IMG/VR virus record: IMGVR_UViG_3300030328_002122
Coordinates: 366 to 64,365 of that record
DNA length: 64,000 nucleotides
Strand: one strand, 5' to 3'
Source: a virus
The position numbers and the translations under genes are program-made. The number at the start of each line of letters is the position of its first letter. The first letter of the stretch is position 1. Below are positions 1-64,000 of the stretch, one piece after another. The notes beneath the pieces were generated by a model that was not told where the DNA came from, searched no databases, and worked only from the letters and a program-made list of their open reading frames with translations.

Positions 1-25
1 GAATTAGGACAGATTGCACAGTATT

Positions 26-328
26 ATGCCTAAGATATGTAGAGAAGAAGATTCATTTAATACAGGACATAGTTGTGATCCGACTAGTAAATTAGCTACT
101 CCTAGTCAAACAACTGTTTTTGTTGAAGGTAAACTTGTTGCAAGAAAAGGAGATCCTACTGACTCTCATGACATTTTAGTAGGTGATACTTGCACACCAC
201 ATACCTCATCAATAGTTGGTGATTGTAGTCCTAATGTTTTTGTTGAAGGTAAAGCTGTTGCAAGAGTTGGAGATGCAGTTGATGCTGGTTCTATGACAGG
301 TGGTGCTTCTAAAGTAAGTGTAAACTAA
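26..328 (+). CDS. PAAR-repeat tail spike tip protein
   Basis: PAAR proteins form the sharpened metal-binding cone that caps the membrane-piercing spike of contractile tails; T4 gp5.4 is the phage example. The protein shows two copies of the unit 'VFVEGK.VAR.GD' (about residues 34-46 and 75-87) and His/Cys residues between them (SHD, DTC, PHTSS), as in metal-binding PAAR tips. I chose ATG 26 because MPKICREED matches the usual MPxxxRxGD opening of the family. A TTG at 14 is four bases after an AGGA and would add four residues. It is followed within 10 bases by the nuclease gene and then the baseplate wedge genes, which fits a spike role. The gene sits at the window edge, so its operon starts outside. 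Confidence 0.85.
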   Translation: MPKICREEDSFNTGHSCDPTSKLATPSQTTVFVEGKLVARKGDPTDSHDILVGDTCTPHTSSIVGDCSPNVFVEGKAVARVGDAVDAGSMTGGASKVSVN

Positions 329-338
329 AGGAAATAAA

Positions 339-734
339 ATGTTTGAATATAAATGTAAAGTTACAAATATAGTTGATGGTGATACAGTTGATATTGACAT
401 TGACTTAGGATTTGGTGTTTGGTTAAATGATCAAAGAATACGATTGTATGGTATTGATACACCAGAGTCAAGAACAAGTGATGATGTTGAAAAGAAATAT
501 GGACTGGCCGCAAAAGAATTTTTAAAGAAGTGGTTAGATGGTGGTGATATTTCTATTAAAACTCACAAAGATGCAAGAGGTAAATTCGGTAGAATACTTG
601 GTGAACTGTGGGCATATGATACTAATATAAATGAAAAATTGATTGAAGAACATCATGCAGTAAGATATCATGGACAATCTAAAGAAGATATTGCAGAACA
701 ACATATTATAAATCGTACATACCACAATTTGTAG
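339..734 (+). CDS. SNase-like (thermonuclease family) nuclease
   Basis: Small staphylococcal-nuclease-fold protein of 131 residues, predicted to cut DNA or RNA in a Ca2+-dependent way. Visible family motifs are VDGDT (12-16), RLYGIDTPE (35-43) and GRILG (84-88). The acidic metal ligands (D15, D40), T41, E43 and the arginines R35 and R85 that correspond to the SNase catalytic residues are all present, so I infer an active enzyme. There is no signal peptide or membrane segment. It lies between the PAAR gene and gene 25, with AAGGAAA ahead of the ATG, so it is probably made late with the baseplate. Whether it is packaged in the virion or acts on host nucleic acid cannot be told from sequence. 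Confidence 0.85.
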   Translation: MFEYKCKVTNIVDGDTVDIDIDLGFGVWLNDQRIRLYGIDTPESRTSDDVEKKYGLAAKEFLKKWLDGGDISIKTHKDARGKFGRILGELWAYDTNINEKLIEEHHAVRYHGQSKEDIAEQHIINRTYHNL

Positions 735-741
735 AAGTCGT

Positions 742-749
742 TATAAATA
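742..749 (+). promoter_or_regulatory. T4-type late promoter box (gene 25 operon)
   Basis: Exact TATAAATA, 19 bases before the gene 25 ATG, in the gap between coding regions. It matches the gp55-dependent T4 late promoter. The 16 bases 735-750 are identical to 55523-55538, ahead of the tail-completion-like gene. Confidence 0.8.
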
Positions 750-767
750 CAAATAGGGAGAAACATA

Positions 768-1211
768 ATGGTTGCAAATCCAAACGCATTTAAAGACGCA
801 GAGAGTACAAGTGATTCAACTAGAAATGCACAGATATTTACTGATATAAATTTAAATTTGGTTAAGCATCCTGTTACTGGTGATATTGCAAAGTTATCTA
901 ATGTTGAAGCTGTAAAGAGAAGTGTAAGAAATTTAATTAATACGAATAAAGGAGAAAGACCATTTCATCCAGAAATTGGTTCTGATATTCGTAAAGCACT
1001 TTTTGAACCAATGTCTAGTGCAGTATCAAGTTCTATTAAAACATTTGTAAGAGATTTAATAGAAACCTATGAACCAAGAGCAGAATTAGTAAGTGTTGAT
1101 ACGAGTGAAGATTTTGATAACAACACTTATAATGTTACGATAACATTCTTTTTGATAAATTCACCTAGTGGTGTTCAATCAATGAATATACTTTTAGAGA
1201 GATTAAGATAA
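768..1211 (+). CDS. gp25: Baseplate wedge subunit gp25
   Basis: 147-residue member of the GPW/gp25 family (T4 gp25 is 132 aa). It is the sheath-like wedge protein that primes sheath polymerisation and joins the gp6/gp7 core of the baseplate. The diagnostic stretch is in the middle: 'SVRNLINTNKGERPFHPE' followed by 'GSDIRKALFEPMS', the gp25 'RNLlxTxxGERpfxPexGsdl' core. Expression is from the late promoter at 742-749, with AGGGAG ahead of the ATG. It is followed one base later by gene 6, the usual T4-like order, and is probably translationally coupled to it. Confidence 0.95.
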   Translation: MVANPNAFKDAESTSDSTRNAQIFTDINLNLVKHPVTGDIAKLSNVEAVKRSVRNLINTNKGERPFHPEIGSDIRKALFEPMSSAVSSSIKTFVRDLIETYEPRAELVSVDTSEDFDNNTYNVTITFFLINSPSGVQSMNILLERLR

Positions 1212-1212
1212 A

Positions 1213-3156
1213 ATGGCTGGTAAATTACAAGTAACAGAATTAGATTTTGATAATATCAAAACAAATTTAAAAACCTATTTAAAAGGACAAAGTGAATTTT
1301 CAGATTATAATTTTGAAGGTTCTGGTTTATCTACTCTTGTAGATCTTCTTGCATATAATACACATTACCTAGCGATGAATGCAAACTATTTTACAAACGA
1401 AATGTTTTTAGATACTGCAACGACTCGTGACTCCGTTGTATCACACGCAAAGGAATTAGGATATACACCTCGTTCATCAAGAGCTTCTAAAGCATTTGTA
1501 GATGTATCTGTGCCAGTAACAAATGATAATGTTAGTTCTGTTACTATGAGTAAAGGAACAAGGTTTACTACAAACTTTGATGGAACAACATATGGTTTTT
1601 TAGTAAATGAGGATATAACTTCTGCTGTTTCTGGTAACAGTGCAAGTTTTGTAAATGTTCCTATCTATGAAGGTACACTTGCAACAGCAAAGTATACTGT
1701 AGACAGTAACAATCCAGATAAAAAATATCTTATTACTAGTAATAGGGCTGATACTACAACATTAAAAGTTTCAGTTCAAACATCTGCAACTGATACAAGA
1801 ATAGCAACTTATAGTCTTGCAACTGAACTTACAAATGTTACTGCATCATCTCAAGTATACTTTTTACAGGAAGAGCATCATGGAGAGTTTGAAGTTTATT
1901 TTGGTGATAATGTTTTAGGTCAAGGTTTAGTAGATGGTAATATAGTTATACTAGAATATATTGTTACAAATCAAGCAGAAGCAAATGGATCAAAATTATT
2001 TTCTGCTCCCAGTATTGGTGGTCAGAGTGGTGCATCTGTAACAACTATTGCAGAAGCAACTGGTGGTGATGCTCCAGAAACTATACAATCAATAAAGTAC
2101 TATGCACCATTAACTTATACTGCACAAAATAGAGCTGTTACTGCATATGATTATAAATCACTTATACCTAAAGTTTATCCTAATGTTAAAAGTATTCAAG
2201 TGTGGGGTGGTGAAGATAATGATCCACCAATCTATGGTCAAGTATATGTTTCTATAACACCTACGGCTGGAACAACTTTAACACAATCACAAAAAGCAAA
2301 TATTGTTTCAGATTTAAGACAATATAATATTGCATCTGTAAGACCAGTAATAATAGATCCAGAAGTTTTATATGTTATTGTAGATATAGATTTTAGATAT
2401 GATCCAAATAAAACTATAAAAACTGCTACTGATTTAGAGTCTGGTATTTCTACAGTAGTAAGTAATTATAGTGGAGATAATATAGAACAGTTTGATAGTA
2501 TGTTTAGGTATTCTGAATTATCAAGATTAATAGATAATTCTGATAGTTCTATTTTAAATAACATTATGAATATACGATTGTATAAAGCTATTACTCCTAC
2601 TATTGCAGAATCAAAACAATATGATGTAAAATTTTATAATGCAATATATCACCCATATGACAACAACGCATCGCCTGTTTTATCTTCTACAGGATTTACA
2701 CTTGCTGGTTCTACTGAAACATATTATCTTGACGATAATGGTTCTGGTGTTGTTAGAATATATAGAATAGTTGCAGATACTAGAACTTATGTTAATAGTA
2801 ATGCTGGTACTATTAACTATGAAACTGGTGCAGTTGTTCTTTCTAGTTTAAATGTAACATCTACTGTTAATTCAAATGGTACAATTCACGTATTTACTAT
2901 ACCAGATTCAAATGATATTATTCCAGTACGAAATCAACTTATTTCTATTGATCTTGGTGGTTCTTCTATAACTGCACAAACAGATAAAAATGGAACAACT
3001 GCATCAGTTGGTTCACATACAAGTGTAGGTTCTTTTGGTGGAATAACAACTGGTACTGGTACAATAACATTTGGAACAACAACATCAACAACATCAGTAG
3101 CAAGTACTGCAAGTAGTTCATCTTCATCAAGTTCATCTTCATCTAGTGGTTATTAA
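1213..3156 (+). CDS. gp6: Baseplate wedge protein gp6
   Basis: 647 residues, close to the 660 of T4 gp6, the dimeric wedge protein that forms the inner baseplate ring and carries the J-type baseplate fold. The N-terminal region ('FEGSGLSTLVDLLAYNTHY', then 'FLDTATTRDSVVSHAKELGY') is characteristic of gp6-family proteins of marine T4-like phages. The centre holds the gpJ-like core ('YYAPLTYTAQNRAVTAYDYK'). An oddity is the C terminus, which ends in 12 consecutive serines (residues 634-645) before GY, written with mixed AGT/TCA/TCT codons. It follows gene 25 directly and precedes the gene 7-like reading frame by two bases. Confidence 0.92.
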   Translation: MAGKLQVTELDFDNIKTNLKTYLKGQSEFSDYNFEGSGLSTLVDLLAYNTHYLAMNANYFTNEMFLDTATTRDSVVSHAKELGYTPRSSRASKAFVDVSVPVTNDNVSSVTMSKGTRFTTNFDGTTYGFLVNEDITSAVSGNSASFVNVPIYEGTLATAKYTVDSNNPDKKYLITSNRADTTTLKVSVQTSATDTRIATYSLATELTNVTASSQVYFLQEEHHGEFEVYFGDNVLGQGLVDGNIVILEYIVTNQAEANGSKLFSAPSIGGQSGASVTTIAEATGGDAPETIQSIKYYAPLTYTAQNRAVTAYDYKSLIPKVYPNVKSIQVWGGEDNDPPIYGQVYVSITPTAGTTLTQSQKANIVSDLRQYNIASVRPVIIDPEVLYVIVDIDFRYDPNKTIKTATDLESGISTVVSNYSGDNIEQFDSMFRYSELSRLIDNSDSSILNNIMNIRLYKAITPTIAESKQYDVKFYNAIYHPYDNNASPVLSSTGFTLAGSTETYYLDDNGSGVVRIYRIVADTRTYVNSNAGTINYETGAVVLSSLNVTSTVNSNGTIHVFTIPDSNDIIPVRNQLISIDLGGSSITAQTDKNGTTASVGSHTSVGSFGGITTGTGTITFGTTTSTTSVASTASSSSSSSSSSSSGY

Positions 3157-3158
3157 TA

Positions 3159-6026
3159 ATGTCAGGCTGTCCTAGAACATCTAAATTAGAAAGTAAATTA
3201 TCTCCTCATATAGAGGAGCAATTGCCAGAGTTTGTTCGTACAGAACATCCTTTGTTTGCAACTTTCGTTAAACACTACTATCAATTTTTAGAAGCTGGTT
3301 GTTTAACATTAGGTGGTTCTAATGATTATCTTATACAGGAAACTTTAACAAGCAATCTTATTGTTGATAACAATGATGAAAAGATTGTTCTTGAAAGTTC
3401 TGTAGGTAAGTTTCAAGTCGGTGAAACTATTCGTGGAGAAAAAAGTAAATATACTGCAACAATACTGGTAGATGATTATGACTCTACTGGTAAACTTTAT
3501 ATTAGTTCCCAACAAAAATTTAAAAAAGGTGAAAATGTAGTTGGATTAACCTCTGGTGCAAAAGCTTCTATTACTGATTATCAAGGTAATCCTATACAAA
3601 ACATACAACAATTATTAGCGTATGCAGATATTGATAATACTACTTTTACTTTCTTTGATAAATTTAAAGCATCATTTTTAGAGTCTTTGCCTGAGTCTAT
3701 TACAGATGATATTAATATAAGAAATTTAATTAAGAGTGTAAAGGACTTATACGAAGCAAGAGGTACAGAAGAAGGACATAGATTATTCTTTAGAATATTG
3801 TTTGACCAAGAATCCAGTTTACTATATCCAAGAGATAATATGATGAAACTTTCAGATGGTCAATGGGGCACTGACTATCTTATGAGAGTTAGAGAAGATG
3901 GTAATTCAGACTTTTCACAACTGGTGGGAAAAACTATTACTGGTGTATCTACTGGTGCAAAGGCTGTTGTTCAAGGTGTTACCAAATTTATATATGGTGC
4001 AGATGTTATTGCAGAATTAAATTTAGATCGTGGTACAATTATAGGAACTTTTGATTCTGGTTCTGCTGATTTAATGTTAATGGAAAGTGGTGAGAATTTA
4101 GTTACTGAAGGTGAAGTAGGGGAAAAGATTCGTGAAGAAGGATCGCTTGGAGAATTAGTTACTGGCATCTCTAATACTTTAGACCTTGAAATTACTGCAA
4201 GAGTTATTGGTATTACAACTGGTGTTAATCTTTCCAATAGAGGACAGTACTATAGAGTTAATGATACTATTCATTTTTCTGTAGATCAAGATGTTTCGGT
4301 TGGAGTTAAGGGAGAAGTACGAAGTATTGGAACTGGTGGCGTAACTGGTGTGTATGTTGAAAATGGTGGTACTGGATATACCATGTCTGACGTTGTTACC
4401 TTTGATAATTCTAATACAAATGGTGTCGGTGCAAATGCAAAGATAACTGCACTTGGTGGTTACTTATCTATGGAAGGTATTACTTATCCAGACAATATAG
4501 TTTTGGAAGGATCTGAATCTCATAATAAGTTAATAATTACAGATACCGATAATGAAGTTTATGAGTTACTTCAAGAACAACAACTAGGAGATAATGATAA
4601 TTTTCTTTTAGAAAATGGCCATAATATTATTTTAGAAACTGCTACATTTGATCCGCCTGTTCTTATATTAGAAAACGATAATGGTCTTATTTTAGAAGAT
4701 GGTGAAGATATACTTTTAGAAAGCTCACCTCTTACAAATACAATAGGTAGTTCTATTAGAAATATTTACGTTACAGGATATGGTAATTCTTATACAAAGT
4801 TACCATCTGTTTCGATAACATCTTCTACAGGTTCTAATGCATCTGTGCTTGCAACAACTACAGATGGTGTTGGAAGAATATTAGAAATATTATTTAAAGA
4901 TTATGGTGTAGGGTATGTTCGTCCGCCTACTGTAACTTTTAATAAAAACGTAATTGTTAAAAATGTTACAGGATCATTTGCAAAAGGTGATGCAATAACA
5001 TCTTTTGATGGTAGTATCGTATCGTATGATAGTGCAACACAAATATTAGAAATACAATCTGAACTAGAACATTTTACCGAAGGTGATCCTATAACCACAT
5101 CTAGTGCAAATGCAACTGCTCACCAATGTATTCATGCAGAAGCATCTGCAACCAATGGTGCAATCGTAGTTTCTAATGGAGATTTTAGTGGACTAAGAGG
5201 TCAACTCAACGAAGAGCAAATGAAAATCCAAGATTCTAAATTTTATCAAGATTATTCTTATGTTGTAAAAATAGGTGAATCTATTAATACTTGGAGAGAT
5301 AGTATTAAAAGATCAGTTCACCCTGCTGGGTGGAATGTATTTGGTGAAGTATCTATTGCAACAACTCTTGCACAGGCACAGATTCATTCTATGAAGATAC
5401 GAAATCCAGCCGCTGGTGATGTTATTGATTTTACTTCCGATACTACAACATACTCACCAGAACTTGCATCTACATTAAGAACATTATTTTCTGCAAGGTT
5501 TAGAAGAAGGTTAGGTACTGCTGATGATGGTACAACATTAAATACAACTAATCCAATGAGTGGTACAGAATTTGAAGATATATGGGCAACAAACTCTGCA
5601 AATAATAAACTTGATCTTGATAATAAACGTGAAAGAACTGCTAGTAGTTCTTATAAATTTGAGATCGCAGCTGGTGGTAGTCGGGCTGTAGGTCAATTTA
5701 GTCCTACGTTAGATCTTCTTCCTAAGTATGCATTTTCACAACCACCAACTGGAACAGGAATTGCAATTCCACACTATCCAGGCTTAGTTCGTACTGTAAG
5801 ACTTGATGATACAAATAAAAGTGCATATTATACTGTTGGGCAGTTTGCACAGTTTAGGATTAATGAAGTAAGTGATGCAAATGGAAACATACCAGAAACT
5901 GCAAAAAGTGTTAAAACAAATGTTCAACCACCAGGCGAAATTATTTTAATAAGAACTGGTTCAGTAACATTTGATAGTACATCTACTACTGTGGATGATA
6001 CTAGTAGAACATTTGATGATTTGTAA
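3159..6026 (+). CDS. Probable baseplate wedge protein (gene 7 position)
   Basis: 955 residues directly after gene 6. T4 gp7, the large wedge initiator, is 1032 aa and occupies this place, and marine T4-like phages have a protein of this kind here. The N terminus ('LPEFVRTEHPLFATFVKHYY') and the region around residue 200 ('DLYEARGTEEGHRLFFRILF') are well-conserved-looking structural segments. Residues about 465-525 carry repeated short beta units of the type 'LLENG..IILE' and 'LILEDGEDILLES'. Two 'GRGQYY/GGTGYT' style beta hairpins lie near residues 360-410. I infer the gp7 role from position and size; no single motif proves it. Confidence 0.65.
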   Translation: MSGCPRTSKLESKLSPHIEEQLPEFVRTEHPLFATFVKHYYQFLEAGCLTLGGSNDYLIQETLTSNLIVDNNDEKIVLESSVGKFQVGETIRGEKSKYTATILVDDYDSTGKLYISSQQKFKKGENVVGLTSGAKASITDYQGNPIQNIQQLLAYADIDNTTFTFFDKFKASFLESLPESITDDINIRNLIKSVKDLYEARGTEEGHRLFFRILFDQESSLLYPRDNMMKLSDGQWGTDYLMRVREDGNSDFSQLVGKTITGVSTGAKAVVQGVTKFIYGADVIAELNLDRGTIIGTFDSGSADLMLMESGENLVTEGEVGEKIREEGSLGELVTGISNTLDLEITARVIGITTGVNLSNRGQYYRVNDTIHFSVDQDVSVGVKGEVRSIGTGGVTGVYVENGGTGYTMSDVVTFDNSNTNGVGANAKITALGGYLSMEGITYPDNIVLEGSESHNKLIITDTDNEVYELLQEQQLGDNDNFLLENGHNIILETATFDPPVLILENDNGLILEDGEDILLESSPLTNTIGSSIRNIYVTGYGNSYTKLPSVSITSSTGSNASVLATTTDGVGRILEILFKDYGVGYVRPPTVTFNKNVIVKNVTGSFAKGDAITSFDGSIVSYDSATQILEIQSELEHFTEGDPITTSSANATAHQCIHAEASATNGAIVVSNGDFSGLRGQLNEEQMKIQDSKFYQDYSYVVKIGESINTWRDSIKRSVHPAGWNVFGEVSIATTLAQAQIHSMKIRNPAAGDVIDFTSDTTTYSPELASTLRTLFSARFRRRLGTADDGTTLNTTNPMSGTEFEDIWATNSANNKLDLDNKRERTASSSYKFEIAAGGSRAVGQFSPTLDLLPKYAFSQPPTGTGIAIPHYPGLVRTVRLDDTNKSAYYTVGQFAQFRINEVSDANGNIPETAKSVKTNVQPPGEIILIRTGSVTFDSTSTTVDDTSRTFDDL

Positions 6027-6034
6027 TATAAATA
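6027..6034 (+). promoter_or_regulatory. T4-type late promoter box
   Basis: Exact TATAAATA immediately after the stop codon of the gene 7-like frame and 27 bases before the next ATG (6062), with TTGGAGA as ribosome site between. Confidence 0.75.
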
Positions 6035-6061
6035 ATAAGAAACATTTGGAGAAATTCTAAG

Positions 6062-6568
6062 ATGGCAAAACAAGTAATAGGAATAGGTACTTCAGCTAAT
6101 GATGGTAGTGGTGATCCTTTAAGAACTGCTGGTGATAAAGTTAATGATAACTTTAATGAAGTTTATAATAAAATAGGTGATGGTACTAATATTTTTCCAT
6201 TAACTTTTCCAAACGCAAGTGATACAGTAGTTGGCAGATCAACAACTGATACTCTTACTAACAAAAGTTTAGGAATTTTTAAAGGAACTATTCAAGCATT
6301 ATCTGGTGCTGGTGCCGTGAATACAACAAATTTAATTACACAGGTTACTACAACTGGCGCTAATGCTTTAACTCTTGCAAATGGAGTTAATGGTCAAATA
6401 AAAATTATAACAATGGTTGCAGATGGTGGAGTCGGAACTCTTACTCCAACAACTTTTGCGAATGGAAGTACTATAGCATTTAATGATATAGGGGATTCCG
6501 TAATGTTAACTTATACGACAGCTGTTGGTTGGACTTTAATTTCTAATACTGGTTGTACAATAGCGTAG
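6062..6568 (+). CDS. Small tail-fibre-like structural protein
   Basis: 168 residues, rich in Thr, Asn, Gly and Ala. The N terminus 'SGDPLRTAGDKVNDNFNEVY' is an opening that I associate with fibre-like virion proteins of marine T4-like phages. The rest looks like beta-structure ('FNDIGDSVMLTYTTAVGWTL'), with the phrase 'GRSTTDTLTNKSL' common in phage fibre trimerisation regions. It has its own late promoter and sits between baseplate genes, so it is probably a virion component attached to the baseplate. The exact role is unknown. Confidence 0.6.
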   Translation: MAKQVIGIGTSANDGSGDPLRTAGDKVNDNFNEVYNKIGDGTNIFPLTFPNASDTVVGRSTTDTLTNKSLGIFKGTIQALSGAGAVNTTNLITQVTTTGANALTLANGVNGQIKIITMVADGGVGTLTPTTFANGSTIAFNDIGDSVMLTYTTAVGWTLISNTGCTIA

Positions 6569-6610
6569 AGAAATGCAATCATGGTACAATTAATATAGTT
6601 TAGAATGGAA

Positions 6611-6618
6611 TATAAATA
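6611..6618 (+). promoter_or_regulatory. T4-type late promoter box
   Basis: Exact TATAAATA, 17 bases before the ATG at 6636, followed by AATAGGGAG as ribosome binding site. The layout is the same as upstream of gene 25. Confidence 0.75.
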
Positions 6619-6635
6619 CTAATAGGGAGTTAATA

Positions 6636-6854
6636 ATGGCTATAGATACTATCGGTACAACATCTAGTACAGCTGCTACAGGTAGAGGACTTTCTGAGGC
6701 AATTACAAAAATAGATTTTGGTGCTTGGACAGTTACAGAAAGTGGTGGAGCATTATTCTTTGCACATAATGGTGCAAATAAAATTAAATTAGATTCAAGT
6801 GGAAACATAGATATGTCTGGTGATGTTAATTCCAATGACAGTTCAATAACTTAA
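6636..6854 (+). CDS. Small hypothetical fibre-like protein (72 aa)
   Basis: 72-residue Gly/Ser/Thr-rich protein with the opening MAIDTIGTTSSTAATGRGLS and an internal 'KIKLDSSGNIDMSGDV' phrase of the type seen where fibre monomers begin or end a beta-solenoid. It has its own late promoter (6611-6618) and a good AGGGAG site, and the next gene begins nine bases after its stop. I do not recognise a defined family. From the neighbours it is probably a virion fibre accessory protein or the remnant of a longer fibre. Confidence 0.5.
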   Translation: MAIDTIGTTSSTAATGRGLSEAITKIDFGAWTVTESGGALFFAHNGANKIKLDSSGNIDMSGDVNSNDSSIT

Positions 6855-6863
6855 TGGTGAGTT

Positions 6864-7067
6864 ATGGTATATAAAATTGGAGATACAGCAGTAATAGATA
6901 ATTCTCGTAACGTGACTACTGGAATGGTAACTGTTACGGCGACAACTGATTTTGTATCACCAAATGGAAATACCGCTGGAAGGCCTGGCAGTCCAACTAC
7001 TGGTCAAATGTATTTTGATACTACATTAGATAAATTGCTAACCTATAATGGTACTGAATGGAAATAG
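6864..7067 (+). CDS. Small fibre protein paralogous to the next gene's N terminus
   Basis: 67 residues. The whole protein aligns with the first ~68 residues of the following 605-residue protein: both open M.YKIGDT.VIDN.R, share NTAGRP near the middle, then YFDT.L.KL...NG..W. The paralogous N terminus is therefore present alone here and as the base of a full-length fibre next door. It could be a baseplate attachment plug, a decoy N terminus, or the remnant of a fibre gene that lost its distal part. GGTGAG lies ahead of the ATG. Confidence 0.6.
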   Translation: MVYKIGDTAVIDNSRNVTTGMVTVTATTDFVSPNGNTAGRPGSPTTGQMYFDTTLDKLLTYNGTEWK

Positions 7068-7076
7068 GAAAAAAAT

Positions 7077-8894
7077 ATGGCGTATAAAATAGGTGATACT
7101 ACTGTAATAGACAATAATAGAGCATTAACTGCTGTCGGTGTTACTGCGTCTACTAATTTAAATATTCCAAGTGGAAATACTGCTGGTAGACCAACTGGTG
7201 CAGTTGGGAAATTGTATTTTGATACAGACTTAGGAAAGTTAATGGTTCATAATGGAAGTACTTGGATTATTGCTAGTAGTGCTGGTGAATTTGATCAATC
7301 TGCCCACAATGCTCGTTATACTAGTTATATTGATGCTGGTGATGGTCTAGGTGAATATCAATATAGACCTGTAGCTTACAATGAAGCACTTCAAGCTGTA
7401 TATTCTATCAAAAAGAGTGCTAGTGAGGCACGTTCAATTTTTATAAAACTTAGAGGTTATGATACACCCATTCAAATTGCAGCATCAAATGAGGCAGTTT
7501 ATTCTTGGTGCTATCCAGCATCTACTTTAGCTGCAATGCCATCTGAAGTTTTTCCGATTTATCAATCTCTTTCTTTAGATAATAAAGCAATTAGTATTAA
7601 TACACAAGGCAGTGGGAGTGGTATTAATAAACTAGGTGCGACTTGGCTATTTGATAGTGATTTTCCTGGCAGTGGATTTGTTATGCAAACTGGCGGAAAT
7701 ACTTCTGCTTCTACATCAACACCAGCCGGAATTTACAAATATAGTCCTACTGAATATGTAACTTGGACTCATACTGGTTATAGTAATGTTGCTACTGGTG
7801 GCCACCTTGCGCTTCGCAAATATAATCCTAATAATGTTGTTGAAGGTCAAGCACAAAATTCTGCTGGTGCATATCCTGTTTGGGGTAAACAATATGGATC
7901 AACTAATGGTGGTGATGGTAATGGTAGTCATAATATGGCTGGAAGTTGTATTATGGGGGTTTGGAAAAGTGCTACTGCAAATCAATTAACTGTAATGTAT
8001 CATAATAATAAAAATTCAAACGCTCAATCTGGTGCAACCCATCCTTCTGGTGGCCAGTGGAAATTTGGATTTTTTGATATTAATATGAATACTGGATCTC
8101 CAGTAGGTACAAGTTTTCATGAATATTTCACTCCAACAACAACCAATACTATGCCATCTGCATTAAACTTTTCTGTATGTGAATGTTCAACTCATGTTAC
8201 ATTTATTACATGGGCTGATTCTATTAATAGAACTAAAGAACAATATTGGTTTTGGATTTGGGATAAAGCAAATAGAAATCTGAGAAGATTTTATCCAGAG
8301 GTAGGAGTTAATACAAGTTTTAATAGTAGTGGTCAAAGTCAAGCACTTTGGATGTGGCATTTTAAAATGAATGATAAAATTTATTGTTGTGTTACAGAAA
8401 AAGAACCAAGCAGTTCTGCAAACGCAACAAGAAGATGGACTAACATATATGAAACTTCAGCGACAGGTGCAACAAGATATATGGTAATATATAATGACGC
8501 TAACAATCATACAAGTCCAGGCAATCGACAATTACAAGCTATGGTTCACCCTCAACATGGTACTGATAGTTTTCAGTGGAGTCATCTTGCACAATATGCT
8601 TGGGAAGGTTCTGGTGGTTTATCATTTCAAGGAACTACTGCATTAAGATATTATGTGGTTACTACAAAACCAGAACTAAGTAAAACTTCTTTGGGTGCAA
8701 ATTTTACAGGAGTTACATCTGCTAACTGGACAGGTACAGCACCAACAATGACATTAAATGCAGATAAAGTAACCTCAAGCGTACCAACTTGGTCGGTACT
8801 TGGTACAGATCTTGCTCAACCTAATAATAATTCATCTTCTGGGTGGTCGTGGAACATGATGAGAAAAACATTCTTTAATGGTAATATTTCTTAA
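7077..8894 (+). CDS. Tail-fibre / receptor-binding candidate (605 aa)
   Basis: 605 residues. The N terminus (1-68) is the 'KIGDT.VIDNNR ... NTAGRP ... YFDT' module shared with the preceding small protein. The remainder is a large domain rich in aromatic residues, Asn, Gly and Ser, with long runs of beta-like sequence ('WHFKMNDKIYCCVTEKEPSS'). Fibre proteins of marine phages have this look, but I do not recognise a family for the distal part. It lies between the gene 7-like frame and gene 8, where T4 itself has no fibre gene, which suggests an added baseplate-linked fibre. It shares the promoter at 6611-6618. Confidence 0.6.
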   Translation: MAYKIGDTTVIDNNRALTAVGVTASTNLNIPSGNTAGRPTGAVGKLYFDTDLGKLMVHNGSTWIIASSAGEFDQSAHNARYTSYIDAGDGLGEYQYRPVAYNEALQAVYSIKKSASEARSIFIKLRGYDTPIQIAASNEAVYSWCYPASTLAAMPSEVFPIYQSLSLDNKAISINTQGSGSGINKLGATWLFDSDFPGSGFVMQTGGNTSASTSTPAGIYKYSPTEYVTWTHTGYSNVATGGHLALRKYNPNNVVEGQAQNSAGAYPVWGKQYGSTNGGDGNGSHNMAGSCIMGVWKSATANQLTVMYHNNKNSNAQSGATHPSGGQWKFGFFDINMNTGSPVGTSFHEYFTPTTTNTMPSALNFSVCECSTHVTFITWADSINRTKEQYWFWIWDKANRNLRRFYPEVGVNTSFNSSGQSQALWMWHFKMNDKIYCCVTEKEPSSSANATRRWTNIYETSATGATRYMVIYNDANNHTSPGNRQLQAMVHPQHGTDSFQWSHLAQYAWEGSGGLSFQGTTALRYYVVTTKPELSKTSLGANFTGVTSANWTGTAPTMTLNADKVTSSVPTWSVLGTDLAQPNNNSSSGWSWNMMRKTFFNGNIS

Positions 8895-8901
8895 TATTAC
8901 C

Positions 8902-8909
8902 TATAAATA
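8902..8909 (+). promoter_or_regulatory. T4-type late promoter box (first of two before gene 8)
   Basis: Exact TATAAATA in the 47-base gap upstream of gene 8, seven bases before a second exact copy (8916-8923). Confidence 0.75.
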
Positions 8910-8915
8910 ATACAG

Positions 8916-8923
8916 TATAAATA
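8916..8923 (+). promoter_or_regulatory. T4-type late promoter box (second of two before gene 8)
   Basis: Second exact TATAAATA, 18 bases ahead of the gene 8 ATG, with TATAGGAAA as ribosome site. Two tandem boxes suggest two start points 14 bases apart or a stronger late promoter. Confidence 0.75.
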
Positions 8924-8941
8924 AGAGTATAGGAAAAAACA

Positions 8942-10498
8942 ATGGCAGCAATTATAACCGAAAAATTTAGATTACACAATGCAGAACAGTTTAAGGAATC
9001 TTTTACTGAATCATCTGCATCTAATTATTATTTGTTTGTAGGAAAGTCAAGTCCTTTTTCTGCAACAACAAAGTACTCTGATACTGAAACTACAGGTGGT
9101 ACTGATGCATCACCACCCAATCCACACGACAGAATAATAGAAGAAAACTACAAATGGGATTCTATGTTAGCTGCCAAAAGAATAACATCTACAGATGTTA
9201 TGCCTGTTATTCCTCGTAGAAATTATTCACAAGTAACTTTTGATATGTATGAACATGATGTTACAGCAACAAATCCAACAACAAGTGGTGCAAGTAATAT
9301 CTATGATAGTACATTTTATTTTGTTACAGATGCATATAAAGTTTATAAAGTTTTAGATAATAATGGTGGAGTAAATATTAGTGACAGTTCTGCACCAACT
9401 TCTACAAGTTCTGCACCCTTTTTTCATGGTGGTTATTATCTACAATATATGTACACATTAAATACTGCTGATACTATAAAGTTTTTAACAACAGATTTTG
9501 TTGCAGTTAGAAATAATGCAACTGTTACTACTGATGTAGTATCTGCATCTGGTGATTCAGCACCATTTCATGGTGCTCCTATACAAGTTGTAAGAGTAAC
9601 TAATGTTGGGGGTAGTCTTAGTGATGGAGATTATTATACTAAAGTTAATGGTGATGGTACTGGTGCAATTGTAAAAATTAAGGTTGCTGGTAATGCTATA
9701 GTTAAATTTGGAGAAGCGGGAACACTTATGCACGCTGGGGGTAGTGGTTATACTTTTGGTACTATTGATCTTACAAAATGTTATAACAATTCTGGTTTAT
9801 CTGGAACAGTAGTAAATTTATCTGGTGGTAGTGCGGCTGTTCACCCAATCATATCTCCAAGAATTGGTCATGGACATGATCCAGTTTCAGAGTTAGGTGG
9901 TCATTATGTTATGATGAATGCAAGATTGGAACAAACAGAAAGTGGTGACTTTACAGTTGCAAACGATTTTAGAGAAGTCGGTATTGTTGTCGATCCACAT
10001 AATGCAGGCACTACGACAGTTTCTAGTGTATCACAAGTAAGAATGACTCATGCAATTAAAATAGATACAACTTCTGGTGATTATGAAGTAGATGAAAAAA
10101 TAACACAGGCATCAACTGATGCAACTGGAAGAGTTGTTGAATGGGATGCAACAAAAAAGATACTGTATTATGTGCAAGAACAATGGGAAAATTATGGTAT
10201 AAGTTCTAATAGTTCAAATAGTGCTTACCAGACCAAAGTTCCATTTAGTGGTGGAAATAATATTACAGGAGCGTCAAGTAGTATAGTTGCATCTGTTAAG
10301 ACAGGTTTAACTGGTACTGATGATGCGGCCGCAAATGGCGGTGATGCTACTATGGCAAGTGGTATAACATTTACAGGTGGATATGCTGTACCAGAACTAG
10401 AACATGATAGTGGAAATATTATCTATGTAGAAAATCGTAGACCAATTTCAAGAGCATCAGACCAAACAGAAGATATAAAAATAGTTATAGAATTTTAA
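8942..10498 (+). CDS. gp8: Baseplate wedge protein gp8
   Basis: 518 residues (T4 gp8 is 334 aa), a dimeric wedge protein that binds gp6/gp7 and supports gp10 and the short fibres. The N terminus has the gp8 pattern 'AAIITEKFRLHNAEQF ... YLFVGKSSPFS', then 'VMPVIPRRNY'. The C terminus 'GNIIYVENRRPISRASDQTE' matches the T4 gp8 ending (GEMIYMENRPPI...DQTE), which makes this call firm. The middle (about 200-400) is longer than in T4, with Gly/Ser/Thr-rich beta sequence. Two late boxes precede it. The giant DUF4815-type gene follows after 18 bases. Confidence 0.92.
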   Translation: MAAIITEKFRLHNAEQFKESFTESSASNYYLFVGKSSPFSATTKYSDTETTGGTDASPPNPHDRIIEENYKWDSMLAAKRITSTDVMPVIPRRNYSQVTFDMYEHDVTATNPTTSGASNIYDSTFYFVTDAYKVYKVLDNNGGVNISDSSAPTSTSSAPFFHGGYYLQYMYTLNTADTIKFLTTDFVAVRNNATVTTDVVSASGDSAPFHGAPIQVVRVTNVGGSLSDGDYYTKVNGDGTGAIVKIKVAGNAIVKFGEAGTLMHAGGSGYTFGTIDLTKCYNNSGLSGTVVNLSGGSAAVHPIISPRIGHGHDPVSELGGHYVMMNARLEQTESGDFTVANDFREVGIVVDPHNAGTTTVSSVSQVRMTHAIKIDTTSGDYEVDEKITQASTDATGRVVEWDATKKILYYVQEQWENYGISSNSSNSAYQTKVPFSGGNNITGASSSIVASVKTGLTGTDDAAANGGDATMASGITFTGGYAVPELEHDSGNIIYVENRRPISRASDQTEDIKIVIEF

Positions 10499-10516
10499 AA
10501 CTAGGAATTTGATTTA

Positions 10517-13500
10517 ATGGCTACAAATTTTAACGTAAACCCATACTATGATGATTATGACTCATCAAAGAATTTTCACAGAGTTTTATTTCGTCCTGCT
10601 TATTCAGTACAGGCTCGTGAATTAACACAATTACAAACCATACTACAAAATCAAATTACTAAATTTGGTAATCATATTTTTCAAAATGGTTCTATGGTCA
10701 TACCAGGCGATGTTAACTTTGATTTAAAGTATGACTACATAAAAGTTAATTCTGCATATAATACATTAGAAGTTGAAACATACAGAACAAGTTTTTTAAA
10801 TAAAATTATTACAGGTGGAACAACTGGTGTAAAAGCAAAAGTTATTGGTACAGTTGCAGCTACAAGTTCAACATCAACTACATCTGCTGATCCTCTAACT
10901 CTTTATATTAAATATGAGGATAGTGGTACAGATAACGCAACACTTAAATTTTCTGCAAGTGAGGTTGTAACATCACTAAATGCAGATAATACTACAGCAA
11001 AAAATCCAAGTTTATCAACAAACCAAACGATTGAATTAAATGCGACTATACAATCAACTGATACTCCAGTTGGTACTGGTTCTGCTGTTCTGGTTCATGC
11101 TGGTGTTTATTTTATTAATGGTCACTTTGTTTCTAATACAGAACAAGTTATTCTTTTGGATAAGTATACAAACTTACCATCTTATCGTATAGGATTTAAT
11201 GTTGCAGAATCTTTTGCTACACCAGAAGAAGATACCAGTTTATTAGATAATGCAACTGGATCATCTAATGTAAATGCTCCAGGCGCCCATAGATTTAAAA
11301 TTGCATTAACACTTACAAAGAAAGCTTTAACTGCAACTGATGATACTAACTTTGTTGAGTTGGGAAGAATTAATGGTGGTAAGATAGAGTCGTATAAGAA
11401 AAATGCAGACTATTCAGAATTACAACATACACTTGCAAGAAGAACATATGATGAAAGTGGTAACTATGAAGTAAGACCATTTTTAACAGAAGTTCGTGAA
11501 CATTTAAAAGATGGAACAAATAGAGGTATCTATCCACTTGCAGATGGTGGAAATACAAATAAACTTGTTTTCGCAGTAGAACCAGGCAAGGCTTATGTAG
11601 ATGGTTATGAAATAGAAACTATGACAACGCAGTTTATCAAAGCAGATAAACCAAGAACCTTTGATCGTGTAGAAGATAGAACAATACAAACACCCATAGG
11701 TAATTATGTTCTTATAACAAATATAAAAGGTTTACCAGATATAAGCACATTTGAAACACTTCAATTGCGTGATCAAATTATGGGAGATACTAGTGGTAAT
11801 ACAGTTATCGGAACTGCAAGAGTAAGATTTTTCATTTTGCATGATGGTTCTTATGGATCTGATCCTACATTTAAACTTGGTCTTTTCGATATAAAAATGA
11901 ATGATGGAAAAGACTTTGCAAGAGATGTTAAGTCTATAAATGATCATGCTAGTATAGGTGGTACTGGTAGTGATTTTGAGGCTGATATAAAACCAACATT
12001 TGTTGCCATATCTGGTGTTGGTACTGGTACAAATAGTGCTGCTGGTGTTACTGGTGCTCAAAGTTCTGTTTTTCAACTCCAATTAAAAGCAAAAGATAGA
12101 TTAATTGCAAAAATTAATGGTGTAGAAACTGATGTTGGAAGAATAAGTACCTTTACTAATAATGCTAGTTTAACTTTATCTGCAAATGCTTCAGCAACAT
12201 TTACTGATGCAACTTTAGGTAGATTTTCTTCACAAATATTTAGTCCAAACCAAAAACTTTTAGTGTTCCCTACAAACTTTCGTAGAGTAAGAAAGGTTCG
12301 TGGAGATACAGTATCTGCTCCAGATAGTGCGTTATCAACAAGTTATTCAGTAAGAAGAAAATTTGCGGCCGCAACTGTTTCAAATGGTACAGTAAGTTTT
12401 GCTACAGGATCATCAGCAGAACTTTTTAGGAATGGAAATAATGTGAATGATTTTACATTAGTTTGTACTGATAGTAGTACTTCAAGCAGAATAGGAGATA
12501 TTATTAACATTGCAACTAGTGATATAACATTATCAAATAATTCACAAACAGTAAATATCGCACACAGTAATAATGGTGATGATTTAACACTAATTGCAAC
12601 TATTGATGTAAGTGGTTCTTCTGCCCAAGAAAGAATAAAAACATTAGAGAGTAGAACTTATGCTGTGGATACACAAGCTGAAGCTCAAAATACAGAAATT
12701 AAATTAAAGCATACTAATTCCAGTGGAGTTTTTATATCAGATGGTTTAAGATTAACATCTGTAAAGATGTCCTCAGATACGTCTTTTGGTACTGCGGCAA
12801 CATCATCAGATCCAGATATTACAAATAGATATACTTTTGATGGTGGACAGAGAGATGCATTTTATGATGTTGCAAGAATAAATCTTAAGCCTGGTCAACC
12901 AGCTCCAACTGGAAGATTACTTATTACTTTTGATCATTTTACTCATAGTGCTGGTGATTACTTTTCTGTAGATTCTTATTCAAGTTTAGATTATGAAGAT
13001 ATACCATCATATACTTCTACACAAGGAAGTGGAAGAAGGTTAGAATTAAGAAACTGTTTAGACTTTAGACCAACAATAGATAATACTGGTTCAGCGTTTG
13101 TTGCTGGTTCAGAATTGCCTAAGTTTGGAACAAATGCAGAGGCGGACTTTTCATATTATCTAGGAAGAAGGGATTTAGTTTTTGTAGATAGATTAGGTAG
13201 GTTTGATGTTCTACAAGGTGTACCATCTATCAATCCAGAAAAACCACAAGAACCAGAAAATGGAATGGTTTTATTTGAAGTTTCTTATGAACCATATGTG
13301 GTAAACTTAAAAGAAGTTACTCATAAAAAATTAGATAATCGTAGATATACTATGAGAGATATTGGTAAATTAAATAAACGAATATCTAATTTAGAATACT
13401 ACACATCTCTTAATCTTTTAGAAAAAGAAACAGCTGATCTTGCAGTTAAAGATTCAGATGGACTTGATAGATTAAAAAATGGATTTATTGTAGATAATTT

Positions 13501-16500
13501 TTCTGGTCACATAGTGGGTGACTTTATGAATCCAGATTATAAAAATTCTATAGATATGAAGAAAAGAGAATTAAGGTCTAAGGCGTTTAGTGATAATGTT
13601 GGTATGATAGAATCAGTATCATCCAATGCAGCTAGAACTTCTTCAAATTATAAAGTACATGATAATGGTATCATAACATTACCTTACACAGAATTATCTC
13701 ATATAGAACAACCATATGCATCAGATAGTTTTGATGTAAATCCATATAAGGTTGCTCCTTTTAATGGTCACGTTGTTCTTGTACCATATTCTGATGATTG
13801 GAATGATGTAACAAGAAGGCCTGATATTGTTGTAAATGATGATAATAACTTTGATGCTATTAAAGAAATTGCAGATGAAACTGGTGTAACAGGAATCGTG
13901 TGGGAAAGTTGGCAAGATAGTTGGTATGGTTCTCCAGTATCCGCTGGAACTGAAACTTTAGGATCTTTCCAATCTTCTTCAACTGCTGATGTAACTGGTG
14001 GAACATTAACTACTACTACAGAAACAACTCAAACAAGAGAAGTATTTTCACAAACTGTAGGACAAGTTCGTTCTGGTATAGAAACAACATTAACATCTAC
14101 AGTTGATAGTCATAATATGGGGGATAGAATTGTAGGTATTTCAATGATACCTTATATGCGTTCTAGACCAGTAAGTATTTCAATTCAAAATATGAAACCT
14201 AATGCAAGATTATATGGTTTCTTTGATAATGAAGATGTTACTTCTTTTATAAAACAAGCAGATACATTTAGTTTAACAGGAACAGATATAGAGTTAAGTC
14301 CAAATCAACTAGAAACGCCTGGTGCAGCTGCAGCAACTGATTCTGGAAGAATTTGGGATGGTAATAATGATGCAGTACAAGCATTTGGTTATGGTGATAT
14401 TATTAGAAACTCAACTCATACATCTACAACTATTACTGGTGTTTCTTTTACTGCTTCTAATGCTACAACTGCAAATGTTACATTAAATAGTGTAGCTGGT
14501 ATTTCGCCAGGACATCATATTCAATTAAGTGGTATTGGTGGTACTACACAATTAAATTTCTCTGTATCAAGAAAAAATAATTATGTTGTAACTGCTGTTA
14601 ACACATCAAGTAAAATAGTTACTATAGTTGCAATAGGTGGGGGAAGATTAGATGATGGTTCAACTGGTTTAGTTTCATATACTAGTGGTGGAAATTGTCA
14701 AAGACTTCAAGCATCTGGTCATGTTGCAACTCAAGGGCCTGGAACATCAACTGCAAGAGATGTTTTTATAACAAATATTCTTGGTGGATTTGCGCCAGGT
14801 GACATTGTTAATGGAACTATTGCAAAAATTTCTGATGGTACAGTTAATACTACAATGACAATTGCATCAATCAATGGTGCAGCTTCTGGAACTGCTCCAA
14901 CAATGAAAACAAATGCAAGTAGTATGATCACTAACGCAAATGGTCAATTTGTCGGTGTTTATTATATACCAAATACAGAAGAAGTTAGATTTAGAACTGG
15001 TGAGCGTGTATTAAGATTAATTGATAATCTTAATAACAAAGTTGAAATAGGTCTTTATTCAACTAAAGGTGAACAAACATATTATGCAACTGGTATTGCA
15101 GAAGAAAGAGAACAAACTATTCTCAATATCAGAAAAGCACAATTTCAAAGAGATTATAAAGAAGAAACACAAGAAGTTAGCAGAACAGTTCTTGGTGCAG
15201 TTCAAACAAGTACTAGACCAATTGCATCTGCATTTGTTGCTGATCCGCCTCCGCCTCCGCCTCCACCACCACAACGTCATGATCCTCTTGCACAAACTTT
15301 CTTAATGGAAGGTGAAGAAGGTGGATTTATAACTAGTGTTGATTTATGGTTTAGTTATGTTGGAACACGACCAGTAACAGTTCAAATATGTGATACTATA
15401 GATGGTGGATTTCCATCTAATAAATTTATGACAGAGGTAACATTAGAAGCAGATGAAATTAATGCTTCAGTTGATGCATCAGTTCCAACTCGATTTACTT
15501 TTCCATCACCTGTATATTTAAAAGATGATCTGTATTATGCAATTTTGATAAAGGTTGATGAGCCTGGAACAAGAGTTTTCTTTGCTGAATTGGGTGAAGA
15601 TAACTTAACCGATAATAGAACAATATCTACCAATCCAAATAGTGGAACATTATACCTATCACAAAATGGTCAAGCATGGACACCACACCAGACTCGTGAT
15701 GTTAAGTTTACTTTATATCGTGCTGATTTTGCAACATCAGCTGCTGGAACTCCAACCTTTATTAATACTACAGTACCAGCAGATACTTTACAAGATAATC
15801 CATTCCAAACTAATACTGGTTATTCAGTAATTAGAGTTCATCAACCTAATCATGGAATGGTATCAGGCGATAAAGTTAAGATATCAAATGTTGCAAATGG
15901 TTTTTATGGTGCAGATTCAACAAGTCAAGGTATACCAGGCGATTCAATAAATGGAACACACACAATTGCTAATGCAGATATAGACACTTATACTATTTCT
16001 CTTACTGTTACTGGTAATACTGGTAATTTTGTTGGAGGCACATCTGCTTTAAAGTCTACTTTTAGTGGTGGTACTGGTGTTACTGCAACAAGAAACCTTG
16101 CAGCTGATATTGTTCAACTTGCAGTATCAGAAATAAAAGTGCCAGGTACAAATATTACATATTCATGGACAGGAATGGACACAGGATATAATAAACAAAT
16201 TGCAAGACCAATAACAGAAAACAGAAGTTATTATCCACCAAATAGACAAATTGTTGCATCAGAGGTAAACCAAGATGCTGAATTAGGTGGTGGTAGAACT
16301 GGTAATGCAAGTGCAACACTTGGAACGTCTGCAAATGTTAGTGCAATAATGACTTCAACAAGTTCATACTTGTCACCTGTATTAGATGCAGAAAGAATTT
16401 CTTTATGTCTAACATCAAATAGAATTGATAAACTAGAACAAAGCACATATAATTCGACTTTTGATGGAAGAACTGCTGTTACTTCTGGTACAATTACAAT

Positions 16501-17110
16501 GACACCATCTACATCTACAATGAGTACTTCAGCATCAGGTACTAAATTAGAATTTTTAACTCTTGATATAGGTAAATATATTAGTGTTAGTGGAACAACA
16601 CCTAGTAATGCTCATAGTAATGGTACTTATAAAGTTACATCTATATCTGATGATGGTGCAACTGTTGGATTAGATCCAGCTCCACCCAACGCAACTAATA
16701 ATGCTGGTGTATCTATTATTCAACATGAAAGATATCTTGATGGTATTGCACCAACTGGAACATCAAATGCATCTAACTATATGACAAAGAGATTTAGTTT
16801 AGCAAATCCAGCAACTGCATTAAAAGTATTATTTGATGCAAATAGACCAAGCCCATCAACAATAGATATATACTATAAGATTGTTGAAGAAGGTGATACA
16901 AGAGATTTTGATAAAATACCTTATACACTTGCAACTATAGATAGTGCAGATTCACCAGATGATAATGAAAACTCATTTAAAGAAAGAGAATATACAATTA
17001 ATGATCTAAATTCTTTTTCATCTGCGGCTATTAAAATAGAAATGAAATCAACAAATACAGTACAAGTACCAAGACTTAAAAATCTAAGAGTATTAGCATT
17101 GGCGTTGTAA
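10517..17110 (+). CDS. Giant baseplate/fibre protein with DUF4815-type N terminus
   Basis: 2197 residues, the longest gene in the window. The N-terminal ~550 residues ('RPAYSVQARELTQLQTILQN', 'VDGYEIETMTTQFIKADK') fit the DUF4815 family of marine T4-like phage structural proteins. A region near residues 930-1000 ('VTHKKLDNRRYTMRDIGKLN ... ISNLEYYTSLNLLEKETADL') looks helical. Residues 1577-1585 are nine consecutive prolines, followed by 'DPLAQTFLMEGEEGGFITSV', the start of a distal beta domain. Its place after gene 8 is that of T4 genes 9-10, so it may take the gp10 or peripheral wedge and fibre-socket role, fused to adhesive domains. Function is inferred from position; the structural role is likely. 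Confidence 0.75.
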   Translation: MATNFNVNPYYDDYDSSKNFHRVLFRPAYSVQARELTQLQTILQNQITKFGNHIFQNGSMVIPGDVNFDLKYDYIKVNSAYNTLEVETYRTSFLNKIITGGTTGVKAKVIGTVAATSSTSTTSADPLTLYIKYEDSGTDNATLKFSASEVVTSLNADNTTAKNPSLSTNQTIELNATIQSTDTPVGTGSAVLVHAGVYFINGHFVSNTEQVILLDKYTNLPSYRIGFNVAESFATPEEDTSLLDNATGSSNVNAPGAHRFKIALTLTKKALTATDDTNFVELGRINGGKIESYKKNADYSELQHTLARRTYDESGNYEVRPFLTEVREHLKDGTNRGIYPLADGGNTNKLVFAVEPGKAYVDGYEIETMTTQFIKADKPRTFDRVEDRTIQTPIGNYVLITNIKGLPDISTFETLQLRDQIMGDTSGNTVIGTARVRFFILHDGSYGSDPTFKLGLFDIKMNDGKDFARDVKSINDHASIGGTGSDFEADIKPTFVAISGVGTGTNSAAGVTGAQSSVFQLQLKAKDRLIAKINGVETDVGRISTFTNNASLTLSANASATFTDATLGRFSSQIFSPNQKLLVFPTNFRRVRKVRGDTVSAPDSALSTSYSVRRKFAAATVSNGTVSFATGSSAELFRNGNNVNDFTLVCTDSSTSSRIGDIINIATSDITLSNNSQTVNIAHSNNGDDLTLIATIDVSGSSAQERIKTLESRTYAVDTQAEAQNTEIKLKHTNSSGVFISDGLRLTSVKMSSDTSFGTAATSSDPDITNRYTFDGGQRDAFYDVARINLKPGQPAPTGRLLITFDHFTHSAGDYFSVDSYSSLDYEDIPSYTSTQGSGRRLELRNCLDFRPTIDNTGSAFVAGSELPKFGTNAEADFSYYLGRRDLVFVDRLGRFDVLQGVPSINPEKPQEPENGMVLFEVSYEPYVVNLKEVTHKKLDNRRYTMRDIGKLNKRISNLEYYTSLNLLEKETADLAVKDSDGLDRLKNGFIVDNFSGHIVGDFMNPDYKNSIDMKKRELRSKAFSDNVGMIESVSSNAARTSSNYKVHDNGIITLPYTELSHIEQPYASDSFDVNPYKVAPFNGHVVLVPYSDDWNDVTRRPDIVVNDDNNFDAIKEIADETGVTGIVWESWQDSWYGSPVSAGTETLGSFQSSSTADVTGGTLTTTTETTQTREVFSQTVGQVRSGIETTLTSTVDSHNMGDRIVGISMIPYMRSRPVSISIQNMKPNARLYGFFDNEDVTSFIKQADTFSLTGTDIELSPNQLETPGAAAATDSGRIWDGNNDAVQAFGYGDIIRNSTHTSTTITGVSFTASNATTANVTLNSVAGISPGHHIQLSGIGGTTQLNFSVSRKNNYVVTAVNTSSKIVTIVAIGGGRLDDGSTGLVSYTSGGNCQRLQASGHVATQGPGTSTARDVFITNILGGFAPGDIVNGTIAKISDGTVNTTMTIASINGAASGTAPTMKTNASSMITNANGQFVGVYYIPNTEEVRFRTGERVLRLIDNLNNKVEIGLYSTKGEQTYYATGIAEEREQTILNIRKAQFQRDYKEETQEVSRTVLGAVQTSTRPIASAFVADPPPPPPPPPQRHDPLAQTFLMEGEEGGFITSVDLWFSYVGTRPVTVQICDTIDGGFPSNKFMTEVTLEADEINASVDASVPTRFTFPSPVYLKDDLYYAILIKVDEPGTRVFFAELGEDNLTDNRTISTNPNSGTLYLSQNGQAWTPHQTRDVKFTLYRADFATSAAGTPTFINTTVPADTLQDNPFQTNTGYSVIRVHQPNHGMVSGDKVKISNVANGFYGADSTSQGIPGDSINGTHTIANADIDTYTISLTVTGNTGNFVGGTSALKSTFSGGTGVTATRNLAADIVQLAVSEIKVPGTNITYSWTGMDTGYNKQIARPITENRSYYPPNRQIVASEVNQDAELGGGRTGNASATLGTSANVSAIMTSTSSYLSPVLDAERISLCLTSNRIDKLEQSTYNSTFDGRTAVTSGTITMTPSTSTMSTSASGTKLEFLTLDIGKYISVSGTTPSNAHSNGTYKVTSISDDGATVGLDPAPPNATNNAGVSIIQHERYLDGIAPTGTSNASNYMTKRFSLANPATALKVLFDANRPSPSTIDIYYKIVEEGDTRDFDKIPYTLATIDSADSPDDNENSFKEREYTINDLNSFSSAAIKIEMKSTNTVQVPRLKNLRVLALAL

Positions 17111-17111
17111 A

Positions 17112-17336
17112 ATGGATAGAATAAAAGTAGAAGGATATAACGAACTTGTAAGGGAAACATCTAGTAATGCAATTATCAATACGAGTCGTACATCATATCA
17201 TTCATATATGGAAACTATGAAGAAAAAGAAAATGGAAAAAGATCAACTGAGAGATGCAGTAAGAGAAATTAATACATTAAAAAGTGAAATGCATGAAATC
17301 AAATCTCTCATATTAAAATTAGTGGATAAAGAATAA
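17112..17336 (+). CDS. Small coiled-coil protein
   Basis: 74 residues, highly charged and probably almost all helical. Residues 35-72 (MKKKKMEKDQLRDAVREIN, then LKSEMHEIKSLILKL) form a heptad-like coiled coil. It begins one base after the giant baseplate gene and its stop overlaps the next ATG (TAATG), so it is translated as part of the same late operon. Such a protein could trimerise, or act as a chaperone or connector for the adjacent fibre proteins. I do not recognise a named family. Confidence 0.6.
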   Translation: MDRIKVEGYNELVRETSSNAIINTSRTSYHSYMETMKKKKMEKDQLRDAVREINTLKSEMHEIKSLILKLVDKE

Positions 17337-17725
17337 TGGCAGATCGTAACGCACCAGCCTCTTTTACCTTTGAAGAGTGGAGAGTAGAATTTAATCAACT
17401 TGCAACTGATGTAGGTGATATTGGTAATCTTCCAAATGTAGGGGGTAATAATCCTACAGATGTTATTGAGGCATTAACACAACTTAATTCTGGAATAACT
17501 ATTTCAGATGGATCAAACACACAAGTACTTCAATCTGGTACTACTCTTACAGTAAATGGAACTGCAAATGAAATAGAGGCAGCTGTTTCTGCAACTGATA
17601 CTTTAACAATAGGACTTCCCAATAATGTAACAGTAAGTGGTAACTTAACAGTAAATGGAAACATAAGTGGTGCTGGTGTTGCAGATCAAGGGTTTGCAAT
17701 TGCAATGTCGGTTGCACTTGGTTAG
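17336..17725 (+). CDS. Small fibre-base-like protein
   Basis: 129 residues. The N terminus ('FTFEEWRVEFNQLATDVGDI') is amphipathic and looks like an attachment helix. The rest is Thr/Gly/Asn beta sequence ending in 'DQGFAIAMSVALG'. The middle 'VLQSGTTLTVNGTANEIEAA' is typical of fibre shaft starts in marine phages. It overlaps the stop of the coiled-coil gene by one base. The similar ending of the 202-aa protein downstream ('AALAIALG') suggests a shared C-terminal tag. Virion role is inferred. Confidence 0.55.
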   Translation: MADRNAPASFTFEEWRVEFNQLATDVGDIGNLPNVGGNNPTDVIEALTQLNSGITISDGSNTQVLQSGTTLTVNGTANEIEAAVSATDTLTIGLPNNVTVSGNLTVNGNISGAGVADQGFAIAMSVALG

Positions 17726-17729
17726 TGAA

Positions 17730-17737
17730 TATAAATA
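17730..17737 (+). promoter_or_regulatory. T4-type late promoter box
   Basis: Exact TATAAATA four bases after the preceding stop and 21 bases before the ATG at 17759, with AAAAGGAAC as ribosome site. Confidence 0.75.
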
Positions 17738-17758
17738 GGATAAAAGGAACAGAAAACA

Positions 17759-18106
17759 ATGGCAAATAATTTTAAAAATGCTTTTGCAACAAATGTAAGT
17801 ATGAATAGTGCATCACCTACTGATGTATATACATCAGCCACAGGTGGTAGTGGTGTTAATTCTATTTTAATAGAACTTGATATTGCAAACACAGGTAGTA
17901 GTGCAGTTAGTGTTACAGTTCTTATAAGAGATACATCAGCATCTGCGTCATACCATGTTGTAAAAAATGCACCAGTACCAGTTGGATCAACATTGAAAGT
18001 TGTTTCTGGACAGAAGATAGTTTTAAATGCAAACGATAAAGTACAAGTTTATGCAACAGCTCAAACAGTAGATGTGGTTGCATCAATACTAGAGGGTGTC
18101 ACATAA
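17759..18106 (+). CDS. Small beta-rich virion protein, paralogue A
   Basis: 115 residues opening MANNFKNAFATNVSM. It is clearly paralogous to the 112-residue protein at 19546-19884: both have the order FKNA..., D.VYT, 'ILIELDIANTGSSAVSVTV', T.ASAS, and P..LKV..GQK.VL...D...V. I predict a compact beta-sandwich. Its stop overlaps the next start (TAATG). Proteins of this size in fibre operons often cap or join fibre subunits; that role is inference. Confidence 0.55.
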   Translation: MANNFKNAFATNVSMNSASPTDVYTSATGGSGVNSILIELDIANTGSSAVSVTVLIRDTSASASYHVVKNAPVPVGSTLKVVSGQKIVLNANDKVQVYATAQTVDVVASILEGVT

Positions 18107-18906
18107 TGTCAGATAGTTACATTGGAGTTCCATTTGTAAATAGAGTTTCGCCAAACTTTTTAAAGGAAGATTTTAATGGATCAAATCTTTCTACAATAAA
18201 TGGTCATGCAAACTCTTATGAATTAACTACTGAAGTTCCAGGCGCTAATGCAGAAAATCTTATGGTTGTAATAGACAATGTTATGCAACAACCAGATGTT
18301 GCATATGTTATCAGAACAAATTCATCTAATGAACCAAAGATATTAAATTTTCAAGGTACTCTTCCAAATACAGCATCAGTTTATGTTATTCATAGAGGAA
18401 TTGGTAGTTTTGCAATGAAACCACCAACTGGTTCTGTGGGTGCAGATGAACTTGCAACAAATTTAACATCTTTTACTACAGATACATTTACAGGAAATGG
18501 TTCAGCTACTGCATATACTTTATCAGAAACACCACCCAATGCAAATTCACTTTTAGTTTTTGTTGATGGAATTTTACAAAAAGTTACAACAAACTTTACT
18601 GTTTCTGGTACTACACTAACATTTACTGGAGCTCCAGATACTGGTGCAGAAATAGAAGTTAAGCATCTTGCAGTTCGTTCAGTTATTCGTAGAGCACCAG
18701 ATTTTCAATTAGATACATTTACTGGAGATGGAAGTGATACAACTTTTACATTAACAAATTCTGGAGTTCCAACAAATAGTGCATTTGTTTTTGTAAATGG
18801 AAGTGTAATGAAACCAACTACAGATTATGCAATTAGTGGTAATGTATTAACTTTTGTATCTGCACCAGCTAATAGTGCAGTAATACTAGTAAGATATCAA
18901 ATATAG
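18106..18906 (+). CDS. Fibre protein built of FTGNGS-type beta repeats (266 aa)
   Basis: 266 residues. After an N-terminal piece (1-~95) that carries a degenerate copy, there are two clear ~80-residue repeats starting at 'DTFTGNGSATAYTL' (~126) and 'DTFTGDGSDTTFTL' (~204). Each continues with LVFVDG-like or FVFVNG-like, a 'TTDY/TTNF' turn, 'L.FT.AP' and a final 'E/VILVRY' strand. The same unit occurs in the 202-residue protein that follows and three times in the 604-residue protein at 36580. I infer a segmented beta fibre or collar. It overlaps the preceding stop by one base and has no separate promoter. Confidence 0.6.
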   Translation: MSDSYIGVPFVNRVSPNFLKEDFNGSNLSTINGHANSYELTTEVPGANAENLMVVIDNVMQQPDVAYVIRTNSSNEPKILNFQGTLPNTASVYVIHRGIGSFAMKPPTGSVGADELATNLTSFTTDTFTGNGSATAYTLSETPPNANSLLVFVDGILQKVTTNFTVSGTTLTFTGAPDTGAEIEVKHLAVRSVIRRAPDFQLDTFTGDGSDTTFTLTNSGVPTNSAFVFVNGSVMKPTTDYAISGNVLTFVSAPANSAVILVRYQI

Positions 18907-18920
18907 TGAGGTAGAACTTA

Positions 18921-19529
18921 ATGTCATATATCGGAACGCAGCCTTCCTATGGTGCATTTGAAAAACAATTTTTTACTGGTAATGGTACTACTACAGTATA
19001 TACTTTAGACCATGTAGTAAATGCTGCTGGTTCACTATTAGTAAGTGTAAATGGTGTTATATTAGAACCAGATGTTGGATATACAGTAAGTGCTGTTGGT
19101 GGAAATTCAACTATTACTTTTACATCTGCGCCTGGAAATAGTCATAGAGTTTTTGTTGTTTATATGGGTAAACAACTTTTAAGTTCTCCAGAAATAACAC
19201 CTCATATAGATGAATTTAGTGGTAATGGATCAACTACTGCTTTTACCTTAACCAAAACATCAATAGGAACACCATCTGGAAGTAGATTTTTAGTATTTGT
19301 GGATAATGTATATCAGAGATACGGATCTTCATATGCATATACAGTAAATGGTAATACAATTACATTTACTTCACCACCACCAGCTGGAACAAATAATATT
19401 CAAGTATTGCAACTTGATGTTGCTATGACAAATGCAATAAATACTGTTGCAGATGGAGCGATTACAAAAGCTAAAATGGCATTTGATACAGAAGAAGAAG
19501 CTGCAGCTTTAGCAATAGCATTAGGATAA
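18921..19529 (+). CDS. Fibre protein with two FTGNGS-type repeats (202 aa)
   Basis: 202 residues with two copies of the beta repeat, beginning at 'KQFFTGNGTTTVYTLDHV' (~14) and 'DEFSGNGSTTAFTLTKTS' (~98), each with an L-V-V/F-V-NG/DN strand and 'ITFTS.P' near its end. The C terminus ('AFDTEEEAAALAIALG') resembles that of the 129-residue protein upstream. AGGTAGAAC precedes the ATG. Together with the 266-residue neighbour it probably forms short fibre segments. No enzymatic motif is visible. Confidence 0.58.
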   Translation: MSYIGTQPSYGAFEKQFFTGNGTTTVYTLDHVVNAAGSLLVSVNGVILEPDVGYTVSAVGGNSTITFTSAPGNSHRVFVVYMGKQLLSSPEITPHIDEFSGNGSTTAFTLTKTSIGTPSGSRFLVFVDNVYQRYGSSYAYTVNGNTITFTSPPPAGTNNIQVLQLDVAMTNAINTVADGAITKAKMAFDTEEEAAALAIALG

Positions 19530-19545
19530 AATAGGAAAATAAAAA

Positions 19546-19884
19546 ATGGCAAACACATTTAAAAATGCAATAAAATCAAGTGTAAGTAATAGTGGTTATG
19601 ATACTGTATATACTGCACCAAGTAGTTCTGGAAATACTGCTATTATTCTTGGTCTTGCTCTTGCAAACAAAACAACATCTGCTGCTACTGTGAAGGTGCA
19701 AATAACAGATACTTCTGCATCTGCTACTATACAACTTTTAGAAGATGTAAGTATTCCAGCAAATACTACATTAGAAGTTTTAGGTGGACAAAAATATGTA
19801 TTGGAAGCAGGAGATATATTAAAAGTAAGAGCTGGAACTGGAACTGCTATAGACGCATTTTTAGGGGTAATGGAGAGGACTTAG
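19546..19884 (+). CDS. Small beta-rich virion protein, paralogue B
   Basis: 112 residues, paralogous to the 115-residue protein at 17759. It opens MANTFKNAIKSSVSN and shares 'VYT', a 'TSAATVKVQITDTSASATI'-type strand, then P....LEVLGGQKYVLEAGD. The pair flanks the two FTGNGS-repeat genes, so this part of the operon is arranged A-repeat-repeat-B. It ends TTAGTAAATG, three bases before the next gene's ATG. Confidence 0.55.
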   Translation: MANTFKNAIKSSVSNSGYDTVYTAPSSSGNTAIILGLALANKTTSAATVKVQITDTSASATIQLLEDVSIPANTTLEVLGGQKYVLEAGDILKVRAGTGTAIDAFLGVMERT

Positions 19885-19887
19885 TAA

Positions 19888-20826
19888 ATGCCTATTTCAA
19901 AAATTAATACGTTTGGTATTGCTGATAACGCAGTTATATCATCAAAGATTGCACAGGATATTATAATTGCAGATGATATAGCTGATAATGCAGTTACAGT
20001 AAATGAACTTGCAACTGATGCTGTAACAACAATTAAAATAAAAGATCTAAATGTAACTACTGCTAAACTTGAAGATGATGCTGTAACTACAGTTAAAATA
20101 TTAGATGGAAATGTAACTACTGCTAAAATTGAAGATGATGCTATAACTGTAGATAAAATCGGAGATAATGCTGTAACATTAGGAACTCATACTACTGGTA
20201 ACTATATGTCAGGTGTTTCTGCTGGTTCTGGTGGTATTAGTGTAAGTCATACTGCTGGCGAAGGATCTAGTGCAACCATATCATTTTCGCCACCACCTGA
20301 TGCCATTACTTTGGGAACTCATACAAGTGGGCAATATGTAGGAAGTTTAGCTGTTAATAGTCCAATAACTAAAAGTGGTAGTGCAGGCCCAGAAAATGCA
20401 ACTCCAACTTTATCTTTAGATATGACAGCTGATTATAATTTTCAATCAGAAGTAAAGGCAAAATCGTATGTTGATGTTCATAATACAATTGGCTACGCTC
20501 CAGGCACAAATGATTTTACTTTCAATGTAGGAGATGCTAATAGTTTTACAGTTACTTTAACACAAGATTCTGATATTATATTTTCTGCTGTACCTACTTC
20601 TGCAACTGAAACAATGATATGGACAATAACTATAATACAAGCTGCTTCTGGTGCAGCCAGATCAGTAACTTATCCAACTAATGTTCATTGGCCTGGTGGA
20701 TTAAAACCAACTCTTTCAGCAACAAATGGAGCTATAGATCAATTTGTCTTTATGAAAACAGGTAGTTCTTCCAACATATATGGATTTACTGTAGGTCAAG
20801 ACATTAAAGCACCAGCATCACCATAG
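19888..20826 (+). CDS. Fibre adaptor with 10-residue shaft repeats (312 aa)
   Basis: 312 residues in three parts. The N terminus (1-~20) opens MPISKINTFGIADNAV. Residues ~20-95 are a tandem 10-residue repeat of the type VTTAK[IL]EDDA, likely a trimeric beta-solenoid or shaft. The C-terminal domain (~200-312) ends 'IYGFTVGQDIKAPASP' and is paralogous to the ends of the 191- and 175-residue proteins (GQDLK, GLRSI). Two adjacent 60-base units are nearly identical at DNA level (20049-20168), so part of the repeat was recently duplicated. It is followed by the 1288-residue giant, as the 175- and 191-residue paralogues are followed by giants. Confidence 0.6.
   Translation: MPISKINTFGIADNAVISSKIAQDIIIADDIADNAVTVNELATDAVTTIKIKDLNVTTAKLEDDAVTTVKILDGNVTTAKIEDDAITVDKIGDNAVTLGTHTTGNYMSGVSAGSGGISVSHTAGEGSSATISFSPPPDAITLGTHTSGQYVGSLAVNSPITKSGSAGPENATPTLSLDMTADYNFQSEVKAKSYVDVHNTIGYAPGTNDFTFNVGDANSFTVTLTQDSDIIFSAVPTSATETMIWTITIIQAASGAARSVTYPTNVHWPGGLKPTLSATNGAIDQFVFMKTGSSSNIYGFTVGQDIKAPASP
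20049..20168 (+). repeat. Tandem 60-base repeat inside fibre adaptor gene
   Basis: Two neighbouring 60-base units (20049-20108 and 20109-20168) start with the same 18 bases AATGTAACTACTGCTAAA and stay nearly identical for about 40 bases. They encode two 10-residue shaft repeats each (VTTAK[LI]EDDA...). Copy number could change by slippage or recombination in steps of 20 residues. Confidence 0.8.
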
Positions 20827-20836
20827 GAGTAAATCT

Positions 20837-23800
20837 ATGAGTATGATGATGAAATTAATAAATGCGGCTGCTGGACAAAGTGTCGGTGACGAAATTTACT
20901 ATCTCCAAAGAACAACTACAACTCTACGATTAGTAAAAATAGATTTTGACGCTGAAACTGTTACTGCTGGCCCAAGCCCTAGTGCTGGAATTTTTAATGA
21001 TTCTGGAGATATGCCTTATCCATTAAATTCAGTCTATAACAGTAATAGTAATGGTGCTTGGGTAGTAGGTGATGATGGGTATTTATATACTGCTCTTAAA
21101 GCTGATTTAGATGCTACTTATGCAGACGCACAAGGAGATACTTCTTTATTAGTAAGATGGAACATGAAAACCTTAGAGATAGATCCAGGCTTCTTTTATA
21201 ATCTTTTGGCATATGATAATACCACCAATAGTACTCTGCAACAAATCCCCCAGCAAATACTTTTTCACGAGCCGTCACAAACAATGTCAGTAGTCGGTAC
21301 AGTTTCAACTAGTCAAAAAGCTGTAGGATATAGTTTTAAAATTTTTCCTTGGCCTACATCTGGTGTAGATGCTCTTAGTAGTGGAGTATATCACAGTACA
21401 TCAAATCCAAATGGTAGAACAATGGGAACTTTTATTAATAATGATTATTTTGGTGGAAATAGCACTTACGCTTTAACCACAAGAAGTTCTCAAAATCAGG
21501 GTGTGGATAAATTAATGCTAATGAGTAATGGAAAAGATCAATTGGGTGTTGCTACAGGAAGAAATGCAATTACTTTGTCATCTCAAGCCATGGCTTGGAA
21601 AAGAGCTTATACTGGTACTCCAACTTATTCTTATGAAAAATTCAATGTAGGTAGTGGTAATTTTACATACGAAACTACATCATCCCAAAATCCATTTACA
21701 GAAATGACAGGCCATGCTATACCCTATGGTTCTACAGGTGGACTCTGGAAAAAATTATCTAATAATGGGAGTACTACATATGGTATAGCTGGTATTTGGT
21801 ATAGGCCAGGTAAATCTACTGGAGTATATAAAACGCCTGGCACTTATATTATAGTATTAAGAGATGGGGGAATGTATACTTTGGTTGAGGGTGCTTCTAA
21901 ACCAGAAGAAATGATAACGGGCGATAGTGGTTCTGCTGGCACATATTATTCCACGTTATTAGATAATGGTATACTAGTAAGGAGAGCATTAGGGGGAGAA
22001 GATTCTACTCACTCTGGAGCATCTCTTAGAATTTATGATTTAGATAATAGAATGCCTTTCCAAGATCCTAATGGGGGAACTGTATCTAGTGCTAAGTATG
22101 CAACATCATTTCAACATACACCAGTAGTTGGTTCAGCAGATGATGAACGTATTCCAAGATCTAAAAATCCAAATCTTCAGCATTTAGAATATGTTGTTCA
22201 AACTAAAAGTGGAAGAAAGTTTGCACTTCTTTATCCAGAAGATTCTACAGAAATGCCACCTCTTGGTGGAACAAGAATAGTTGAACTTTTTATAAGTGAT
22301 CCAGATCCAAATAATTTTCATAGAAGGCAAGTTTCTTGGGGTGAAAGTAAATCGTTTCTAACTACAGCCTCAGTAAGTGCTTATATAGCTCAAAGTCCAA
22401 CTCCAATAGGAAATATGCCAACAGCAAAAATTGCTACTGCTAATACTACGGCCCCAGTAACATCCAGATTTAGTGATACTGGTAGTGCATTTATACAAGA
22501 CACACCAACTGATGCAATTTATATTAGAGAAAACACTCACTTATATGCAATCAATCCAAATACAAGATCAAATATAACATCATATGATTTTGCAAATCAA
22601 GGTGGCAATACTAATCATACTGCATTTACTATCGCATCAAACATTGATAACACATATGCAGATGGTAATTTACCAACCTCACCTCTCTGGGATGGTGAAA
22701 CTGGAAGATCTCCAACTGCAACATTTACAGAAGGATTAGGATCTACAGGTTCAAATATAGATCCTAATACAACTGGTAGTGAAGCTGGTTATGGTGATGT
22801 AGAGGGAAATACTACTTTTGATTTGATATATGGAGATGATACTAGACTTTATATGGCATTAAAAATGAATGTTATAAATGTACCATATCATAGCCATGCT
22901 GGCCAACAACAACATCAAACTCAAAATAATAGTTATTGTCTTGTAAGATTTCATACTGGTAAAGATGGAACTACTATTAAATGTGGGGAAAGAGGCCCAC
23001 ACCCAAGTCCTGTATCTGGTATAAGAAATCATGCAAGTGGAACAAGTTCTAGTAGTCAAAATTATGTTGTAAATAGAGAATATTATTATTATGGACTTTT
23101 AAATAATTATCAAGTTGTAAGTCAAGCTGGAGTAGGATCTTTAGGTAGAACAGGCGCTAAAAACAGAGCTGGTGGTGCTGAAGGAATGTTTAGTGGCATA
23201 AACCTAATGTATGATAATAAAAGACAGAATGTATGGGTTGTAGGAAGAAGAGATATAGAGAACTGTAATAATCCAGATGGAAGAACTAATTATTCAAGAA
23301 TGATAGTAGTTCCAGTTGGTCATACCTCGTCAGATGCTCTTAATAATAACCATCTCTCATGGCCATGTCATACAAATTATGGTGGACATAATGAACCAAT
23401 TATGTCTGCCTTAAATACTGGTACTGTTTATGGACAAATTGGTAGTATCAGTACTTCTCAAGGGCAAGAGATGTTTGAGGGTGATGGTACTAGTGGAAAT
23501 AACGATAAAGTATGGTTTAATAGTGCAAATTATAATAGTACCGATACACCAAATGGAATGGAAATGCGAGGAATTATATCTGGTCAAGCAATAAATGTTA
23601 CAATAAATGGAAAAACTTCTAGTCTTATGGACGAATACGATCCTACTTTACCAAATAGAGGTTCACAAGTATATTTTTCTGGTATGTCTAATGATGCAAC
23701 TCAATATAATTCAAGTCATGGAACATATCCTGGCTCAAATAGAAAATATGGACAATTGCATAACTGGTTTGGGAGTCCTATACAATCATGTCCTATAGGA

Positions 23801-24703
23801 GAAAACAGAATTGGTGCAGTTCCATTTCGATTTCAAAATAATGCTAACAATAACCATTACCGATATGAAGAGCCTGGTTATGGTCATTCAAATACTGGCC
23901 ATAATACTGCTGTTAATAGTACACAAAGTAGTTCTAATAATCATTTATATCACGCTAGAATAAAATTAAAAACTACTCAAACAACAGCCGTAACAGCAGC
24001 TAATAATGAAGAAGGTATAAGGTGTGTATGGTATTATAAAGGTGCATTTCATGGAGTTACTACTTTTAATGAAGGAACTTATGTTTATATGCCCGAACCA
24101 GAACATGGAACAACAAGAATAGCTAGTAATCAAGGTTCATTAGCACAATCTTCACCAAACGACAACACAAATACTGTAACTCATTATGTAAGTCAATGTG
24201 AGTCTGGACAAAATAGTTACAATAGTGTTATTGGTGGACAAAATACAAAAATAGGAACAGCAGAAGGTTGTAAAAACGCAGATTGGGCTGCTTGTGTTGC
24301 TCCAGGCGGAATACTTTGTTTACCAAAACAAGATAGTGGTTATGCTAAAGCAGGATTTATTGGAATTAACTTAGGAACAAAAACTATTCTTAATACATCT
24401 TCTGGAAGTGGTCAACCTTTTGAAGCTCCTTCAAGTGTAAATCCAAATAACAAACAAATAAAACAAATGGTTGTAACTTCAACTGGAAAAATATGGGCTA
24501 TACTGGACTATGAAAATCCAAGTGCATCAACTCTTCAGTTTAGAATTTTACAAGTTGTTTTCAATTCAAATTATTCAAGTGTTACTTGGAGTGGTGGTCT
24601 TTACACTTCACAAGCAAGTAATTCAAATTCTGGTCATGTAAAATTTTATAGAACTGTCTGTGGAAATATGCCTCAATCCAAAATGGAATGGGATGCAGTA
24701 TAA
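20837..24703 (+). CDS. Giant fibre/adhesin candidate (1288 aa)
   Basis: 1288 residues, rich in Asn, Gly, Ser, Thr, Tyr and His, with many 'NNH' and 'GGN' turns. The N terminus (MSMMMKLINAAAGQSVGDEI) is followed by strands such as 'LRLVKIDFDAETVTAGPSPS', which may start a propeller or beta-sandwich. I see no catalytic motif and do not recognise a family. It follows the 312-residue shaft adaptor by ten bases and is followed by a tail-assembly-chaperone-like gene. That order (adaptor, giant, chaperone) is typical of a receptor-binding fibre and its folding helper. The AGGAG is well placed. The stop codon overlaps the next late promoter box. Confidence 0.6.
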   Translation: MSMMMKLINAAAGQSVGDEIYYLQRTTTTLRLVKIDFDAETVTAGPSPSAGIFNDSGDMPYPLNSVYNSNSNGAWVVGDDGYLYTALKADLDATYADAQGDTSLLVRWNMKTLEIDPGFFYNLLAYDNTTNSTLQQIPQQILFHEPSQTMSVVGTVSTSQKAVGYSFKIFPWPTSGVDALSSGVYHSTSNPNGRTMGTFINNDYFGGNSTYALTTRSSQNQGVDKLMLMSNGKDQLGVATGRNAITLSSQAMAWKRAYTGTPTYSYEKFNVGSGNFTYETTSSQNPFTEMTGHAIPYGSTGGLWKKLSNNGSTTYGIAGIWYRPGKSTGVYKTPGTYIIVLRDGGMYTLVEGASKPEEMITGDSGSAGTYYSTLLDNGILVRRALGGEDSTHSGASLRIYDLDNRMPFQDPNGGTVSSAKYATSFQHTPVVGSADDERIPRSKNPNLQHLEYVVQTKSGRKFALLYPEDSTEMPPLGGTRIVELFISDPDPNNFHRRQVSWGESKSFLTTASVSAYIAQSPTPIGNMPTAKIATANTTAPVTSRFSDTGSAFIQDTPTDAIYIRENTHLYAINPNTRSNITSYDFANQGGNTNHTAFTIASNIDNTYADGNLPTSPLWDGETGRSPTATFTEGLGSTGSNIDPNTTGSEAGYGDVEGNTTFDLIYGDDTRLYMALKMNVINVPYHSHAGQQQHQTQNNSYCLVRFHTGKDGTTIKCGERGPHPSPVSGIRNHASGTSSSSQNYVVNREYYYYGLLNNYQVVSQAGVGSLGRTGAKNRAGGAEGMFSGINLMYDNKRQNVWVVGRRDIENCNNPDGRTNYSRMIVVPVGHTSSDALNNNHLSWPCHTNYGGHNEPIMSALNTGTVYGQIGSISTSQGQEMFEGDGTSGNNDKVWFNSANYNSTDTPNGMEMRGIISGQAINVTINGKTSSLMDEYDPTLPNRGSQVYFSGMSNDATQYNSSHGTYPGSNRKYGQLHNWFGSPIQSCPIGENRIGAVPFRFQNNANNNHYRYEEPGYGHSNTGHNTAVNSTQSSSNNHLYHARIKLKTTQTTAVTAANNEEGIRCVWYYKGAFHGVTTFNEGTYVYMPEPEHGTTRIASNQGSLAQSSPNDNTNTVTHYVSQCESGQNSYNSVIGGQNTKIGTAEGCKNADWAACVAPGGILCLPKQDSGYAKAGFIGINLGTKTILNTSSGSGQPFEAPSSVNPNNKQIKQMVVTSTGKIWAILDYENPSASTLQFRILQVVFNSNYSSVTWSGGLYTSQASNSNSGHVKFYRTVCGNMPQSKMEWDAV

Positions 24704-24706
24704 ATA
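24699..24706 (+). promoter_or_regulatory. T4-type late promoter box overlapping a stop codon
   Basis: Exact TATAAATA that includes the TAA stop of the giant fibre gene (24701-24703), 23 bases before the ATG at 24730. A second, imperfect copy (TATAAATT) follows at 24709-24716. Confidence 0.7.
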
Positions 24707-24729
24707 GTATAAATTAGGAGAAATTATCA

Positions 24730-25233
24730 ATGTCACAGTATTACAATGAAAAGACTAAAAAGGTGGGAACTTGGTCAGACATTGTGTCTGCAAATCCGAA
24801 TACAAGTTTTCCACCAAATCCAACAGAAGATATTGCAAAAAACTTTGGTTGGGAAATATTGCATCATGGAGAAGTTCCTGCTCTTACTTCAGATCTAAAA
24901 ATTATTCTTCAAGATGGAATAGAAAAGAATGATCAAAACCAATGGGTAAAAAAATGGTTAGTTGCAGACAGACATAAAGCCTATAAAGATGGTGATGGAA
25001 AAACAGTAACAAAAAAATCTCAAGATGATGCTTGGAATAAATCAAAATCAGATGCTATTGCCTCTAATCATAGAGAAAGAAGAAATGCAAGATTAACAGA
25101 AACTGATCATTATGGTTTATCAGATGTAACAATGAGTTCAAAAGTAAAAACATATAGACAAGCTTTGAGAGATTTACCGACACATTCAAATTGGCCCGAT
25201 TTAGAAGAAAAAGATTGGCCAACTCTTTCATAG
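24730..25233 (+). CDS. Tail-fibre/tail assembly chaperone-like protein A
   Basis: 167 residues. The last ~50 residues carry the pattern R..RL.ETD......T...K..TYRQALRDLP.....P....KDWPT, which is the conserved end of the phage tail assembly chaperone family (the YRQALRDLP and WP pieces are diagnostic; I believe Pfam Phage_tail_APC). The N-terminal half is different and Lys/Asp/Asn-rich, perhaps specifying which fibre it serves. A shorter paralogue with the same ending lies 0.9 kb downstream. It probably acts in the infected cell rather than in the virion, helping the adjacent giant fibre to fold. Confidence 0.75.
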   Translation: MSQYYNEKTKKVGTWSDIVSANPNTSFPPNPTEDIAKNFGWEILHHGEVPALTSDLKIILQDGIEKNDQNQWVKKWLVADRHKAYKDGDGKTVTKKSQDDAWNKSKSDAIASNHRERRNARLTETDHYGLSDVTMSSKVKTYRQALRDLPTHSNWPDLEEKDWPTLS

Positions 25234-25242
25234 GAAATTAAG

Positions 25243-26136
25243 ATGCCTTATTTAGGAAAACAACCAGTAAATATAATAAAAGACAACGCAGTATCTTCAA
25301 ACAAAATTGTAGATAATGCAGTCACTAATGCAAAAATGGCAAATAATGCTATCAATACTTCTGAACTGGTAGATCTTGCTGTACATACTGATAAAATAAA
25401 TACTGGTGCAATTACAGACGCCAAATTGGCATCTAATGCAGTTACTACACTTAAAATAGCTGATGCTAATGTTACACAAACAAAACTTGCTAGTGATGCA
25501 GTAAGTGAAGTAAAATTACACGCTGGTAATGCTCCAGTAAACGATTATGTTTTAACAGCTGCATCTGGTCAGCCTGGTGGATTAATTTGGTCATCACCAG
25601 CAGTTATAAGTGGATGGAATACTGTAGTAGAACAAACTGAAGCAAATGGTAATCGTTTTGATAACGTATCACAATTAGATATTGCTCTTTCAAAAAATAA
25701 AAGATATAAAATAGAACTTAGTATTTACAGATATAGTGGAAGTCCTAGTAATGATTCTATAAAAACTCAATGGAGTGATGATCAAAGTACTGGTTTTTTA
25801 TCTAATAGTATTTTTGGTATAGTTGAAAGAGGTGACGCAATGTCATCTGCTCATAATAATGGAGCATCTGCGCCGTTAACATGGGATTTAGGAAATATTG
25901 GTAATGGAAATGCAGCTACTGGAGTACAAGGTACTTGGGAATATGAGCAGTTATTTAGGTCTGGAGAAAGTCAAAAAATGTACGCTATGATGTGGGGTCA
26001 TTATATAGGTAATGATAGTAGAATGCATGGATCTCATGTTTTTGTCAACACAACACATGAAATTGATCTTTTAAGATTAAGTTTAACTTCTGCTAATAAT
26101 TTTAGTGGTGACATTAGAGTATTGAGGAGAGATTAG
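25243..26136 (+). CDS. Fibre protein with eight 10-residue shaft repeats (297 aa)
   Basis: 297 residues. Residues ~12-90 form about eight tandem 10-residue repeats (DNAVTNAKMA, NNAINTSELV, SNAVTTLKIA and others), the same shaft unit as in the 312-residue adaptor. The C-terminal half (~120-297) is a globular beta domain ('KNKRYKIELSIYRYSGSPSN ... TQWSDDQSTGFLSNSIF') ending DIRVLRRD, which may be the distal tip. The opening MPYLGKQPVNII resembles that of the 175-residue protein (MPFIGQTPAMLL). It lies between the two chaperone-like genes, so I infer a short complete fibre. Confidence 0.6.
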   Translation: MPYLGKQPVNIIKDNAVSSNKIVDNAVTNAKMANNAINTSELVDLAVHTDKINTGAITDAKLASNAVTTLKIADANVTQTKLASDAVSEVKLHAGNAPVNDYVLTAASGQPGGLIWSSPAVISGWNTVVEQTEANGNRFDNVSQLDIALSKNKRYKIELSIYRYSGSPSNDSIKTQWSDDQSTGFLSNSIFGIVERGDAMSSAHNNGASAPLTWDLGNIGNGNAATGVQGTWEYEQLFRSGESQKMYAMMWGHYIGNDSRMHGSHVFVNTTHEIDLLRLSLTSANNFSGDIRVLRRD

Positions 26137-26137
26137 T

Positions 26138-26443
26138 ATGACAAAAAAATATTGGCATAATGGGGTAGTAATAGAAGTAGAAGATGACGCTAAATCTGTT
26201 CTTGTTGGAAAAAAAACTATACCACTACCTACCGCTCCTACTGAAGAAGAAACAAATGCTCTTTTAGAAATTTCATATAGAACAAAAAGAAATGAGTTAT
26301 TGCAAGAAACTGATTGGACAGCAAATTCAGATGTTACCATGACTGCAAAGATGAAAACGTATAGAAAATCTTTAAGAGATTTACCAACACACAATAACTG
26401 GCCTAATTTAAAATCTACTGATTGGCCAACCAAACCAAGTTAA
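26138..26443 (+). CDS. Tail-fibre/tail assembly chaperone-like protein B
   Basis: 101 residues. The C-terminal half (RTKRNELLQETDWTANSDVT, then TYRKSLRDLPTHNNWPNL and DWPTKP) is the tail-assembly-chaperone signature and aligns closely with the 167-residue protein at 24730. The N terminus (MTKKYWHNGVVIEVEDDAKS) is unrelated to that paralogue. It starts two bases after the stop of the 297-residue fibre gene and is probably translationally coupled to it, suggesting that each chaperone serves the fibre gene just upstream. Confidence 0.75.
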   Translation: MTKKYWHNGVVIEVEDDAKSVLVGKKTIPLPTAPTEEETNALLEISYRTKRNELLQETDWTANSDVTMTAKMKTYRKSLRDLPTHNNWPNLKSTDWPTKPS

Positions 26444-26453
26444 GGAAAGTAAA

Positions 26454-26981
26454 ATGCCATTTATAGGACAAACTCCAGCAATGCTTTTAGATATAGATGA
26501 TGATGCAATTACATCTGCAAAGATTGCTACAGATGCAGTAGGTTCTTCTGAAATTGCAGCTGATGCTGTTGGTAGTTCAGAGGTTAATCTTGCAAATGAT
26601 TATAATTTTACTGGAATCATAAAGTCTGGAAGATATCATGAAACTAAACAAACATTAACTGGAACAACTCCTACAATAGATATGAGAACTGGAAATGTTT
26701 TTGAATTAGAAACAAGTGGTGCTACTACGATTACTGTAAATTATCCACCAGCAACTGGAACTGCACAAGGATTTACATTAAAATTAAAAGTTGGTGGCAA
26801 TCATACTGTAGGTTATCAATTTAAAAGAACTGATGGAACAACAGCTGGTGCTGTAAAATGGGAAGGTGGAGCAGGAGCTCCCACAACTCCAGCAAGTGGT
26901 GAAACAGATATTTTACAATTTTTTACTATGGATGGTGGAGAAACCTATTATGGTCTTAGATCAATAAATGCAGCTGGATAG
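26454..26981 (+). CDS. Fibre adaptor paralogue (175 aa)
   Basis: 175 residues. It has an MPFIGQTPAMLL start, a short stretch of 10-residue repeats (DDAITSAKIA, TDAVGSSEIA, ADAVGSSEVN), and a C-terminal beta domain ('GFTLKLKVGGNHTVGYQFKR ... DILQFFTMDGGETYYGLRSI'). The last domain is paralogous to those of the 191- and 312-residue adaptors (FTLKLK, then a Trp-containing strand, D.F.F.T.DGG...Y). Its stop is two bases before the start of the 929-residue giant, as expected for a pair that assembles together. Confidence 0.6.
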   Translation: MPFIGQTPAMLLDIDDDAITSAKIATDAVGSSEIAADAVGSSEVNLANDYNFTGIIKSGRYHETKQTLTGTTPTIDMRTGNVFELETSGATTITVNYPPATGTAQGFTLKLKVGGNHTVGYQFKRTDGTTAGAVKWEGGAGAPTTPASGETDILQFFTMDGGETYYGLRSINAAG

Positions 26982-26983
26982 AT

Positions 26984-29773
26984 ATGAGTATATGGAGAAA
27001 ATTTTCATCACCAAAAATAGATGAAACCCCAGCTTCTGGTGGTGCATCAGATGATGTTTATGACCAAAGAACATATGATGGAAATGCTGGAACACAATCC
27101 ATAATAAATGGTGTAGATCTTCAAACACATGGTGGAATGGTTTGGATCAAAGGTAATACTTTAGATCACGCTCATTATTTCTTTGATACTGAAAGAGGTT
27201 TATCTGATAGTGTAGAAGGTGCTAAATGGTGGTCAACATACACTGGTTCATCAGTTGGAAATCATTACAGAGTTGGGGTTGGTGACACTACAACTACTTT
27301 AACCTCTTTTAATAATAATGGTTTTACCATAGGTAATTGGAGTGAGATCAACACAGGCGGTGTAATGAGTGGTTATCAAAACAGACCAGTTACATATATG
27401 GCATACACATTTAGGCGTGCTCCTAAATTTTTTGATGTTGTAACATGGACAGGCGATGGAAATACTACTAATAGAAATATTTTACATAATCTACAATGTA
27501 CGCCAGGTCTTATTTTTGTTAAGAATATAACAGATAGAAGTTCTGATAACAAATGGACTATTTGGTGTAATAGTTTTGGTTTAGGTAATGGTTACTTTGC
27601 TGGAAACCCTAATACAAGTGCAGTTAATGATTATGTTCAACCAGAACATTATGGTGCTGGTACTGGATATGCTGGAACAAATGTTACTGTACAACAAAGA
27701 TCAAACTTTTGGGGAACATCTGCACCTAATGATTATAAATTTAGTGTAAGAGATACAGGTAGTGATGGGGTTTCTGGATATAATAGATTAGATATAGCAC
27801 TTAACAAACTTAATGATAAGTATGTTGCTTATCTATGGGCGAATGATGGAACTACTGGTGGCTCTTCAAATGCAAATAGTATTATTCGTTGTAGTTATTA
27901 TAATGGAACTGGTACTCACAATCCTGGCAATGGTGGAAGTCTTGGTGTTGGTTGGGAGCCTCAATTTGTATTCTGTCAACCATTAAGGTATAGTGCAACT
28001 ATAAATTATAATACTACAGTTCGTGCTCCAGAACAATATGGCCCTTATGTTTGGGATATTGTAAGAGGTTTACCACATAATAGATCAAGATCAAATACTT
28101 CAGTAAGTAGTCTTAGTAATACTTTTGCTAATGCTGGTTCTAGAAATCATGGTGATGTTCAATCTTTTAATATGCAATATAATGCCAAAAGTTCTGGAAT
28201 TGCAGATGATGGAGCTCCTGCTATTTCAGCAGATGGTCTTAACATGGGAGATGAAAACTCTACAGATAGTCATCAATCTTTCAATGCAATTAATACTCAC
28301 TATTTTGCAATGGTAATAAAAAGACCAGACAATGTTCCGACAACTGGTCATAGTGTTGTATATGTTCAAGATGGATTGCATCCTAGTGGCCAAGCGAGAG
28401 AAGTTTCTAATAATACAGGTATGACAGTTGGTGCTTATGTAAATGGTAATTCATCTACTGGTCAGTTGAATAATAGTTCACCTGGCTCAAATCCAGTTGA
28501 CCATCAACAATATGCAGACACCCATTGGTGGACAGCAAGAGATAATAGTGGCCCTAGACAATTTAGTTGGATGGATAGAATACGAGGTAATCACTACCAT
28601 TTAGGTAATGTTGATCCACAAACTAATCCAAATCATGGTAATTACGAACAAATTCCATTATATATAGATTCATTACCATTTGGTGTAAGAGGTAGTACTG
28701 GTGCTGCATATGCAACTAGATTTGCTGTAGAAAAAGGAAGTACTGATCAAGTTTATAGTGGTATGTTGAATCTTCATAGCTATATTGGTGCTGGAGCGCC
28801 TCAATATTACAAACATTACTTATGGGCAAGATCAAAAGGTGTATATGAAAATACAACTTATATAGGAAATGGAATGGAAAATCAAAGTTGTCGCCATGGT
28901 CTTGGTGTTAAACCAGAAATGATAATTATTAAAAAACAAAATACTCATAGGCATGGTGACAAAGGTGCTGATGGGTCTAGTGGTGGTAATGGGCCAGAAT
29001 ATGGAAATACAAATTGGAATAACGGGCCAGCTAATAATTATACACCAGAAAAAACTTGGAGAATGTGGCATAAAGATTGGAAAACAATGGCTGGTGCAAC
29101 TACCAGTACTTCTGATACTGGTTTTTATGGATCTTTAGAAAGTAGTTTGGTATTAGGACACCCTTATGCTTCTGGTGATGCAAATGATGGAATGTTTCCT
29201 TCTTATGAAACTTTAACAGGTGATAATACTACTAGTTCAAGTCCAACAACACATTTTTATTTGGGGCCTCAAGGTGGTCTTACTGGTGATGGTAATGATA
29301 CTACTAATAAAGGTAAATATATTAATCAACTTCATGAATATTATACAGTTTGGATGTGGGCATCCAAACCAGGCATAAGTAAAGTTGGTACTTATGATGG
29401 AGATGGTACAAGTGATGGAAGTCATGTTATTGATTGTGGTTTTACAAATGGTGCAAGATTTGTAATGATAGGTGTTTGGAATCAGCCTGCTATTTCAGCA
29501 TCAGGAGCTCACCCAGTTTTGATATTTTCCAAAGGTTCTAATAGAGATAATACACCATATAGTGTTGCTGGTACTAATACACAGGAATATGGATATACTT
29601 TTATTACTAGAAATAGTGGAGTAGTAGATTTAACTATGAGTGATAGATTAGATAGACATAATAGTGGATTTATAGTTAAAGGTGGAAATACTGGTGATGT
29701 TAATAGAGGGCCTTATACCTATGGTGGCTCTACAACAAAGTGTTCATATTGGTATCTTGCAATTGCAGACTAA
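26984..29773 (+). CDS. Large fibre protein with PKFFDVV-type modules (929 aa)
   Basis: 929 residues built from related modules. A unit near residue 143 starts 'FRRAPKFFDVVTWTGDG' and continues with an 'HNLQCTPGLIFVKN' strand. Related, more diverged units start near 620 ('TYIGNGMENQ', 'HGLGVKPEMIIIKK', 'WRMWHKDW') and 796 ('SKVGTYDGDGTSDG'). The same units occur in the 1369-residue protein downstream. I believe they belong to a marine phage tail-protein family labelled DUF7483, but could not search. Sequence is rich in Gly, Asn, Trp and Tyr, consistent with a host-binding fibre. The paired adaptor lies immediately upstream. Confidence 0.65.
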   Translation: MSIWRKFSSPKIDETPASGGASDDVYDQRTYDGNAGTQSIINGVDLQTHGGMVWIKGNTLDHAHYFFDTERGLSDSVEGAKWWSTYTGSSVGNHYRVGVGDTTTTLTSFNNNGFTIGNWSEINTGGVMSGYQNRPVTYMAYTFRRAPKFFDVVTWTGDGNTTNRNILHNLQCTPGLIFVKNITDRSSDNKWTIWCNSFGLGNGYFAGNPNTSAVNDYVQPEHYGAGTGYAGTNVTVQQRSNFWGTSAPNDYKFSVRDTGSDGVSGYNRLDIALNKLNDKYVAYLWANDGTTGGSSNANSIIRCSYYNGTGTHNPGNGGSLGVGWEPQFVFCQPLRYSATINYNTTVRAPEQYGPYVWDIVRGLPHNRSRSNTSVSSLSNTFANAGSRNHGDVQSFNMQYNAKSSGIADDGAPAISADGLNMGDENSTDSHQSFNAINTHYFAMVIKRPDNVPTTGHSVVYVQDGLHPSGQAREVSNNTGMTVGAYVNGNSSTGQLNNSSPGSNPVDHQQYADTHWWTARDNSGPRQFSWMDRIRGNHYHLGNVDPQTNPNHGNYEQIPLYIDSLPFGVRGSTGAAYATRFAVEKGSTDQVYSGMLNLHSYIGAGAPQYYKHYLWARSKGVYENTTYIGNGMENQSCRHGLGVKPEMIIIKKQNTHRHGDKGADGSSGGNGPEYGNTNWNNGPANNYTPEKTWRMWHKDWKTMAGATTSTSDTGFYGSLESSLVLGHPYASGDANDGMFPSYETLTGDNTTSSSPTTHFYLGPQGGLTGDGNDTTNKGKYINQLHEYYTVWMWASKPGISKVGTYDGDGTSDGSHVIDCGFTNGARFVMIGVWNQPAISASGAHPVLIFSKGSNRDNTPYSVAGTNTQEYGYTFITRNSGVVDLTMSDRLDRHNSGFIVKGGNTGDVNRGPYTYGGSTTKCSYWYLAIAD

Positions 29774-29806
29774 TAACATAAATAGATAAAAACAGGATAA
29801 AAGAAA

Positions 29807-30382
29807 ATGCCTATTAGAAAAATTAACTCAAGAGCAATCGGTGCAAATGTTATTGTTGCAGAAGATGTAGCTGCAAATGCAATTACAACTGCTGAAATAC
29901 AAGATGGAAATGTAACACCAGCAAAACTTGCATTATCAACTGCGTTTGATTTTGCAAACGATTTAAAAGGAAGTGGTGGTATTGTAGAAAATTATCAAGC
30001 TGCAACTTTTAATAGTGGGGTTCTTACTTTAAATCTTGATAATGGAAATAACTTTTATTATAATTTTGGTGGAAATGCAAGTGGCGATTCAATAACAAGT
30101 TTAGATTTAACAAATGTGCCTGCACCAGATAATACTCCATCATCTGGAGATGGTACTGCATTTTTCTTTACCTTAAAATTAAAACAACCAGCATCTGGTA
30201 GTCTACAAACAATAAGTTGGGTTTCTAATCCAGCTACAGATCATGAATTTCATTGGGCTGGTGGTAGTTCAAATGCACCTACTATTACAAATACTTTAGG
30301 AGCTCATGATTTATTTGGATTTTATACACATGATGGTGGTTCGACAATATATTCATTTAAATTAGGACAGGATCTAAAGTAG
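29807..30382 (+). CDS. Fibre adaptor paralogue (191 aa)
   Basis: 191 residues opening MPIRKINSRAIGANVIVAED, very like the 312-residue adaptor (MPISKINTFGIADNAVISSK). It has only about two of the 10-residue shaft repeats (ANAITTAEIQ, DGNVTPAKLA), then the shared C-terminal domain 'FFFTLKLKQPASGSLQTISW ... YSFKLGQDLK'. A near-consensus late box, CATAAATA, lies at 29777-29784. Its stop codon overlaps the GTG start of the 1369-residue giant (TAGTG), so the two are translationally coupled. Confidence 0.6.
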   Translation: MPIRKINSRAIGANVIVAEDVAANAITTAEIQDGNVTPAKLALSTAFDFANDLKGSGGIVENYQAATFNSGVLTLNLDNGNNFYYNFGGNASGDSITSLDLTNVPAPDNTPSSGDGTAFFFTLKLKQPASGSLQTISWVSNPATDHEFHWAGGSSNAPTITNTLGAHDLFGFYTHDGGSTIYSFKLGQDLK

Positions 30383-33300
30383 TGAGTCAATCGAAAAAAA
30401 TATTTCCAACATCTGGTGTTTCTCAAACTGGTCAAGGTCAATCTAGTCCTCTAGGAGAGGGTGGTAATAATACTGGTCTTTTTAACATTTCTACTTATCA
30501 ATTAGGTAAAAGTGGTAATTATGGACAAAACAGAGATTATATTAATTTAGAAAATGGTGAAATAGATACAGGAGTTGATTTATCTGGAACACCATCTACT
30601 GATATTGACGATTATTATTCTGTAGATATGTGGACAGGCCAAGCACCATATGGACAAGAGATTGTCAATGGTATTGATATGATTAATAATAAGACTATGA
30701 CTTTTATCAAAGGACATAGTCCAATTAAACAACAAAATAATAATAATTTATTGCACCTTGAATCTTCTCCCATGTTTTTAGATTCAGAAAGAGGAAATTC
30801 AAAAGTATTTTTTTCAAACAGAGGCCCTTATGGTAATTACAGATCTGAAACAACATTAGAAAACGACTCTAATTTTTTTCAATATACAACAAGTGGTTAT
30901 AAATGGGGATATGGATCATCACAACCAACTAACTGTTTAAATACAATGGGTCAAAGATATTTGGGTTATACTTTTAGGGCAAAACCTAAATTTTTTGATG
31001 TGGTCAAATATACAGGCGATGGAACTTTAAATCGTCAAATTTCTCATAATTTACAATCTATACCATATTTTATGATCATAAAAAGAATAGATCAAGACTT
31101 TGATTCTCTTTTTATTATAAATCAATCACCTTCTACTAATAGTTTTAAGTATAAATTATATCCAGAAATGGAAGGATCTCATACTACATATGGTCAACAA
31201 GGTGTTTGGTATTCTGATCTAGCAGGCGATCCTGGCAATGTTGGAGCACAGACCAACTTAGGAAATTCTAATAATCAAACTTTTTGGCTCAAATACAATA
31301 TGGGTAATGGAACTAATGTTGTAATGCCTACAACTTCAAATTTTACAGTTGGTCATGTAAATAACGCAACCACAGTTAGTGGATTTACTAATCAAAATAA
31401 TGCAGAATATGTTGCATACCTATGGGCTAGTGATGATAGTTCATCTTCTATGATTAAATGTGGACAATTTGGTGGTGCTAATTTTAATGTATCTTTAGGT
31501 TGGCGTCCTCAAACAATATGGATTTTTCCATATTCTAATACAATTGGTGGGATAACAAGTGGAGGCTTCACAACTGCTGATTTATTATTAGATAAAAAAT
31601 TATATTGGGGTTCTGGTAGTTATGATGGAGATGTGCTTATCAGAAGGCCTTGGTCATTTTGGTCTAATACTAGTCACACCACAACTTTGAGTCAAGCAGG
31701 ACATACTTCATATCATTCTTCTGGTACTAGTGGAACTACATATATGGCAGTAAATAGTCAAGGATTTAAAGGTACAGGTGCTATACACTCAACTAATTCT
31801 TTAATCAGCAACAATGCTGGTTATTTCTATATAGCAATACGAGATTCAGAATATACTTGGAGTAATACAAGTACTAATAAAGGTTTTTATTTTTGGGGTA
31901 ATACTAAAAGAGAAAAAACTATAGATCTTACACCACCTTATACTAATAGATTGGATTATTCTGATAATCAAGTTATAGATACAGTAAGAGCTAATCATCA
32001 ACAAACAGGAATTGTAGGTTCAGATAATAGTAATCATCCAGATCAACTTAGATATGCATATGGTAGTTTTCAAGGAAGTTATGGTTCTCATGGTAAAGCA
32101 CAAGATAGCGGAATGAGATATTTTGATAGAACTAAAGTTGGAATACATCCAGTAACACCAACATCTTCTGATAGTGGAAAATATTTTATTTGGGGAATGA
32201 AAGCACATCCAAAGTTTTTTGATATTGTAGAGTGGACAGGCGATGGAACTACTAATAGACAAATTTCACATAATTTACAATCTGTGCCTGCAATGATTAT
32301 ACTAAGTGAAGTAGTAATGGGCACTGAGGTATATCCAAGAGTGTGGCATAAAGATCTTCCAAATTCAATGGGATTTTTAGATACGAAAGATCAATTTCAA
32401 CCAAACACTTACAGTAATTGGGGTAATCAACACGATACTGCACATCCTTATAGAGTCTTTGGTGGAACTAGTAGTGCTTCTGGTGTTGCAACTCCGACAA
32501 GTACATATTTTACTGTTTCTCACGCTGATAGTGCCTATAGTGGTGTTACAAAAAGAGCTGGTAATAATAATGGAATAAAATATTATGCATATTTGTTTGC
32601 AGACCAAAAAACTACAGGGAATATTGCAGTAGGAACATATACTGGAAATGGCTGGTCAACTGCACAAACTGGTTCTATATATCACGAAAGACCAGCATCT
32701 AATCTTGCATCTGCATATGGGCCCAGTATATACGATAGTGGTGTATTTGTTGATTTGGGTTGGGAGCCTCAATGGGTAATGATGAAAAATATGTCCAGAT
32801 ATCAAACAAGTTGGACTATGTTTGATACAACAAGAGGTTGGGATTGGAATATAGGTGAGAGTTATGATGCAACTTCTCAATATGGAGATAATTCTCCTCA
32901 CAATGCAGGTCAGCATACTATTCACAATAGAGGTCAATCTCATGTAAGTGCAGATGTCGGTCATCCTATGACGAAAGGGTTTGAAGTAAGAGGACTAGGA
33001 AATGGTAGTGGCAGTGTTGCTGGAAGTGGGCCTGGTGGTATTGTTTCTGGTGTATGTCTTGGATCAAGTTGCAGTGGAACGGCAAACAGTTATAATTGGA
33101 ATGTTGCTGGTGATACTTATTTGTATGTAGCTGTTCGTAGAGATGAAATAACTCCAACTGAAGGAAAACAAGTCTATGCTATTTCCAGAGCAAAAAATAA
33201 AATTAATGGACATGGTGATCAATTTAGTTTTGGATCTAATATTAATGCTGTTTCTCATTTAGGTGCGCCTGCTTTAGGCCCCATCTCATCTACTTCAACA

Positions 33301-34491
33301 TATAATGACCATAAAAATCCTGTTTTATTTAAACCAGATCTAGCAATAGTTAATGATGCAAATAGTAATAGTAGTTCTTATAACATGATGAGAATTATGA
33401 CAAGAGGTTGGGGTACATATGCTCCATCAACTACTACTCAAACCAATAATGATACTCGTATAGCATCAGATCTGTGGCCACAGAGTAGTAAACAAGGTTA
33501 TAATCCTTTTAGTAAATCCTCTGGTTTTGGTATTACTTATCCAGATACTAGAGGAACATGGAATAATGGTAGTACAGCTGCAGATCCAAAAATATATACT
33601 CATATGTTTAAAAGAGCAAGAGGTTTTATGGATATCATTCATTATCGTGGAAGTGGTACGAGTATGACAAAACCTCATGCATTGGGTGTAGCTCCAGAAA
33701 TGTTAATATTTAATATGGCAAGATTTGATACTTATGCTAGTAGTAGTTATGATAGTCTACATACTGGTTGGGAAATTTATCATAAAGATATGACACCAGC
33801 TGGTTCTGGTGATTGGACTACTATGAAAATGATGTTTGGATTAGGAACTGGAACACATACAACAGATACCAATGGACAGGGAACATATAGAGCAGATGAT
33901 TCAATGACAAACACAAGTACACCAAATTATGTTGGAGATGGAACTATTGGTGTTGGATCTACTGATGATGCATCTGGTAGTCATTTTTCGGCTGGTGCTA
34001 TTTCAGTATCATCTACAGATATAACACTTGGTGGTGGTAAATCAGCTAATTGTGGTGGTAGTGATCCTTATTATCATCAATGTATAATGTTTGCAAGTTC
34101 GCCTGGTGTAAGTAAAGTTGGATATTATCTTGGAACTGGTACAAGCACTGTAAATGTTAATTGTGGATTTTCTAGTGGTGCAAGATTCATATTAATTAAA
34201 AGAGAAGATGATAAAGGGCCTTGGGTAGTACTTGAGGGTGGAGATGGTCATCAAGTTTCTGGTGGTTATTACCAATCAAATATTAGGTCTGGTACTGACC
34301 ATGTAACATTTTTAAATAGAAAAGATGTAGTTCCATCTGCATCTGGTAGAGATTATGTACACCCATATGCAAATGGTTTTGGAGTATTAGCAAATTCATA
34401 CACAAATGGATCATCACAAAGTGCTCCCAATTTAGGTGGTGTTCCAATCAATATAAATGGTGCAAGATATATTTTTCTGGCGATTGCATAG
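30382..34491 (+). CDS. Giant fibre protein with PKFFDVV-type modules (1369 aa)
   Basis: 1369 residues with a GTG start that overlaps the previous stop by one base. Modules of the PKFFDVV type begin near residues 196 ('FRAKPKFFDVVKYTGDG'), 605 ('MKAHPKFFDIVEWTGDG') and 1075 ('FKRARGFMDIIHYRGSG'). Each is followed by an HNLQS.P or HALGVAP strand and a W..(Y)HKD turn. A diverged end module starts near 1240 ('SKVGYYLGTGTSTVNVNCGF'), matching the end of the 929-residue protein. The two proteins look like products of cassette duplication followed by divergence and different module numbers. Likely a long receptor-binding fibre; no enzyme motif seen. Confidence 0.65.
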   Translation: MSQSKKIFPTSGVSQTGQGQSSPLGEGGNNTGLFNISTYQLGKSGNYGQNRDYINLENGEIDTGVDLSGTPSTDIDDYYSVDMWTGQAPYGQEIVNGIDMINNKTMTFIKGHSPIKQQNNNNLLHLESSPMFLDSERGNSKVFFSNRGPYGNYRSETTLENDSNFFQYTTSGYKWGYGSSQPTNCLNTMGQRYLGYTFRAKPKFFDVVKYTGDGTLNRQISHNLQSIPYFMIIKRIDQDFDSLFIINQSPSTNSFKYKLYPEMEGSHTTYGQQGVWYSDLAGDPGNVGAQTNLGNSNNQTFWLKYNMGNGTNVVMPTTSNFTVGHVNNATTVSGFTNQNNAEYVAYLWASDDSSSSMIKCGQFGGANFNVSLGWRPQTIWIFPYSNTIGGITSGGFTTADLLLDKKLYWGSGSYDGDVLIRRPWSFWSNTSHTTTLSQAGHTSYHSSGTSGTTYMAVNSQGFKGTGAIHSTNSLISNNAGYFYIAIRDSEYTWSNTSTNKGFYFWGNTKREKTIDLTPPYTNRLDYSDNQVIDTVRANHQQTGIVGSDNSNHPDQLRYAYGSFQGSYGSHGKAQDSGMRYFDRTKVGIHPVTPTSSDSGKYFIWGMKAHPKFFDIVEWTGDGTTNRQISHNLQSVPAMIILSEVVMGTEVYPRVWHKDLPNSMGFLDTKDQFQPNTYSNWGNQHDTAHPYRVFGGTSSASGVATPTSTYFTVSHADSAYSGVTKRAGNNNGIKYYAYLFADQKTTGNIAVGTYTGNGWSTAQTGSIYHERPASNLASAYGPSIYDSGVFVDLGWEPQWVMMKNMSRYQTSWTMFDTTRGWDWNIGESYDATSQYGDNSPHNAGQHTIHNRGQSHVSADVGHPMTKGFEVRGLGNGSGSVAGSGPGGIVSGVCLGSSCSGTANSYNWNVAGDTYLYVAVRRDEITPTEGKQVYAISRAKNKINGHGDQFSFGSNINAVSHLGAPALGPISSTSTYNDHKNPVLFKPDLAIVNDANSNSSSYNMMRIMTRGWGTYAPSTTTQTNNDTRIASDLWPQSSKQGYNPFSKSSGFGITYPDTRGTWNNGSTAADPKIYTHMFKRARGFMDIIHYRGSGTSMTKPHALGVAPEMLIFNMARFDTYASSSYDSLHTGWEIYHKDMTPAGSGDWTTMKMMFGLGTGTHTTDTNGQGTYRADDSMTNTSTPNYVGDGTIGVGSTDDASGSHFSAGAISVSSTDITLGGGKSANCGGSDPYYHQCIMFASSPGVSKVGYYLGTGTSTVNVNCGFSSGARFILIKREDDKGPWVVLEGGDGHQVSGGYYQSNIRSGTDHVTFLNRKDVVPSASGRDYVHPYANGFGVLANSYTNGSSQSAPNLGGVPININGARYIFLAIA

Positions 34492-34504
34492 AGGGTTTAA
34501 ACAT

Positions 34505-34512
34505 TATAAATA
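34505..34512 (+). promoter_or_regulatory. T4-type late promoter box
   Basis: Exact TATAAATA, 25 bases before the ATG at 34538, with AGAAGGAG as ribosome site. It starts the last fibre sub-operon, which may run on into the neck genes, since no further exact box is seen until 46118. Confidence 0.75.
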
Positions 34513-34537
34513 GAAGTAGAAGGAGTCTTTTTGTTTT

Positions 34538-34876
34538 ATGGCGACAGTATCAAATATATTTATAGATCAAGGTGCAACATTTACAACAACAATAAGTGTT
34601 GCAGATGGAAATGGAGTATCTTTAGATTTGACAGGATATTCTGGAATTGCTCAATTACGAAAAACGTATGAGTCAACAACTTCAGTAGGTTTTAATGTAT
34701 CATTTGAAACGCCTAGAACAAACGGACAAGTAACAATTTCGTTAACTGATGCACAGACATCTGCACTTGAATCTGGCAAATATGTTTATGATGTTAATTT
34801 GACACTGCCAGGTGGAACAAAAACAAGAGTAGTCGAAGGGGTTGCAAGTGTCAATCCAAGTGTATCAAGGGCATAA
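34538..34876 (+). CDS. Small baseplate/fibre-base protein, BppU-like beta domain
   Basis: 112 residues with an all-beta pattern: 'NIFIDQGATFTTTISVADGN', DLTGYSGIAQLRK, then LTDAQTSALESGKYVYDVN. This resembles the N-terminal domain found on baseplate-upper-protein-like and fibre-base proteins (the gain-of-strand 'SLTDAQTSALESG.Y.YDV' phrase is typical). It is the first gene of a late transcript followed by fibre genes, so it may be the piece that docks them. The family assignment is moderate and the structural role is inferred. Confidence 0.55.
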   Translation: MATVSNIFIDQGATFTTTISVADGNGVSLDLTGYSGIAQLRKTYESTTSVGFNVSFETPRTNGQVTISLTDAQTSALESGKYVYDVNLTLPGGTKTRVVEGVASVNPSVSRA

Positions 34877-34888
34877 TAGGAGTTAAAT

Positions 34889-35131
34889 ATGGCAATCGTT
34901 ACAAACCAACCACAAGTAATTCGTGTTACTGTTCCAGGCCCCCAAGGCCCATCTGCTGGTGCAGCTGCGGCTGCTACTATTAGTTTAAATGATATTAGTA
35001 ATGTTGATGTTACAACTGTAGGGTTGCAAAATGGAGCAATATTACAGTATAATAGTACAACAGAAAAATGGACAGCAAGAAATGAATTAGATACCACAGC
35101 AGATATTACACTTAATTCTGGAAGTTTTTAG
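34889..35131 (+). CDS. Small fibre-like protein with collagen-like start
   Basis: 80 residues. The N-terminal 'RVTVPGPQGPSAGAAAAA' contains a very short collagen-like PGPQGP piece. The rest ('LQNGAILQYNSTTEKWTARN ... DITLNSGSF') is the phrase usually found at the junction between fibre shaft segments. It is short for a fibre, so it could be a connector or the remnant of one. AGGAG stands seven bases before the ATG. Confidence 0.5.
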   Translation: MAIVTNQPQVIRVTVPGPQGPSAGAAAAATISLNDISNVDVTTVGLQNGAILQYNSTTEKWTARNELDTTADITLNSGSF

Positions 35132-35145
35132 AGAGGATATAAAAA

Positions 35146-36555
35146 ATGGCAATTACACTCCAAATAAAGAGGTCTACAGCTACCTCAGCGCCTTCATCAT
35201 TATCAGATGGTGAATTGGCGTATACGCATGGAGCTGGAACACAAGCAAACTTAGGAAAAAGAGCATTTATAGGCGATTCTTCTAATAACGTAACAGTTAT
35301 TGGTGGACAATACTTTACTGATATGATGGATCATGTTCATGGAACATTAACAGCAAATTCTGCTGTTATTGTTGATAGTAGCAAAAGAATAGATGACTTA
35401 CTAGTTGGTATAAACTCCACAACTGGTGGTTCAATTAAATTAAATGAAGGTACTAATAATGGCAATCATTATCTTGAACTTAAAGGGCCTAATGCTTTAG
35501 GTTCTAATTTAACATTTACCTTGCCCTCTAGTGATGGAAGTGCAAATGGTGTTATGTCAACTAATGGTTCTGGTGCATTATCTTTCATGTCTTTTGATAC
35601 AGCTGATTTTACAATCAATGGTAGTACAATAGAACTTAGACAAAACCCAAGTGCATTTACTGCTATAACTGTAGATAATATTAAAATAGGTGATGCAGAT
35701 TCGCAGACAATATCAACTTCATCTGGAAATTTAATATTAAATCCAGCTGGTGAAATAAATGCATCTAGTAATAGAATCTTAAATGTTGCAGCTCCACAAG
35801 ATGCAACTGATGCTGCTAATAAAGAGTATGTAGATGGACAACTTCAAGGATTGGATATTAAAGATTCTGTAAGAGTTGCTACATCATCTGGTACTAATAT
35901 TACTCTTGGAAGTGGAGCTGCAAATGGTTCAACTATAGATGGAGTAAGTGTTGCAACTGGAGATAGAATACTTTTAAAACATCAATCAACTGGATCAGAA
36001 AATGGTATCTATACAGTAAATGCAAGTGGAGCTCCAACAAGAGCAACTGACTTTGATAGTAGTGCTGATGTTAGTGCTGGTGCATTTGTATTTGTAGAAG
36101 AAGGTAATAATGCTGATCAAGGATTTGTTTTGACAAATAATGGTACAATTACTATAGGATCAACAGCATTAACATTTACACAATTTTCTGGTGCTGGTAA
36201 TGTTGTTGCTGGTGCTGGTATGACCAAAACTGGATCAACACTTGATGTTGTTGGAACGTCTGCAAGAATTTCTGTAGCTGCTAATTCAATTGATATTGAT
36301 GCAAATTATGTTGGTCAAACATCCATTACAACTTTAGGAACAATTGCAACTGGTACTTGGAATGCAACTGCAATTGCAGCCACAAAGGGTGGTACAGGAT
36401 TGACTACAATACCAAAAGGTTCTCTTTTGGTTGCGAATACAGCAGATACTTTAACTGCATTAGATGGTGGTGGAACTTCTGACAAACTTGCAATATATGA
36501 CTATAGTAATGATACATGGGGAGTTTCTAATTCCCTTGATGGTGGAACATTCTAA
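35146..36555 (+). CDS. Tail-fibre-like protein (469 aa)
   Basis: 469 residues. The N terminus MAITLQIKRSTATSAPSSLS followed by DGELAYTHG is the common opening of fibre proteins in marine T4-like phages (KRS....P..L..GELAY). Residues ~230-345 hold a 'VRVATSSGTNITLGSGAANG ... GDRILLKHQSTGSENGIYTV ... FVFVEEGN' domain that recurs in phage fibres. The C terminus (GGTGLTTIPKGSLLVANTAD, SLDGGTF) is a typical shaft end. No catalytic motif. Probably an elongated trimeric fibre segment sharing its N-terminal anchor type with the next gene. Confidence 0.65.
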   Translation: MAITLQIKRSTATSAPSSLSDGELAYTHGAGTQANLGKRAFIGDSSNNVTVIGGQYFTDMMDHVHGTLTANSAVIVDSSKRIDDLLVGINSTTGGSIKLNEGTNNGNHYLELKGPNALGSNLTFTLPSSDGSANGVMSTNGSGALSFMSFDTADFTINGSTIELRQNPSAFTAITVDNIKIGDADSQTISTSSGNLILNPAGEINASSNRILNVAAPQDATDAANKEYVDGQLQGLDIKDSVRVATSSGTNITLGSGAANGSTIDGVSVATGDRILLKHQSTGSENGIYTVNASGAPTRATDFDSSADVSAGAFVFVEEGNNADQGFVLTNNGTITIGSTALTFTQFSGAGNVVAGAGMTKTGSTLDVVGTSARISVAANSIDIDANYVGQTSITTLGTIATGTWNATAIAATKGGTGLTTIPKGSLLVANTADTLTALDGGGTSDKLAIYDYSNDTWGVSNSLDGGTF

Positions 36556-36579
36556 ATAGTCATATAGGAGATATGCCTA

Positions 36580-38394
36580 ATGGCTATTGATGTAAAACTA
36601 AAAAGGTCACATACCCACTCAACCATACCAACAACATCTAATTTGGTTGAGGGTGAAGTTGCTATCAACACGCATGACCGAAAAATGTATATGCGTGATG
36701 GAAGTAGTGCTGTTGTTACTATTTCAGATCACTATGCAACAGCGTTTGAATCATCTGCCCAAACCCTATATGTAACAGTTGCAACTTCAACAGCTGCACA
36801 TCCATATCATGGCACAGGTTCTAGTAACAAATATAAAATTAATGGTGTATTTTCTCCATTTTTAAAATTAATTCCAAAAAATACTTATAAGTTTGATCAA
36901 TCTAATTCAAGTAACTCTGGTCATCCTTTTAGGTTTTATTTGGATGCTGCTAAAACTACTGCATATACTACAGGCGTTACAACAAGTGGAACGCCAGGAA
37001 ATGCTGGTGCATATACACAAATTGTAGTAGCAGAAAATGCTCCTTCTGTTTTATATTATCAATGTTCTGCACATGGATATATGGGTTGGGCTGCGACCAC
37101 CAATACAATTGGTACTACAGATACAATAACCGAAGGTTCAACTAATTTATATCATACAACTGCTAGAGTTCAAGCGATTTCTATTAATAATGTTGCAGAA
37201 GATTCTTCTCCACAGTTAGGTGGTAGTCTTGATGTAGTAACACATAAAATTGTTTCGACAACAAATAGAAATATTGATATTGAACCACATGGAACTGGTA
37301 ATGTATTATTAGGAAACTTTACATTTAACGCAGATCAAAGTGTGGGTTCTGGTCAAGACAATCATGTTCTGACATATGATCATTCAGCAGGAACTATTGG
37401 TTTAGAAGCATCATCTGGTGGTGGCGGTTCTGCGATAACAATAAAAGAAGAAGGTAGTGCGTTAGCAACAGCTGCAAGTTCAATCAACTTTGTAGGTTCT
37501 GCTGTAACTGCATCTGGAACTGGTGTAGATAAAACAATTACTATTTCTAATCCTACTTATCAAGTTACAAATACTGTTAGAGAAACATTTACAGGCAATG
37601 GATCTGCAACTGCATTTACATTATCAAATCTTTTTACAACTGATGGTGCTGTTGTATTTTATAATGGTCAACATTTAACACCAACTACAGATTATACTAT
37701 AAGTGGTCAAACATTAACATTTACATTTACACCTGTTAACGCTTCAGAAATTGTTGTAAGAAGTATAGGTGTTGGTAGAATAAAATTAGATAAATTTACT
37801 GCAAATGGATCTACAACTGCATTTACATTAACAAATTCTTATGTAAATATAGATCAATTTATGGTCTTTTCAAATGGTAGTTTACTAGTACCAACTACTG
37901 ACTATACATTTAATACTGGAACGAGTGTTTTAACTTTCACTTATACACCAGCAAATAATGACGAGATTAATGTAAGAGGTGTTACTGAAAATAATGCAGT
38001 AGTAGGAAATAGATATACTTATGTTGCAACTGCTAATCAAACTGCATTTACTGGTGCAGATGCAGCTTCGCAAACTCTTTCTTTTCTTGCAGATAATGTA
38101 GAAGTATTTTTAAATGGTTCTAAACTAAATAAACAACAAGGAGATTTTACTGTATCTGGTGGTACTACTATAACCCTTCCAACTGGAGCAGCTGTAAATG
38201 ATATATTAGAAGTCCTTGTTTTTGAAAATTATGCAGTTGCAAACGCACTATCAATAAGTAATAATTTAAGTGATTTAAATAATGCTGCTACTGCAAGAAC
38301 AAATTTAGATGTAATAAGTTTGACTACACTAAAATCAGAAGTTGCAGCTTCAGCAGATTTTGCAGCTTTTAAAGCAAGAATAGCCGCATTATAA
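36580..38394 (+). CDS. Fibre protein with cupredoxin-like domain and beta repeats (604 aa)
   Basis: 604 residues. Residues 1-50 are the fibre anchor type MAIDVKLKRS...GEVAIN...MYMRDG. Residues ~60-172 look like a cupredoxin fold: 'NTYKFDQSNSSNSGHPFRFY' and then 'LYYQCSAHGYMGW'. His115, Cys162, His165 and Met168 are in the arrangement of type 1 copper ligands. Three FTGNGS-type beta repeats follow (starting near 330, 405 and 485), as in the fibre genes at 18106 and 18921. The C terminus 'LSDLNNAATARTNLDVISLT' is a common fibre end. Copper binding is inferred from residues only. Confidence 0.65.
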   Translation: MAIDVKLKRSHTHSTIPTTSNLVEGEVAINTHDRKMYMRDGSSAVVTISDHYATAFESSAQTLYVTVATSTAAHPYHGTGSSNKYKINGVFSPFLKLIPKNTYKFDQSNSSNSGHPFRFYLDAAKTTAYTTGVTTSGTPGNAGAYTQIVVAENAPSVLYYQCSAHGYMGWAATTNTIGTTDTITEGSTNLYHTTARVQAISINNVAEDSSPQLGGSLDVVTHKIVSTTNRNIDIEPHGTGNVLLGNFTFNADQSVGSGQDNHVLTYDHSAGTIGLEASSGGGGSAITIKEEGSALATAASSINFVGSAVTASGTGVDKTITISNPTYQVTNTVRETFTGNGSATAFTLSNLFTTDGAVVFYNGQHLTPTTDYTISGQTLTFTFTPVNASEIVVRSIGVGRIKLDKFTANGSTTAFTLTNSYVNIDQFMVFSNGSLLVPTTDYTFNTGTSVLTFTYTPANNDEINVRGVTENNAVVGNRYTYVATANQTAFTGADAASQTLSFLADNVEVFLNGSKLNKQQGDFTVSGGTTITLPTGAAVNDILEVLVFENYAVANALSISNNLSDLNNAATARTNLDVISLTTLKSEVAASADFAAFKARIAAL

Positions 38395-38407
38395 AGGGAT
38401 AAAACAT

Positions 38408-41242
38408 ATGTCAAGAGCTAGAGATAGAGCAGATAGAGGTGGAACATCGCCAGTTAAAATTGGTACTACTCAATTAAATACTGATTCTGGTGATTTAAAA
38501 GTAACTGATACGTCTAACAATCTTAAAAAAGTTGTAGCAGATGAAATTCATATTGGAGATTCTAGCAATAAAGTTATTATAAAAAAGGGAAGTGATCACA
38601 AAGTAGCATTTCAGACTCAAGCATCTGGTTCATCAGCTGCTGATAGTACTGCTGGTGGTGTTCAAGTTTTTGCAAATGTAACTGCTATGTCTGCAGCTGC
38701 AGGAAATAATGGTGACTTGGGATATGTTACTGCAACAAAAAAACTTTATGTCAATAATGGCGGTGGTTGGTATGCTTTTACTCCTGCTGTAAATACATCT
38801 CCTGTCATATCTTCTCCTTCATCTGGTGCTAATATAGTTCTAGGAACTGATGGAACAGCAACTACAATTGAAATAACAGCAACTGATGCAGACGAGGGCA
38901 CTGTTTTGCAATATTCATATGCTGTAACAACTGGATCACTTACAAATGGAGGCGGAGCATCTGCAACTATAACAACAAGTGCAACATCTGGTGGAACTTA
39001 TAGTGCATTAGCAGCTAGTACAAATACAACAAATAGATTTTTTAAAGTGACGCCTACCACAAATAGCTCTCATGGTGGTACTTTTACCCTCACGTTTTCG
39101 GCTTCTGATACCATCAATGCCGCAACAACTGTACAAAACTTTTCTCTGACTTTCGCAACGTATGGTGGAATGTTTCATAAAACAAGCAATAGAGGGTTAA
39201 CTATATCGGCTTCAAATGATCTGGATATTAATGATGGCGCTTTCACAATGGAATTTTGGTATTGGGGTGATCCTAATGGTAATACATATAGTGTTTGCCA
39301 AACAGGGCCTGGAGATGGTAATACTATTGCGAAAGGTTTTGACATTTACCATGCTGGTCAATATATGGGTATTTTCTGGCGTAGTGGTAGTTCAAACCTA
39401 GCCGAAAGATATACAACTGGTGTATATGATAGAACATGGAATCATTGTGCTGTTGTTAGAGATAGTAGTGGAAATGCTACTCTTTATGTAAATGGCGCTG
39501 CTTGTGGTACTGCTGTTGATATAACTTCTATAGGTAGTACGGCTACGTTAGATTGGTATTTGGGTTGGAATGGACAGAACGCAAATGCTGGTAATAGAGG
39601 ATATATGAGTAATTTTAGATTTGTTAAAGGTACAGCTGTATATACTTCTAATTTTGTTCCATCATTTAATTTAGATGCTGTTGCAAACACTACAATGCTT
39701 ACCCTTAATAATACAACATTAGCAGATGCCAGTTCTGAAAGTAATACTTCTCTACTATCCTTTGGAACTAATGCTTCAATAGTGCCATATGGATACCCTC
39801 ACTCTGGTGCTGCTTATCACGATCAAGTTGGTGGTGGATATACTTACACGGCAGAAGATCTTGGAACAGGTTCTTGGACTGTAGAATTTTGGATTAATTG
39901 CCAGTCCGCTTATTATGATAGAGCTTTATACCAACACGGCGGAGATGCTGGTAGTTGGGGCATTTATCTTAAAGGTAATACCTCTTCAGCTTCTGCTAGC
40001 AAAGGAAATATTGTAGTGTACGAAAAGGCTTCCAGCGGAAATCCCACTCAAACTATTCTTGCTACCTCGACAAATAGAGTCTGGCATATGGATGATTCAG
40101 GCACTACTCTTTATGATCCGCCTCCTGCCCATCATGCTGGTCTTCCAGAAGTATGGAATCACGTTGCTGTAACTTTCACTGATTCAACCAATACTGGTCA
40201 GATCTGGATTGATGGTAAGCCTGATGCCACCTTCACGAAATCCTCTGCTTGGACTTTTACTGAAACAACAGGAAGGATTATTGGAGATAACGTCACAGGC
40301 TCTGGTAGTGGCTATAATAGTACTGGAAGAATTTATGCTGGAATGATGCAAGATTTTAGATTAGTTAAAGGTTCTGTAGTCTATGCCACTCCTGCTGGTC
40401 ACAATTCTGGTAATAGTACATATTTTGATGGTACTGGTGATTATGCACAAGTTCCAAATAACGCTCGTTTTAGTATGGGTACTGGTGATTTTACAGTAGA
40501 AGGTTGGGTATATCCTTATGATACTACCCATAATGAAGGTTATTTTATTGTAGGTGGTTCAGCTGGTGGTGGTTGGAACTCTTCAAATTACGGATCTTCA
40601 CTATCATTATTACGAGGTTATGGTGATGGTGGAAATTTAGGATTTTATGGCAATGGAAGCGAACGCAACCTAGATACTGCTGTTAACCCAGCAATTAATA
40701 CTTGGTTTCATTTTGCTTTTGTCAGAATTTCTGGCACTTTAAAAATCTATATTGATGGTGTTCAAAAACATTCTGTGAGTGATACGACCAATTATTCAGG
40801 CACTAGTTTGATACTTGGTTCAGTATATGATGTAAACCAAGCAGCACATTTTAATATGTCTAATTTCAGAGTAGTTAAGGGTACAGGAGTTTATACAAGT
40901 GCTTTTAGTGTACCAACTGCACCATTGACTGACGTTTCTGGAACATCAATATTATGTTGCCAGACTTCATCAGGAACTACAGCTGACAATAGTTCACATT
41001 CTCAAACATTTACCCATCATGGGAATACAACTACCAGTACTAAAGGGCCTTGGGATTATACGGCTACCACACCTACAGATAAGTTAACTGCTATTTCTGG
41101 AACTAGTATATTGACTTGTCGAACAGTTGCAGGAGCAAAACCAGGCAGTGCTACTACTCTAATTGATGAAAGTAGTCATAATAGAACTATTACTAGACAT
41201 GGTAGTCGATATTATGCAGTTGCGAATAGACCATGGCAATAA
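38408..41242 (+). CDS. Fibre/adhesin with three LamG-like domains (944 aa)
   Basis: 944 residues. An N-terminal anchor region (1-~125) is followed by a cadherin- or Ig-like module (~130-240, with TATTIEITATDADEGTVLQY). Three concanavalin/LamG-like modules start near residues 252, 466 and 669; each has [FS]TVEFW or FTVEGW, a W.H.A.V or W.HFAFVR strand, LYVNG/IWIDG/IYIDG, and a closing 'FR.VKG..VYT' strand. LamG folds bind glycans, so this is a good candidate for carbohydrate recognition on the host. The end carries two 'GTSIL.C' units. From about 39050 onward the DNA looks less AT-rich than its neighbours. Gene 13 follows. Confidence 0.75.
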   Translation: MSRARDRADRGGTSPVKIGTTQLNTDSGDLKVTDTSNNLKKVVADEIHIGDSSNKVIIKKGSDHKVAFQTQASGSSAADSTAGGVQVFANVTAMSAAAGNNGDLGYVTATKKLYVNNGGGWYAFTPAVNTSPVISSPSSGANIVLGTDGTATTIEITATDADEGTVLQYSYAVTTGSLTNGGGASATITTSATSGGTYSALAASTNTTNRFFKVTPTTNSSHGGTFTLTFSASDTINAATTVQNFSLTFATYGGMFHKTSNRGLTISASNDLDINDGAFTMEFWYWGDPNGNTYSVCQTGPGDGNTIAKGFDIYHAGQYMGIFWRSGSSNLAERYTTGVYDRTWNHCAVVRDSSGNATLYVNGAACGTAVDITSIGSTATLDWYLGWNGQNANAGNRGYMSNFRFVKGTAVYTSNFVPSFNLDAVANTTMLTLNNTTLADASSESNTSLLSFGTNASIVPYGYPHSGAAYHDQVGGGYTYTAEDLGTGSWTVEFWINCQSAYYDRALYQHGGDAGSWGIYLKGNTSSASASKGNIVVYEKASSGNPTQTILATSTNRVWHMDDSGTTLYDPPPAHHAGLPEVWNHVAVTFTDSTNTGQIWIDGKPDATFTKSSAWTFTETTGRIIGDNVTGSGSGYNSTGRIYAGMMQDFRLVKGSVVYATPAGHNSGNSTYFDGTGDYAQVPNNARFSMGTGDFTVEGWVYPYDTTHNEGYFIVGGSAGGGWNSSNYGSSLSLLRGYGDGGNLGFYGNGSERNLDTAVNPAINTWFHFAFVRISGTLKIYIDGVQKHSVSDTTNYSGTSLILGSVYDVNQAAHFNMSNFRVVKGTGVYTSAFSVPTAPLTDVSGTSILCCQTSSGTTADNSSHSQTFTHHGNTTTSTKGPWDYTATTPTDKLTAISGTSILTCRTVAGAKPGSATTLIDESSHNRTITRHGSRYYAVANRPWQ

Positions 41243-41262
41243 TTTTAAACTAGGATAAAAAA

Positions 41263-42078
41263 ATGGCAACACCAACAACAAGAACAACATTTAAGGATTA
41301 TTGTCTTAGAAGTCTAGGAAAACCTGTAATTGAAATTAATGTTGATCCAGACCAAGTAGAAGATAGAATAGATGAAGCATTACAATACTTCTCTCAATAT
41401 CACTATGATGGTGTTGAAAGAATGTATCTTAAATATCAAGTTACAGAAGCTGATATAACAAGAGCAAGAAGTGATAATTCTTTGGCACAAGTAACAGATG
41501 TTGATGGTTCAACAACTGCAACTTGGAAAGAACAAAAGAACTATATTCCAGTTCCTTCTAGTATTATGTCAATTATACAAGTTTTCCCATTTACTGATAA
41601 AACTGCAATGAATATGTTTGATTTAAAATATCAACTTAGACTTAATGATTTATATGATTTTAGTTCTACATCTATTATACACTATGAAATGACAATGAAA
41701 CATTTAGATTTTATAGATCATGTTTTAACTGGCGAAGTTCCTATAAGACATAATCAACACCAAAATAGATTATATCTAGATATGGATTTTGAAACAGATA
41801 TTTCAGCTGATGAGTATATTATTATAGAGTGTTATCGTAAACTAGATCCAGCAACATATTCTGATATATGGAATGATATATTTTTAAAAAAATATGCAAC
41901 ACAACTAATTAAAAGACAATGGGGTTCAAACTTATCTAAGTTTCAAGGTGTGCAAATGTTAGGTGGTGTAACTATGAATGGTGAACAAATATATACTCAA
42001 GCACAAGAAGAATTAAATAAGTTAGAAGAACAAATACAACTTGCATTTGAATTACCCCCAACATATATGGTAGGATAA
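41263..42078 (+). CDS. gp13: Neck protein gp13
   Basis: 271 residues (T4 gp13 is 309), the first of the neck/connector set 13-14-15. gp13 and gp14 close the head after packaging and join it to the tail. The N terminus 'TTFKDYCLRSLGKPVIEINV' followed by DRIDEALQYFSQYHYDG is the form I recognise for gp13 in marine T4-like phages. The order (13, 14, 15, 16, 17, 18, 19, 20) supports the call strongly. The gene begins 21 bases after the last fibre gene, with TAGGATAAA as ribosome site and no late box of its own. Confidence 0.88.
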   Translation: MATPTTRTTFKDYCLRSLGKPVIEINVDPDQVEDRIDEALQYFSQYHYDGVERMYLKYQVTEADITRARSDNSLAQVTDVDGSTTATWKEQKNYIPVPSSIMSIIQVFPFTDKTAMNMFDLKYQLRLNDLYDFSSTSIIHYEMTMKHLDFIDHVLTGEVPIRHNQHQNRLYLDMDFETDISADEYIIIECYRKLDPATYSDIWNDIFLKKYATQLIKRQWGSNLSKFQGVQMLGGVTMNGEQIYTQAQEELNKLEEQIQLAFELPPTYMVG

Positions 42079-42081
42079 ACT

Positions 42082-42861
42082 ATGCCTACCAATGTATATT
42101 TCGACACAGGAACAAAACCAGAAAGATCTTTATATGAAGATCTTATCATAGAACAATTAAAAATCTATGGTCAAGATGTTTATTATATTCCAAGAAAAAT
42201 GGCTGATACAAATGATGTTTTTTTAGAAGATGTAAGTTCTTCTTTTGAAACTTCTTATGTTATCGAAATGTACTTAGAAACAAATGATGGATATGAGGGA
42301 GAAAAAGAACTCATGTCTAAATTTGGTTTAGATATTCAAGATGATGCAAAATTTGTTGTTGCAAGAAGAAGATGGGAACAATTCGTTGCAATTGATAATA
42401 ATTTGGTTACAAACGCAAGACCAAATGAAGGTGATTTAATTTATTGGGCGAGAGGTAATAAATTATTTGAAATTACTTTTGTAGACCATGATGATCCATT
42501 TTATCAAGTAAATGAACTGCCTGCATACAAATTAATATGTAAAACTTTTGAATATGGTTCAGAAAAAATTGATACTGGTATTGTAGTACTTGATAATATA
42601 GACAAAGATAATAGTTTAGATCAACTTGATAAGGTATCATTAGAAACAGAAACAATTCGTCTTTTTCCTTCAACAACTGGTACAGGTGCTATAATTATGG
42701 AAAATGATGTTGAGGGTGCTGCACCTTCCTATATAATACAAGAAGTTGCTAACATGGGAACAATAGACGAAAATTCACAAAACGATATTTTTGAAACTTT
42801 AGATGATAATATATTAGACTTCACAGAAGGAAATCCTTTTGGTGATGCTGGGATGAGATAA
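42082..42861 (+). CDS. gp14: Neck protein gp14
   Basis: 259 residues (T4 gp14 is 256). It partners gp13 in the neck below the portal. Conserved features include 'IIEQLKIYGQDVYYIPRKMA', 'YVIEMYLETNDGYEGEKELM' and 'DLIYWARGNKLFEITFVDHD'; the last resembles head-tail connector proteins that form a beta barrel. It lies three bases after gene 13 and one base before gene 15, in the canonical T4-like position. Nothing odd is seen. Confidence 0.9.
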   Translation: MPTNVYFDTGTKPERSLYEDLIIEQLKIYGQDVYYIPRKMADTNDVFLEDVSSSFETSYVIEMYLETNDGYEGEKELMSKFGLDIQDDAKFVVARRRWEQFVAIDNNLVTNARPNEGDLIYWARGNKLFEITFVDHDDPFYQVNELPAYKLICKTFEYGSEKIDTGIVVLDNIDKDNSLDQLDKVSLETETIRLFPSTTGTGAIIMENDVEGAAPSYIIQEVANMGTIDENSQNDIFETLDDNILDFTEGNPFGDAGMR

Positions 42862-42862
42862 T

Positions 42863-43696
42863 ATGATAGGACAATATTTTTATAATCAATCAACACGAAA
42901 TGTGGTAGTTGCATTTGGTACAATATTTAATACAATACAACTACACAAAAAAGATGGAAGTGGAAACATAATACAATCTATGAAAGTTCCTCTTGCATAT
43001 GGGCCTAAACAAAAATGGTTATCAAGACTTACTGAAGATCCTAATTTTAGTAAAAAGGTTGCAGTAACATTACCAAGAATTGGTTTTGAGATTTCTGGTA
43101 TTGCGTATGATCCAGCAAGAAAATTACAAAAAACAGTTAAAGTTAAAAAGGTTGCAGATGGTGTAGATAATGAACAAGTTAAATCTGGTTTTATGCCTGT
43201 ACCTTATAATATAAATTTTGATCTATATGTCTTATCTAAAAACTCTGATGATGCATTACAAATCGTAGAACAAATACTACCATTTTTTCAACCAGACTAT
43301 ACAGTAACTATGAAAGAAGTTCCAGAGTTAGACATAATTCGTGATGTGCCGATTATTTTGAATAGTGTTGGTTACGAAGATGATTATGAGGGTTCTTTTA
43401 CATCTAGAAGATCTATCATTTACACTCTATCATTTACTGCAAAATACTATATGTACGGCCCAGTAACTGCATCTAATGTTATTAGAAGAGTTCAAGTAGA
43501 TCAATATGCAGACCTTCCAGTAAACGCACCAAAAAGAGAACAGAGGTATTCTGTAACACCAACTCCAGCAAATGTAGCTCCTGCATCTTTTGATCCATCA
43601 GATGAAGATAACTTTGGATTTAATGAAGTAACTTCATTTTTCCAAGACGCAAAGAACTATGATGAGAAAACTGGTACAGATACAGAAAATTCATAG
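42863..43696 (+). CDS. gp15: Tail completion / sheath stabiliser gp15
   Basis: 277 residues (T4 gp15 is 272), the hexameric tail terminator that caps the tube and sheath and docks the tail to the neck. Recognisable T4 correspondences include the start 'IGQYFYNQSTRNVVVAFGTI', 'QIVEQILPFFQPDYTVTMKE' (T4: QIVEQILPYFQP..NTTM) and the 'SRRSIIYTLSFTAKYYMYGP' stretch (T4: SRRRIEWSLTF). The acidic C terminus is variable. The gene sits between 14 and 16 with near-zero spacing. Confidence 0.95.
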   Translation: MIGQYFYNQSTRNVVVAFGTIFNTIQLHKKDGSGNIIQSMKVPLAYGPKQKWLSRLTEDPNFSKKVAVTLPRIGFEISGIAYDPARKLQKTVKVKKVADGVDNEQVKSGFMPVPYNINFDLYVLSKNSDDALQIVEQILPFFQPDYTVTMKEVPELDIIRDVPIILNSVGYEDDYEGSFTSRRSIIYTLSFTAKYYMYGPVTASNVIRRVQVDQYADLPVNAPKREQRYSVTPTPANVAPASFDPSDEDNFGFNEVTSFFQDAKNYDEKTGTDTENS

Positions 43697-43698
43697 TT

Positions 43699-44121
43699 AT
43701 GAAAACACAATCCGATATTTTAGATAATGTTCTAGGAATAACAGACGTTGTTGAAAACTCAACAAAAAATGTAACTCCACCTAGAGATGTAGTTGTTCCA
43801 GAAACAAAACTAAATGATGAAGATATTGATAATGACTATAAGTATCAAAGAGAAAACTTTTACAATTTAATAGAAAGAGGTCAAGATGCAATAACAGGCA
43901 TTCTTGATCTTGCAAGAGAAAGCGAAACACCTAGATCATATGAGGTGGCTGGTAATCTTATAAAACAAGTTGCAGAAGTAAATGAAAAACTTGTAGATTT
44001 GCAATTGAAGATGCAAAAATTAAAAGAAGTTCCAAGTAATGCACCTAAAAATGTAACTAACGCATTGTTTGTAGGAAGTACAGCTGAGTTACAAAAGATG
44101 TTAAAAGGTGACAAGAGATAA
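43699..44121 (+). CDS. gp16: Small terminase subunit gp16
   Basis: 140 residues (T4 gp16 is 164), predicted largely helical. The small terminase recognises the DNA to be packaged and stimulates the gp17 ATPase. The central part ('YQRENFYNLIERGQDAITGI' ... 'YEVAGNLIKQVAEVNEKLVD') is the helical hairpin and oligomerisation region of the family. It starts two bases after gene 15 and ends three bases before gene 17, which fixes the identity even though the family is divergent. Confidence 0.88.
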   Translation: MKTQSDILDNVLGITDVVENSTKNVTPPRDVVVPETKLNDEDIDNDYKYQRENFYNLIERGQDAITGILDLARESETPRSYEVAGNLIKQVAEVNEKLVDLQLKMQKLKEVPSNAPKNVTNALFVGSTAELQKMLKGDKR

Positions 44122-44124
44122 ACT

Positions 44125-45762
44125 ATGTCACAAGTTGACCACTATCTAGGAAATCCTCTATTAAAAAAATCTAATGTTCCTGTAGAATGGACAAAGGATC
44201 AGATTCTTGAATATCAGAATTGTATGAAAGATCCACTATATTTTATAAGCAATTACATTAGAATTGTATCACTAGATGAGGGTTTAGTTCCTTTCAAGAT
44301 GTTTCCATTTCAAAAAGAGATGGTTGGTACAGTTCATAACAATCGTTTTACAATATGTAAGATGCCTAGACAAAGTGGTAAATCTACAACACTTGTTTCT
44401 TACATTTTATATTATGTTTTATTTAACTCAAATATGAACGTAGCGATACTTGCAAACAAAGCTTCAACTGCAAGAGATATTCTTGGTCGATTGCAACTCG
44501 CATATGAAAATTTACCAAAATGGTTACAACAAGGTGTAATGTCTTGGAACAAAGGTTCTCTTGATTTAGAAAATGGTTCTAGAGTTGTTGCATCATCTAC
44601 ATCATCTAGTGCAGTTCGTGGTGGTTCATACAACATGATATTCCTAGACGAATTTGCATTTGTTCCAAATACAGTTGCAGAGGACTTTTTTAGTTCTGTT
44701 TATCCTACAATTTCATCTGGTAAATCAACTAAAGTTATTATTGTATCTACACCAAATGGTATGAACTTGTTTTACAAACTTTGGGTAGACGCAGAAAACA
44801 AAAGAAACTCTTACAATATTATAGATGTTCATTGGAGTGAAGTTCCAGGCCGTGATGCAAAGTGGAGAGAAGAAACTATTGCAAATACTTCAGAAGAACA
44901 ATTTCGTAGAGAGTTTGAGTGTGAGTTCTTAGGTTCTGCAAATACACTTATCGCACCAGCAAAGATAAAATCAATGGCGTTTCATAATGCTATAAAAACA
45001 AATGCTGGATTGGATATGTTTGAAAAACCGAAAAAAGAAAATACTTATATTATAATCGCAGATGTTTCTAGGGGAACAAACAATGATTATTCTGCATTTG
45101 TAGTTTTTGATGTATCTACTGTACCTTATAAAATAGTTGCAAAGTATAGAAATAATGCAATAAAACCACTACTCTTTCCTAATATTATACATGACGTTGC
45201 AGTTGCATATAACCAAGCCTATACTTTAGTAGAAGTAAATGATATAGGAGAACAAGTCGCAACTGCACTACAGTTTGATTTAGAATATGAAAATCTTATT
45301 ATGGCATCTATGCGAGGTAGAGCTGGTCAAATTGTTGGGGGTGGGTTTTCTGGTGGAAAAGCACAACTTGGTGTGAGAACAACTAAAGCAGTAAAAAAGA
45401 TGGGTTGTTCTAATCTAAAACAAATAGTAGAAACTGATAAGTTAATTATTAATGATTATGATTTAATTAAAGAGTTTTCTACATTTATACTTAAAGGACA
45501 ATCATATGAAGCAGAAGATGGACACACAGACGATTTAGTTATGTGTTGTGTTTTATTTGGTTGGTTAGTACAACAAACTTACTTTAAGGAACTAACAGAT
45601 GATGATATTCGTGAGAGAATGTATAAAGAACAACAAAACCAATTAGAACAAGATATGGCTCCTTTTGGATTTATATTAGATGGTGTAAATAATGATGTTG
45701 AAATTGATGAGTATGGAACAAGATGGACACCTGTAGTTAGAACATATGAAACAGATTGGTAA
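44125..45762 (+). CDS. gp17: Large terminase subunit gp17
   Basis: 545 residues (T4 gp17 is 610), the packaging motor ATPase and headful nuclease. Walker A is PRQSGKST (81-88), Walker B MIFLDEF (171-177) and the coupling motif VSTPNG (207-212). The C-terminal RNase H-like nuclease is visible as 'IIIADVSRGTNNDYSAFVVF' (D313), VEVND (369-373) and DGHTDDLVM (465-473), so all acidic metal ligands are kept. No intron or inteins interrupt it. Its stop directly abuts the stop of the convergent HNH-like gene. Confidence 0.97.
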   Translation: MSQVDHYLGNPLLKKSNVPVEWTKDQILEYQNCMKDPLYFISNYIRIVSLDEGLVPFKMFPFQKEMVGTVHNNRFTICKMPRQSGKSTTLVSYILYYVLFNSNMNVAILANKASTARDILGRLQLAYENLPKWLQQGVMSWNKGSLDLENGSRVVASSTSSSAVRGGSYNMIFLDEFAFVPNTVAEDFFSSVYPTISSGKSTKVIIVSTPNGMNLFYKLWVDAENKRNSYNIIDVHWSEVPGRDAKWREETIANTSEEQFRREFECEFLGSANTLIAPAKIKSMAFHNAIKTNAGLDMFEKPKKENTYIIIADVSRGTNNDYSAFVVFDVSTVPYKIVAKYRNNAIKPLLFPNIIHDVAVAYNQAYTLVEVNDIGEQVATALQFDLEYENLIMASMRGRAGQIVGGGFSGGKAQLGVRTTKAVKKMGCSNLKQIVETDKLIINDYDLIKEFSTFILKGQSYEAEDGHTDDLVMCCVLFGWLVQQTYFKELTDDDIRERMYKEQQNQLEQDMAPFGFILDGVNNDVEIDEYGTRWTPVVRTYETDW

Positions 45763-46062
45763 TCACATAATTTCTATTAAATCATTTTCTAGTTTTAAAT
45801 AACAATTTGCACAAACAATTTCACTTTCTTTAATAAGATCCATAACTTCACTTCTAGAGTTTGGGTTTAATCCTTTTCTTTTAGTTAATCTTCTAATGTG
45901 TATATCATAAGGATGAAACTTTAAACACGCAGTTTCAGGCTCACCACAGTATCTACAGTACTTATCTGCAAGATATTCATGCACCCATATTACTCTTGCT
46001 CTATAATTTCTTTGAGAAACCTGTCTAATTGTCTTTCTGTATTTTTCGTAGAACGTACTCAT
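45763..46062 (-). CDS. HNH-like zinc-binding protein, probably catalytically inactive
   Basis: 99 residues and the only minus-strand gene found. Two CxxC pairs (C36/C39 in CRYCGE; C84/C87 in CANC) resemble the zinc knuckles of small HNH endonucleases of the form C.(2)CGE...C..FHH...LLCANCH. Here the catalytic His pair reads FHP (H50-P51) and the final His of CANCH is Tyr88, so I infer loss of nuclease activity and a DNA-binding or regulatory role. It converges on gene 17 with no gap and diverges from gene 18. A minus-strand TATAAATA stands just before its ATG. It could be a degenerate homing endonuclease that moved into a structural-gene junction. Confidence 0.65.
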   Translation of the reverse strand: MSTFYEKYRKTIRQVSQRNYRARVIWVHEYLADKYCRYCGEPETACLKFHPYDIHIRRLTKRKGLNPNSRSEVMDLIKESEIVCANCYLKLENDLIEIM

Positions 46063-46067
46063 GCGAA

Positions 46068-46075
46068 TATTTATA
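46068..46075 (-). promoter_or_regulatory. Possible minus-strand late promoter box
   Basis: Exact TATAAATA on the minus strand, ending five bases before the ATG of the HNH-like gene. With the usual T4 spacing the transcript would start at or next to the ATG, giving a leaderless message. Another minus-strand TATAAATA inside the giant fibre gene (21080-21087) shows chance copies exist. Confidence 0.45.
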
Positions 46076-46117
46076 TGTACCCTAGCATATAAATTTCAAT
46101 CTGAAAAAGGGTTATTT

Positions 46118-46125
46118 TATAAATA
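46118..46125 (+). promoter_or_regulatory. T4-type late promoter box (gene 18)
   Basis: Exact TATAAATA, 44 bases before the gene 18 ATG in the gap between the HNH-like gene and gene 18, with AAGGAGAAA as ribosome site. It is likely to drive genes 18 to 21. Confidence 0.8.
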
Positions 46126-46169
46126 TAGTTGTAAGTTTAAAACTTTATGGATCATAAGGAGAAAAAAAT

Positions 46170-48143
46170 ATGGCTTTTCAAGTTTCGCCTGGTGTGGTCA
46201 CAAAAGAAGTTGACAAAACTAATGTTGTTCCTCCAGTAAGTTCTGGTATAGGTGTAATGGTTGGACATTTTTCCAAAGGCCCTGTAGAAGAAATTACTAT
46301 AATAAATTCAGAGGAAGAACTGGTTAACACTTTTGGTAAACCAAATTCTGATAATTATGAAGATTGGTTTACAGCCGCAAACTTTTTACAATACTCTAGT
46401 AATCTTAGAGTAATTCGTGCAGACGCAGCTGCAGCTAAAAATGCAGTTGGTGCTGGAGCTGCAAAAGATATAAAAAATAGAGCAGACTATGATACTAATG
46501 GTGCAGCTGGTAGTGTCTGGACAGCAAAAACAATGGGTGCTCATGGTAATGCATTAAAAGTATCAATATGTGCAGGCGCTAATGGTTTTTCACAAAAATA
46601 TGCTGCTGGAACAGGTGGTGTCAATGGTGCAAAAGCTGTTGGTGTTACCACAGTTACAGTAGATAGTGGTACTAAATTCAACGTAGGTGATATTATCACT
46701 TTTGATGGAACTAGTGGTGCTGATACTGGTCACTCTACAAAATATGAAGTAACAGATATTAATGGTGCTGATCTTACTATTAGACAATCAGATCAAGTAA
46801 ATGGTGGTGGATTAACATCAGCTGTTCTTGATAATGAAGAAATAACAAGACGTTGGAAATTTCATGACTTATTTGATTCTGCTCCTGCTACATCAACATG
46901 GGCTGCAGATAAAGGTTATGTAAATGATGAATTGCATATTGTTGTATATGATGGAACTGGTGCAATTACTGGTTTTGATGGAGATGCTGCTGGACAAAGA
47001 ACTGCATCTGTATTAGAAACATTTGGATTTGTATCACAAGCTGGTATTGCAAAAACATCACAAGGTGGTTCTAATTTTTATGTAAATGTAATAAATGATA
47101 CTTCTAAGTACATATATTGGGGTAGTCATCATAGTTCTATTAGTACTGATGCTGGTAAGAGTACACCAACTGATGGTACTACTTATGTACAACCATCTGA
47201 TAATGCACAAGTAATTGATACTATTTTATCAAATGGTACAGATGGTAGTGCTCCAAGTGTAGGTGAAAAGAAAACTAGTTTAGATTTAATCGACAACGAT
47301 ACAACTGAAGTAGATTTAATTATGGCTGGTTCTTGTGGTGCTGGTGCAGATGGTGTTACTCATGGACAAAATGTGGTTGCACTTGCAGAATCAAGAAAAG
47401 ATGCAGTTGCATTTATTTCACCAAGATCTGCTGATGTTGTTGGTGGTGCAACTAATTCTGCAAAAACTACATCAGTAACTACATTCTTTGGTAATCTAAA
47501 CAGTTCATCTTACTGTGTATTTGATAGTGGTTATAAGTATATGTTTGACAAGTATAATGATGTTTACAGATATGTTCCACTCAATGGTGACATTGCTGGA
47601 ATTACTGCAAATACTGATCTTGTTGCTGACGCATGGTTCTCTCCTGCTGGTTATAACAGAGGTGGAGTTCGTGGTACAACCAAACTTGCGTTTAATCCAT
47701 CAAAAGCAGAAAGAGATTTACTTTATCAAAACAGAATAAATCCTGTATGTACATTTCCAGGCCAAGGTACAGTTCTTTTTGGAGATAAAACTGCTCTATC
47801 AAGACCTAGTGCATTTGACAGAATTAATGTACGAAGATTATTTCTTGTACTTGAGAAAGCAATTTCAAACGCTGCTAAGTATCAAATGTTTGAGTTCAAT
47901 GATGCGTTCACAAGAGCTCAGTTTGTTAACCTAGTAGAACCTTTCTTGAGAGATGTACAAGGAAGAAGGGGTATTAGTGATTTCTCTGTAATTGCAGACG
48001 AAACAAATAATACTGGAGAAGTGATTGACAGAAATGAGTTTGTCGGAGATATCTTTGTCAAACCAGCAAGGTCAATTAACTTTGTTCAACTTAACTTCAT
48101 CGCTGTGCGAACTGGTGTCGCTTTCAGCGAGATAGGCGGATAA
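46170..48143 (+). CDS. gp18: Tail sheath protein gp18
   Basis: 657 residues (T4 gp18 is 659), the contractile sheath subunit. The N terminus 'FQVSPGVVTKEVDKTNVVPP' and 'FSKGPVEEITIINSEEELVN' are sheath signatures. The C-terminal core ('GRRGISDFSVIADETNNTGE' and 'FVGDIFVKPARSINFVQLNF') is the conserved handshake domain. The middle (~150-330) is a Gly/Thr-rich insertion that would be the exposed, variable surface domain. It is expressed from its own late box, with gene 19 following after 12 bases. Confidence 0.97.
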   Translation: MAFQVSPGVVTKEVDKTNVVPPVSSGIGVMVGHFSKGPVEEITIINSEEELVNTFGKPNSDNYEDWFTAANFLQYSSNLRVIRADAAAAKNAVGAGAAKDIKNRADYDTNGAAGSVWTAKTMGAHGNALKVSICAGANGFSQKYAAGTGGVNGAKAVGVTTVTVDSGTKFNVGDIITFDGTSGADTGHSTKYEVTDINGADLTIRQSDQVNGGGLTSAVLDNEEITRRWKFHDLFDSAPATSTWAADKGYVNDELHIVVYDGTGAITGFDGDAAGQRTASVLETFGFVSQAGIAKTSQGGSNFYVNVINDTSKYIYWGSHHSSISTDAGKSTPTDGTTYVQPSDNAQVIDTILSNGTDGSAPSVGEKKTSLDLIDNDTTEVDLIMAGSCGAGADGVTHGQNVVALAESRKDAVAFISPRSADVVGGATNSAKTTSVTTFFGNLNSSSYCVFDSGYKYMFDKYNDVYRYVPLNGDIAGITANTDLVADAWFSPAGYNRGGVRGTTKLAFNPSKAERDLLYQNRINPVCTFPGQGTVLFGDKTALSRPSAFDRINVRRLFLVLEKAISNAAKYQMFEFNDAFTRAQFVNLVEPFLRDVQGRRGISDFSVIADETNNTGEVIDRNEFVGDIFVKPARSINFVQLNFIAVRTGVAFSEIGG

Positions 48144-48155
48144 GGGAGATAAAAG

Positions 48156-48680
48156 ATGGCTAGTATAGACGATTTTAAATCCAACCTTATCGGTGGTGGT
48201 GCAAGAGCAAATCAATATAGAGTTGTAATGACAACGCCCACAACTATCACAACTGGATTGGATGCAGTTAGAACACAATTTTTAGTCAAGGCAACATCTT
48301 TGCCTGGACAAACGATACCAGAAGTAACAGTAAACTTTAGAGGTAGACAACTATTTCTTGCTGGAGATAGAACCTTTGAAACATGGACAACTACAATAAT
48401 CAATGATACTGATTTTATGGTTAGAAATGCAATGGAAAGGTGGATGAATGCTATAAATGATCTTGAAGCAAATACTGGATTAGTAAATGTTTCTGATTAT
48501 ACTGCTGATTTAAGAGTTGAACAGTTAGACAGAGCAGATAATATTCTGAAAAGATATATTATCAGAAACTGTTGGCCAACAATTCTTGCACCAGTAGATT
48601 TATCATACGACACAGTAAGTGATATTGAAACCTTTGATGTAACATGGAGATATACTTCATTTACTGCAAGTGATATCTAG
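48156..48680 (+). CDS. gp19: Tail tube protein gp19
   Basis: 174 residues (T4 gp19 is 163), the hexameric tube subunit through which DNA passes. It reads 'ANQYRVVMTTPTTITTGLDA', then 'VKATSLPGQTIPEVTVNFRG', 'TWTTTIINDTDFMVRNAMER' and the end 'SDIETFDVTWRYTSFTASDI'. The pattern 'LPG..I....V.F.GR....GDR.F..W..TI.ND.D...R...E.W' is that of the T4 tube family. It follows the sheath gene, as in all T4-like phages. Confidence 0.96.
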   Translation: MASIDDFKSNLIGGGARANQYRVVMTTPTTITTGLDAVRTQFLVKATSLPGQTIPEVTVNFRGRQLFLAGDRTFETWTTTIINDTDFMVRNAMERWMNAINDLEANTGLVNVSDYTADLRVEQLDRADNILKRYIIRNCWPTILAPVDLSYDTVSDIETFDVTWRYTSFTASDI

Positions 48681-48728
48681 TTAATTTATCCTACTAAATA
48701 GTTGGGTATTAACTAGGAGAATTATAGT

Positions 48729-50255
48729 ATGGCTGAACTTTTCGGTTTCAGAATAACAAGAGCGAATCAAGATTTGGGGAAGGACTCGATAACGAATCCT
48801 TCTCCAGATGACGGCTCCTATGACATATCTGGTGGGGGATTTTATTCCTCTATTTTAGATATAGCTGGTAGAGATCGTAATGATCTTGATTTAATCAATA
48901 GATATCGTTCAATTGCACAACAACCAGAGTGTGATAGTGCAATTGAGGATATAGTGAACGAGTCTATTGTATCAGATGAAAAAGGACAATCTGTTTCTCT
49001 TTCAATGGATAGACTTAACCTTTCCCAAACAATTAAAAATAAAATTCGTGAAGAGTTTAATGAAGTATTGCGTCTTTTAGATTTTAACGAAAAAGGACAT
49101 GATATATTCAGAAGATGGTATATTGATGGTAGACTATATTATCATAAGATCATTGACACTAAAAATACAAAAAAAGGTATTCAAGAAGTACGTTATATAG
49201 ATCCAAGAAAAATTAAAAAGGTTCGTGATAAAAAAATAGAAAAAGATCAAAGAACTGGAATAGATGTTATTAAACAAATAGAAGATTTTTATCTATATAA
49301 TGAACAAGGACTAGATCAAGCAACTGGTACTAGTACTGGTGTAAAACTTACAGCAGACTCTATATCATACTGTCCATCTGGACTTATTGATATGTCAAGA
49401 GGAAATGTATTATCACATTTAAATAAAGCAATTAAACCAGTAAATCAGTTACGCATGATAGAGGACGCATTAGTAATTTATCGTATATCAAGAGCTCCAG
49501 AAAGAAGAATATTTTACATTGATGTGGGAAATCTTCCTAAAGTAAAAGCAGAAGCTTATCTAAAAGATGTAATGAATCGTTACAGAAACAAACTAGTATA
49601 TGACGCAAAAACTGGTGAGATTCGTGACGATAGAAATCATATGTCAATGTTAGAGGATTTCTGGTTACCAAGAAGAGAAGGTGGAAGGGGTACAGAGATT
49701 ACCACACTTCCAGGCGGATCTAATCTTGGTGAAATAGATGATATACAATATTTTCAGAAAAAACTATATCGTTCATTAAATGTGCCCGTATCCAGACTTG
49801 CAGAAGAAACAGGATTTCAAATAGGACGTTCTGATAACATAACAAGAGATGAACTTAAATTTACAAAGTTCGTACAGAGATTGCGTAAAAAGTTTTCTAA
49901 CCTATTCTGTGATATGTTAAAAACTCAACTTGTACTTAAAGGTGTAATTGCAGTTGAAGAATGGCCCTCAATAAAAGAGTTATTGCAATTTGATTATTTA
50001 CAAGATGGTCATTTTACAGAACTTAAAAACGCAGAACTTATGCAAAATCGTTTGGATATGTTAGGTACGATAGAATCGTATGTAGGTACATATTTTTCTA
50101 AAGAATATGTACGAAAACATATTCTTAGAATGAATGATGATGAAATACAAGAAATAGAAGATCAAATTAAAGATGAAGAAGGTGGAGAAAATGGTGATCC
50201 AGACACAGATGGTATGTTTGCAACCAATGAGCCTTCTGAAGGAGAAAAAGAATGA
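48729..50255 (+). CDS. gp20: Portal vertex protein gp20
   Basis: 508 residues (T4 gp20 is 524), the dodecameric ring through which DNA enters and leaves. Typical strings are 'LINRYRSIAQQPECDSAIED', 'RIFYIDVGNLPKVKAEAYLK', 'LEDFWLPRREGGRGTEITTL' and 'SRLAEETGFQIGRSDNITRD'. The C terminus is acidic. No exact late box lies in the 48-base gap (a CTAAATA remnant is there), so it probably shares the gene 18 promoter. The last bases overlap gene 67 by ATGA. Confidence 0.97.
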   Translation: MAELFGFRITRANQDLGKDSITNPSPDDGSYDISGGGFYSSILDIAGRDRNDLDLINRYRSIAQQPECDSAIEDIVNESIVSDEKGQSVSLSMDRLNLSQTIKNKIREEFNEVLRLLDFNEKGHDIFRRWYIDGRLYYHKIIDTKNTKKGIQEVRYIDPRKIKKVRDKKIEKDQRTGIDVIKQIEDFYLYNEQGLDQATGTSTGVKLTADSISYCPSGLIDMSRGNVLSHLNKAIKPVNQLRMIEDALVIYRISRAPERRIFYIDVGNLPKVKAEAYLKDVMNRYRNKLVYDAKTGEIRDDRNHMSMLEDFWLPRREGGRGTEITTLPGGSNLGEIDDIQYFQKKLYRSLNVPVSRLAEETGFQIGRSDNITRDELKFTKFVQRLRKKFSNLFCDMLKTQLVLKGVIAVEEWPSIKELLQFDYLQDGHFTELKNAELMQNRLDMLGTIESYVGTYFSKEYVRKHILRMNDDEIQEIEDQIKDEEGGENGDPDTDGMFATNEPSEGEKE

Positions 50256-50428
50256 GTGTAAGAGATTTCGTAGATTCGATTGCAAGTGGTGATAACTTAT
50301 CAGCAGAAACACATTTTACAGGCGCTTTGTCTGCAAAGGTTGGTGATGCATTAGAAACTAAAAGAAAAGATGTTGCAAAAACATTTGTAAAACATCACAT
50401 ATCAGATTCAGAGGAAAATGGTGAGTAA
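50252..50428 (+). CDS. gp67: Prohead core protein gp67-like (58 aa)
   Basis: 58-residue gene found by reading the junction: ATG 50252 overlaps the gene 20 stop by four bases, with GAAGGAG upstream. The sequence starts MSVRDFVDSIASGDNLSAET and includes GALSAKVGDALETKRKDVAK, which parallels T4 gp67 (SNDLVAARKLFAEAMAARTIDLIKEEK order of features) without its acidic tail. gp67 is a small internal scaffold component processed by gp21. It is shorter than T4 gp67 (80 aa). Its end overlaps the start of gene 68 by eleven bases. Confidence 0.75.
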   Translation: MSVRDFVDSIASGDNLSAETHFTGALSAKVGDALETKRKDVAKTFVKHHISDSEENGE

Positions 50429-50669
50429 ATCTTTTGAAAAGTTTAGGGTAAATTTGCCTGAAAAAGACGAATATAAAACGTCAAAACAGTATAAGAAACT
50501 TTCTCCGAAAGTTAAAGAGGCTGTTGACGCAATCTTTAAGGAAATGGAAGTAAAACCTTCAAATTTCCTAAATACTTTTGAGAAAACAATAACAAATGTC
50601 GCAAAAAAATTCAAAGTACCAGAAAAGAAACTAATGGATTATTTTGAATCAGAAGTTTTGACAGTATAG
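50418..50669 (+). CDS. gp68: Prohead core protein gp68-like (83 aa)
   Basis: 83 residues, Lys/Glu-rich and helical ('LSPKVKEAVDAIFKEMEVKP'), in the exact position of gene 68 between 67 and 21. T4 gp68 is longer (141 aa) and helps shape the scaffold core. The call rests on position and composition; similarity to T4 is weak by eye. The ATG overlaps the end of gene 67, preceded by GAGGAAA. Confidence 0.6.
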   Translation: MVSKSFEKFRVNLPEKDEYKTSKQYKKLSPKVKEAVDAIFKEMEVKPSNFLNTFEKTITNVAKKFKVPEKKLMDYFESEVLTV

Positions 50670-50681
50670 GGATATAGAACA

Positions 50682-50921
50682 ATGAGAGTAATTGGAGCCA
50701 CAGAAAGTTTAAATGGATCGACTACAAAATTCAAAACTGTTGGAGCGGTTTGGGTGTATCATACAAGTGCAGTAACAGTAACAGTTCGTAATGCAGCTGA
50801 TGATGCAGATATTGGAGTAATAAAACTTCCAGCTGGTGGAAAAATAATTACTTTAGGTGTCGGTGAAGGATTACGTGCTGGTTCTGGTGAAGGAACACCT
50901 GTAGTCGCTTCTGGATTTTAA
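50682..50921 (+). CDS. Small hypothetical beta-rich protein inserted in head cluster
   Basis: 79 residues between genes 68 and 21, a junction that holds no gene in T4. The sequence 'SAVTVTVRNAADDADIGVIK' then 'LPAGGKIITLGVGEGLRAGS' looks like a compact beta sandwich. Its strand pattern resembles the 115- and 112-residue virion proteins of the fibre region (TV.V...., P.G....L..G). A capsid accessory or decoration role is possible but unproven. It has a TAGGGATAT ribosome site and is in-line with the head operon. Confidence 0.55.
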   Translation: MRVIGATESLNGSTTKFKTVGAVWVYHTSAVTVTVRNAADDADIGVIKLPAGGKIITLGVGEGLRAGSGEGTPVVASGF

Positions 50922-50931
50922 GGAGATAAAC

Positions 50932-51579
50932 ATGAAACTTATTGCAGAAGAAATCCAAGAAGTAGAGTATATTGTAGAAGAGAAAGAGGACGGAAAAAAA
51001 GACATGAAGATTCGTGGAATTTTCATGCAAGCAGATATGAAGAATAGAAATGGTAGAGTATATCCTCTATCTGTTTTACAAAAAGAAGTAAAACGCTATA
51101 ACAAAGAATTTGTTGCTGAAGGTCGTGCATTTGGTGAGCTCGGACATCCAGAGGGCCCAACTGTCAACTTGGACAGAGTTTCGCACATGATAACTAAACT
51201 TGAAGCTGATGGAAAGAACTTTGTTGGTGAAGCAAAATTGCTTGGAACACCAATGGGGGAAATTGCGAAAGCACTTATTAAAGATGGTGGAAAACTTGGT
51301 GTTTCATCAAGAGGCATGGGTTCTCTAGAGTCTAAAGGTGGTGCGAATTATGTGAAAGATGACTTCTACTTGGCTACTGCAGCCGATATAGTTGCAGACC
51401 CATCTGCACCTCAAGCCTTTGTTGAAGGTATTATGGAAGGTAAAGAATGGGTATGGTCAAATGGCATACTCAAAGAAGTTGAGATAGCGGAAATAAAAGA
51501 AGGAATCGAAAGAGATACTCGTTCAAGAAAGGCGAAAGTGGAAGCACTTGCGTTAGCGAAATTTCTTAAAAGTTTGTAA
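50932..51579 (+). CDS. gp21: Prohead protease gp21
   Basis: 215 residues (T4 gp21 is 212), a herpesvirus-type serine protease that cleaves scaffold and capsid proteins during head maturation. The pattern 'GELGHPEGPTVNLDRVSHMI' contains the catalytic His72. 'GKLGVSSRGMGSLESKGG' carries the serine motif (S125/S126, GVSSRG). The N terminus has 'GIFMQADMKNRNGRVYP', conserved in the family. AAGGAGATAA precedes the ATG. It lies directly ahead of gene 22, its substrate. Confidence 0.96.
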   Translation: MKLIAEEIQEVEYIVEEKEDGKKDMKIRGIFMQADMKNRNGRVYPLSVLQKEVKRYNKEFVAEGRAFGELGHPEGPTVNLDRVSHMITKLEADGKNFVGEAKLLGTPMGEIAKALIKDGGKLGVSSRGMGSLESKGGANYVKDDFYLATAADIVADPSAPQAFVEGIMEGKEWVWSNGILKEVEIAEIKEGIERDTRSRKAKVEALALAKFLKSL

Positions 51580-51582
51580 TAT

Positions 51583-51590
51583 TATAAATA
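51583..51590 (+). promoter_or_regulatory. T4-type late promoter box (gene 22)
   Basis: Exact TATAAATA four bases after the gene 21 stop and 33 bases before the gene 22 ATG, with CAAGGAGAA between. Confidence 0.8.
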
Positions 51591-51623
51591 TGTATAGAAA
51601 TCAAAGTCAAGGAGAACTGTCCA

Positions 51624-52835
51624 ATGTCAGATTTAGACAAGACAATTGAAGAACTTGAAGCGGAAGTAAAATCGGAACTGGAAGAAAAAGCAGATCCGAA
51701 AAAAGGCGCCGCAAAGGGTGACTCAATGGAAAAATCAAAAGGTGAAGTTCAAGACTTGGGGCCAGCCGTAGTGAAAGGTGATGAAAAAGATTCTGGGCCA
51801 TCTAAAGTAGATGACAAGATGAAAAAAGCAGCAGAACCTAAACCAAAGGCAACAAAGTCTGAAGATACTGAAGCTCAAAAAGATCAAGATAAGATCGAAG
51901 AAGAAAAAGCAGATGATGACGAAGAAGAAATGTCTGACGGCGAAATGATCAAAGCCATGAATGGAATGATGAAAAAAATGAACGGCGAACAACTTGCAGC
52001 CGCTTATGAAAAAATGAATAAGATGAATGGTGATGATGACGAAGATGATAAAGAAGAAGTTGATGAATCAACTATTGAAGATCGTCTTGCGACTGTAGAT
52101 GTTTCTGATGATGTTAATGCTTTAACTTCAAACGAAGATTTATCTGAAGAGTTCAAAAACAAAGCAAAAACTGTTTTTGAAGCTGCAATCAAATCAAAAC
52201 TACGTTCAGAGATTGTAAGAATGGAAGAAGAAAAGTCCAAGTCAATCACTGAAGAAGTCGAAAACATCAAAACTGAGTTAACTGAAAAAGTTGACAACTA
52301 TATGAACTATGTTGTAGAAGAGTGGATGAAAGAAAATGAAATTGCACTTGAAAGAGGACTTAAAGGTGAAATTTCAGAGGACTTCATTTCTGGTCTTAAA
52401 GCATTGTTTGAAGAACATTACATTGATGTTCCAGACGAGAAGTATGATATACTAGGTCAACAAGCTGAAAAGATTGATGAACTAGAAAAGAAACTTAACG
52501 AACAAATTGAAAATAATGCTTCTATGAAGTCAGATAATTCAAAATTAGTTCGTGAATCAGTATTTTCACAAGCCTGTTCTGATCTGACAGATACAGAGGC
52601 AGAAAAGTTTAAAGGTCTTGTAGAAGATGTTGAGTTTTCTGATGAAGATTCCTTCAAAGAAAAACTTGATACGCTTAAGGAAAGTTATTTTCCAAAAGCA
52701 ACAACTGTCGCTGAATCTGTAGATTCCGAATCTAATTCTGGTTCTGAGTCTTACGAAACTGGTGCAATGGCCGCTTACATGGATGCAATCAGTAGATCAA
52801 ATGTACAGCGTACACCATTAAAAGTCGTAAAATAA
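51624..52835 (+). CDS. gp22: Prohead scaffold protein gp22
   Basis: 403 residues, longer than T4 gp22 (269). Extremely rich in Glu, Asp and Lys and mostly helical: 'SDLDKTIEELEAEVKSELEE' at the start, acidic runs near residues 95-150 (DDDEEEMSDGEMIKAMNGMM), and a coiled coil around 285-310 (EKIDELEKKLNEQIENN). It forms the core round which gp23 assembles and is digested by gp21 to small peptides. The longer acidic N-terminal part explains the size difference. It has its own late promoter. Confidence 0.93.
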   Translation: MSDLDKTIEELEAEVKSELEEKADPKKGAAKGDSMEKSKGEVQDLGPAVVKGDEKDSGPSKVDDKMKKAAEPKPKATKSEDTEAQKDQDKIEEEKADDDEEEMSDGEMIKAMNGMMKKMNGEQLAAAYEKMNKMNGDDDEDDKEEVDESTIEDRLATVDVSDDVNALTSNEDLSEEFKNKAKTVFEAAIKSKLRSEIVRMEEEKSKSITEEVENIKTELTEKVDNYMNYVVEEWMKENEIALERGLKGEISEDFISGLKALFEEHYIDVPDEKYDILGQQAEKIDELEKKLNEQIENNASMKSDNSKLVRESVFSQACSDLTDTEAEKFKGLVEDVEFSDEDSFKEKLDTLKESYFPKATTVAESVDSESNSGSESYETGAMAAYMDAISRSNVQRTPLKVVK

Positions 52836-52877
52836 TAAATAATGTTTAGAATACTTTAAAATAAGGAGAAAGTAACC

Positions 52878-54230
52878 ATGTTCAATACAGAACATTTACA
52901 GGAAAAGTGGCAACCAGTTCTTGAGCATAAAAATCTTCCAAAGATTGATGATGCTTATCGTAGGGCTGTTACCACAATTATCCTAGAAAACCAAGAAAAG
53001 GCTATGAAAGAAGATAGTAACTTCTTATCAGAAGCCGCACCAACAAGTAATCTTGCCGCTTCTATGGACGGCAAATATGATCCAATTCTAATTTCATTAG
53101 TACGAAGATCAATGCCAAATCTTATCGCTTATGATATTGCTGGTGTTCAACCAATGACAGGGCCAACTGGTCTTATCTTTGCAATGCGAGCAAACACAGT
53201 AGACAATGATGATGGTACAGGCCCAAGAGCAACTGCTGAAGCTCTTTACAATGAACCAGATACAGCGTTTTCTGCAACTAAGAGTGATGACAATATTCCA
53301 GGCACTGCTGGTCATGACGATACAAACCCAGCTGCACTTAATGATGATGATGGTGGTACTACATACACTGTCGGAGCTGGAATGTCATCTGCAACTGCTG
53401 AAGCTTTAGGTGATGCTGTTACTAACAGAATCGCTGAGATGTCATTTTCAATCGACAAAACAACTGTTACTGCAAAATCAAGAGCATTAAGAGCAGAATA
53501 CACAATGGAACTTGCACAAGACTTGAAAGCTATTCATGGTCTAGACGCAGAAACCGAATTGTCAAATATTCTTTCTGCTGAAATTCTTGCAGAAATTAAC
53601 AGAGAAGTTGTAAGATCAATATACATAACTGCAAAAGAAGGTGCAGTTACAGGTTCAACTGCAACTGCTGGTCAGTTTGACATGGACGTAGACTCAAATG
53701 GTCGTTGGTCAGTAGAGAAGTTCAAAGGACTTATGTTCCAACTTGAAAGAGAAGCTAATGCAATCGGACAAGAAACTCGTAGAGGAAAAGGTAACATGGT
53801 TATCTGTTCTTCTGATGTTGCTTCTGCACTTCAAATGGCTGGTATGTTAGATTACGCTCCAGCTCTTAACAATAACCTAAATGTTGATGATACTGGAAAC
53901 ACTTTTGCTGGTGTTCTCAATGGTAGACATAAAGTTTACATTGATCCATATTCATCAAATGCTGGTGGTTCTAATCCAGAAAACCAGTTTTTCGTTTCTG
54001 GTTATAAGGGTGCATCACCATATGATGCTGGTATTTTCTACTGCCCATATGTACCATTACAAATGGTTCGTGCAGTAGGTGAGCATACATTCCAACCAAA
54101 GATTGGATTTAAGACACGATATGGTCTTGCTGCCAATCCTTTTGCACAGGGAACAACCGCTGGTGCTGGTGCTCTTAATGCTGACTCAAATGTATACTAC
54201 AGAAGAGTTATGGTTAAAAACTTAATGTAA
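52878..54230 (+). CDS. gp23: Major capsid protein gp23
   Basis: 450 residues (T4 gp23 is 521), HK97-fold capsid subunit. 'LVRRSMPNLIAYDIAGVQPM' followed by TGPTGLIFAMR corresponds to T4 'VRRAIPNLIAFDICGVQPMNSPTGQVFALR'. The N-terminal propeptide ends at L50-S51-E52 before AAPTS, a fit to the gp21 cleavage rule LxE, so the mature subunit likely starts at Ala53. The end 'RYGLAANPFAQ...YYRRVMVKNLM' is conserved. Upstream is a one-mismatch late box (AATAAATA, 52834-52841) and AAGGAGAAA. A strong terminator follows. Confidence 0.98.
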   Translation: MFNTEHLQEKWQPVLEHKNLPKIDDAYRRAVTTIILENQEKAMKEDSNFLSEAAPTSNLAASMDGKYDPILISLVRRSMPNLIAYDIAGVQPMTGPTGLIFAMRANTVDNDDGTGPRATAEALYNEPDTAFSATKSDDNIPGTAGHDDTNPAALNDDDGGTTYTVGAGMSSATAEALGDAVTNRIAEMSFSIDKTTVTAKSRALRAEYTMELAQDLKAIHGLDAETELSNILSAEILAEINREVVRSIYITAKEGAVTGSTATAGQFDMDVDSNGRWSVEKFKGLMFQLEREANAIGQETRRGKGNMVICSSDVASALQMAGMLDYAPALNNNLNVDDTGNTFAGVLNGRHKVYIDPYSSNAGGSNPENQFFVSGYKGASPYDAGIFYCPYVPLQMVRAVGEHTFQPKIGFKTRYGLAANPFAQGTTAGAGALNADSNVYYRRVMVKNLM

Positions 54231-54262
54231 TCTCATGTAGTTAAAATACTATAATAACTTTA

Positions 54263-54287
54263 GGGGGATTTTTATCCCCCTTTTTTT
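54263..54287 (+). terminator. Intrinsic terminator after gene 23
   Basis: A GGGGGA stem (54263-54268) pairs perfectly with TCCCCC (54275-54280) across a six-base loop, followed by seven Ts (54281-54287). It lies 33 bases after the gene 23 stop and closes the late head operon. Confidence 0.92.
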
Positions 54288-54304
54288 AGACAAAAGAGGA
54301 AATT

Positions 54305-55123
54305 ATGACACAACTTATATCACCTAAAAAATTTACACACGCAGTTGGCCTTTTGAGGTCATTTTTTTTATCTAAAGGTTTTGAAGAAGTACACACACAA
54401 AACCGACTATCAATACTAGCGGCTTGCGAAGATCCAGAAAATGTCGCAACGTATAATTACATGGGAAACATATGGCCCCTGCCACAAACTGGACAAATGT
54501 GGTTAGAACATGAACTATTAACACGCCCCTCTAGTAAGGGGTTTTTTTGTGTTTCCACTAGCTATAGACAAGAACCAAATGCAATTCCTGGCAGACATGA
54601 AACAATATTTCCAATGTTTGAGTTTGAGATGCCTGGCGATATTAATGATCTCAAAAATATGGAAATAGAATTATGTAAATACATGGGATTTCCAGAATTA
54701 GAGATACAGACATACAATGAATGGAGTGACCAGTTTAATGTAAAAGAACTGGAAAACGAACACGAAGAAATTATTGATTGGGGTATGATTACAAGTTTTC
54801 CAGAGTTTACGTCACCATTTTGGAATATGTCAAGATATGAAGATGGAGTTACCAGTAAAAAGATTGATGTAATTCTAAATGGTATGGAAACAATAGGTTC
54901 TGCTGAAAGAAGTACAGACAAAGATCAAATGAAAAATACATTTGAAACAATATCAAATGGTGAGTATGCAGAATTATTATACAAACTATTTGGAAAAGAA
55001 AGAGTACAAAAAGAGTTAGATGAATTTTTGAAATATGATTTCTTCCCAAGAGTTGGGGGTGGAATTGGTATGACAAGAATGATCTCTGCGTTAGATAGAT
55101 TAGAAATGGGATTAGCGGCATGA
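54305..55123 (+). CDS. Orphan class II aminoacyl-tRNA synthetase-like catalytic core (Asp/AsnRS type)
   Basis: 272 residues. Motif 2 is visible as 'TSYRQEPNAIPGRHETIFPM' (R88, E90, R97-H98), then FEFEM. 'KIDVILNGMETIGSAERS' (186-203) corresponds to the D..LNG.EI..GS.R segment of Asp/AsnRS, and motif 3 is GGGIGMTRM (251-259, with Arg258). The N-terminal OB-fold anticodon-binding domain of real AspRS/AsnRS is absent. The product may be an amino-acid-activating enzyme like the AsnA family or archaeal AsnRS paralogues, or an unusual tRNA ligase. It lies between two terminator-like hairpins and an odd tRNA. ATP-binding arginines are kept, so activity is plausible; substrate unknown. Confidence 0.8.
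   Translation: MTQLISPKKFTHAVGLLRSFFLSKGFEEVHTQNRLSILAACEDPENVATYNYMGNIWPLPQTGQMWLEHELLTRPSSKGFFCVSTSYRQEPNAIPGRHETIFPMFEFEMPGDINDLKNMEIELCKYMGFPELEIQTYNEWSDQFNVKELENEHEEIIDWGMITSFPEFTSPFWNMSRYEDGVTSKKIDVILNGMETIGSAERSTDKDQMKNTFETISNGEYAELLYKLFGKERVQKELDEFLKYDFFPRVGGGIGMTRMISALDRLEMGLAA
54526..54548 (+). terminator. Terminator-like hairpin inside the synthetase-like gene
   Basis: CCCCT (54526-54530) pairs with AGGGG (54537-54541) round a six-base loop, followed by seven Ts (54542-54548). It is about 220 bases into the coding region (codons ~74-82). It may cause premature termination or attenuation, or be a coincidence of the Arg-Pro-Ser-Ser-Lys-Gly-Phe-Phe codons. Confidence 0.45.
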
Positions 55124-55188
55124 ACAATGAAGAATACAAAAAATATGTAAACCTATTGTGTAAGATATGGAACATTAAAAATGAGTAA
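55120..55188 (+). CDS. Possible 22-residue micro-ORF
   Basis: ATG 55120 overlaps the synthetase-like stop as ATGA, and the 22-codon frame (MNNEEYKKYVNLLCKIWNIK, then NE) ends over the ATG of the next gene. The next gene has no convincing ribosome site, so this frame could carry ribosomes across by coupling. No known family; may be fortuitous. Confidence 0.25.
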   Translation: MNNEEYKKYVNLLCKIWNIKNE

Positions 55189-55423
55189 TGAAGAAAATCA
55201 AATTGAAGATTTTAAAGATCAAGATAAAGCTGCTTTAAGAAGACAACTTGCTCAACTTAGAATGGCAAGATATACATTAGTTGCTATGGGAGTATTTACT
55301 TTTTCAATGTTTTTCGTATCAGTTGAACGAGTTAATGCTTTATCCGATATTTCAAATTTATTTTATCTCTCTGGTGCTGGAATTGTTGGAGCTTATATGG
55401 GATTTAATTCAAAGAGGTTTTAA
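55181..55423 (+). CDS. Small two-helix membrane protein
   Basis: 80 residues. A charged N terminus (1-30, 'ENQIEDFKDQDKAALRRQLA') is followed by a membrane segment ~31-47 (YTLVAMGVFTFSMFFVS) and a second ~58-75 (ISNLFYLSGAGIVGAYMGF). The end is a short basic KRF. Two short helices and this size fit a holin or a small membrane modulator, but nothing proves lysis function. It overlaps the micro-ORF, has a weak ribosome site, and lies six bases before the tRNA, so transcript processing at the tRNA would define its 3' end. Confidence 0.6.
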   Translation: MSNEENQIEDFKDQDKAALRRQLAQLRMARYTLVAMGVFTFSMFFVSVERVNALSDISNLFYLSGAGIVGAYMGFNSKRF

Positions 55424-55428
55424 AATAG

Positions 55429-55517
55429 TTTGAGGTGGTGGAATTGGTAGACACGCACAACTGTTTATTGTGTGCAAATATTTTTGCGTGAAGGTTCGAG
55501 CCCTTCCCTCAAAGCCA
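55429..55517 (+). tRNA. Class II tRNA with GTT anticodon (Leu-like body)
   Basis: 89-base cloverleaf. Acceptor stem 55429-55435 (TTTGAGG) pairs with 55507-55513 (CCTCAAA). D-arm stem GTG/CAC encloses GAATTGGTAGA. Anticodon stem CACAA (55456-55460) / TTGTG (55468-55472) has loop CTGTTTA, so anticodon GTT at 55463-55465. A 17-base variable arm has stem GCAAA/TTTGC. T-arm GAAGG / TTCGAGC / CCTTC. G73 and an encoded CCA follow. The body is Leu-like class II, yet the anticodon and G73 are Asn-type, and U1-A72 is also present. Base 37 is U rather than the usual purine. Amino acid identity is uncertain (Asn, Ser or Leu). Confidence 0.85.
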
Positions 55518-55529
55518 ACACAAAGTCGT

Positions 55530-55537
55530 TATAAATA
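55530..55537 (+). promoter_or_regulatory. T4-type late promoter box
   Basis: Exact TATAAATA 12 bases after the tRNA CCA and 18 bases before ATG 55556, inside a 16-base string identical to that upstream of gene 25. Confidence 0.8.
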
Positions 55538-55555
55538 CTTGTGAAGGAGATTACT

Positions 55556-56158
55556 ATGGCAGTTAATTTTAACTCTTTAAACAGACAACCTAGTACTTTA
55601 GATTATACACACCCAACACAGTTTAGGTTTGATATTCTAAAATTGCCTAATGTTGAATACACGATAACGTCTGCAAATGTTCCAGGCATTAGTATGTCTG
55701 GAGATGCAATAATGAATACTAGATTCAAAGGTGTTCCATTTATGGGAGATACTCTCATTTACGAAACACTTAATGTAACTTTTATAGTTCAAGAAGATTT
55801 AGCAAACTATCGTGAATTGCATGATTGGATAACTGGTATAGGATTTCCAAAAGACAACGAACAGTTTGACAGTGCTTTAAGAAACGAAATACAAACAAAG
55901 CCTGGTGCATTACCAGTAATTCCTAAACAGACTTCTAATGTAAGAAATGCACCAGTTTTAAATCCATCTGTATTGACAAGTGATGCAACAATGCATATAC
56001 TGTCTAATAAAAACAATCCGAAGATCAGAGTTAATTTTAGAGGACTTTATCCATCATCATTGTCTGGTGTAACATATAATACACAAGATTCAACTGGAGA
56101 AGGAATAACTGCTGATGTTCAGTTTCAATTTGATTTGTATGAGTTTCAAGTATTATAA
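55556..56158 (+). CDS. Tail completion/tube-like protein (gene 3 position)
   Basis: 200 residues from ATG 55556; the GTG at 55541 would place the GAAGGAG ribosome site inside the gene, so I reject it. The sequence 'YTHPTQFRFDILKLPNVEYT' followed by 'ITSANVPGISMSGDAIMNTR' and ending 'TADVQFQFDLYEFQVL' is reminiscent of tube-fold proteins (gp19/gp3 type). It lies between gene 23 and uvsY, where marine T4-like phages carry gene 3, the tube-completion factor. Identity with gp3 is inferred from position and fold-like pattern. It has its own late promoter. Confidence 0.55.
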   Translation: MAVNFNSLNRQPSTLDYTHPTQFRFDILKLPNVEYTITSANVPGISMSGDAIMNTRFKGVPFMGDTLIYETLNVTFIVQEDLANYRELHDWITGIGFPKDNEQFDSALRNEIQTKPGALPVIPKQTSNVRNAPVLNPSVLTSDATMHILSNKNNPKIRVNFRGLYPSSLSGVTYNTQDSTGEGITADVQFQFDLYEFQVL

Positions 56159-56161
56159 ATA
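56154..56161 (+). promoter_or_regulatory. T4-type late promoter box overlapping a stop codon
   Basis: Exact TATAAATA covering the stop (56156-56158) of the tail-completion-like gene. The expected start point (~56167) coincides with the first base of the structured element 56167-56260. Confidence 0.7.
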
Positions 56162-56166
56162 TATTA

Positions 56167-56260
56167 GAGTAGGAGATGGTAAACTTTAACACCAATCCTA
56201 GTTTCTTAATAGTAAGAAATAATATAAAACATAGTAAGTTTTACACCCTACTCATTTTTA
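56167..56260 (+). ncRNA. Candidate small structured RNA or structured leader of uvsY
   Basis: GAGTAGG (56167-56173) pairs with CCTACTC (56247-56253). Inside it GTAAACTT (56179-56186) pairs with AAGTTTTAC (56236-56244) with one bulge, and an inner perfect hairpin TTTCTTA / TAAGAAA (56202-56208, 56213-56219) has loop ATAG. ATTTTTA follows the outer arm. A late box sits at the right distance upstream. It may be an sRNA, a terminator for the upstream gene, or a leader. A 36-codon frame (56176-56286) also lies here but its AGGAG abuts the ATG. Confidence 0.35.
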
Positions 56261-56272
56261 GAATGGATTATT

Positions 56273-56701
56273 ATGACATTAGATGAATTGCAAAAACAAG
56301 CAGAAAAAGATTTAAAGATTGATGACGTTGAGTTAGGAGATGAATCTTTAAAAACTGCAAACCTACACCAAAAATATTTAAATATCTATAATAACTTTAG
56401 ACAATTACAATTAATGTCTGATGCACAATATCGTATTCTTTATAGAAAGAAATGGGAATATTATGGTGGTAAGTCTGATCCACAGATATATCGTGACAAT
56501 CCTTTTGACCATAAAATATTAAAACAGGATATACACATATATTTAGAATCAGATGAAGAACTTATTAAGGCTAAACAAAAAACAGAGTACAATAAAATTT
56601 GTATGGACTCATGCGAAAGAGTATTAAAACAAATACAAAGTAGAGGTTGGGATATTAAAAATGCGATTGAATGGAGAAAGTTTGTAGATGGTACTATCTA
56701 A
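56273..56701 (+). CDS. uvsY: UvsY recombination mediator
   Basis: 142 residues (T4 UvsY is 137). UvsY loads the UvsX recombinase on ssDNA coated with gp32. Sequence features match: 'LDELQKQAEKDLKIDDVELG' at the start, 'DAQYRILYRKKWEYYGGKSD' in the middle, 'FDHKILKQDIHIYLESDEEL', and 'RGWDIKNAIEWRKFVDGTI' at the end. The stop overlaps the uvsW ATG (TAATG). The weak ribosome site and the structured element upstream could limit its translation. Confidence 0.95.
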   Translation: MTLDELQKQAEKDLKIDDVELGDESLKTANLHQKYLNIYNNFRQLQLMSDAQYRILYRKKWEYYGGKSDPQIYRDNPFDHKILKQDIHIYLESDEELIKAKQKTEYNKICMDSCERVLKQIQSRGWDIKNAIEWRKFVDGTI

Positions 56702-58176
56702 TGATAGAAATATCTAAGAAGAACGAAGTATATCTTAAAGTAAACGCAGAACCAAGTATCGCAAGAACTATATCTGATTTTTTTACTTTTGAAGTTCCAG
56801 GCGCTCGTTTTATGCCTGCATTTAGAAATCGTATTTGGGATGGTAAGATAAGATTATTTTCTCCAGCTACAGGAGAACTCTATCTTGGGTTGTTGCCCTA
56901 TTTAACTAAATATTTAAAAGATTTAAATGAAGAATATTCTGTAGACAAGGATTTAAAAGATGATAAAGAAATTGACAGAGCAACATTACTTGGATATATT
57001 AGAGGACTCCGACTTAGATCTAATGGAAAAAGTATCAAGATACGTGACTATCAAATTAACGCAATATCTCACGCAATTGGAAAACATAGGGCTCTTTTGC
57101 TTAGTCCTACTGCTTCTGGTAAATCGCTTATTATTTACGTCTTAGTAAGATATTATAGTTTATTATTACAAGCTACTACCAATAATAAAATATTAATACT
57201 TGTTCCTACAACATCTTTAGTTGAACAAATGCATTCCGACTTTATTGACTATGGTTGGTTAGATGCATTTATGCAAAAAATTTATAGTGGCTATGATAAA
57301 CAAGTGACAAAAACTGTCGTTATATCTACATGGCAATCAATATATAAATTTCCTAAAAAATACTTTGAACAGTTTGGAATGGTTGTTGGTGATGAGGCTC
57401 ATCTATTTAAATCCAAATCTCTTACATCAATAATGACTAAACTTCATTTATGTAAATATAGATTTGGATTAACAGGAACATTAGATGGTATGCAAACTCA
57501 TAGGTTAGTTCTGGAAGGGTTGTTTGGTGTAGTTAATAAGATAGTATCCACAAAAGAACTTATAGATAAAAAGACACTTGCAAAGTTTTCAATACAATCT
57601 CTTGTATTATATTATCCAGAACATGAATGTAAATTAGTAAAGGATATGAAATACAAAGATGAAATAGATTATATTGTAGGTCATCAGAAAAGAAATGAAT
57701 TTATCAGGGATTTAACGCTTAATCTAAATAAGAACACTTTAGTACTATTTCAGTTGGTAGAAAAACATGGTTCTATTCTTTATGATATGATAAAACAAAA
57801 AACTGATAGAAAAGTATTTTTTGTTTATGGTGGTACTGATACAGAAACAAGAGAAGAAATTAGATCAATAACAGAGAAACAAAAAGATGCAATTATCGTG
57901 GCTTCGTATGGAACTTTTTCTACTGGAATTAACATTAGAAATCTACATAACATTGTATTTTCTTCACCTAGTAAATCTAGAATTAGAACTTTACAATCTA
58001 TAGGTAGAGGATTAAGAAAAAGTGAAACAAAAGATTCTGCAATGTTATTTGATATAGCAGATGATTTTACATATAAAACAAGAAGAAACTATACACTATC
58101 ACATTTCATGGAACGAATAAATATCTATAACGAAGAAGAATTTGATTATGAAATTAGAAGGATAAAGATAAAATGA
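56701..58176 (+). CDS. uvsW: UvsW RNA-DNA/DNA helicase
   Basis: 491 residues (T4 UvsW is 503), SF2 helicase that unwinds R-loops and branched DNA and switches replication from origin to recombination mode. I chose ATG 56701 (TAATG overlap with uvsY); an upstream in-frame start would intrude 30 bases into uvsY. The N-terminal domain ends near 130, and Walker A is SPTASGKS (135-142). DEAH is at 231-234 and motif III TGT follows. Motif VI is QSIGRGLRK (432-440). All helicase motifs are intact. Its last four bases overlap the next gene. Confidence 0.96.
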   Translation: MIEISKKNEVYLKVNAEPSIARTISDFFTFEVPGARFMPAFRNRIWDGKIRLFSPATGELYLGLLPYLTKYLKDLNEEYSVDKDLKDDKEIDRATLLGYIRGLRLRSNGKSIKIRDYQINAISHAIGKHRALLLSPTASGKSLIIYVLVRYYSLLLQATTNNKILILVPTTSLVEQMHSDFIDYGWLDAFMQKIYSGYDKQVTKTVVISTWQSIYKFPKKYFEQFGMVVGDEAHLFKSKSLTSIMTKLHLCKYRFGLTGTLDGMQTHRLVLEGLFGVVNKIVSTKELIDKKTLAKFSIQSLVLYYPEHECKLVKDMKYKDEIDYIVGHQKRNEFIRDLTLNLNKNTLVLFQLVEKHGSILYDMIKQKTDRKVFFVYGGTDTETREEIRSITEKQKDAIIVASYGTFSTGINIRNLHNIVFSSPSKSRIRTLQSIGRGLRKSETKDSAMLFDIADDFTYKTRRNYTLSHFMERINIYNEEEFDYEIRRIKIK

Positions 58177-58565
58177 CAGTAGATGCAAAAATATTAAAAC
58201 TCACTAGTGGAGAAGAAATAGTTTGTGCAATATCTAATAATCCAGATAATTCTCATATTGTTGTAGCTCATCCAATGAAGATATTTGCTCGTCCAAAGGT
58301 TACTGTAGATGGTGGTATGTCAGAAAGTTTATCTTTACATAGATGGATTCATTTTTCTGAAACAGAAAACTTTGAAGTTCCAAAATCACAAATATTGACG
58401 ATAACAAATGCTTCTGTAGGATTAGTTAAATTCTATGATTATTGTATACAACGAATGAAAAAAGAAGATAGAGAACTTGTATACCCAACTGACGAAGAAC
58501 TAGATGAAATAGAATTTGATGAAGAGTTTGATTATGTAGATGATTATTCAGATACTATACAATGA
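58173..58565 (+). CDS. Small acidic protein of unknown function
   Basis: 130 residues. The N-terminal ~95 are beta-like (TVDAKILKLTSGEEIVCAIS, then IVVAHPMKIFARPKVTVDGG), loosely like Sm/LSM-type folds. The C terminus is very acidic (DEIEFDEEFDYVDDYSD), which suggests binding to a basic protein or to polymerase. The start overlaps uvsW by four bases (ATGA), so it is coupled to uvsW. Position between uvsW and gene 55 hints at replication or transcription control. I do not recognise a named family. Confidence 0.5.
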   Translation: MTVDAKILKLTSGEEIVCAISNNPDNSHIVVAHPMKIFARPKVTVDGGMSESLSLHRWIHFSETENFEVPKSQILTITNASVGLVKFYDYCIQRMKKEDRELVYPTDEELDEIEFDEEFDYVDDYSDTIQ

Positions 58566-58638
58566 TTCTGATACCTAGCATAGTCAATATAACTTAATGT
58601 CAAGAAGAAGTCAACACATTTTGAATTTTTTTTACATA

Positions 58639-58667
58639 TTGACAAATTTGTATAAATGTATTATATT
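58639..58667 (+). promoter_or_regulatory. Sigma70-type promoter for gene 55
   Basis: TTGACA at 58639-58644, a 17-base spacer and TATATT at 58662-58667. It begins inside ACATATTGACAA, the same 12-base string as in the promoter at 63454. Host polymerase could transcribe gene 55 from here. Confidence 0.8.
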
Positions 58668-58696
58668 AGTTGTTAAAGACAAAGAAATGGGGAGTT

Positions 58697-59257
58697 ATGC
58701 CTAAAAGAGCGAAAAGCGTACACTATGTTGATAACGCACAATTTTTAATAGCCATGAAAGAATGGAAAAAAAATTGTATATCAGCAGAAGAAATCGGAGA
58801 TCCACAACCACCAGTTACAAATTATATTGGAGAATGTTTTTTAAAGATTGCAAATCATTTATCATATAGACCTAATTTTATTAACTATACATATAGAGAT
58901 GAAATGATATCTGATGGAATTGAAAACTGCTTACAATATTGCAGTAACTTTAATCCAGACAAATCAAAAAACCCCTTTGCATATTTTACACAAATCATTT
59001 ATTATGCATTTATTCGTAGAATACAAAGAGAAAAAAAACAACAACACGTTAAACATAAGATCATAGAAAATATGAATATAGATATATTGGCTGATGGTAC
59101 AGATATGGATCAAAATGCTTATGTAGATTATTTACAAAAGAATTTTCTACCTACTGAAGATGTTTACAAACCTAAGAAAAAAAAAGAACAATTAAAAGGT
59201 CTTGAAAAGTTTTATAATGAGGATAGTGAAATAAATGAAAATAGCGCTAATAACTGA
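58697..59257 (+). CDS. gp55: Late transcription sigma factor gp55
   Basis: 186 residues from ATG 58697, preceded by GGGGAG; a TTG start at 58670 would lie inside the promoter region. gp55 (T4 185 aa) is the sigma-like factor that recognises TATAAATA late promoters with gp33 and the sliding clamp gp45. 'NCLQYCSNFNPDKSKNPFAY' followed by FTQIIYYAFIRRIQREKKQQ corresponds to the sigma region 2 core, where -10 contacts lie. The C terminus is Lys/Glu-rich with the clamp-binding end not obvious. It overlaps gene 47 by 23 bases. Confidence 0.95.
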   Translation: MPKRAKSVHYVDNAQFLIAMKEWKKNCISAEEIGDPQPPVTNYIGECFLKIANHLSYRPNFINYTYRDEMISDGIENCLQYCSNFNPDKSKNPFAYFTQIIYYAFIRRIQREKKQQHVKHKIIENMNIDILADGTDMDQNAYVDYLQKNFLPTEDVYKPKKKKEQLKGLEKFYNEDSEINENSANN

Positions 59258-60299
59258 TACACATTTCGGCGCAAGGAACGACAATTTATTTTTCAACGAT
59301 TATTTCTACAAGTTTTGGGATAATGTATTTTTTCCATATGTAAAAGATAATGGAATAGATACTATTATACATCTTGGTGATATTATGGACAGACGTAAGT
59401 TTGTTTCTTATAAGATCGCAAAAGATTTTCGTGAAAGATTTATGAAACCTATTGTTGATAATAATCTCACAGTTCATATGATGGTGGGTAATCATGATAC
59501 ATTTTACAAGAATACTAACGAAGTAAATTCACTTGAGGAGTTAGTAGAGGGAAGATATCCTAATGTAAAAATATATCCAGAAGCTACAACAGTAACATTT
59601 GATAATACACCTATCATGTTTCTGCCTTGGATAAATTCAGAAAACTATTCTAATACTATGAACGCAATCAATGAAAGTAATGCACAGATTGCTATGGGCC
59701 ATTTAGAGATAAGTGGTTTTGAAATGCATAATGGACACTTTTCTGAGTCTGGACACCCATCTAACTTATTCAATAAATTTGATACAGTATTTACAGGGCA
59801 TTTTCATAAGAAGTCTGACAATGGACATATACATTATTTGGGTTCTACATATCAACTTACTTGGAGTGATAATAAATGCCCAAAGGGATTTCATGTATTT
59901 GATACTGAAACAAGACAATTAGAACGCATACTCAATCCATATAACATATTTGAGAAGGTATATTATGATGACACAACTATGGATTATATGCAGTATGATG
60001 TATCAACATTATCAGAAAAGTATGTAAAAGTTGTTGTTGTTAATAAGAAAGATATGTATAACTTTGACAGATTTATTGATAAAGTATTATCATCATCTGG
60101 AGCCTATGAGGTAAAGATTGTTGAGGACTTTAGTGATCTGGACGCATCAAATGTTGATGATGCAATTATTAATAATGCAGAAGATACCATGACTTTACTA
60201 GAACGATACATTGATGAACTTGATGTAAATCTAGATAAATCAAGACTTACAAACATGATGAAATCTTTATATGTAGAGGCAAGTGATTTAGAATTATGA
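59235..60299 (+). CDS. gp47: Recombination nuclease subunit gp47 (Mre11-like)
   Basis: 354 residues (T4 gp47 is 339), metallophosphoesterase partner of gp46 in DNA end resection and host DNA breakdown. Motifs are DTHFG (8-12, D8 and H10), GDIMDR (48-53, D49), GNHD (85-88), GHLE (155-158, H156) and TGHFH (187-191). All metal ligands are present. The ATG lies within the end of gene 55, so translation is coupled, and gene 46 starts four bases before its stop. Confidence 0.97.
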   Translation: MKIALITDTHFGARNDNLFFNDYFYKFWDNVFFPYVKDNGIDTIIHLGDIMDRRKFVSYKIAKDFRERFMKPIVDNNLTVHMMVGNHDTFYKNTNEVNSLEELVEGRYPNVKIYPEATTVTFDNTPIMFLPWINSENYSNTMNAINESNAQIAMGHLEISGFEMHNGHFSESGHPSNLFNKFDTVFTGHFHKKSDNGHIHYLGSTYQLTWSDNKCPKGFHVFDTETRQLERILNPYNIFEKVYYDDTTMDYMQYDVSTLSEKYVKVVVVNKKDMYNFDRFIDKVLSSSGAYEVKIVEDFSDLDASNVDDAIINNAEDTMTLLERYIDELDVNLDKSRLTNMMKSLYVEASDLEL

Positions 60300-61999
60300 T
60301 AACATTTGAAAAGGTTAGATGGAAAAACTTTCTATCTACAGGCAATAACTTTACCGAAATCGTATTAAATGAAAATCATTCTACTCTTATAATAGGGGAG
60401 AATGGTTCTGGTAAATCTACTATTCTTGATGCATTATGTTTTGGATTATTTAACAAACCATTTCGTAGTATATCAAAAGGACAGTTAGTAAATTCTGTAA
60501 ACAATGGTGGTACAGAAGTACAAGTAGAATTTAGTATTGGTAAGAAAAGTGTTCGTGTTGTTCGTGGCATCAAACCTACTAAGTTTGAAGTATATGTAGA
60601 TGATAACATGATTAATCAAGATGCAAATGCAAGAGATTATCAGAAACATTTAGAACAACAAATACTAGGATTAAACTATAGATCTTTTACACAAGTTGTT
60701 ATACTTGGTAGTTCAACTTTTGTTCCATTTATGCAACTATCAACAAAGGCCCGTAGAGAGGTTGTAGAAGATATATTAGATATAAAGATATTCTCTCTTA
60801 TGAACTTTTTATTAAAGAATAAAAATAAAGAGTTAACAGAAGAAACAAGAACTGTAGATAATGAACGTGAACTTACTATAGAAAAGATAAGATTACAGGA
60901 AAGATTTATTACAGAAGTAAGTGACAGTAAGTCTAATATTGTATCAGAGAATATACAACAACTTGATACTAACAATCAATCCATAAAAATGAAAGAAGTG
61001 GATTTAGAAACTTACAATAGTAAAATTTTTCAATTAGAATTATCTGGTAAAGATATTATAGAAAAGAAACTAAAGAAACTTAGTAAAACAGAAGCTGCAC
61101 TTACAAACAAAAAGTCTGACCATGAAAAACAAATAGAGTTTTTTAATCAGAATGATATATGTCCTACTTGTGAACAAACAATAACAGATGTTACGAAAAC
61201 AAATCAAATCAATAGTAGAAAACAAAAGATTGATGAAATATCAAAAGCAATAGAAGAAATATCTAAACTAGAAAATAAAGAACAAAGTGAACTGGATAAT
61301 ATATTAGCTAAACTGGAAGAAGCAAGATCTTATGATGTAGAGATTGCAAAGATAAAGTCTAGTATTAGTGAGTTGGTCAAGTTCAACAAGAAGTTACAAA
61401 AAGATATTGATGACTATAACTCTAGTTCTATATCAGAAGAAGATAAAGAGAAACTTGCAAAACTAAAAGGTAGATTAGAACATATAGAAGAACAAAAGAT
61501 GAAACTTAAAGAAGATAAGTTTTATATTGATGTTGCAAGAGAGTTACTACAGGATAGTGGTATTAAAACGAAGATTGTAAAACAATACTTACCTATTATG
61601 AATAAGTTGGTAAATACTTATCTTTCTAGTATGGATTTTTATGTTAACTTTAACATTGATGAAAACTTTAATGAAACAATCAAGTCAAGATTTAGAGATG
61701 AATTTTCTTATGCATCATTTTCTGAAGGTGAAAAGATGAGAATAGACCTTGCATTATTGTTTACTTGGAGAGCTGTCGCAAAGATGAAAAACTCTACAAA
61801 TACTAATCTACTTATACTAGATGAAATATTTGACAGTTCATTAGATACAACTGGTACAGATGATTTTCTGAAGATACTGAATACATTTAGTGACCAGAAT
61901 GTATTTGTCATATCTCATAAACAAGATATACTATACGATAAATTCAGAAGCACAATTAAATTTGAAAAGAATAGGAATTTTAGTCATGTTGTTACTTAA
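60296..61999 (+). CDS. gp46: Recombination nuclease subunit gp46 (Rad50-like ATPase)
   Basis: 567 residues (T4 gp46 is 560), SMC/Rad50-type ATPase. Walker A is GENGSGKST (34-42). A long coiled coil surrounds the zinc hook CPTC (C289, C292). The ABC signature FSEGEK lies near 474 and Walker B LLILDE near 503-508, followed by the switch His region VISHKQD near 539. It pairs with gp47 to process ends for recombination-dependent replication. The last 14 bases overlap the methyltransferase start. Confidence 0.97.
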   Translation: MITFEKVRWKNFLSTGNNFTEIVLNENHSTLIIGENGSGKSTILDALCFGLFNKPFRSISKGQLVNSVNNGGTEVQVEFSIGKKSVRVVRGIKPTKFEVYVDDNMINQDANARDYQKHLEQQILGLNYRSFTQVVILGSSTFVPFMQLSTKARREVVEDILDIKIFSLMNFLLKNKNKELTEETRTVDNERELTIEKIRLQERFITEVSDSKSNIVSENIQQLDTNNQSIKMKEVDLETYNSKIFQLELSGKDIIEKKLKKLSKTEAALTNKKSDHEKQIEFFNQNDICPTCEQTITDVTKTNQINSRKQKIDEISKAIEEISKLENKEQSELDNILAKLEEARSYDVEIAKIKSSISELVKFNKKLQKDIDDYNSSSISEEDKEKLAKLKGRLEHIEEQKMKLKEDKFYIDVARELLQDSGIKTKIVKQYLPIMNKLVNTYLSSMDFYVNFNIDENFNETIKSRFRDEFSYASFSEGEKMRIDLALLFTWRAVAKMKNSTNTNLLILDEIFDSSLDTTGTDDFLKILNTFSDQNVFVISHKQDILYDKFRSTIKFEKNRNFSHVVT

Positions 62000-63434
62000 T
62001 GGTGATTGCATTGAACAAATGCAAAAATTAATTGATGATGGTGTACAAGTAGATTCTGTAGTTACAGATCCACCTTATCATCTTACATCTATTGTAGAAA
62101 GATTTGGTAAAGAAGGTTCTGCACCAGCACAAGAAGGAACTGATGGTGCATTTGCACGAGCATCAAAAGGTTTTATGGGTAAAGAATGGGATGGTGGAGA
62201 TATTGCATTTCGTCAAGAAACTTGGGAACTTGCATATAAACTTTTGAAGCCAGGTGGACATTTACTTGCCTTTTCTGCATCTAGAAATTATCATAGAATG
62301 GCAGTTGCAATAGAAGATGCTGGTTTTGAAATTCGTGACCAAATTATGTGGATATATGGAAGTGGTTTTCCAAAGAGTTTGAATATAGGAAAGGGTGTTG
62401 ATAAGAAACAAGGTAATGAGAGAGAAGTTGTGGGAACAATAGAAAGAGGTAGTGTTGAAGATGCGATTGCAAAGGGTGTAGGATATACTGCTGACCCAGC
62501 AAATCAAAACAACAAAGCGATATTTGGATATGGAACTGAAACATTAACAAAAGGTAATTCTGAATGGGAAGGTTGGGGTACTGCACTTAAGCCTGCACAC
62601 GAACCTATTGTGATGGCAAGAAAACCTTTATCAGAAAAGTCTATTGTAGATAATGTATTGAAACATGGAACTGGTGGTATTAATATTGATGGCTGTAGAA
62701 TAGAAGGTAATGATGCAAAATATCCAGATACGAATCCAGATTTTCGTGATCAAGGTAAAAAGTCAAAAGAGGCTATAGGTATTAATAAACTAAGTTTTGG
62801 TCAAGTGCAAGATGCAAAAAGAAAAGAAATAGAAAAAGAAGAAAATAATCTTGGTAGATTCCCTGCTAATGTAATGCATGATGGTAGTGATGTTGTGGAA
62901 GATATATTTCCAACGACTTCTAAATCTGCTGGTGGTGGTGGAAGTAAAACTGTAAGTCCAAGTGATAATGTTTATCAAGGTGGTTGGGGTCATAAGGAAT
63001 ATGATAAGACAGTTGGTTTTGGAGATGAGGGTTCAGCTGCAAGATATTTCTATTGTCCAAAGGTATCGAAAGAGGAAAGAAATAGAGGATTAGACCATCT
63101 ACCAACAAAGAAAACGTCAAGTATGTCTGGACGCAGAGATGCACATGATATGGAAGGATATAGTATAGACAATGATGTTACAGGAAGATTTGTAACAGAA
63201 AGAAAGAATGTACACCCTACAGTAAAACCAATTGAACTGATGAAATATCTTTGTAGATTAGTTACACCAAAAGGCGGTACAGTTCTTGATCCATTTATGG
63301 GAAGTGGTTCTACAGGAATGGCTGCAAAAGATGAGGGTTTTGATTTTATCGGTATTGAAAAAGAAGAAGAGTATTTTGAAATCTCACAATCAAGAATTAA
63401 AGTTACTGCACCTTTAATGGAATTTTTCTCTTGA
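61986..63434 (+). CDS. DNA adenine/cytosine-N4 methyltransferase (beta class)
   Basis: 482 residues from ATG 61986 (MLLLNGDCIEQM), with TAGGAA ten bases upstream; longer upstream frames are improbable because they run into gene 46. The catalytic motif DPPY is near residues 28-31 and the AdoMet-binding motif FMGSGSTG is near 440, that is IV before I, the beta order. Between them lies a long recognition-type region with 'INIDGCRIEG' and GRFPANVMHD, phrases typical of phage adenine methyltransferases. No cognate restriction enzyme is adjacent, so it probably protects phage DNA or marks it. It is not part of the usual T4 47-46-45 order. Confidence 0.88.
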   Translation: MLLLNGDCIEQMQKLIDDGVQVDSVVTDPPYHLTSIVERFGKEGSAPAQEGTDGAFARASKGFMGKEWDGGDIAFRQETWELAYKLLKPGGHLLAFSASRNYHRMAVAIEDAGFEIRDQIMWIYGSGFPKSLNIGKGVDKKQGNEREVVGTIERGSVEDAIAKGVGYTADPANQNNKAIFGYGTETLTKGNSEWEGWGTALKPAHEPIVMARKPLSEKSIVDNVLKHGTGGINIDGCRIEGNDAKYPDTNPDFRDQGKKSKEAIGINKLSFGQVQDAKRKEIEKEENNLGRFPANVMHDGSDVVEDIFPTTSKSAGGGGSKTVSPSDNVYQGGWGHKEYDKTVGFGDEGSAARYFYCPKVSKEERNRGLDHLPTKKTSSMSGRRDAHDMEGYSIDNDVTGRFVTERKNVHPTVKPIELMKYLCRLVTPKGGTVLDPFMGSGSTGMAAKDEGFDFIGIEKEEEYFEISQSRIKVTAPLMEFFS

Positions 63435-63453
63435 AATTAGTTTTAAAAACATA

Positions 63454-63482
63454 TTGACAATGTTATTAGAACATGATATAGT
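63454..63482 (+). promoter_or_regulatory. Sigma70-type promoter for the DUF932 gene
   Basis: TTGACA (63454-63459), a 17-base spacer and TATAGT (63477-63482). The 12 bases ACATATTGACAA are shared with the gene 55 promoter. It implies early or middle expression by the host polymerase. Confidence 0.8.
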
Positions 63483-63519
63483 GATTCTATAATCAATTGA
63501 ATAGAGGAAAATATAGATA

Positions 63520-64000
63520 ATGGCTCATGAATTAGAAATAGTAGATGGAAAAGCACAAATGGCATATGTTGGTGAATTGCCATGGCATGGTCTTGGTACT
63601 AAAGTAGAAAATGATATTACACCAGACCAATTCCAAAAAGTTGCTGGACTAGATTGGACAGTTGAAAAACAAGATATGTATACTGTCAATGGTGTTAAAG
63701 TGCCTAATAAACAAGCACTAGTTCGTTCATCTGATAATAAAGTTTTAGATACTGTAGGTTCTGGTTGGAATCCAGTTCAAAACTCTGAAGCATTTGATTT
63801 TTTCCAAGAGTATGTAATGGCTGGTGACATGGAAATGCACACAGCAGGATCACTAAAAGATGGTCAGTTAGTTTGGGCACTTGCAAAAACAAACGAATCT
63901 TTTGAGTTATTTAAGGGTGATGTTACAGAGAATTTCTTTCTGTTTACTAATCCACATCAGTTTGGAAAAGCAATCAATATTAGAATGACACCAATTCGTG
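63520..64000 (+). CDS. DUF932-type protein, 5' part only (runs off the window)
   Basis: The frame opens at ATG 63520 behind AGAGGAAA and stays open for 160 codons to the window end. The beginning 'AHELEIVDGKAQMAYVGELP' and PWHGLGT is the signature start of the DUF932 phage/plasmid-like protein family (TIGR03299 type), with 'LVRSSDNKVLDTVGSGWNPV' and 'VWALAKTNESFELFKGDVTE' as further family phrases. These proteins are frequent in phages and plasmids and of unknown function; a role in DNA replication or defence evasion has only been guessed. Only about half is visible. Confidence 0.85.
   Translation, partial: MAHELEIVDGKAQMAYVGELPWHGLGTKVENDITPDQFQKVAGLDWTVEKQDMYTVNGVKVPNKQALVRSSDNKVLDTVGSGWNPVQNSEAFDFFQEYVMAGDMEMHTAGSLKDGQLVWALAKTNESFELFKGDVTENFFLFTNPHQFGKAINIRMTPIR

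Follow-up and report, generated by a model that had tools for sequence, protein, structure and literature searches.

In the phage genome considered here, the catalytic core of a class II aminoacyl-tRNA synthetase, referred to below as X, is encoded together with an atypical tRNA that carries a GTT anticodon. The pairing of both genes is not a product of chance, and they constitute a strongly co-inherited unit. In addition, the genes found in their company suggest that the pair serves the synthesis of pyrimidines rather than ordinary protein synthesis. Perhaps, and we would place this somewhat below an even chance, X and its tRNA make up a tRNA-linked enzyme module that feeds the synthesis of dihydroorotate. 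In the open literature that was searched, no account of the pair or of X was found, nor an activity for any member of the X family; a 2010 survey of cyanophages contains a 'tRNA ligase', T4-GC194, only as a table entry (PMC3037559).

The window, that is, the whole stretch of 64,000 nucleotides of phage DNA that was analysed, holds the pair in the slot between gp23 and gp3 (Table 1), where it had been placed by a sequence-only reading. That reading had also put the core and the tRNA 305 bases apart on the same strand, which is indeed the distance from the end of X to the tRNA. It had seen only a small membrane protein gene in between; this gene is present, and an open reading frame of 22 codons accompanies it. 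The spacing of 305 nt is particular to the window genome, since its closest relatives, with X proteins 92-93% identical, have 4 nt at this place, and a local insertion accounts for the wide gap. The spacer and the small membrane protein were considered as a functional part of the system and discarded, because the closest relatives lack them. A short conserved reading frame (MNNEEYKKYVNLLCKIWNIKNE in the window) overlaps or directly follows X in several phages, for instance, those of loci L070 and L384.

Table 1. Features of the locus of X and its partner tRNA (positions in the window)
Feature	Position	Strand	Remarks
gp23 major capsid protein	52878..54230	+	left flank of the slot; PF07068, 1.2e-143
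X, AsnRS-like class II catalytic core, 272 aa	54305..55123	+	PF00152, phrog_29758 / T4-GC194 'tRNA ligase'; without anticodon-binding domain
22-codon open reading frame	55121..55189	+	ATGA overlap with the stop codon of X; belongs to the local insertion; similar short frame after X in L070, L384
80-aa small membrane-type protein	55181..55423	+	inserted between X and tRNA in the window genome; weak relative in L474
Partner tRNA body	55429..55514	+	class II, U1-A72, G73, anticodon loop CTGTTTA (U37), 17-nt variable arm
Anticodon GTT	55463..55465	+	
Variable arm of partner tRNA	55473..55489	+	17 nt in the window, up to 44 nt in relatives
Encoded CCA end	55515..55517	+	
gp3-like tail protein	55541..56158	+	right flank of the slot; 1e-18 to P-SSM7 gp3

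According to ARAGORN, this GTT tRNA (55429-55517 with its CCA, plus strand) is the sole tRNA of the window and even of the entire 145-kb phage record, and Rfam at gathering thresholds gave no match in the window. Many relatives of the tRNA are called Ile, Glu, Asp or Arg by ARAGORN because of their long variable arm, and a covariance model was therefore built. The unit occupies different genome slots: it lies between gp23 and gp3 in P-SSM7, as in the window, and near purH in P-SSM2. In the RefSeq record of the latter (NC_006883.2, locus L002), the 'tRNA-Asn' PSSM2_199 is annotated at 164094-164179, while the sequence puts the tRNA at 162083-162168, directly after X.

Protein X matches the class II D/K/N core of Pfam (PF00152, 3.7e-14) and a phage family of unknown function (phrog_29758, 8.8e-146). 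Its AlphaFold model has a mean pLDDT of 91.6, and a structure search with it returned AsnRS (Z 26.6), AspRS (25.4), archaeal asparagine synthetase A (23.9) and GenX (23.6), in this order. The predicted fold resembles the catalytic core of human AsnRS (8h53; 2.2 A over 241 residues, 21% identity), to which it aligns from residue 242 on. Unlike AsnRS, X has no N-terminal OB-fold domain for anticodon binding, as all of its 272 residues belong to the core, which bears out the sequence-only reading on this point. R88, E90, H98 and R258, the residues of class II motifs 2 and 3, are invariant. These residues and a pocket of the AsnRS type (GQMWLE, R202; SSQLYLE in Brugia AsnRS) are common to phage and cellular X, and active-site residues are mostly identical between the two. 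By contrast, the score of X with the asnS equivalog model is far below the cut-off (18.4 against 342.6 bits), and where class II motif 1 of AsnRS has its proline, X has, according to the alignment, an invariant glutamine at about that place. This residue (Q32 in the window), together with C41 and C82, is invariant in the 62 of 62 X proteins aligned, and the three are, as judged from conservation, candidates for special chemistry. The net charge of X is -17, an acidity that is untypical for a protein that binds RNA.

Two other proteins come close to X in fold. Archaeal asparagine synthetase A (AsnS-like, 3p8t/3rex), which forms asparagine from aspartate and ammonia, is, like X, a stand-alone core of about 290 residues without an anticodon domain. 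Nevertheless, X scores just 21.9 bits with the model of this family, whose cut-off is 389, and the archaeal enzyme is not known to have a tRNA or pyr genes as partners. EpmA/GenX, a paralogue of the LysRS core, is a core freed from tRNA charging; it belongs to a different family and acts on EF-P, i.e., it modifies a protein.

The association of X with the tRNA was examined from both sides. A first set of loci came from P-SSM2, P-SSM5 and P-SSM7, two megaphages, the window, and 80 viral contigs, the best 80 of at least 598 X candidates, which are ranked by similarity and redundant. Of the 83 loci in this set whose downstream sequence was long enough, 80 have the tRNA at most 700 nt 3′ of X, and the distance is 4-11 nt in nearly all of these; the three without it are L049 and both megaphage loci, whose X relatives (44-47% identity) lack an adjacent partner. 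In the reverse direction, the viral contigs were searched with a pattern derived solely from the tRNA. Of the 78 matches, 73, that is, all of the informative loci, have X directly upstream; in the remaining 5, the fetched stretch ends no more than 131 nt from the tRNA. Thus, the co-occurrence proposed as a check by the sequence-only reading holds from the side of the tRNA, as no orphan partner tRNA was seen among these matches. From the side of X it holds in part. When more distant X genes were sampled, the tRNA was present in 351 of 394 phage-type loci and absent from 43, mainly distant homologues; this count uses a hand list of loci whose tRNA was missed by the strict scan and shown by other scans, and L164 is counted among the 43 even though a tRNA was found 225 nt downstream. 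In L346 and L377, a stretch that by eye resembles a tmRNA follows X in place of the partner tRNA. In the tree of X, phages with the tRNA form essentially one large clade plus the deep-branching L508, and tRNA presence requires 15 parsimony changes, against 62 with shuffled labels. In general, the pair recurs hundreds of times in viral contigs, at a usual distance of 4-14 nt.

The tRNA itself combines features of tRNA-Leu and tRNA-Asn. As the sequence-only reading had noticed, it is odd: its body is of class II with a D-arm (TGGTGGAATTGGTAGACACG) like that of tRNA-Leu, and it carries the Asn determinants G73 and G34-U35-U36. In contrast to tRNA-Leu, which has A73 and a Leu anticodon, it shares U1-A72, G73 and GUU with tRNA-Asn; it differs from tRNA-Asn, a class I tRNA with a short variable arm, in its long variable arm, in U37 and, in some cases, in the loss of U33. 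U1-A72 and G73 are kept in 80 of 80 tRNA loci of the first set, and both are demanded by the later strict scan. The anticodon is GUU in 183 of 187 distinct partner tRNAs (tRNA scans being heuristic), and GUC, the Asp anticodon, occurs in a few. The D- and T-loops are normal and CCA is often encoded. Covariation supports the fold, with 98.8% of cells paired, two-sided changes in 21 of 24 pairs and none of 500 shuffles equalling the real alignment. Variable arms measure between 3 and 44 nt (at least 10 nt in 185/187), and long ones fold as a hairpin; those of L027, L042 and L052, with 41-44 nt, are unusually long for a bacterial-type tRNA.

The anticodon loop, as far as its sequence tells, is not of the type found in decoding tRNAs. 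A pyrimidine occupies position 37 in 171 of 187 partner tRNAs (T in 170), against 7 of 149 other tRNAs in the same loci, of which 142 have a purine (Fisher p 7e-66). U33 is missing from 34 of 187, against 2 of 149 controls (p 1e-7); both p values overstate independence because the tRNA sequences are related. The window tRNA retains U33 (CTGTTTA) and has U37, while loops such as CAGTTTA, CGGTTTA or CTGTCGA are found in deep clades. In bacteria, the identity of tRNA-Asn is determined by G73, G34, U35, U36 and A37, and G73 also counteracts LeuRS as an antideterminant (PMC9976931). The window tRNA and nearly all of its relatives carry these determinants with the exception of A37, replaced by U37. 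The conservation of GUU in the partner of a protein without an anticodon domain suggests another reader of the anticodon. Consequently, as the anticodon is out of reach of any domain of X, the host AsnRS or AspRS may charge this tRNA.

The link to pyrimidines comes from gene company. Family searches and tblastn identified genuine pyrD-like (PF01180), pyrE (TIGR00336, over cut-off) and pyrF (PF00215; in L416 also TIGR01740 over cut-off) genes in phage X loci, as well as a short phosphoribosyltransferase gene. The latter falls into one family with the phosphoribosyltransferase of cellular pyrD-X-pyrF operons; orotate phosphoribosyltransferases are the best structural matches of its model (Z 12.4), with other phosphoribosyltransferases 1-2 units behind. 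A compact order, pyrD-X-tRNA-phosphoribosyltransferase, is seen in L033. In 327 distinct phage loci there are 43 pyr-type matches, distributed over 35 loci, and 28 of the 43 lie within 650 nt of X, against 8.8 expected under uniform placement in the available flanks; these counts come from X-bearing phage loci only. A match to a DHODH-like protein, to pyrE (over cut-off) or to the phosphoribosyltransferase was seen in 10 of 27 larger phage records with X, a set that includes many fragments. The window phage itself encodes a PyrD-like protein (about 136558-137292 of the record) and the short, OPRT-like phosphoribosyltransferase (about 138644-139054), both some 80 kb from X. In 50,697 phage records, pyrE of this type was found among cyanophage isolates in P-SSM2, P-SSM5 and P-SSM7 only, which are the very isolates that have X and the tRNA; there it is far from X and unlinked, and the co-occurrence amounts to two lineages because P-SSM2 and P-SSM5 are close relatives. 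In short, pyrD, pyrE or pyrF either neighbours X or occurs in the same genome in these cases.

X is also found in cells. Homologues that are mostly 53-62% identical occur in Patescibacteria, Bacteroidota, Dependentiae, Midichloriaceae, other Alphaproteobacteria, DPANN archaea and Pasteurella atlantica; with just 5 strong matches in 239 patescibacterial genomes, X is not a trait of that phylum. Nearly all cellular copies lack an adjacent partner tRNA. Since most of these genomes are devoid of it, X does not need a special tRNA in general. Candidates for the partner from cellular genomes were rejected, as the matches of its model were mostly tRNA-Leu, with Ser and Tyr tRNAs and one ordinary tRNA-Asn. 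Separately, a Chitinophagales MAG that holds X elsewhere has, on a chromosomal contig (L542, G004:C347, 7654-7768, minus strand), a class II tRNA with U1-A72, G73, GUC and a variable arm of 46 nt, a single case missed by ARAGORN. Of 28 X-bearing cellular genomes, 15 have AsnRS over cut-off; thus, X cannot simply be equated with the AsnRS of such cells, and its role as a replacement for that enzyme was rejected for those 15.

Around cellular X (80 loci), pyrE or a fused pyrEF is nearby in 21 and pyrD in 19. In the complete chromosome of P. atlantica, the order is pyrD-X-pyrF-phosphoribosyltransferase. Across the 25-28 X-bearing cellular genomes, many of which are MAGs and several incomplete, PyrD is over cut-off in 19, CarB in 3 and PyrB (aspartate carbamoyltransferase) in 2, whereas none of the three is lacking from the 14 control genomes. 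A search with models other than the E. coli-type PyrC model placed PyrC over cut-off in 2 of 25 genomes and gave weaker matches (PyrC-like amidohydrolases) in several Bacteroidota. Cellular X thus often sits in pyr clusters, and the genomes concerned are mostly without CarB and PyrB (L087-L166, G001-G025). An unrecognised bacterial route to dihydroorotate is possible, and it would be of interest apart from phages.

From the pairing, the features of the tRNA, the predicted fold and the gene associations, we infer a substrate, a charging step, a product and a chemistry. X, a core derived from AsnRS, would activate asparagine or aspartate with ATP. The partner tRNA, with ends of the Asn type and an anticodon loop not kept for decoding, would act as its dedicated acceptor or carrier. 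The aminoacyl-tRNA, or the aminoacyl-adenylate, would then be consumed to make dihydroorotate, so that carbamoyl phosphate synthetase and aspartate carbamoyltransferase are bypassed, and PyrD, orotate phosphoribosyltransferase and PyrF would take dihydroorotate to UMP. Speculating from general chemistry, activated asparagine might be N-carboxylated, its side-chain amide might attack and the ring might close to dihydroorotate. In cells, the same enzyme may use ordinary tRNA-Asn or no tRNA, while phages would supply their own and thereby spare X a competition with translation for host tRNA-Asn. An aminoacyl-tRNA is already a metabolic substrate in the Glu-tRNA-dependent synthesis of tetrapyrroles by GluTR; the concept is alike, although that pathway has no dedicated tRNA or synthetase core and leads to another product. 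Taken in its full form, as a tRNA-dependent route from Asn (or Asp) to dihydroorotate without carbamoyl phosphate synthetase, PyrB or PyrC, which in marine phages runs on a core of AsnRS origin with a dedicated tRNA that does not decode, and in scattered bacteria on ordinary tRNA-Asn, the proposal is rather unlikely.

The pyrimidine module draws its support from a nearly invariant pairing in both directions, the odd loop, the AsnRS-type pocket and the pyr gene context. Against it, a pyr gene is nearby in just the 35 phage loci and 10 larger records given above, most cellular X genes are without the partner, GUU is kept, AsnRS is present in the 15 cellular genomes and X is acidic; moreover, PyrC-like amidohydrolases remain in several Bacteroidota and several genomes are incomplete MAGs. 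A similarly improbable alternative to the detailed route is that X synthesizes pyrimidines or asparagine independently of tRNA, in the manner of archaeal AsnA or other paralogues of the class II core, and that the host AsnRS or AspRS charges the tRNA, which acts beside X as a supply or sink of Asn. The cellular clades, mostly without tRNA and often in pyr clusters, agree with this, as do the GUU and G73 that a host AsnRS reads, the few GUC anticodons and a predicted fold near that of AsnA. Nevertheless, the tight spacing of the pair and the lack of orphan tRNAs in the viral contigs searched call for a direct link, and the sequence of X is far from the AsnA model.

The sequence-only reading had proposed a synthetase-tRNA pair. 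This unit is genuine and co-inherited, but its role as a charging pair for translation is so far not supported by the anticodon loop or the pyrimidine context. Such an orthogonal pair, in which X loads Asn onto the tRNA for the phage to read AAC/AAU, for instance, if host tRNA-Asn runs short or is cleaved by anticodon nucleases, is unlikely, and a shade more so than the tRNA-independent enzyme. The prevailing GUU, the normal D- and T-loops, the frequently encoded CCA and the presence of G73, G34, U35 and U36 (PMC9976931) would suit it well. By contrast, U37 is almost universal where bacterial Asn identity asks for A37 (PMC9976931), U33 is lost in a part of the tRNAs and hardly ever in control tRNAs of the same loci, and the pyr genes are left unaccounted for. 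Two further explanations appear very improbable. A decoy or regulator that is never charged, directed at anticodon nucleases or at the expression of X, would fit the odd loop and the highly variable long arm, but hardly the strict U1-A72, G73 and T-arm, the encoded CCA or a position 3′ and not 5′ of X. The different genome slots might also indicate that X and the tRNA hitch-hike in a mobile cassette without a joint function; however, their pairing survives wide divergence, as the few parsimony changes show.

The pair is frequent in marine viral contigs, where it has so far been annotated only as 'tRNA ligase' plus 'tRNA-Asn'; it would represent a synthetase core that phages encode along with a tRNA dedicated to it. 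As such, X and its tRNA would offer a natural candidate for an orthogonal pair of synthetase and tRNA. If the link to pyrimidines is right, a gap would be closed in bacteria that have PyrD, PyrE and PyrF but lack CarAB and PyrB, and nucleotide synthesis would join the few pathways that run on aminoacyl-tRNA.

Follow-up and report, generated by a model that had tools for sequence, protein, structure and literature searches.

A leucine-type class II tRNA with asparagine identity elements and its AsnRS-like ligase partner in marine phages

Which amino acid, if any, is carried by a tRNA whose body is of the leucine type and whose anticodon is that of asparagine? The question is raised by a T4-like marine myophage of which we analysed a stretch of 64,000 nucleotides (the window; positions 366-64365 in a virus record of 145,194 bases). 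ARAGORN, whose use had been proposed in the preliminary description of this DNA, found a single tRNA in the window and called it tRNA-Asn with anticodon gtt at exactly 55429-55517 on the plus strand; an Rfam scan at the gathering threshold returned zero matches for it. The tRNA is composed as follows.

55429-55517, plus strand: class II tRNA with anticodon GUU, U1-A72, G73, U37 and an encoded CCA, based on ARAGORN, covariation and sister contigs
55463-55465, plus strand: anticodon GUU, within the loop CTGTTTA at 55461-55467, with U37 at 55466
55473-55489, plus strand: long variable arm, T-GCAAA-TATT-TTTGC-GT

The acceptor stem reads TTTGAGG/CCTCAAA and thus gives U1-A72, G73 is at 55514 and CCA is encoded at 55515-55517. 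With seven acceptor pairs and five pairs in the T stem (T-arm GAAGG-TTCGAGC-CCTTC) the molecule has a 7/5 branch; the anticodon arm is CACAA-CTGTTTA-TTGTG, and the D-arm, GGTGGAATTGGTAGACAC, is Leu-like. Among cellular tRNAs the best covariance-model matches are tRNA-Leu, confirming the Leu-type body. The class II body, Leu-like D-arm, GTT, G73, U1-A72 and U37 had all been noted beforehand and hold on reading the sequence and by ARAGORN, and the conflict of tRNA identity rules pointed out on their account is real. An alternative fold giving an anticodon for Leu or Ser was looked for and none was found, while an ochre-suppressor reading with a TTA anticodon was rejected as being without any supporting stem.

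In a set of 37 distinct homologue sequences compared with 500 shuffles, pairing cells amount to 98.2% versus 74.2% when shuffled, two-sided changes to 204 versus 50, and covariation to 0.672 versus 0.198, a value which 0 of the 500 shuffles reach. The fold of this class II tRNA-Asn is not due to chance and the tRNA is real. Covariation extends to all five pairs of the anticodon stem; this settles the register of the loop and rules out other anticodon registers. Across 80 homologous phage loci the anticodon GTT is found in 80/80, as is the combination of U1-A72 with G73; CCA is encoded in 68 and the variable region spans 6-44 nt (13-44 nt in 79 of the 80). Position 37 is T in 70, A in 9 and C in 1 of these homologues, and position 33 is T in 71, C in 8 and G in 1, whereas U33 and a purine at 37 occur in 81/81 other distinct tRNAs of the phage loci. 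The pyrimidine at 37, already singled out as unusual, is therefore a genuine anomaly of the family. In nine sister contigs the tRNA is near-identical, with two substitutions only, both in loops. A degenerate tRNA-Leu is ruled out by the conservation in sister contigs and homologues together with the compensatory covariation; the related phages, in which a normal anticodon would have marked the copy as degenerate, keep GTT throughout.

Two loci depart from the family pattern. At L043:6242-6316 the long arm is lost, leaving a 6-nt variable region and a class I shape, while the D-arm, GTT, G73, U1-A72 and the ligase are kept; the V arm is therefore probably not the recognition element. In L118 an acceptor-stem remnant (TCCGGGG T CCCCCGGAGCCA) lies about 35 nt past position 5828 beside an intact ligase, and the interior of that tRNA may have been deleted or misassembled.

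The tRNA of the window does not stand alone, and its surroundings contain the following features.

54263-54287, plus strand: strong terminator-like GC hairpin with a T run, read from sequence, separating the major capsid gene (gp23) from the ligase
54305-55123, plus strand: class II aminoacyl-tRNA-synthetase-like ligase of 272 aa, catalytic core only, with QTGQMWLE and the motif-2 sequence SYRxE
55181-55423, plus strand: 80-aa ORF, probably a membrane protein, between ligase and tRNA in the window phage only
55530-55537, plus strand: TATAAATA, T4-late-promoter-like by pattern only, upstream of a tail-tube-like gene at 55541-56158

The hairpin suggests that the ligase-tRNA cassette may be under separate control. 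No homologue of the 80-aa ORF was found in the fetched loci, and in the sister contigs lacking this insert the tRNA begins 4 nt past the ligase stop.

The ligase matches PF00152 (class II D/K/N) with 52.9 bits against a cut-off of 25; the match covers residues 12-263, that is the catalytic domain alone, in which motifs 2 and 3 of class II synthetases are present by alignment, and the N-terminal anticodon-binding domain of AsnRS is absent. It scores below the cut-offs of both TIGR00457 (AsnRS, 18.4 versus 342.6 bits) and the PRK06462-type asparagine synthetase A (21.9 versus 389 bits). When the family profile was compared with the PDB, AsnRS came out on top (5.8e-12), AspRS next and archaeal asparagine synthetase weakly (0.0023), and the AlphaFold (AF2) model, with a pLDDT of 91.6, has AsnRS 1x54 as its best fold match. 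E68 is invariant and aligns with the AsnRS signature QSSQLYLE as opposed to the Lys of AspRS (QSPQLYK), so that the pocket signature QTGQMWLE plus SYRxE is AsnRS-like and not AspRS-like. A dN of 0.030 and a dS of 0.21 relative to the sister genes indicate purifying selection.

How strictly the two genes go together was examined in both directions. An IMG/VR protein scan yielded at least 598 ligase relatives, of which 80 were kept and combined with P-SSM7, P-SSM2, P-SSM5, two huge phages and the window into 86 loci. A complete tRNA lies downstream of the ligase in 80 of the 83 evaluable phage loci, in 77 of them at 4-11 nt; the other 3 of the 86 end at a contig edge before the tRNA site, and among the 86 the ligases of L076 and of the two huge phages have no tRNA behind them. 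For the opposite direction we searched with a DNA pattern restricted to the D and anticodon arms, independently of the ligase, which recovered 97 complete tRNAs: a ligase is found upstream in 91/91 evaluable cases, on the same strand and at 8-232 nt, and the remaining 6 tRNAs lie no more than 132 nt from the end of a contig. U1-A72 and G73 are present in 97/97, while the count of GTT rests on the forward test because the reverse pattern itself fixes the anticodon. Phage or phage-like contigs that have the ligase and no such tRNA nearby are L033 and L034 (huge phages LR756501 and LR756508), L076, L115, L116, L367 and L368. In a quick maximum-likelihood tree the tRNA-paired phage ligases form one supported clade apart from the stand-alone bacterial proteins, with the exceptions of L120, a paired contig in an outlying position, and L118, which carries the tRNA remnant and falls beside two unpaired contigs.

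The class II tRNA-Asn and the adjacent AsnRS-like ligase are thus a two-part cassette in hundreds of marine phages, and as far as the contigs allow checking, the tRNA never occurs without the ligase. The sequences show that a class II body of the Leu type keeps the complete Asn identity set (GUU, G73, U1-A72), and very likely the two form a partnership with Asn identity. The preliminary description had suggested testing the neighbouring synthetase core, an apt proposal now that this core is seen as a near-obligate partner of the tRNA. Its overall interpretation stands for the features and their conflict but not for Ser or Leu mis-decoding, discussed below, and it had missed both the ligase partnership and the tie to pyrimidine genes. 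The pairing, together with its place among pyrimidine genes in some phages, suggests that tRNA and enzyme are private partners. No description of the pair, of the class II Asn body or of its pyrimidine link was found in the literature searched, subscription journals lying outside its coverage.

The pair is missing from the closest isolates and present in others. UvsW of the window phage is 76% identical to that of Melnitz, an OM43 phage, and about 55-60% identical to those of the pelagiphages Mosig and HTVC008M; in Melnitz, the nearest isolate, as well as in Mosig and HTVC008M, tRNA and ligase are absent at the corresponding place, and at another site both Melnitz and Mosig carry a tRNA-Leu(taa) of the ordinary kind. 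In the Prochlorococcus phages P-SSM2, P-SSM5 and P-SSM7, the 'tRNA ligase' (T4-GC 194) is the same ligase (72-74% identity) and is directly followed by the same class II GTT tRNA, the tRNA-Asn being annotated separately from it; in the literature T4-GC 194 has no more than an entry in a gene table (PMC3037559). Huge phages are known to encode tRNAs and tRNA synthetases (PMC7162821), and two of them hold the same ligase, but no dedicated adjacent tRNA pair was found in them.

Other known systems resemble the pair only in part. Bacterial tRNA-Asn shares GUU, G73 and U1-A72, and the E. coli gene has identical ends and the loop CTGTTAA, but it is class I with A37, whereas the phage tRNA has a class II V arm, a Leu-type D-arm and U37. 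Bacterial tRNA-Leu shares the topology of D-arm and V-arm, the phage tRNA having GTT and G73 in place of a Leu anticodon and A73. Nev-tRNAs and allo-tRNAs are V-arm tRNAs with unexpected anticodons (PMC4300185, PMC7590224); in contrast to the phage tRNA, however, nev-tRNAs are nematode molecules charged with Leu, and allo-tRNAs have an acceptor branch of 8/4 or 9/3 instead of 7/5. On the protein side, AsnRS and archaeal asparagine synthetase (AS-AR) have the class IIb catalytic fold and motifs in common with the ligase, and AS-AR likewise lacks an anticodon domain (3rex and 3p8t matches). Both differ from the phage ligase, which lies far below the NCBIfam cut-offs and is tied to a tRNA in phages or to pyr genes in bacteria.

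We then considered how the tRNA might be read and charged. Asn makes up 7.1% of the window codons. At window AAC/AAT codons the residue in Melnitz is Asn in 60%/53% and Ser in 4%/7%, and across the phages without the pair window AAC sites align with Asn in 50-60% and Ser in 4-12%, Leu not being among the eight commonest residues. Because AAY sites align with Asn in relatives, AAY means Asn in the window phage; recoding of AAC to Ser or Leu is not supported, and the earlier suggestion that either is inserted there is unlikely. In bacteria without AsnRS, Asn is made on the tRNA. Among 41 genomes of Methylophilaceae, which may include hosts of the window phage, AsnRS was found in 0 and AsnB in 6; the Caulobacter and Synechococcus controls gave no AsnB either. 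Bacterial tRNA-Asn identity consists of the anticodon and G73 for the non-discriminating AspRS and of U1-A72 for the amidotransferase (PMC9976931), and the conserved elements of the phage tRNA are exactly the identity set of this route.

The ligase family, as judged from gene context, has a link to pyrimidine synthesis. In L059-L061, L066, L067 and L077 the gene immediately upstream of the ligase encodes a short PyrD-like protein resembling dihydroorotate dehydrogenase (PF01180). The window phage encodes such a protein too, beyond the limits of the window, at G000:C1:136585-137289 (L025:12220-12924). In L398:1393-3769 and L399:1106-3360, ligase, tRNA, PyrF (OMP decarboxylase, PF00215) and PyrD-like stand in a row, with ThyX just upstream of the ligase in L398; in L367/L368 PyrD-like directly follows the ligase and the tRNA is not within reach. 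P-SSM2, P-SSM5 and P-SSM7 have ligase and tRNA and no detectable PyrD-like gene. An IMG/VR scan for PyrD-like gave 44 loci, of which 12 have the ligase within 8 kb (10 of these also with the tRNA pattern), so that PyrD-like is not always accompanied by the ligase; among 50,697 phage records it matched one huge phage only (31%).

Bacterial relatives were collected by a scan of GTDB genomes (125 found, 80 kept). These stand-alone proteins are 53-62% identical to the phage ligase with nearly identical active-site blocks, and evident phage contigs aside, none of the 80 has a class II GTT tRNA near it. A covariance-model search of 12 ligase-bearing bacteria also gave no class II GTT tRNA, the best-scoring loci checked being tRNA-Leu (one tRNA-Ser). 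Of about 72 bacterial loci, 22 have the ligase no more than a few kb away from pyrD, pyrE or pyrF, and these 22 come from Bacteroidota, Pseudomonadota, Myxococcota and Dependentiae. In the order of Aureispira, 7 of 120 genomes have the ligase, all with pyrD adjoining; 18 of the 120 are without PyrB, and every one of the 7 belongs to these 18 (p=5e-7, kinship ignored). Of 12 ligase genomes from many phyla, several being small or incomplete MAGs, PyrB is above the cut-off only in Coatesbacteria. The complete genome of Pasteurella atlantica (L163, NZ_CP074346.1) shows the order pyrD-ligase-pyrF and a normal AsnRS, and both PyrB and PyrC are missing from it above the cut-off. Stand-alone ligases by pyr genes were also observed at L121, L122, L125, L130, L135, L138, L143, L151-L153, L159, L174 and L180, and in genomes G003, G082, G085, G096, G105, G112 and G130.

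Co-location with pyr genes and exclusivity with PyrB, by which a PyrB replacer may be recognised, are thus found for the bacterial ligases in the order tested, while Coatesbacteria has both genes. The skeleton of Asn contains every atom of the dihydroorotate ring except C2. The bacterial AsnRS-like ligase is a candidate replacement of aspartate transcarbamoylase and dihydroorotase, and no AsnRS-like replacement of PyrB is described in the literature searched, again with subscription journals outside its coverage.

The pairing of tRNA and ligase is firm; aminoacylation of the tRNA, together with the amino acid, the enzyme and the purpose involved, is what we infer here. In our leading model, the tRNA would be the RNA half and the ligase the protein half of a phage cassette in which the ligase uses asparagine in a route to dihydroorotate bypassing PyrB/PyrC. 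In hosts making Asn only on tRNA, the non-discriminating AspRS and GatCAB would charge the phage tRNA, which would then deliver Asn to the ligase as its dedicated carrier; its decoding of AAC/AAU would be secondary or absent, which would account for U37 and the occasional C33. That the tRNA may not be a decoder at all was rightly among the options listed at the outset. We give this mechanism, in which the tRNA brings Asn to a pyrimidine enzyme, a probability of about 0.38. The wider statement, that a largely non-decoding class II tRNA feeds Asn to an AsnRS-derived dihydroorotate maker in marine phages, with the enzyme acting in PyrB-less bacteria without the tRNA, is held slightly more tentatively. 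The carrier mechanism is preferred as no other model brings together the pyr context, the strict pairing (80/83 and 91/91), the invariant identity set of the host type published for the AspRS/amidotransferase route (PMC9976931) and the relaxed anticodon loop, U37 and C33 being specific to the family. The PyrB-exclusive bacterial ligases by pyr genes, with active-site blocks nearly identical to those of the phage ligases, the phage order ligase-tRNA-PyrF-PyrD, the PyrD-like gene of the window phage and host candidates without AsnRS and with few AsnB all point the same way. Several observations weigh against it, however. To our knowledge, Asn-tRNA-dependent pyrimidine synthesis is without precedent, and esterification to tRNA is not chemically required, since the alpha-carboxylate stays free in dihydroorotate. 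An invariant GUU is expected of a decoder too; the tRNA lies near other tRNAs in P-SSM7, L053 and L060, which fits translation; P-SSM2, P-SSM5 and P-SSM7 lack PyrD-like, and L367/L368 have ligase-PyrD without the tRNA.

Some of these points favour an orthogonal translation pair, our first working model, which was demoted once the pyr links appeared and stands close behind as a possible though doubtful reading. Here a minimal AsnRS would charge this class II tRNA alone, either with Asn or with Asp that GatCAB then amidates, for decoding AAC/AAU in Asn-rich mRNAs, and the Leu-type body combined with G73 would ward off host LeuRS and SerRS. One-to-one linkage, retention of GUU in 80/80 despite a ligase without an anticodon-binding domain, the AsnRS-type active site and fold, the 7.1% of Asn codons and AAY sites aligning with Asn, the location in tRNA clusters of some phages and the CCA encoded in 68/80 are consistent with it. 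The same active site is nevertheless common to the bacterial pyr-linked homologues, phages have pyr operons, and U37 in 70/80 with C33/G33 in 9/80 contrasts with 0/81 in other phage tRNAs; moreover, the possible hosts without AsnRS are mostly without AsnB, so that free Asn may be scarce. It is unlikely that the tRNA is a supplementary tRNA-Asn charged by the host (AsnRS or non-discriminating AspRS/GatCAB), with loop and body altered against host tRNA nucleases so that AAY would still be decoded, and the ligase a separate metabolic gene travelling in the same mobile cassette. GUU and G73 do transfer bacterial Asn identity (PMC9976931), and anticodon-loop changes have been proposed to let phage tRNAs evade tRNA nucleases (PMC10264068), but the 91/91 retention of the ligase and the class II body would be unaccounted for, and the ligase-less variant, which should be common, was not seen.

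Core-only synthetase paralogues with other jobs exist, such as HisZ, GluQ-RS and AsnA, and U33-G34-U35 is known as the recognition motif for queuosine insertion. By these precedents the tRNA could be a partner but not a substrate of the ligase, either a regulatory or structural RNA or the queuosine-34 aminoacylation target of a GluQ-RS-like core; we consider this quite improbable, as C33 or G33 in 9/80 would break the queuosine motif and the 3' end is kept with G73, and in most members with CCA. A tRNA inserting Ser or Leu at AAC, or a decayed former tRNA-Leu, would fit the class II body and the tRNA-Leu covariance-model matches but is very improbable: GTT in 80/80 and full compensatory covariation exclude decay, G73 is unfavourable for bacterial LeuRS, and AAC sites align with Asn far more often (50-60%) than with Ser (4-12%).

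The usual explanation of phage tRNAs is codon supply or escape from nucleases, and a one-to-one synthetase-like partner, a non-standard loop and pyrimidine operons in some phages demand another explanation, one that is testable with the cultivable phages P-SSM2 and P-SSM7. As a translation pair, the cassette would be a naturally occurring AsnRS-tRNA set of very small size, clearly useful in genetic code work; as a carrier system, it would bring tRNA chemistry into pyrimidine synthesis. Under either model the bacterial relatives point to an unrecognised PyrB replacement. Finally, the rest of the retrieved virus record holds no further tRNA but a two-piece tmRNA, which is permuted and lies at L024:13503-13919 (G000:C1, about 117.9 kb), as in Melnitz and Mosig.
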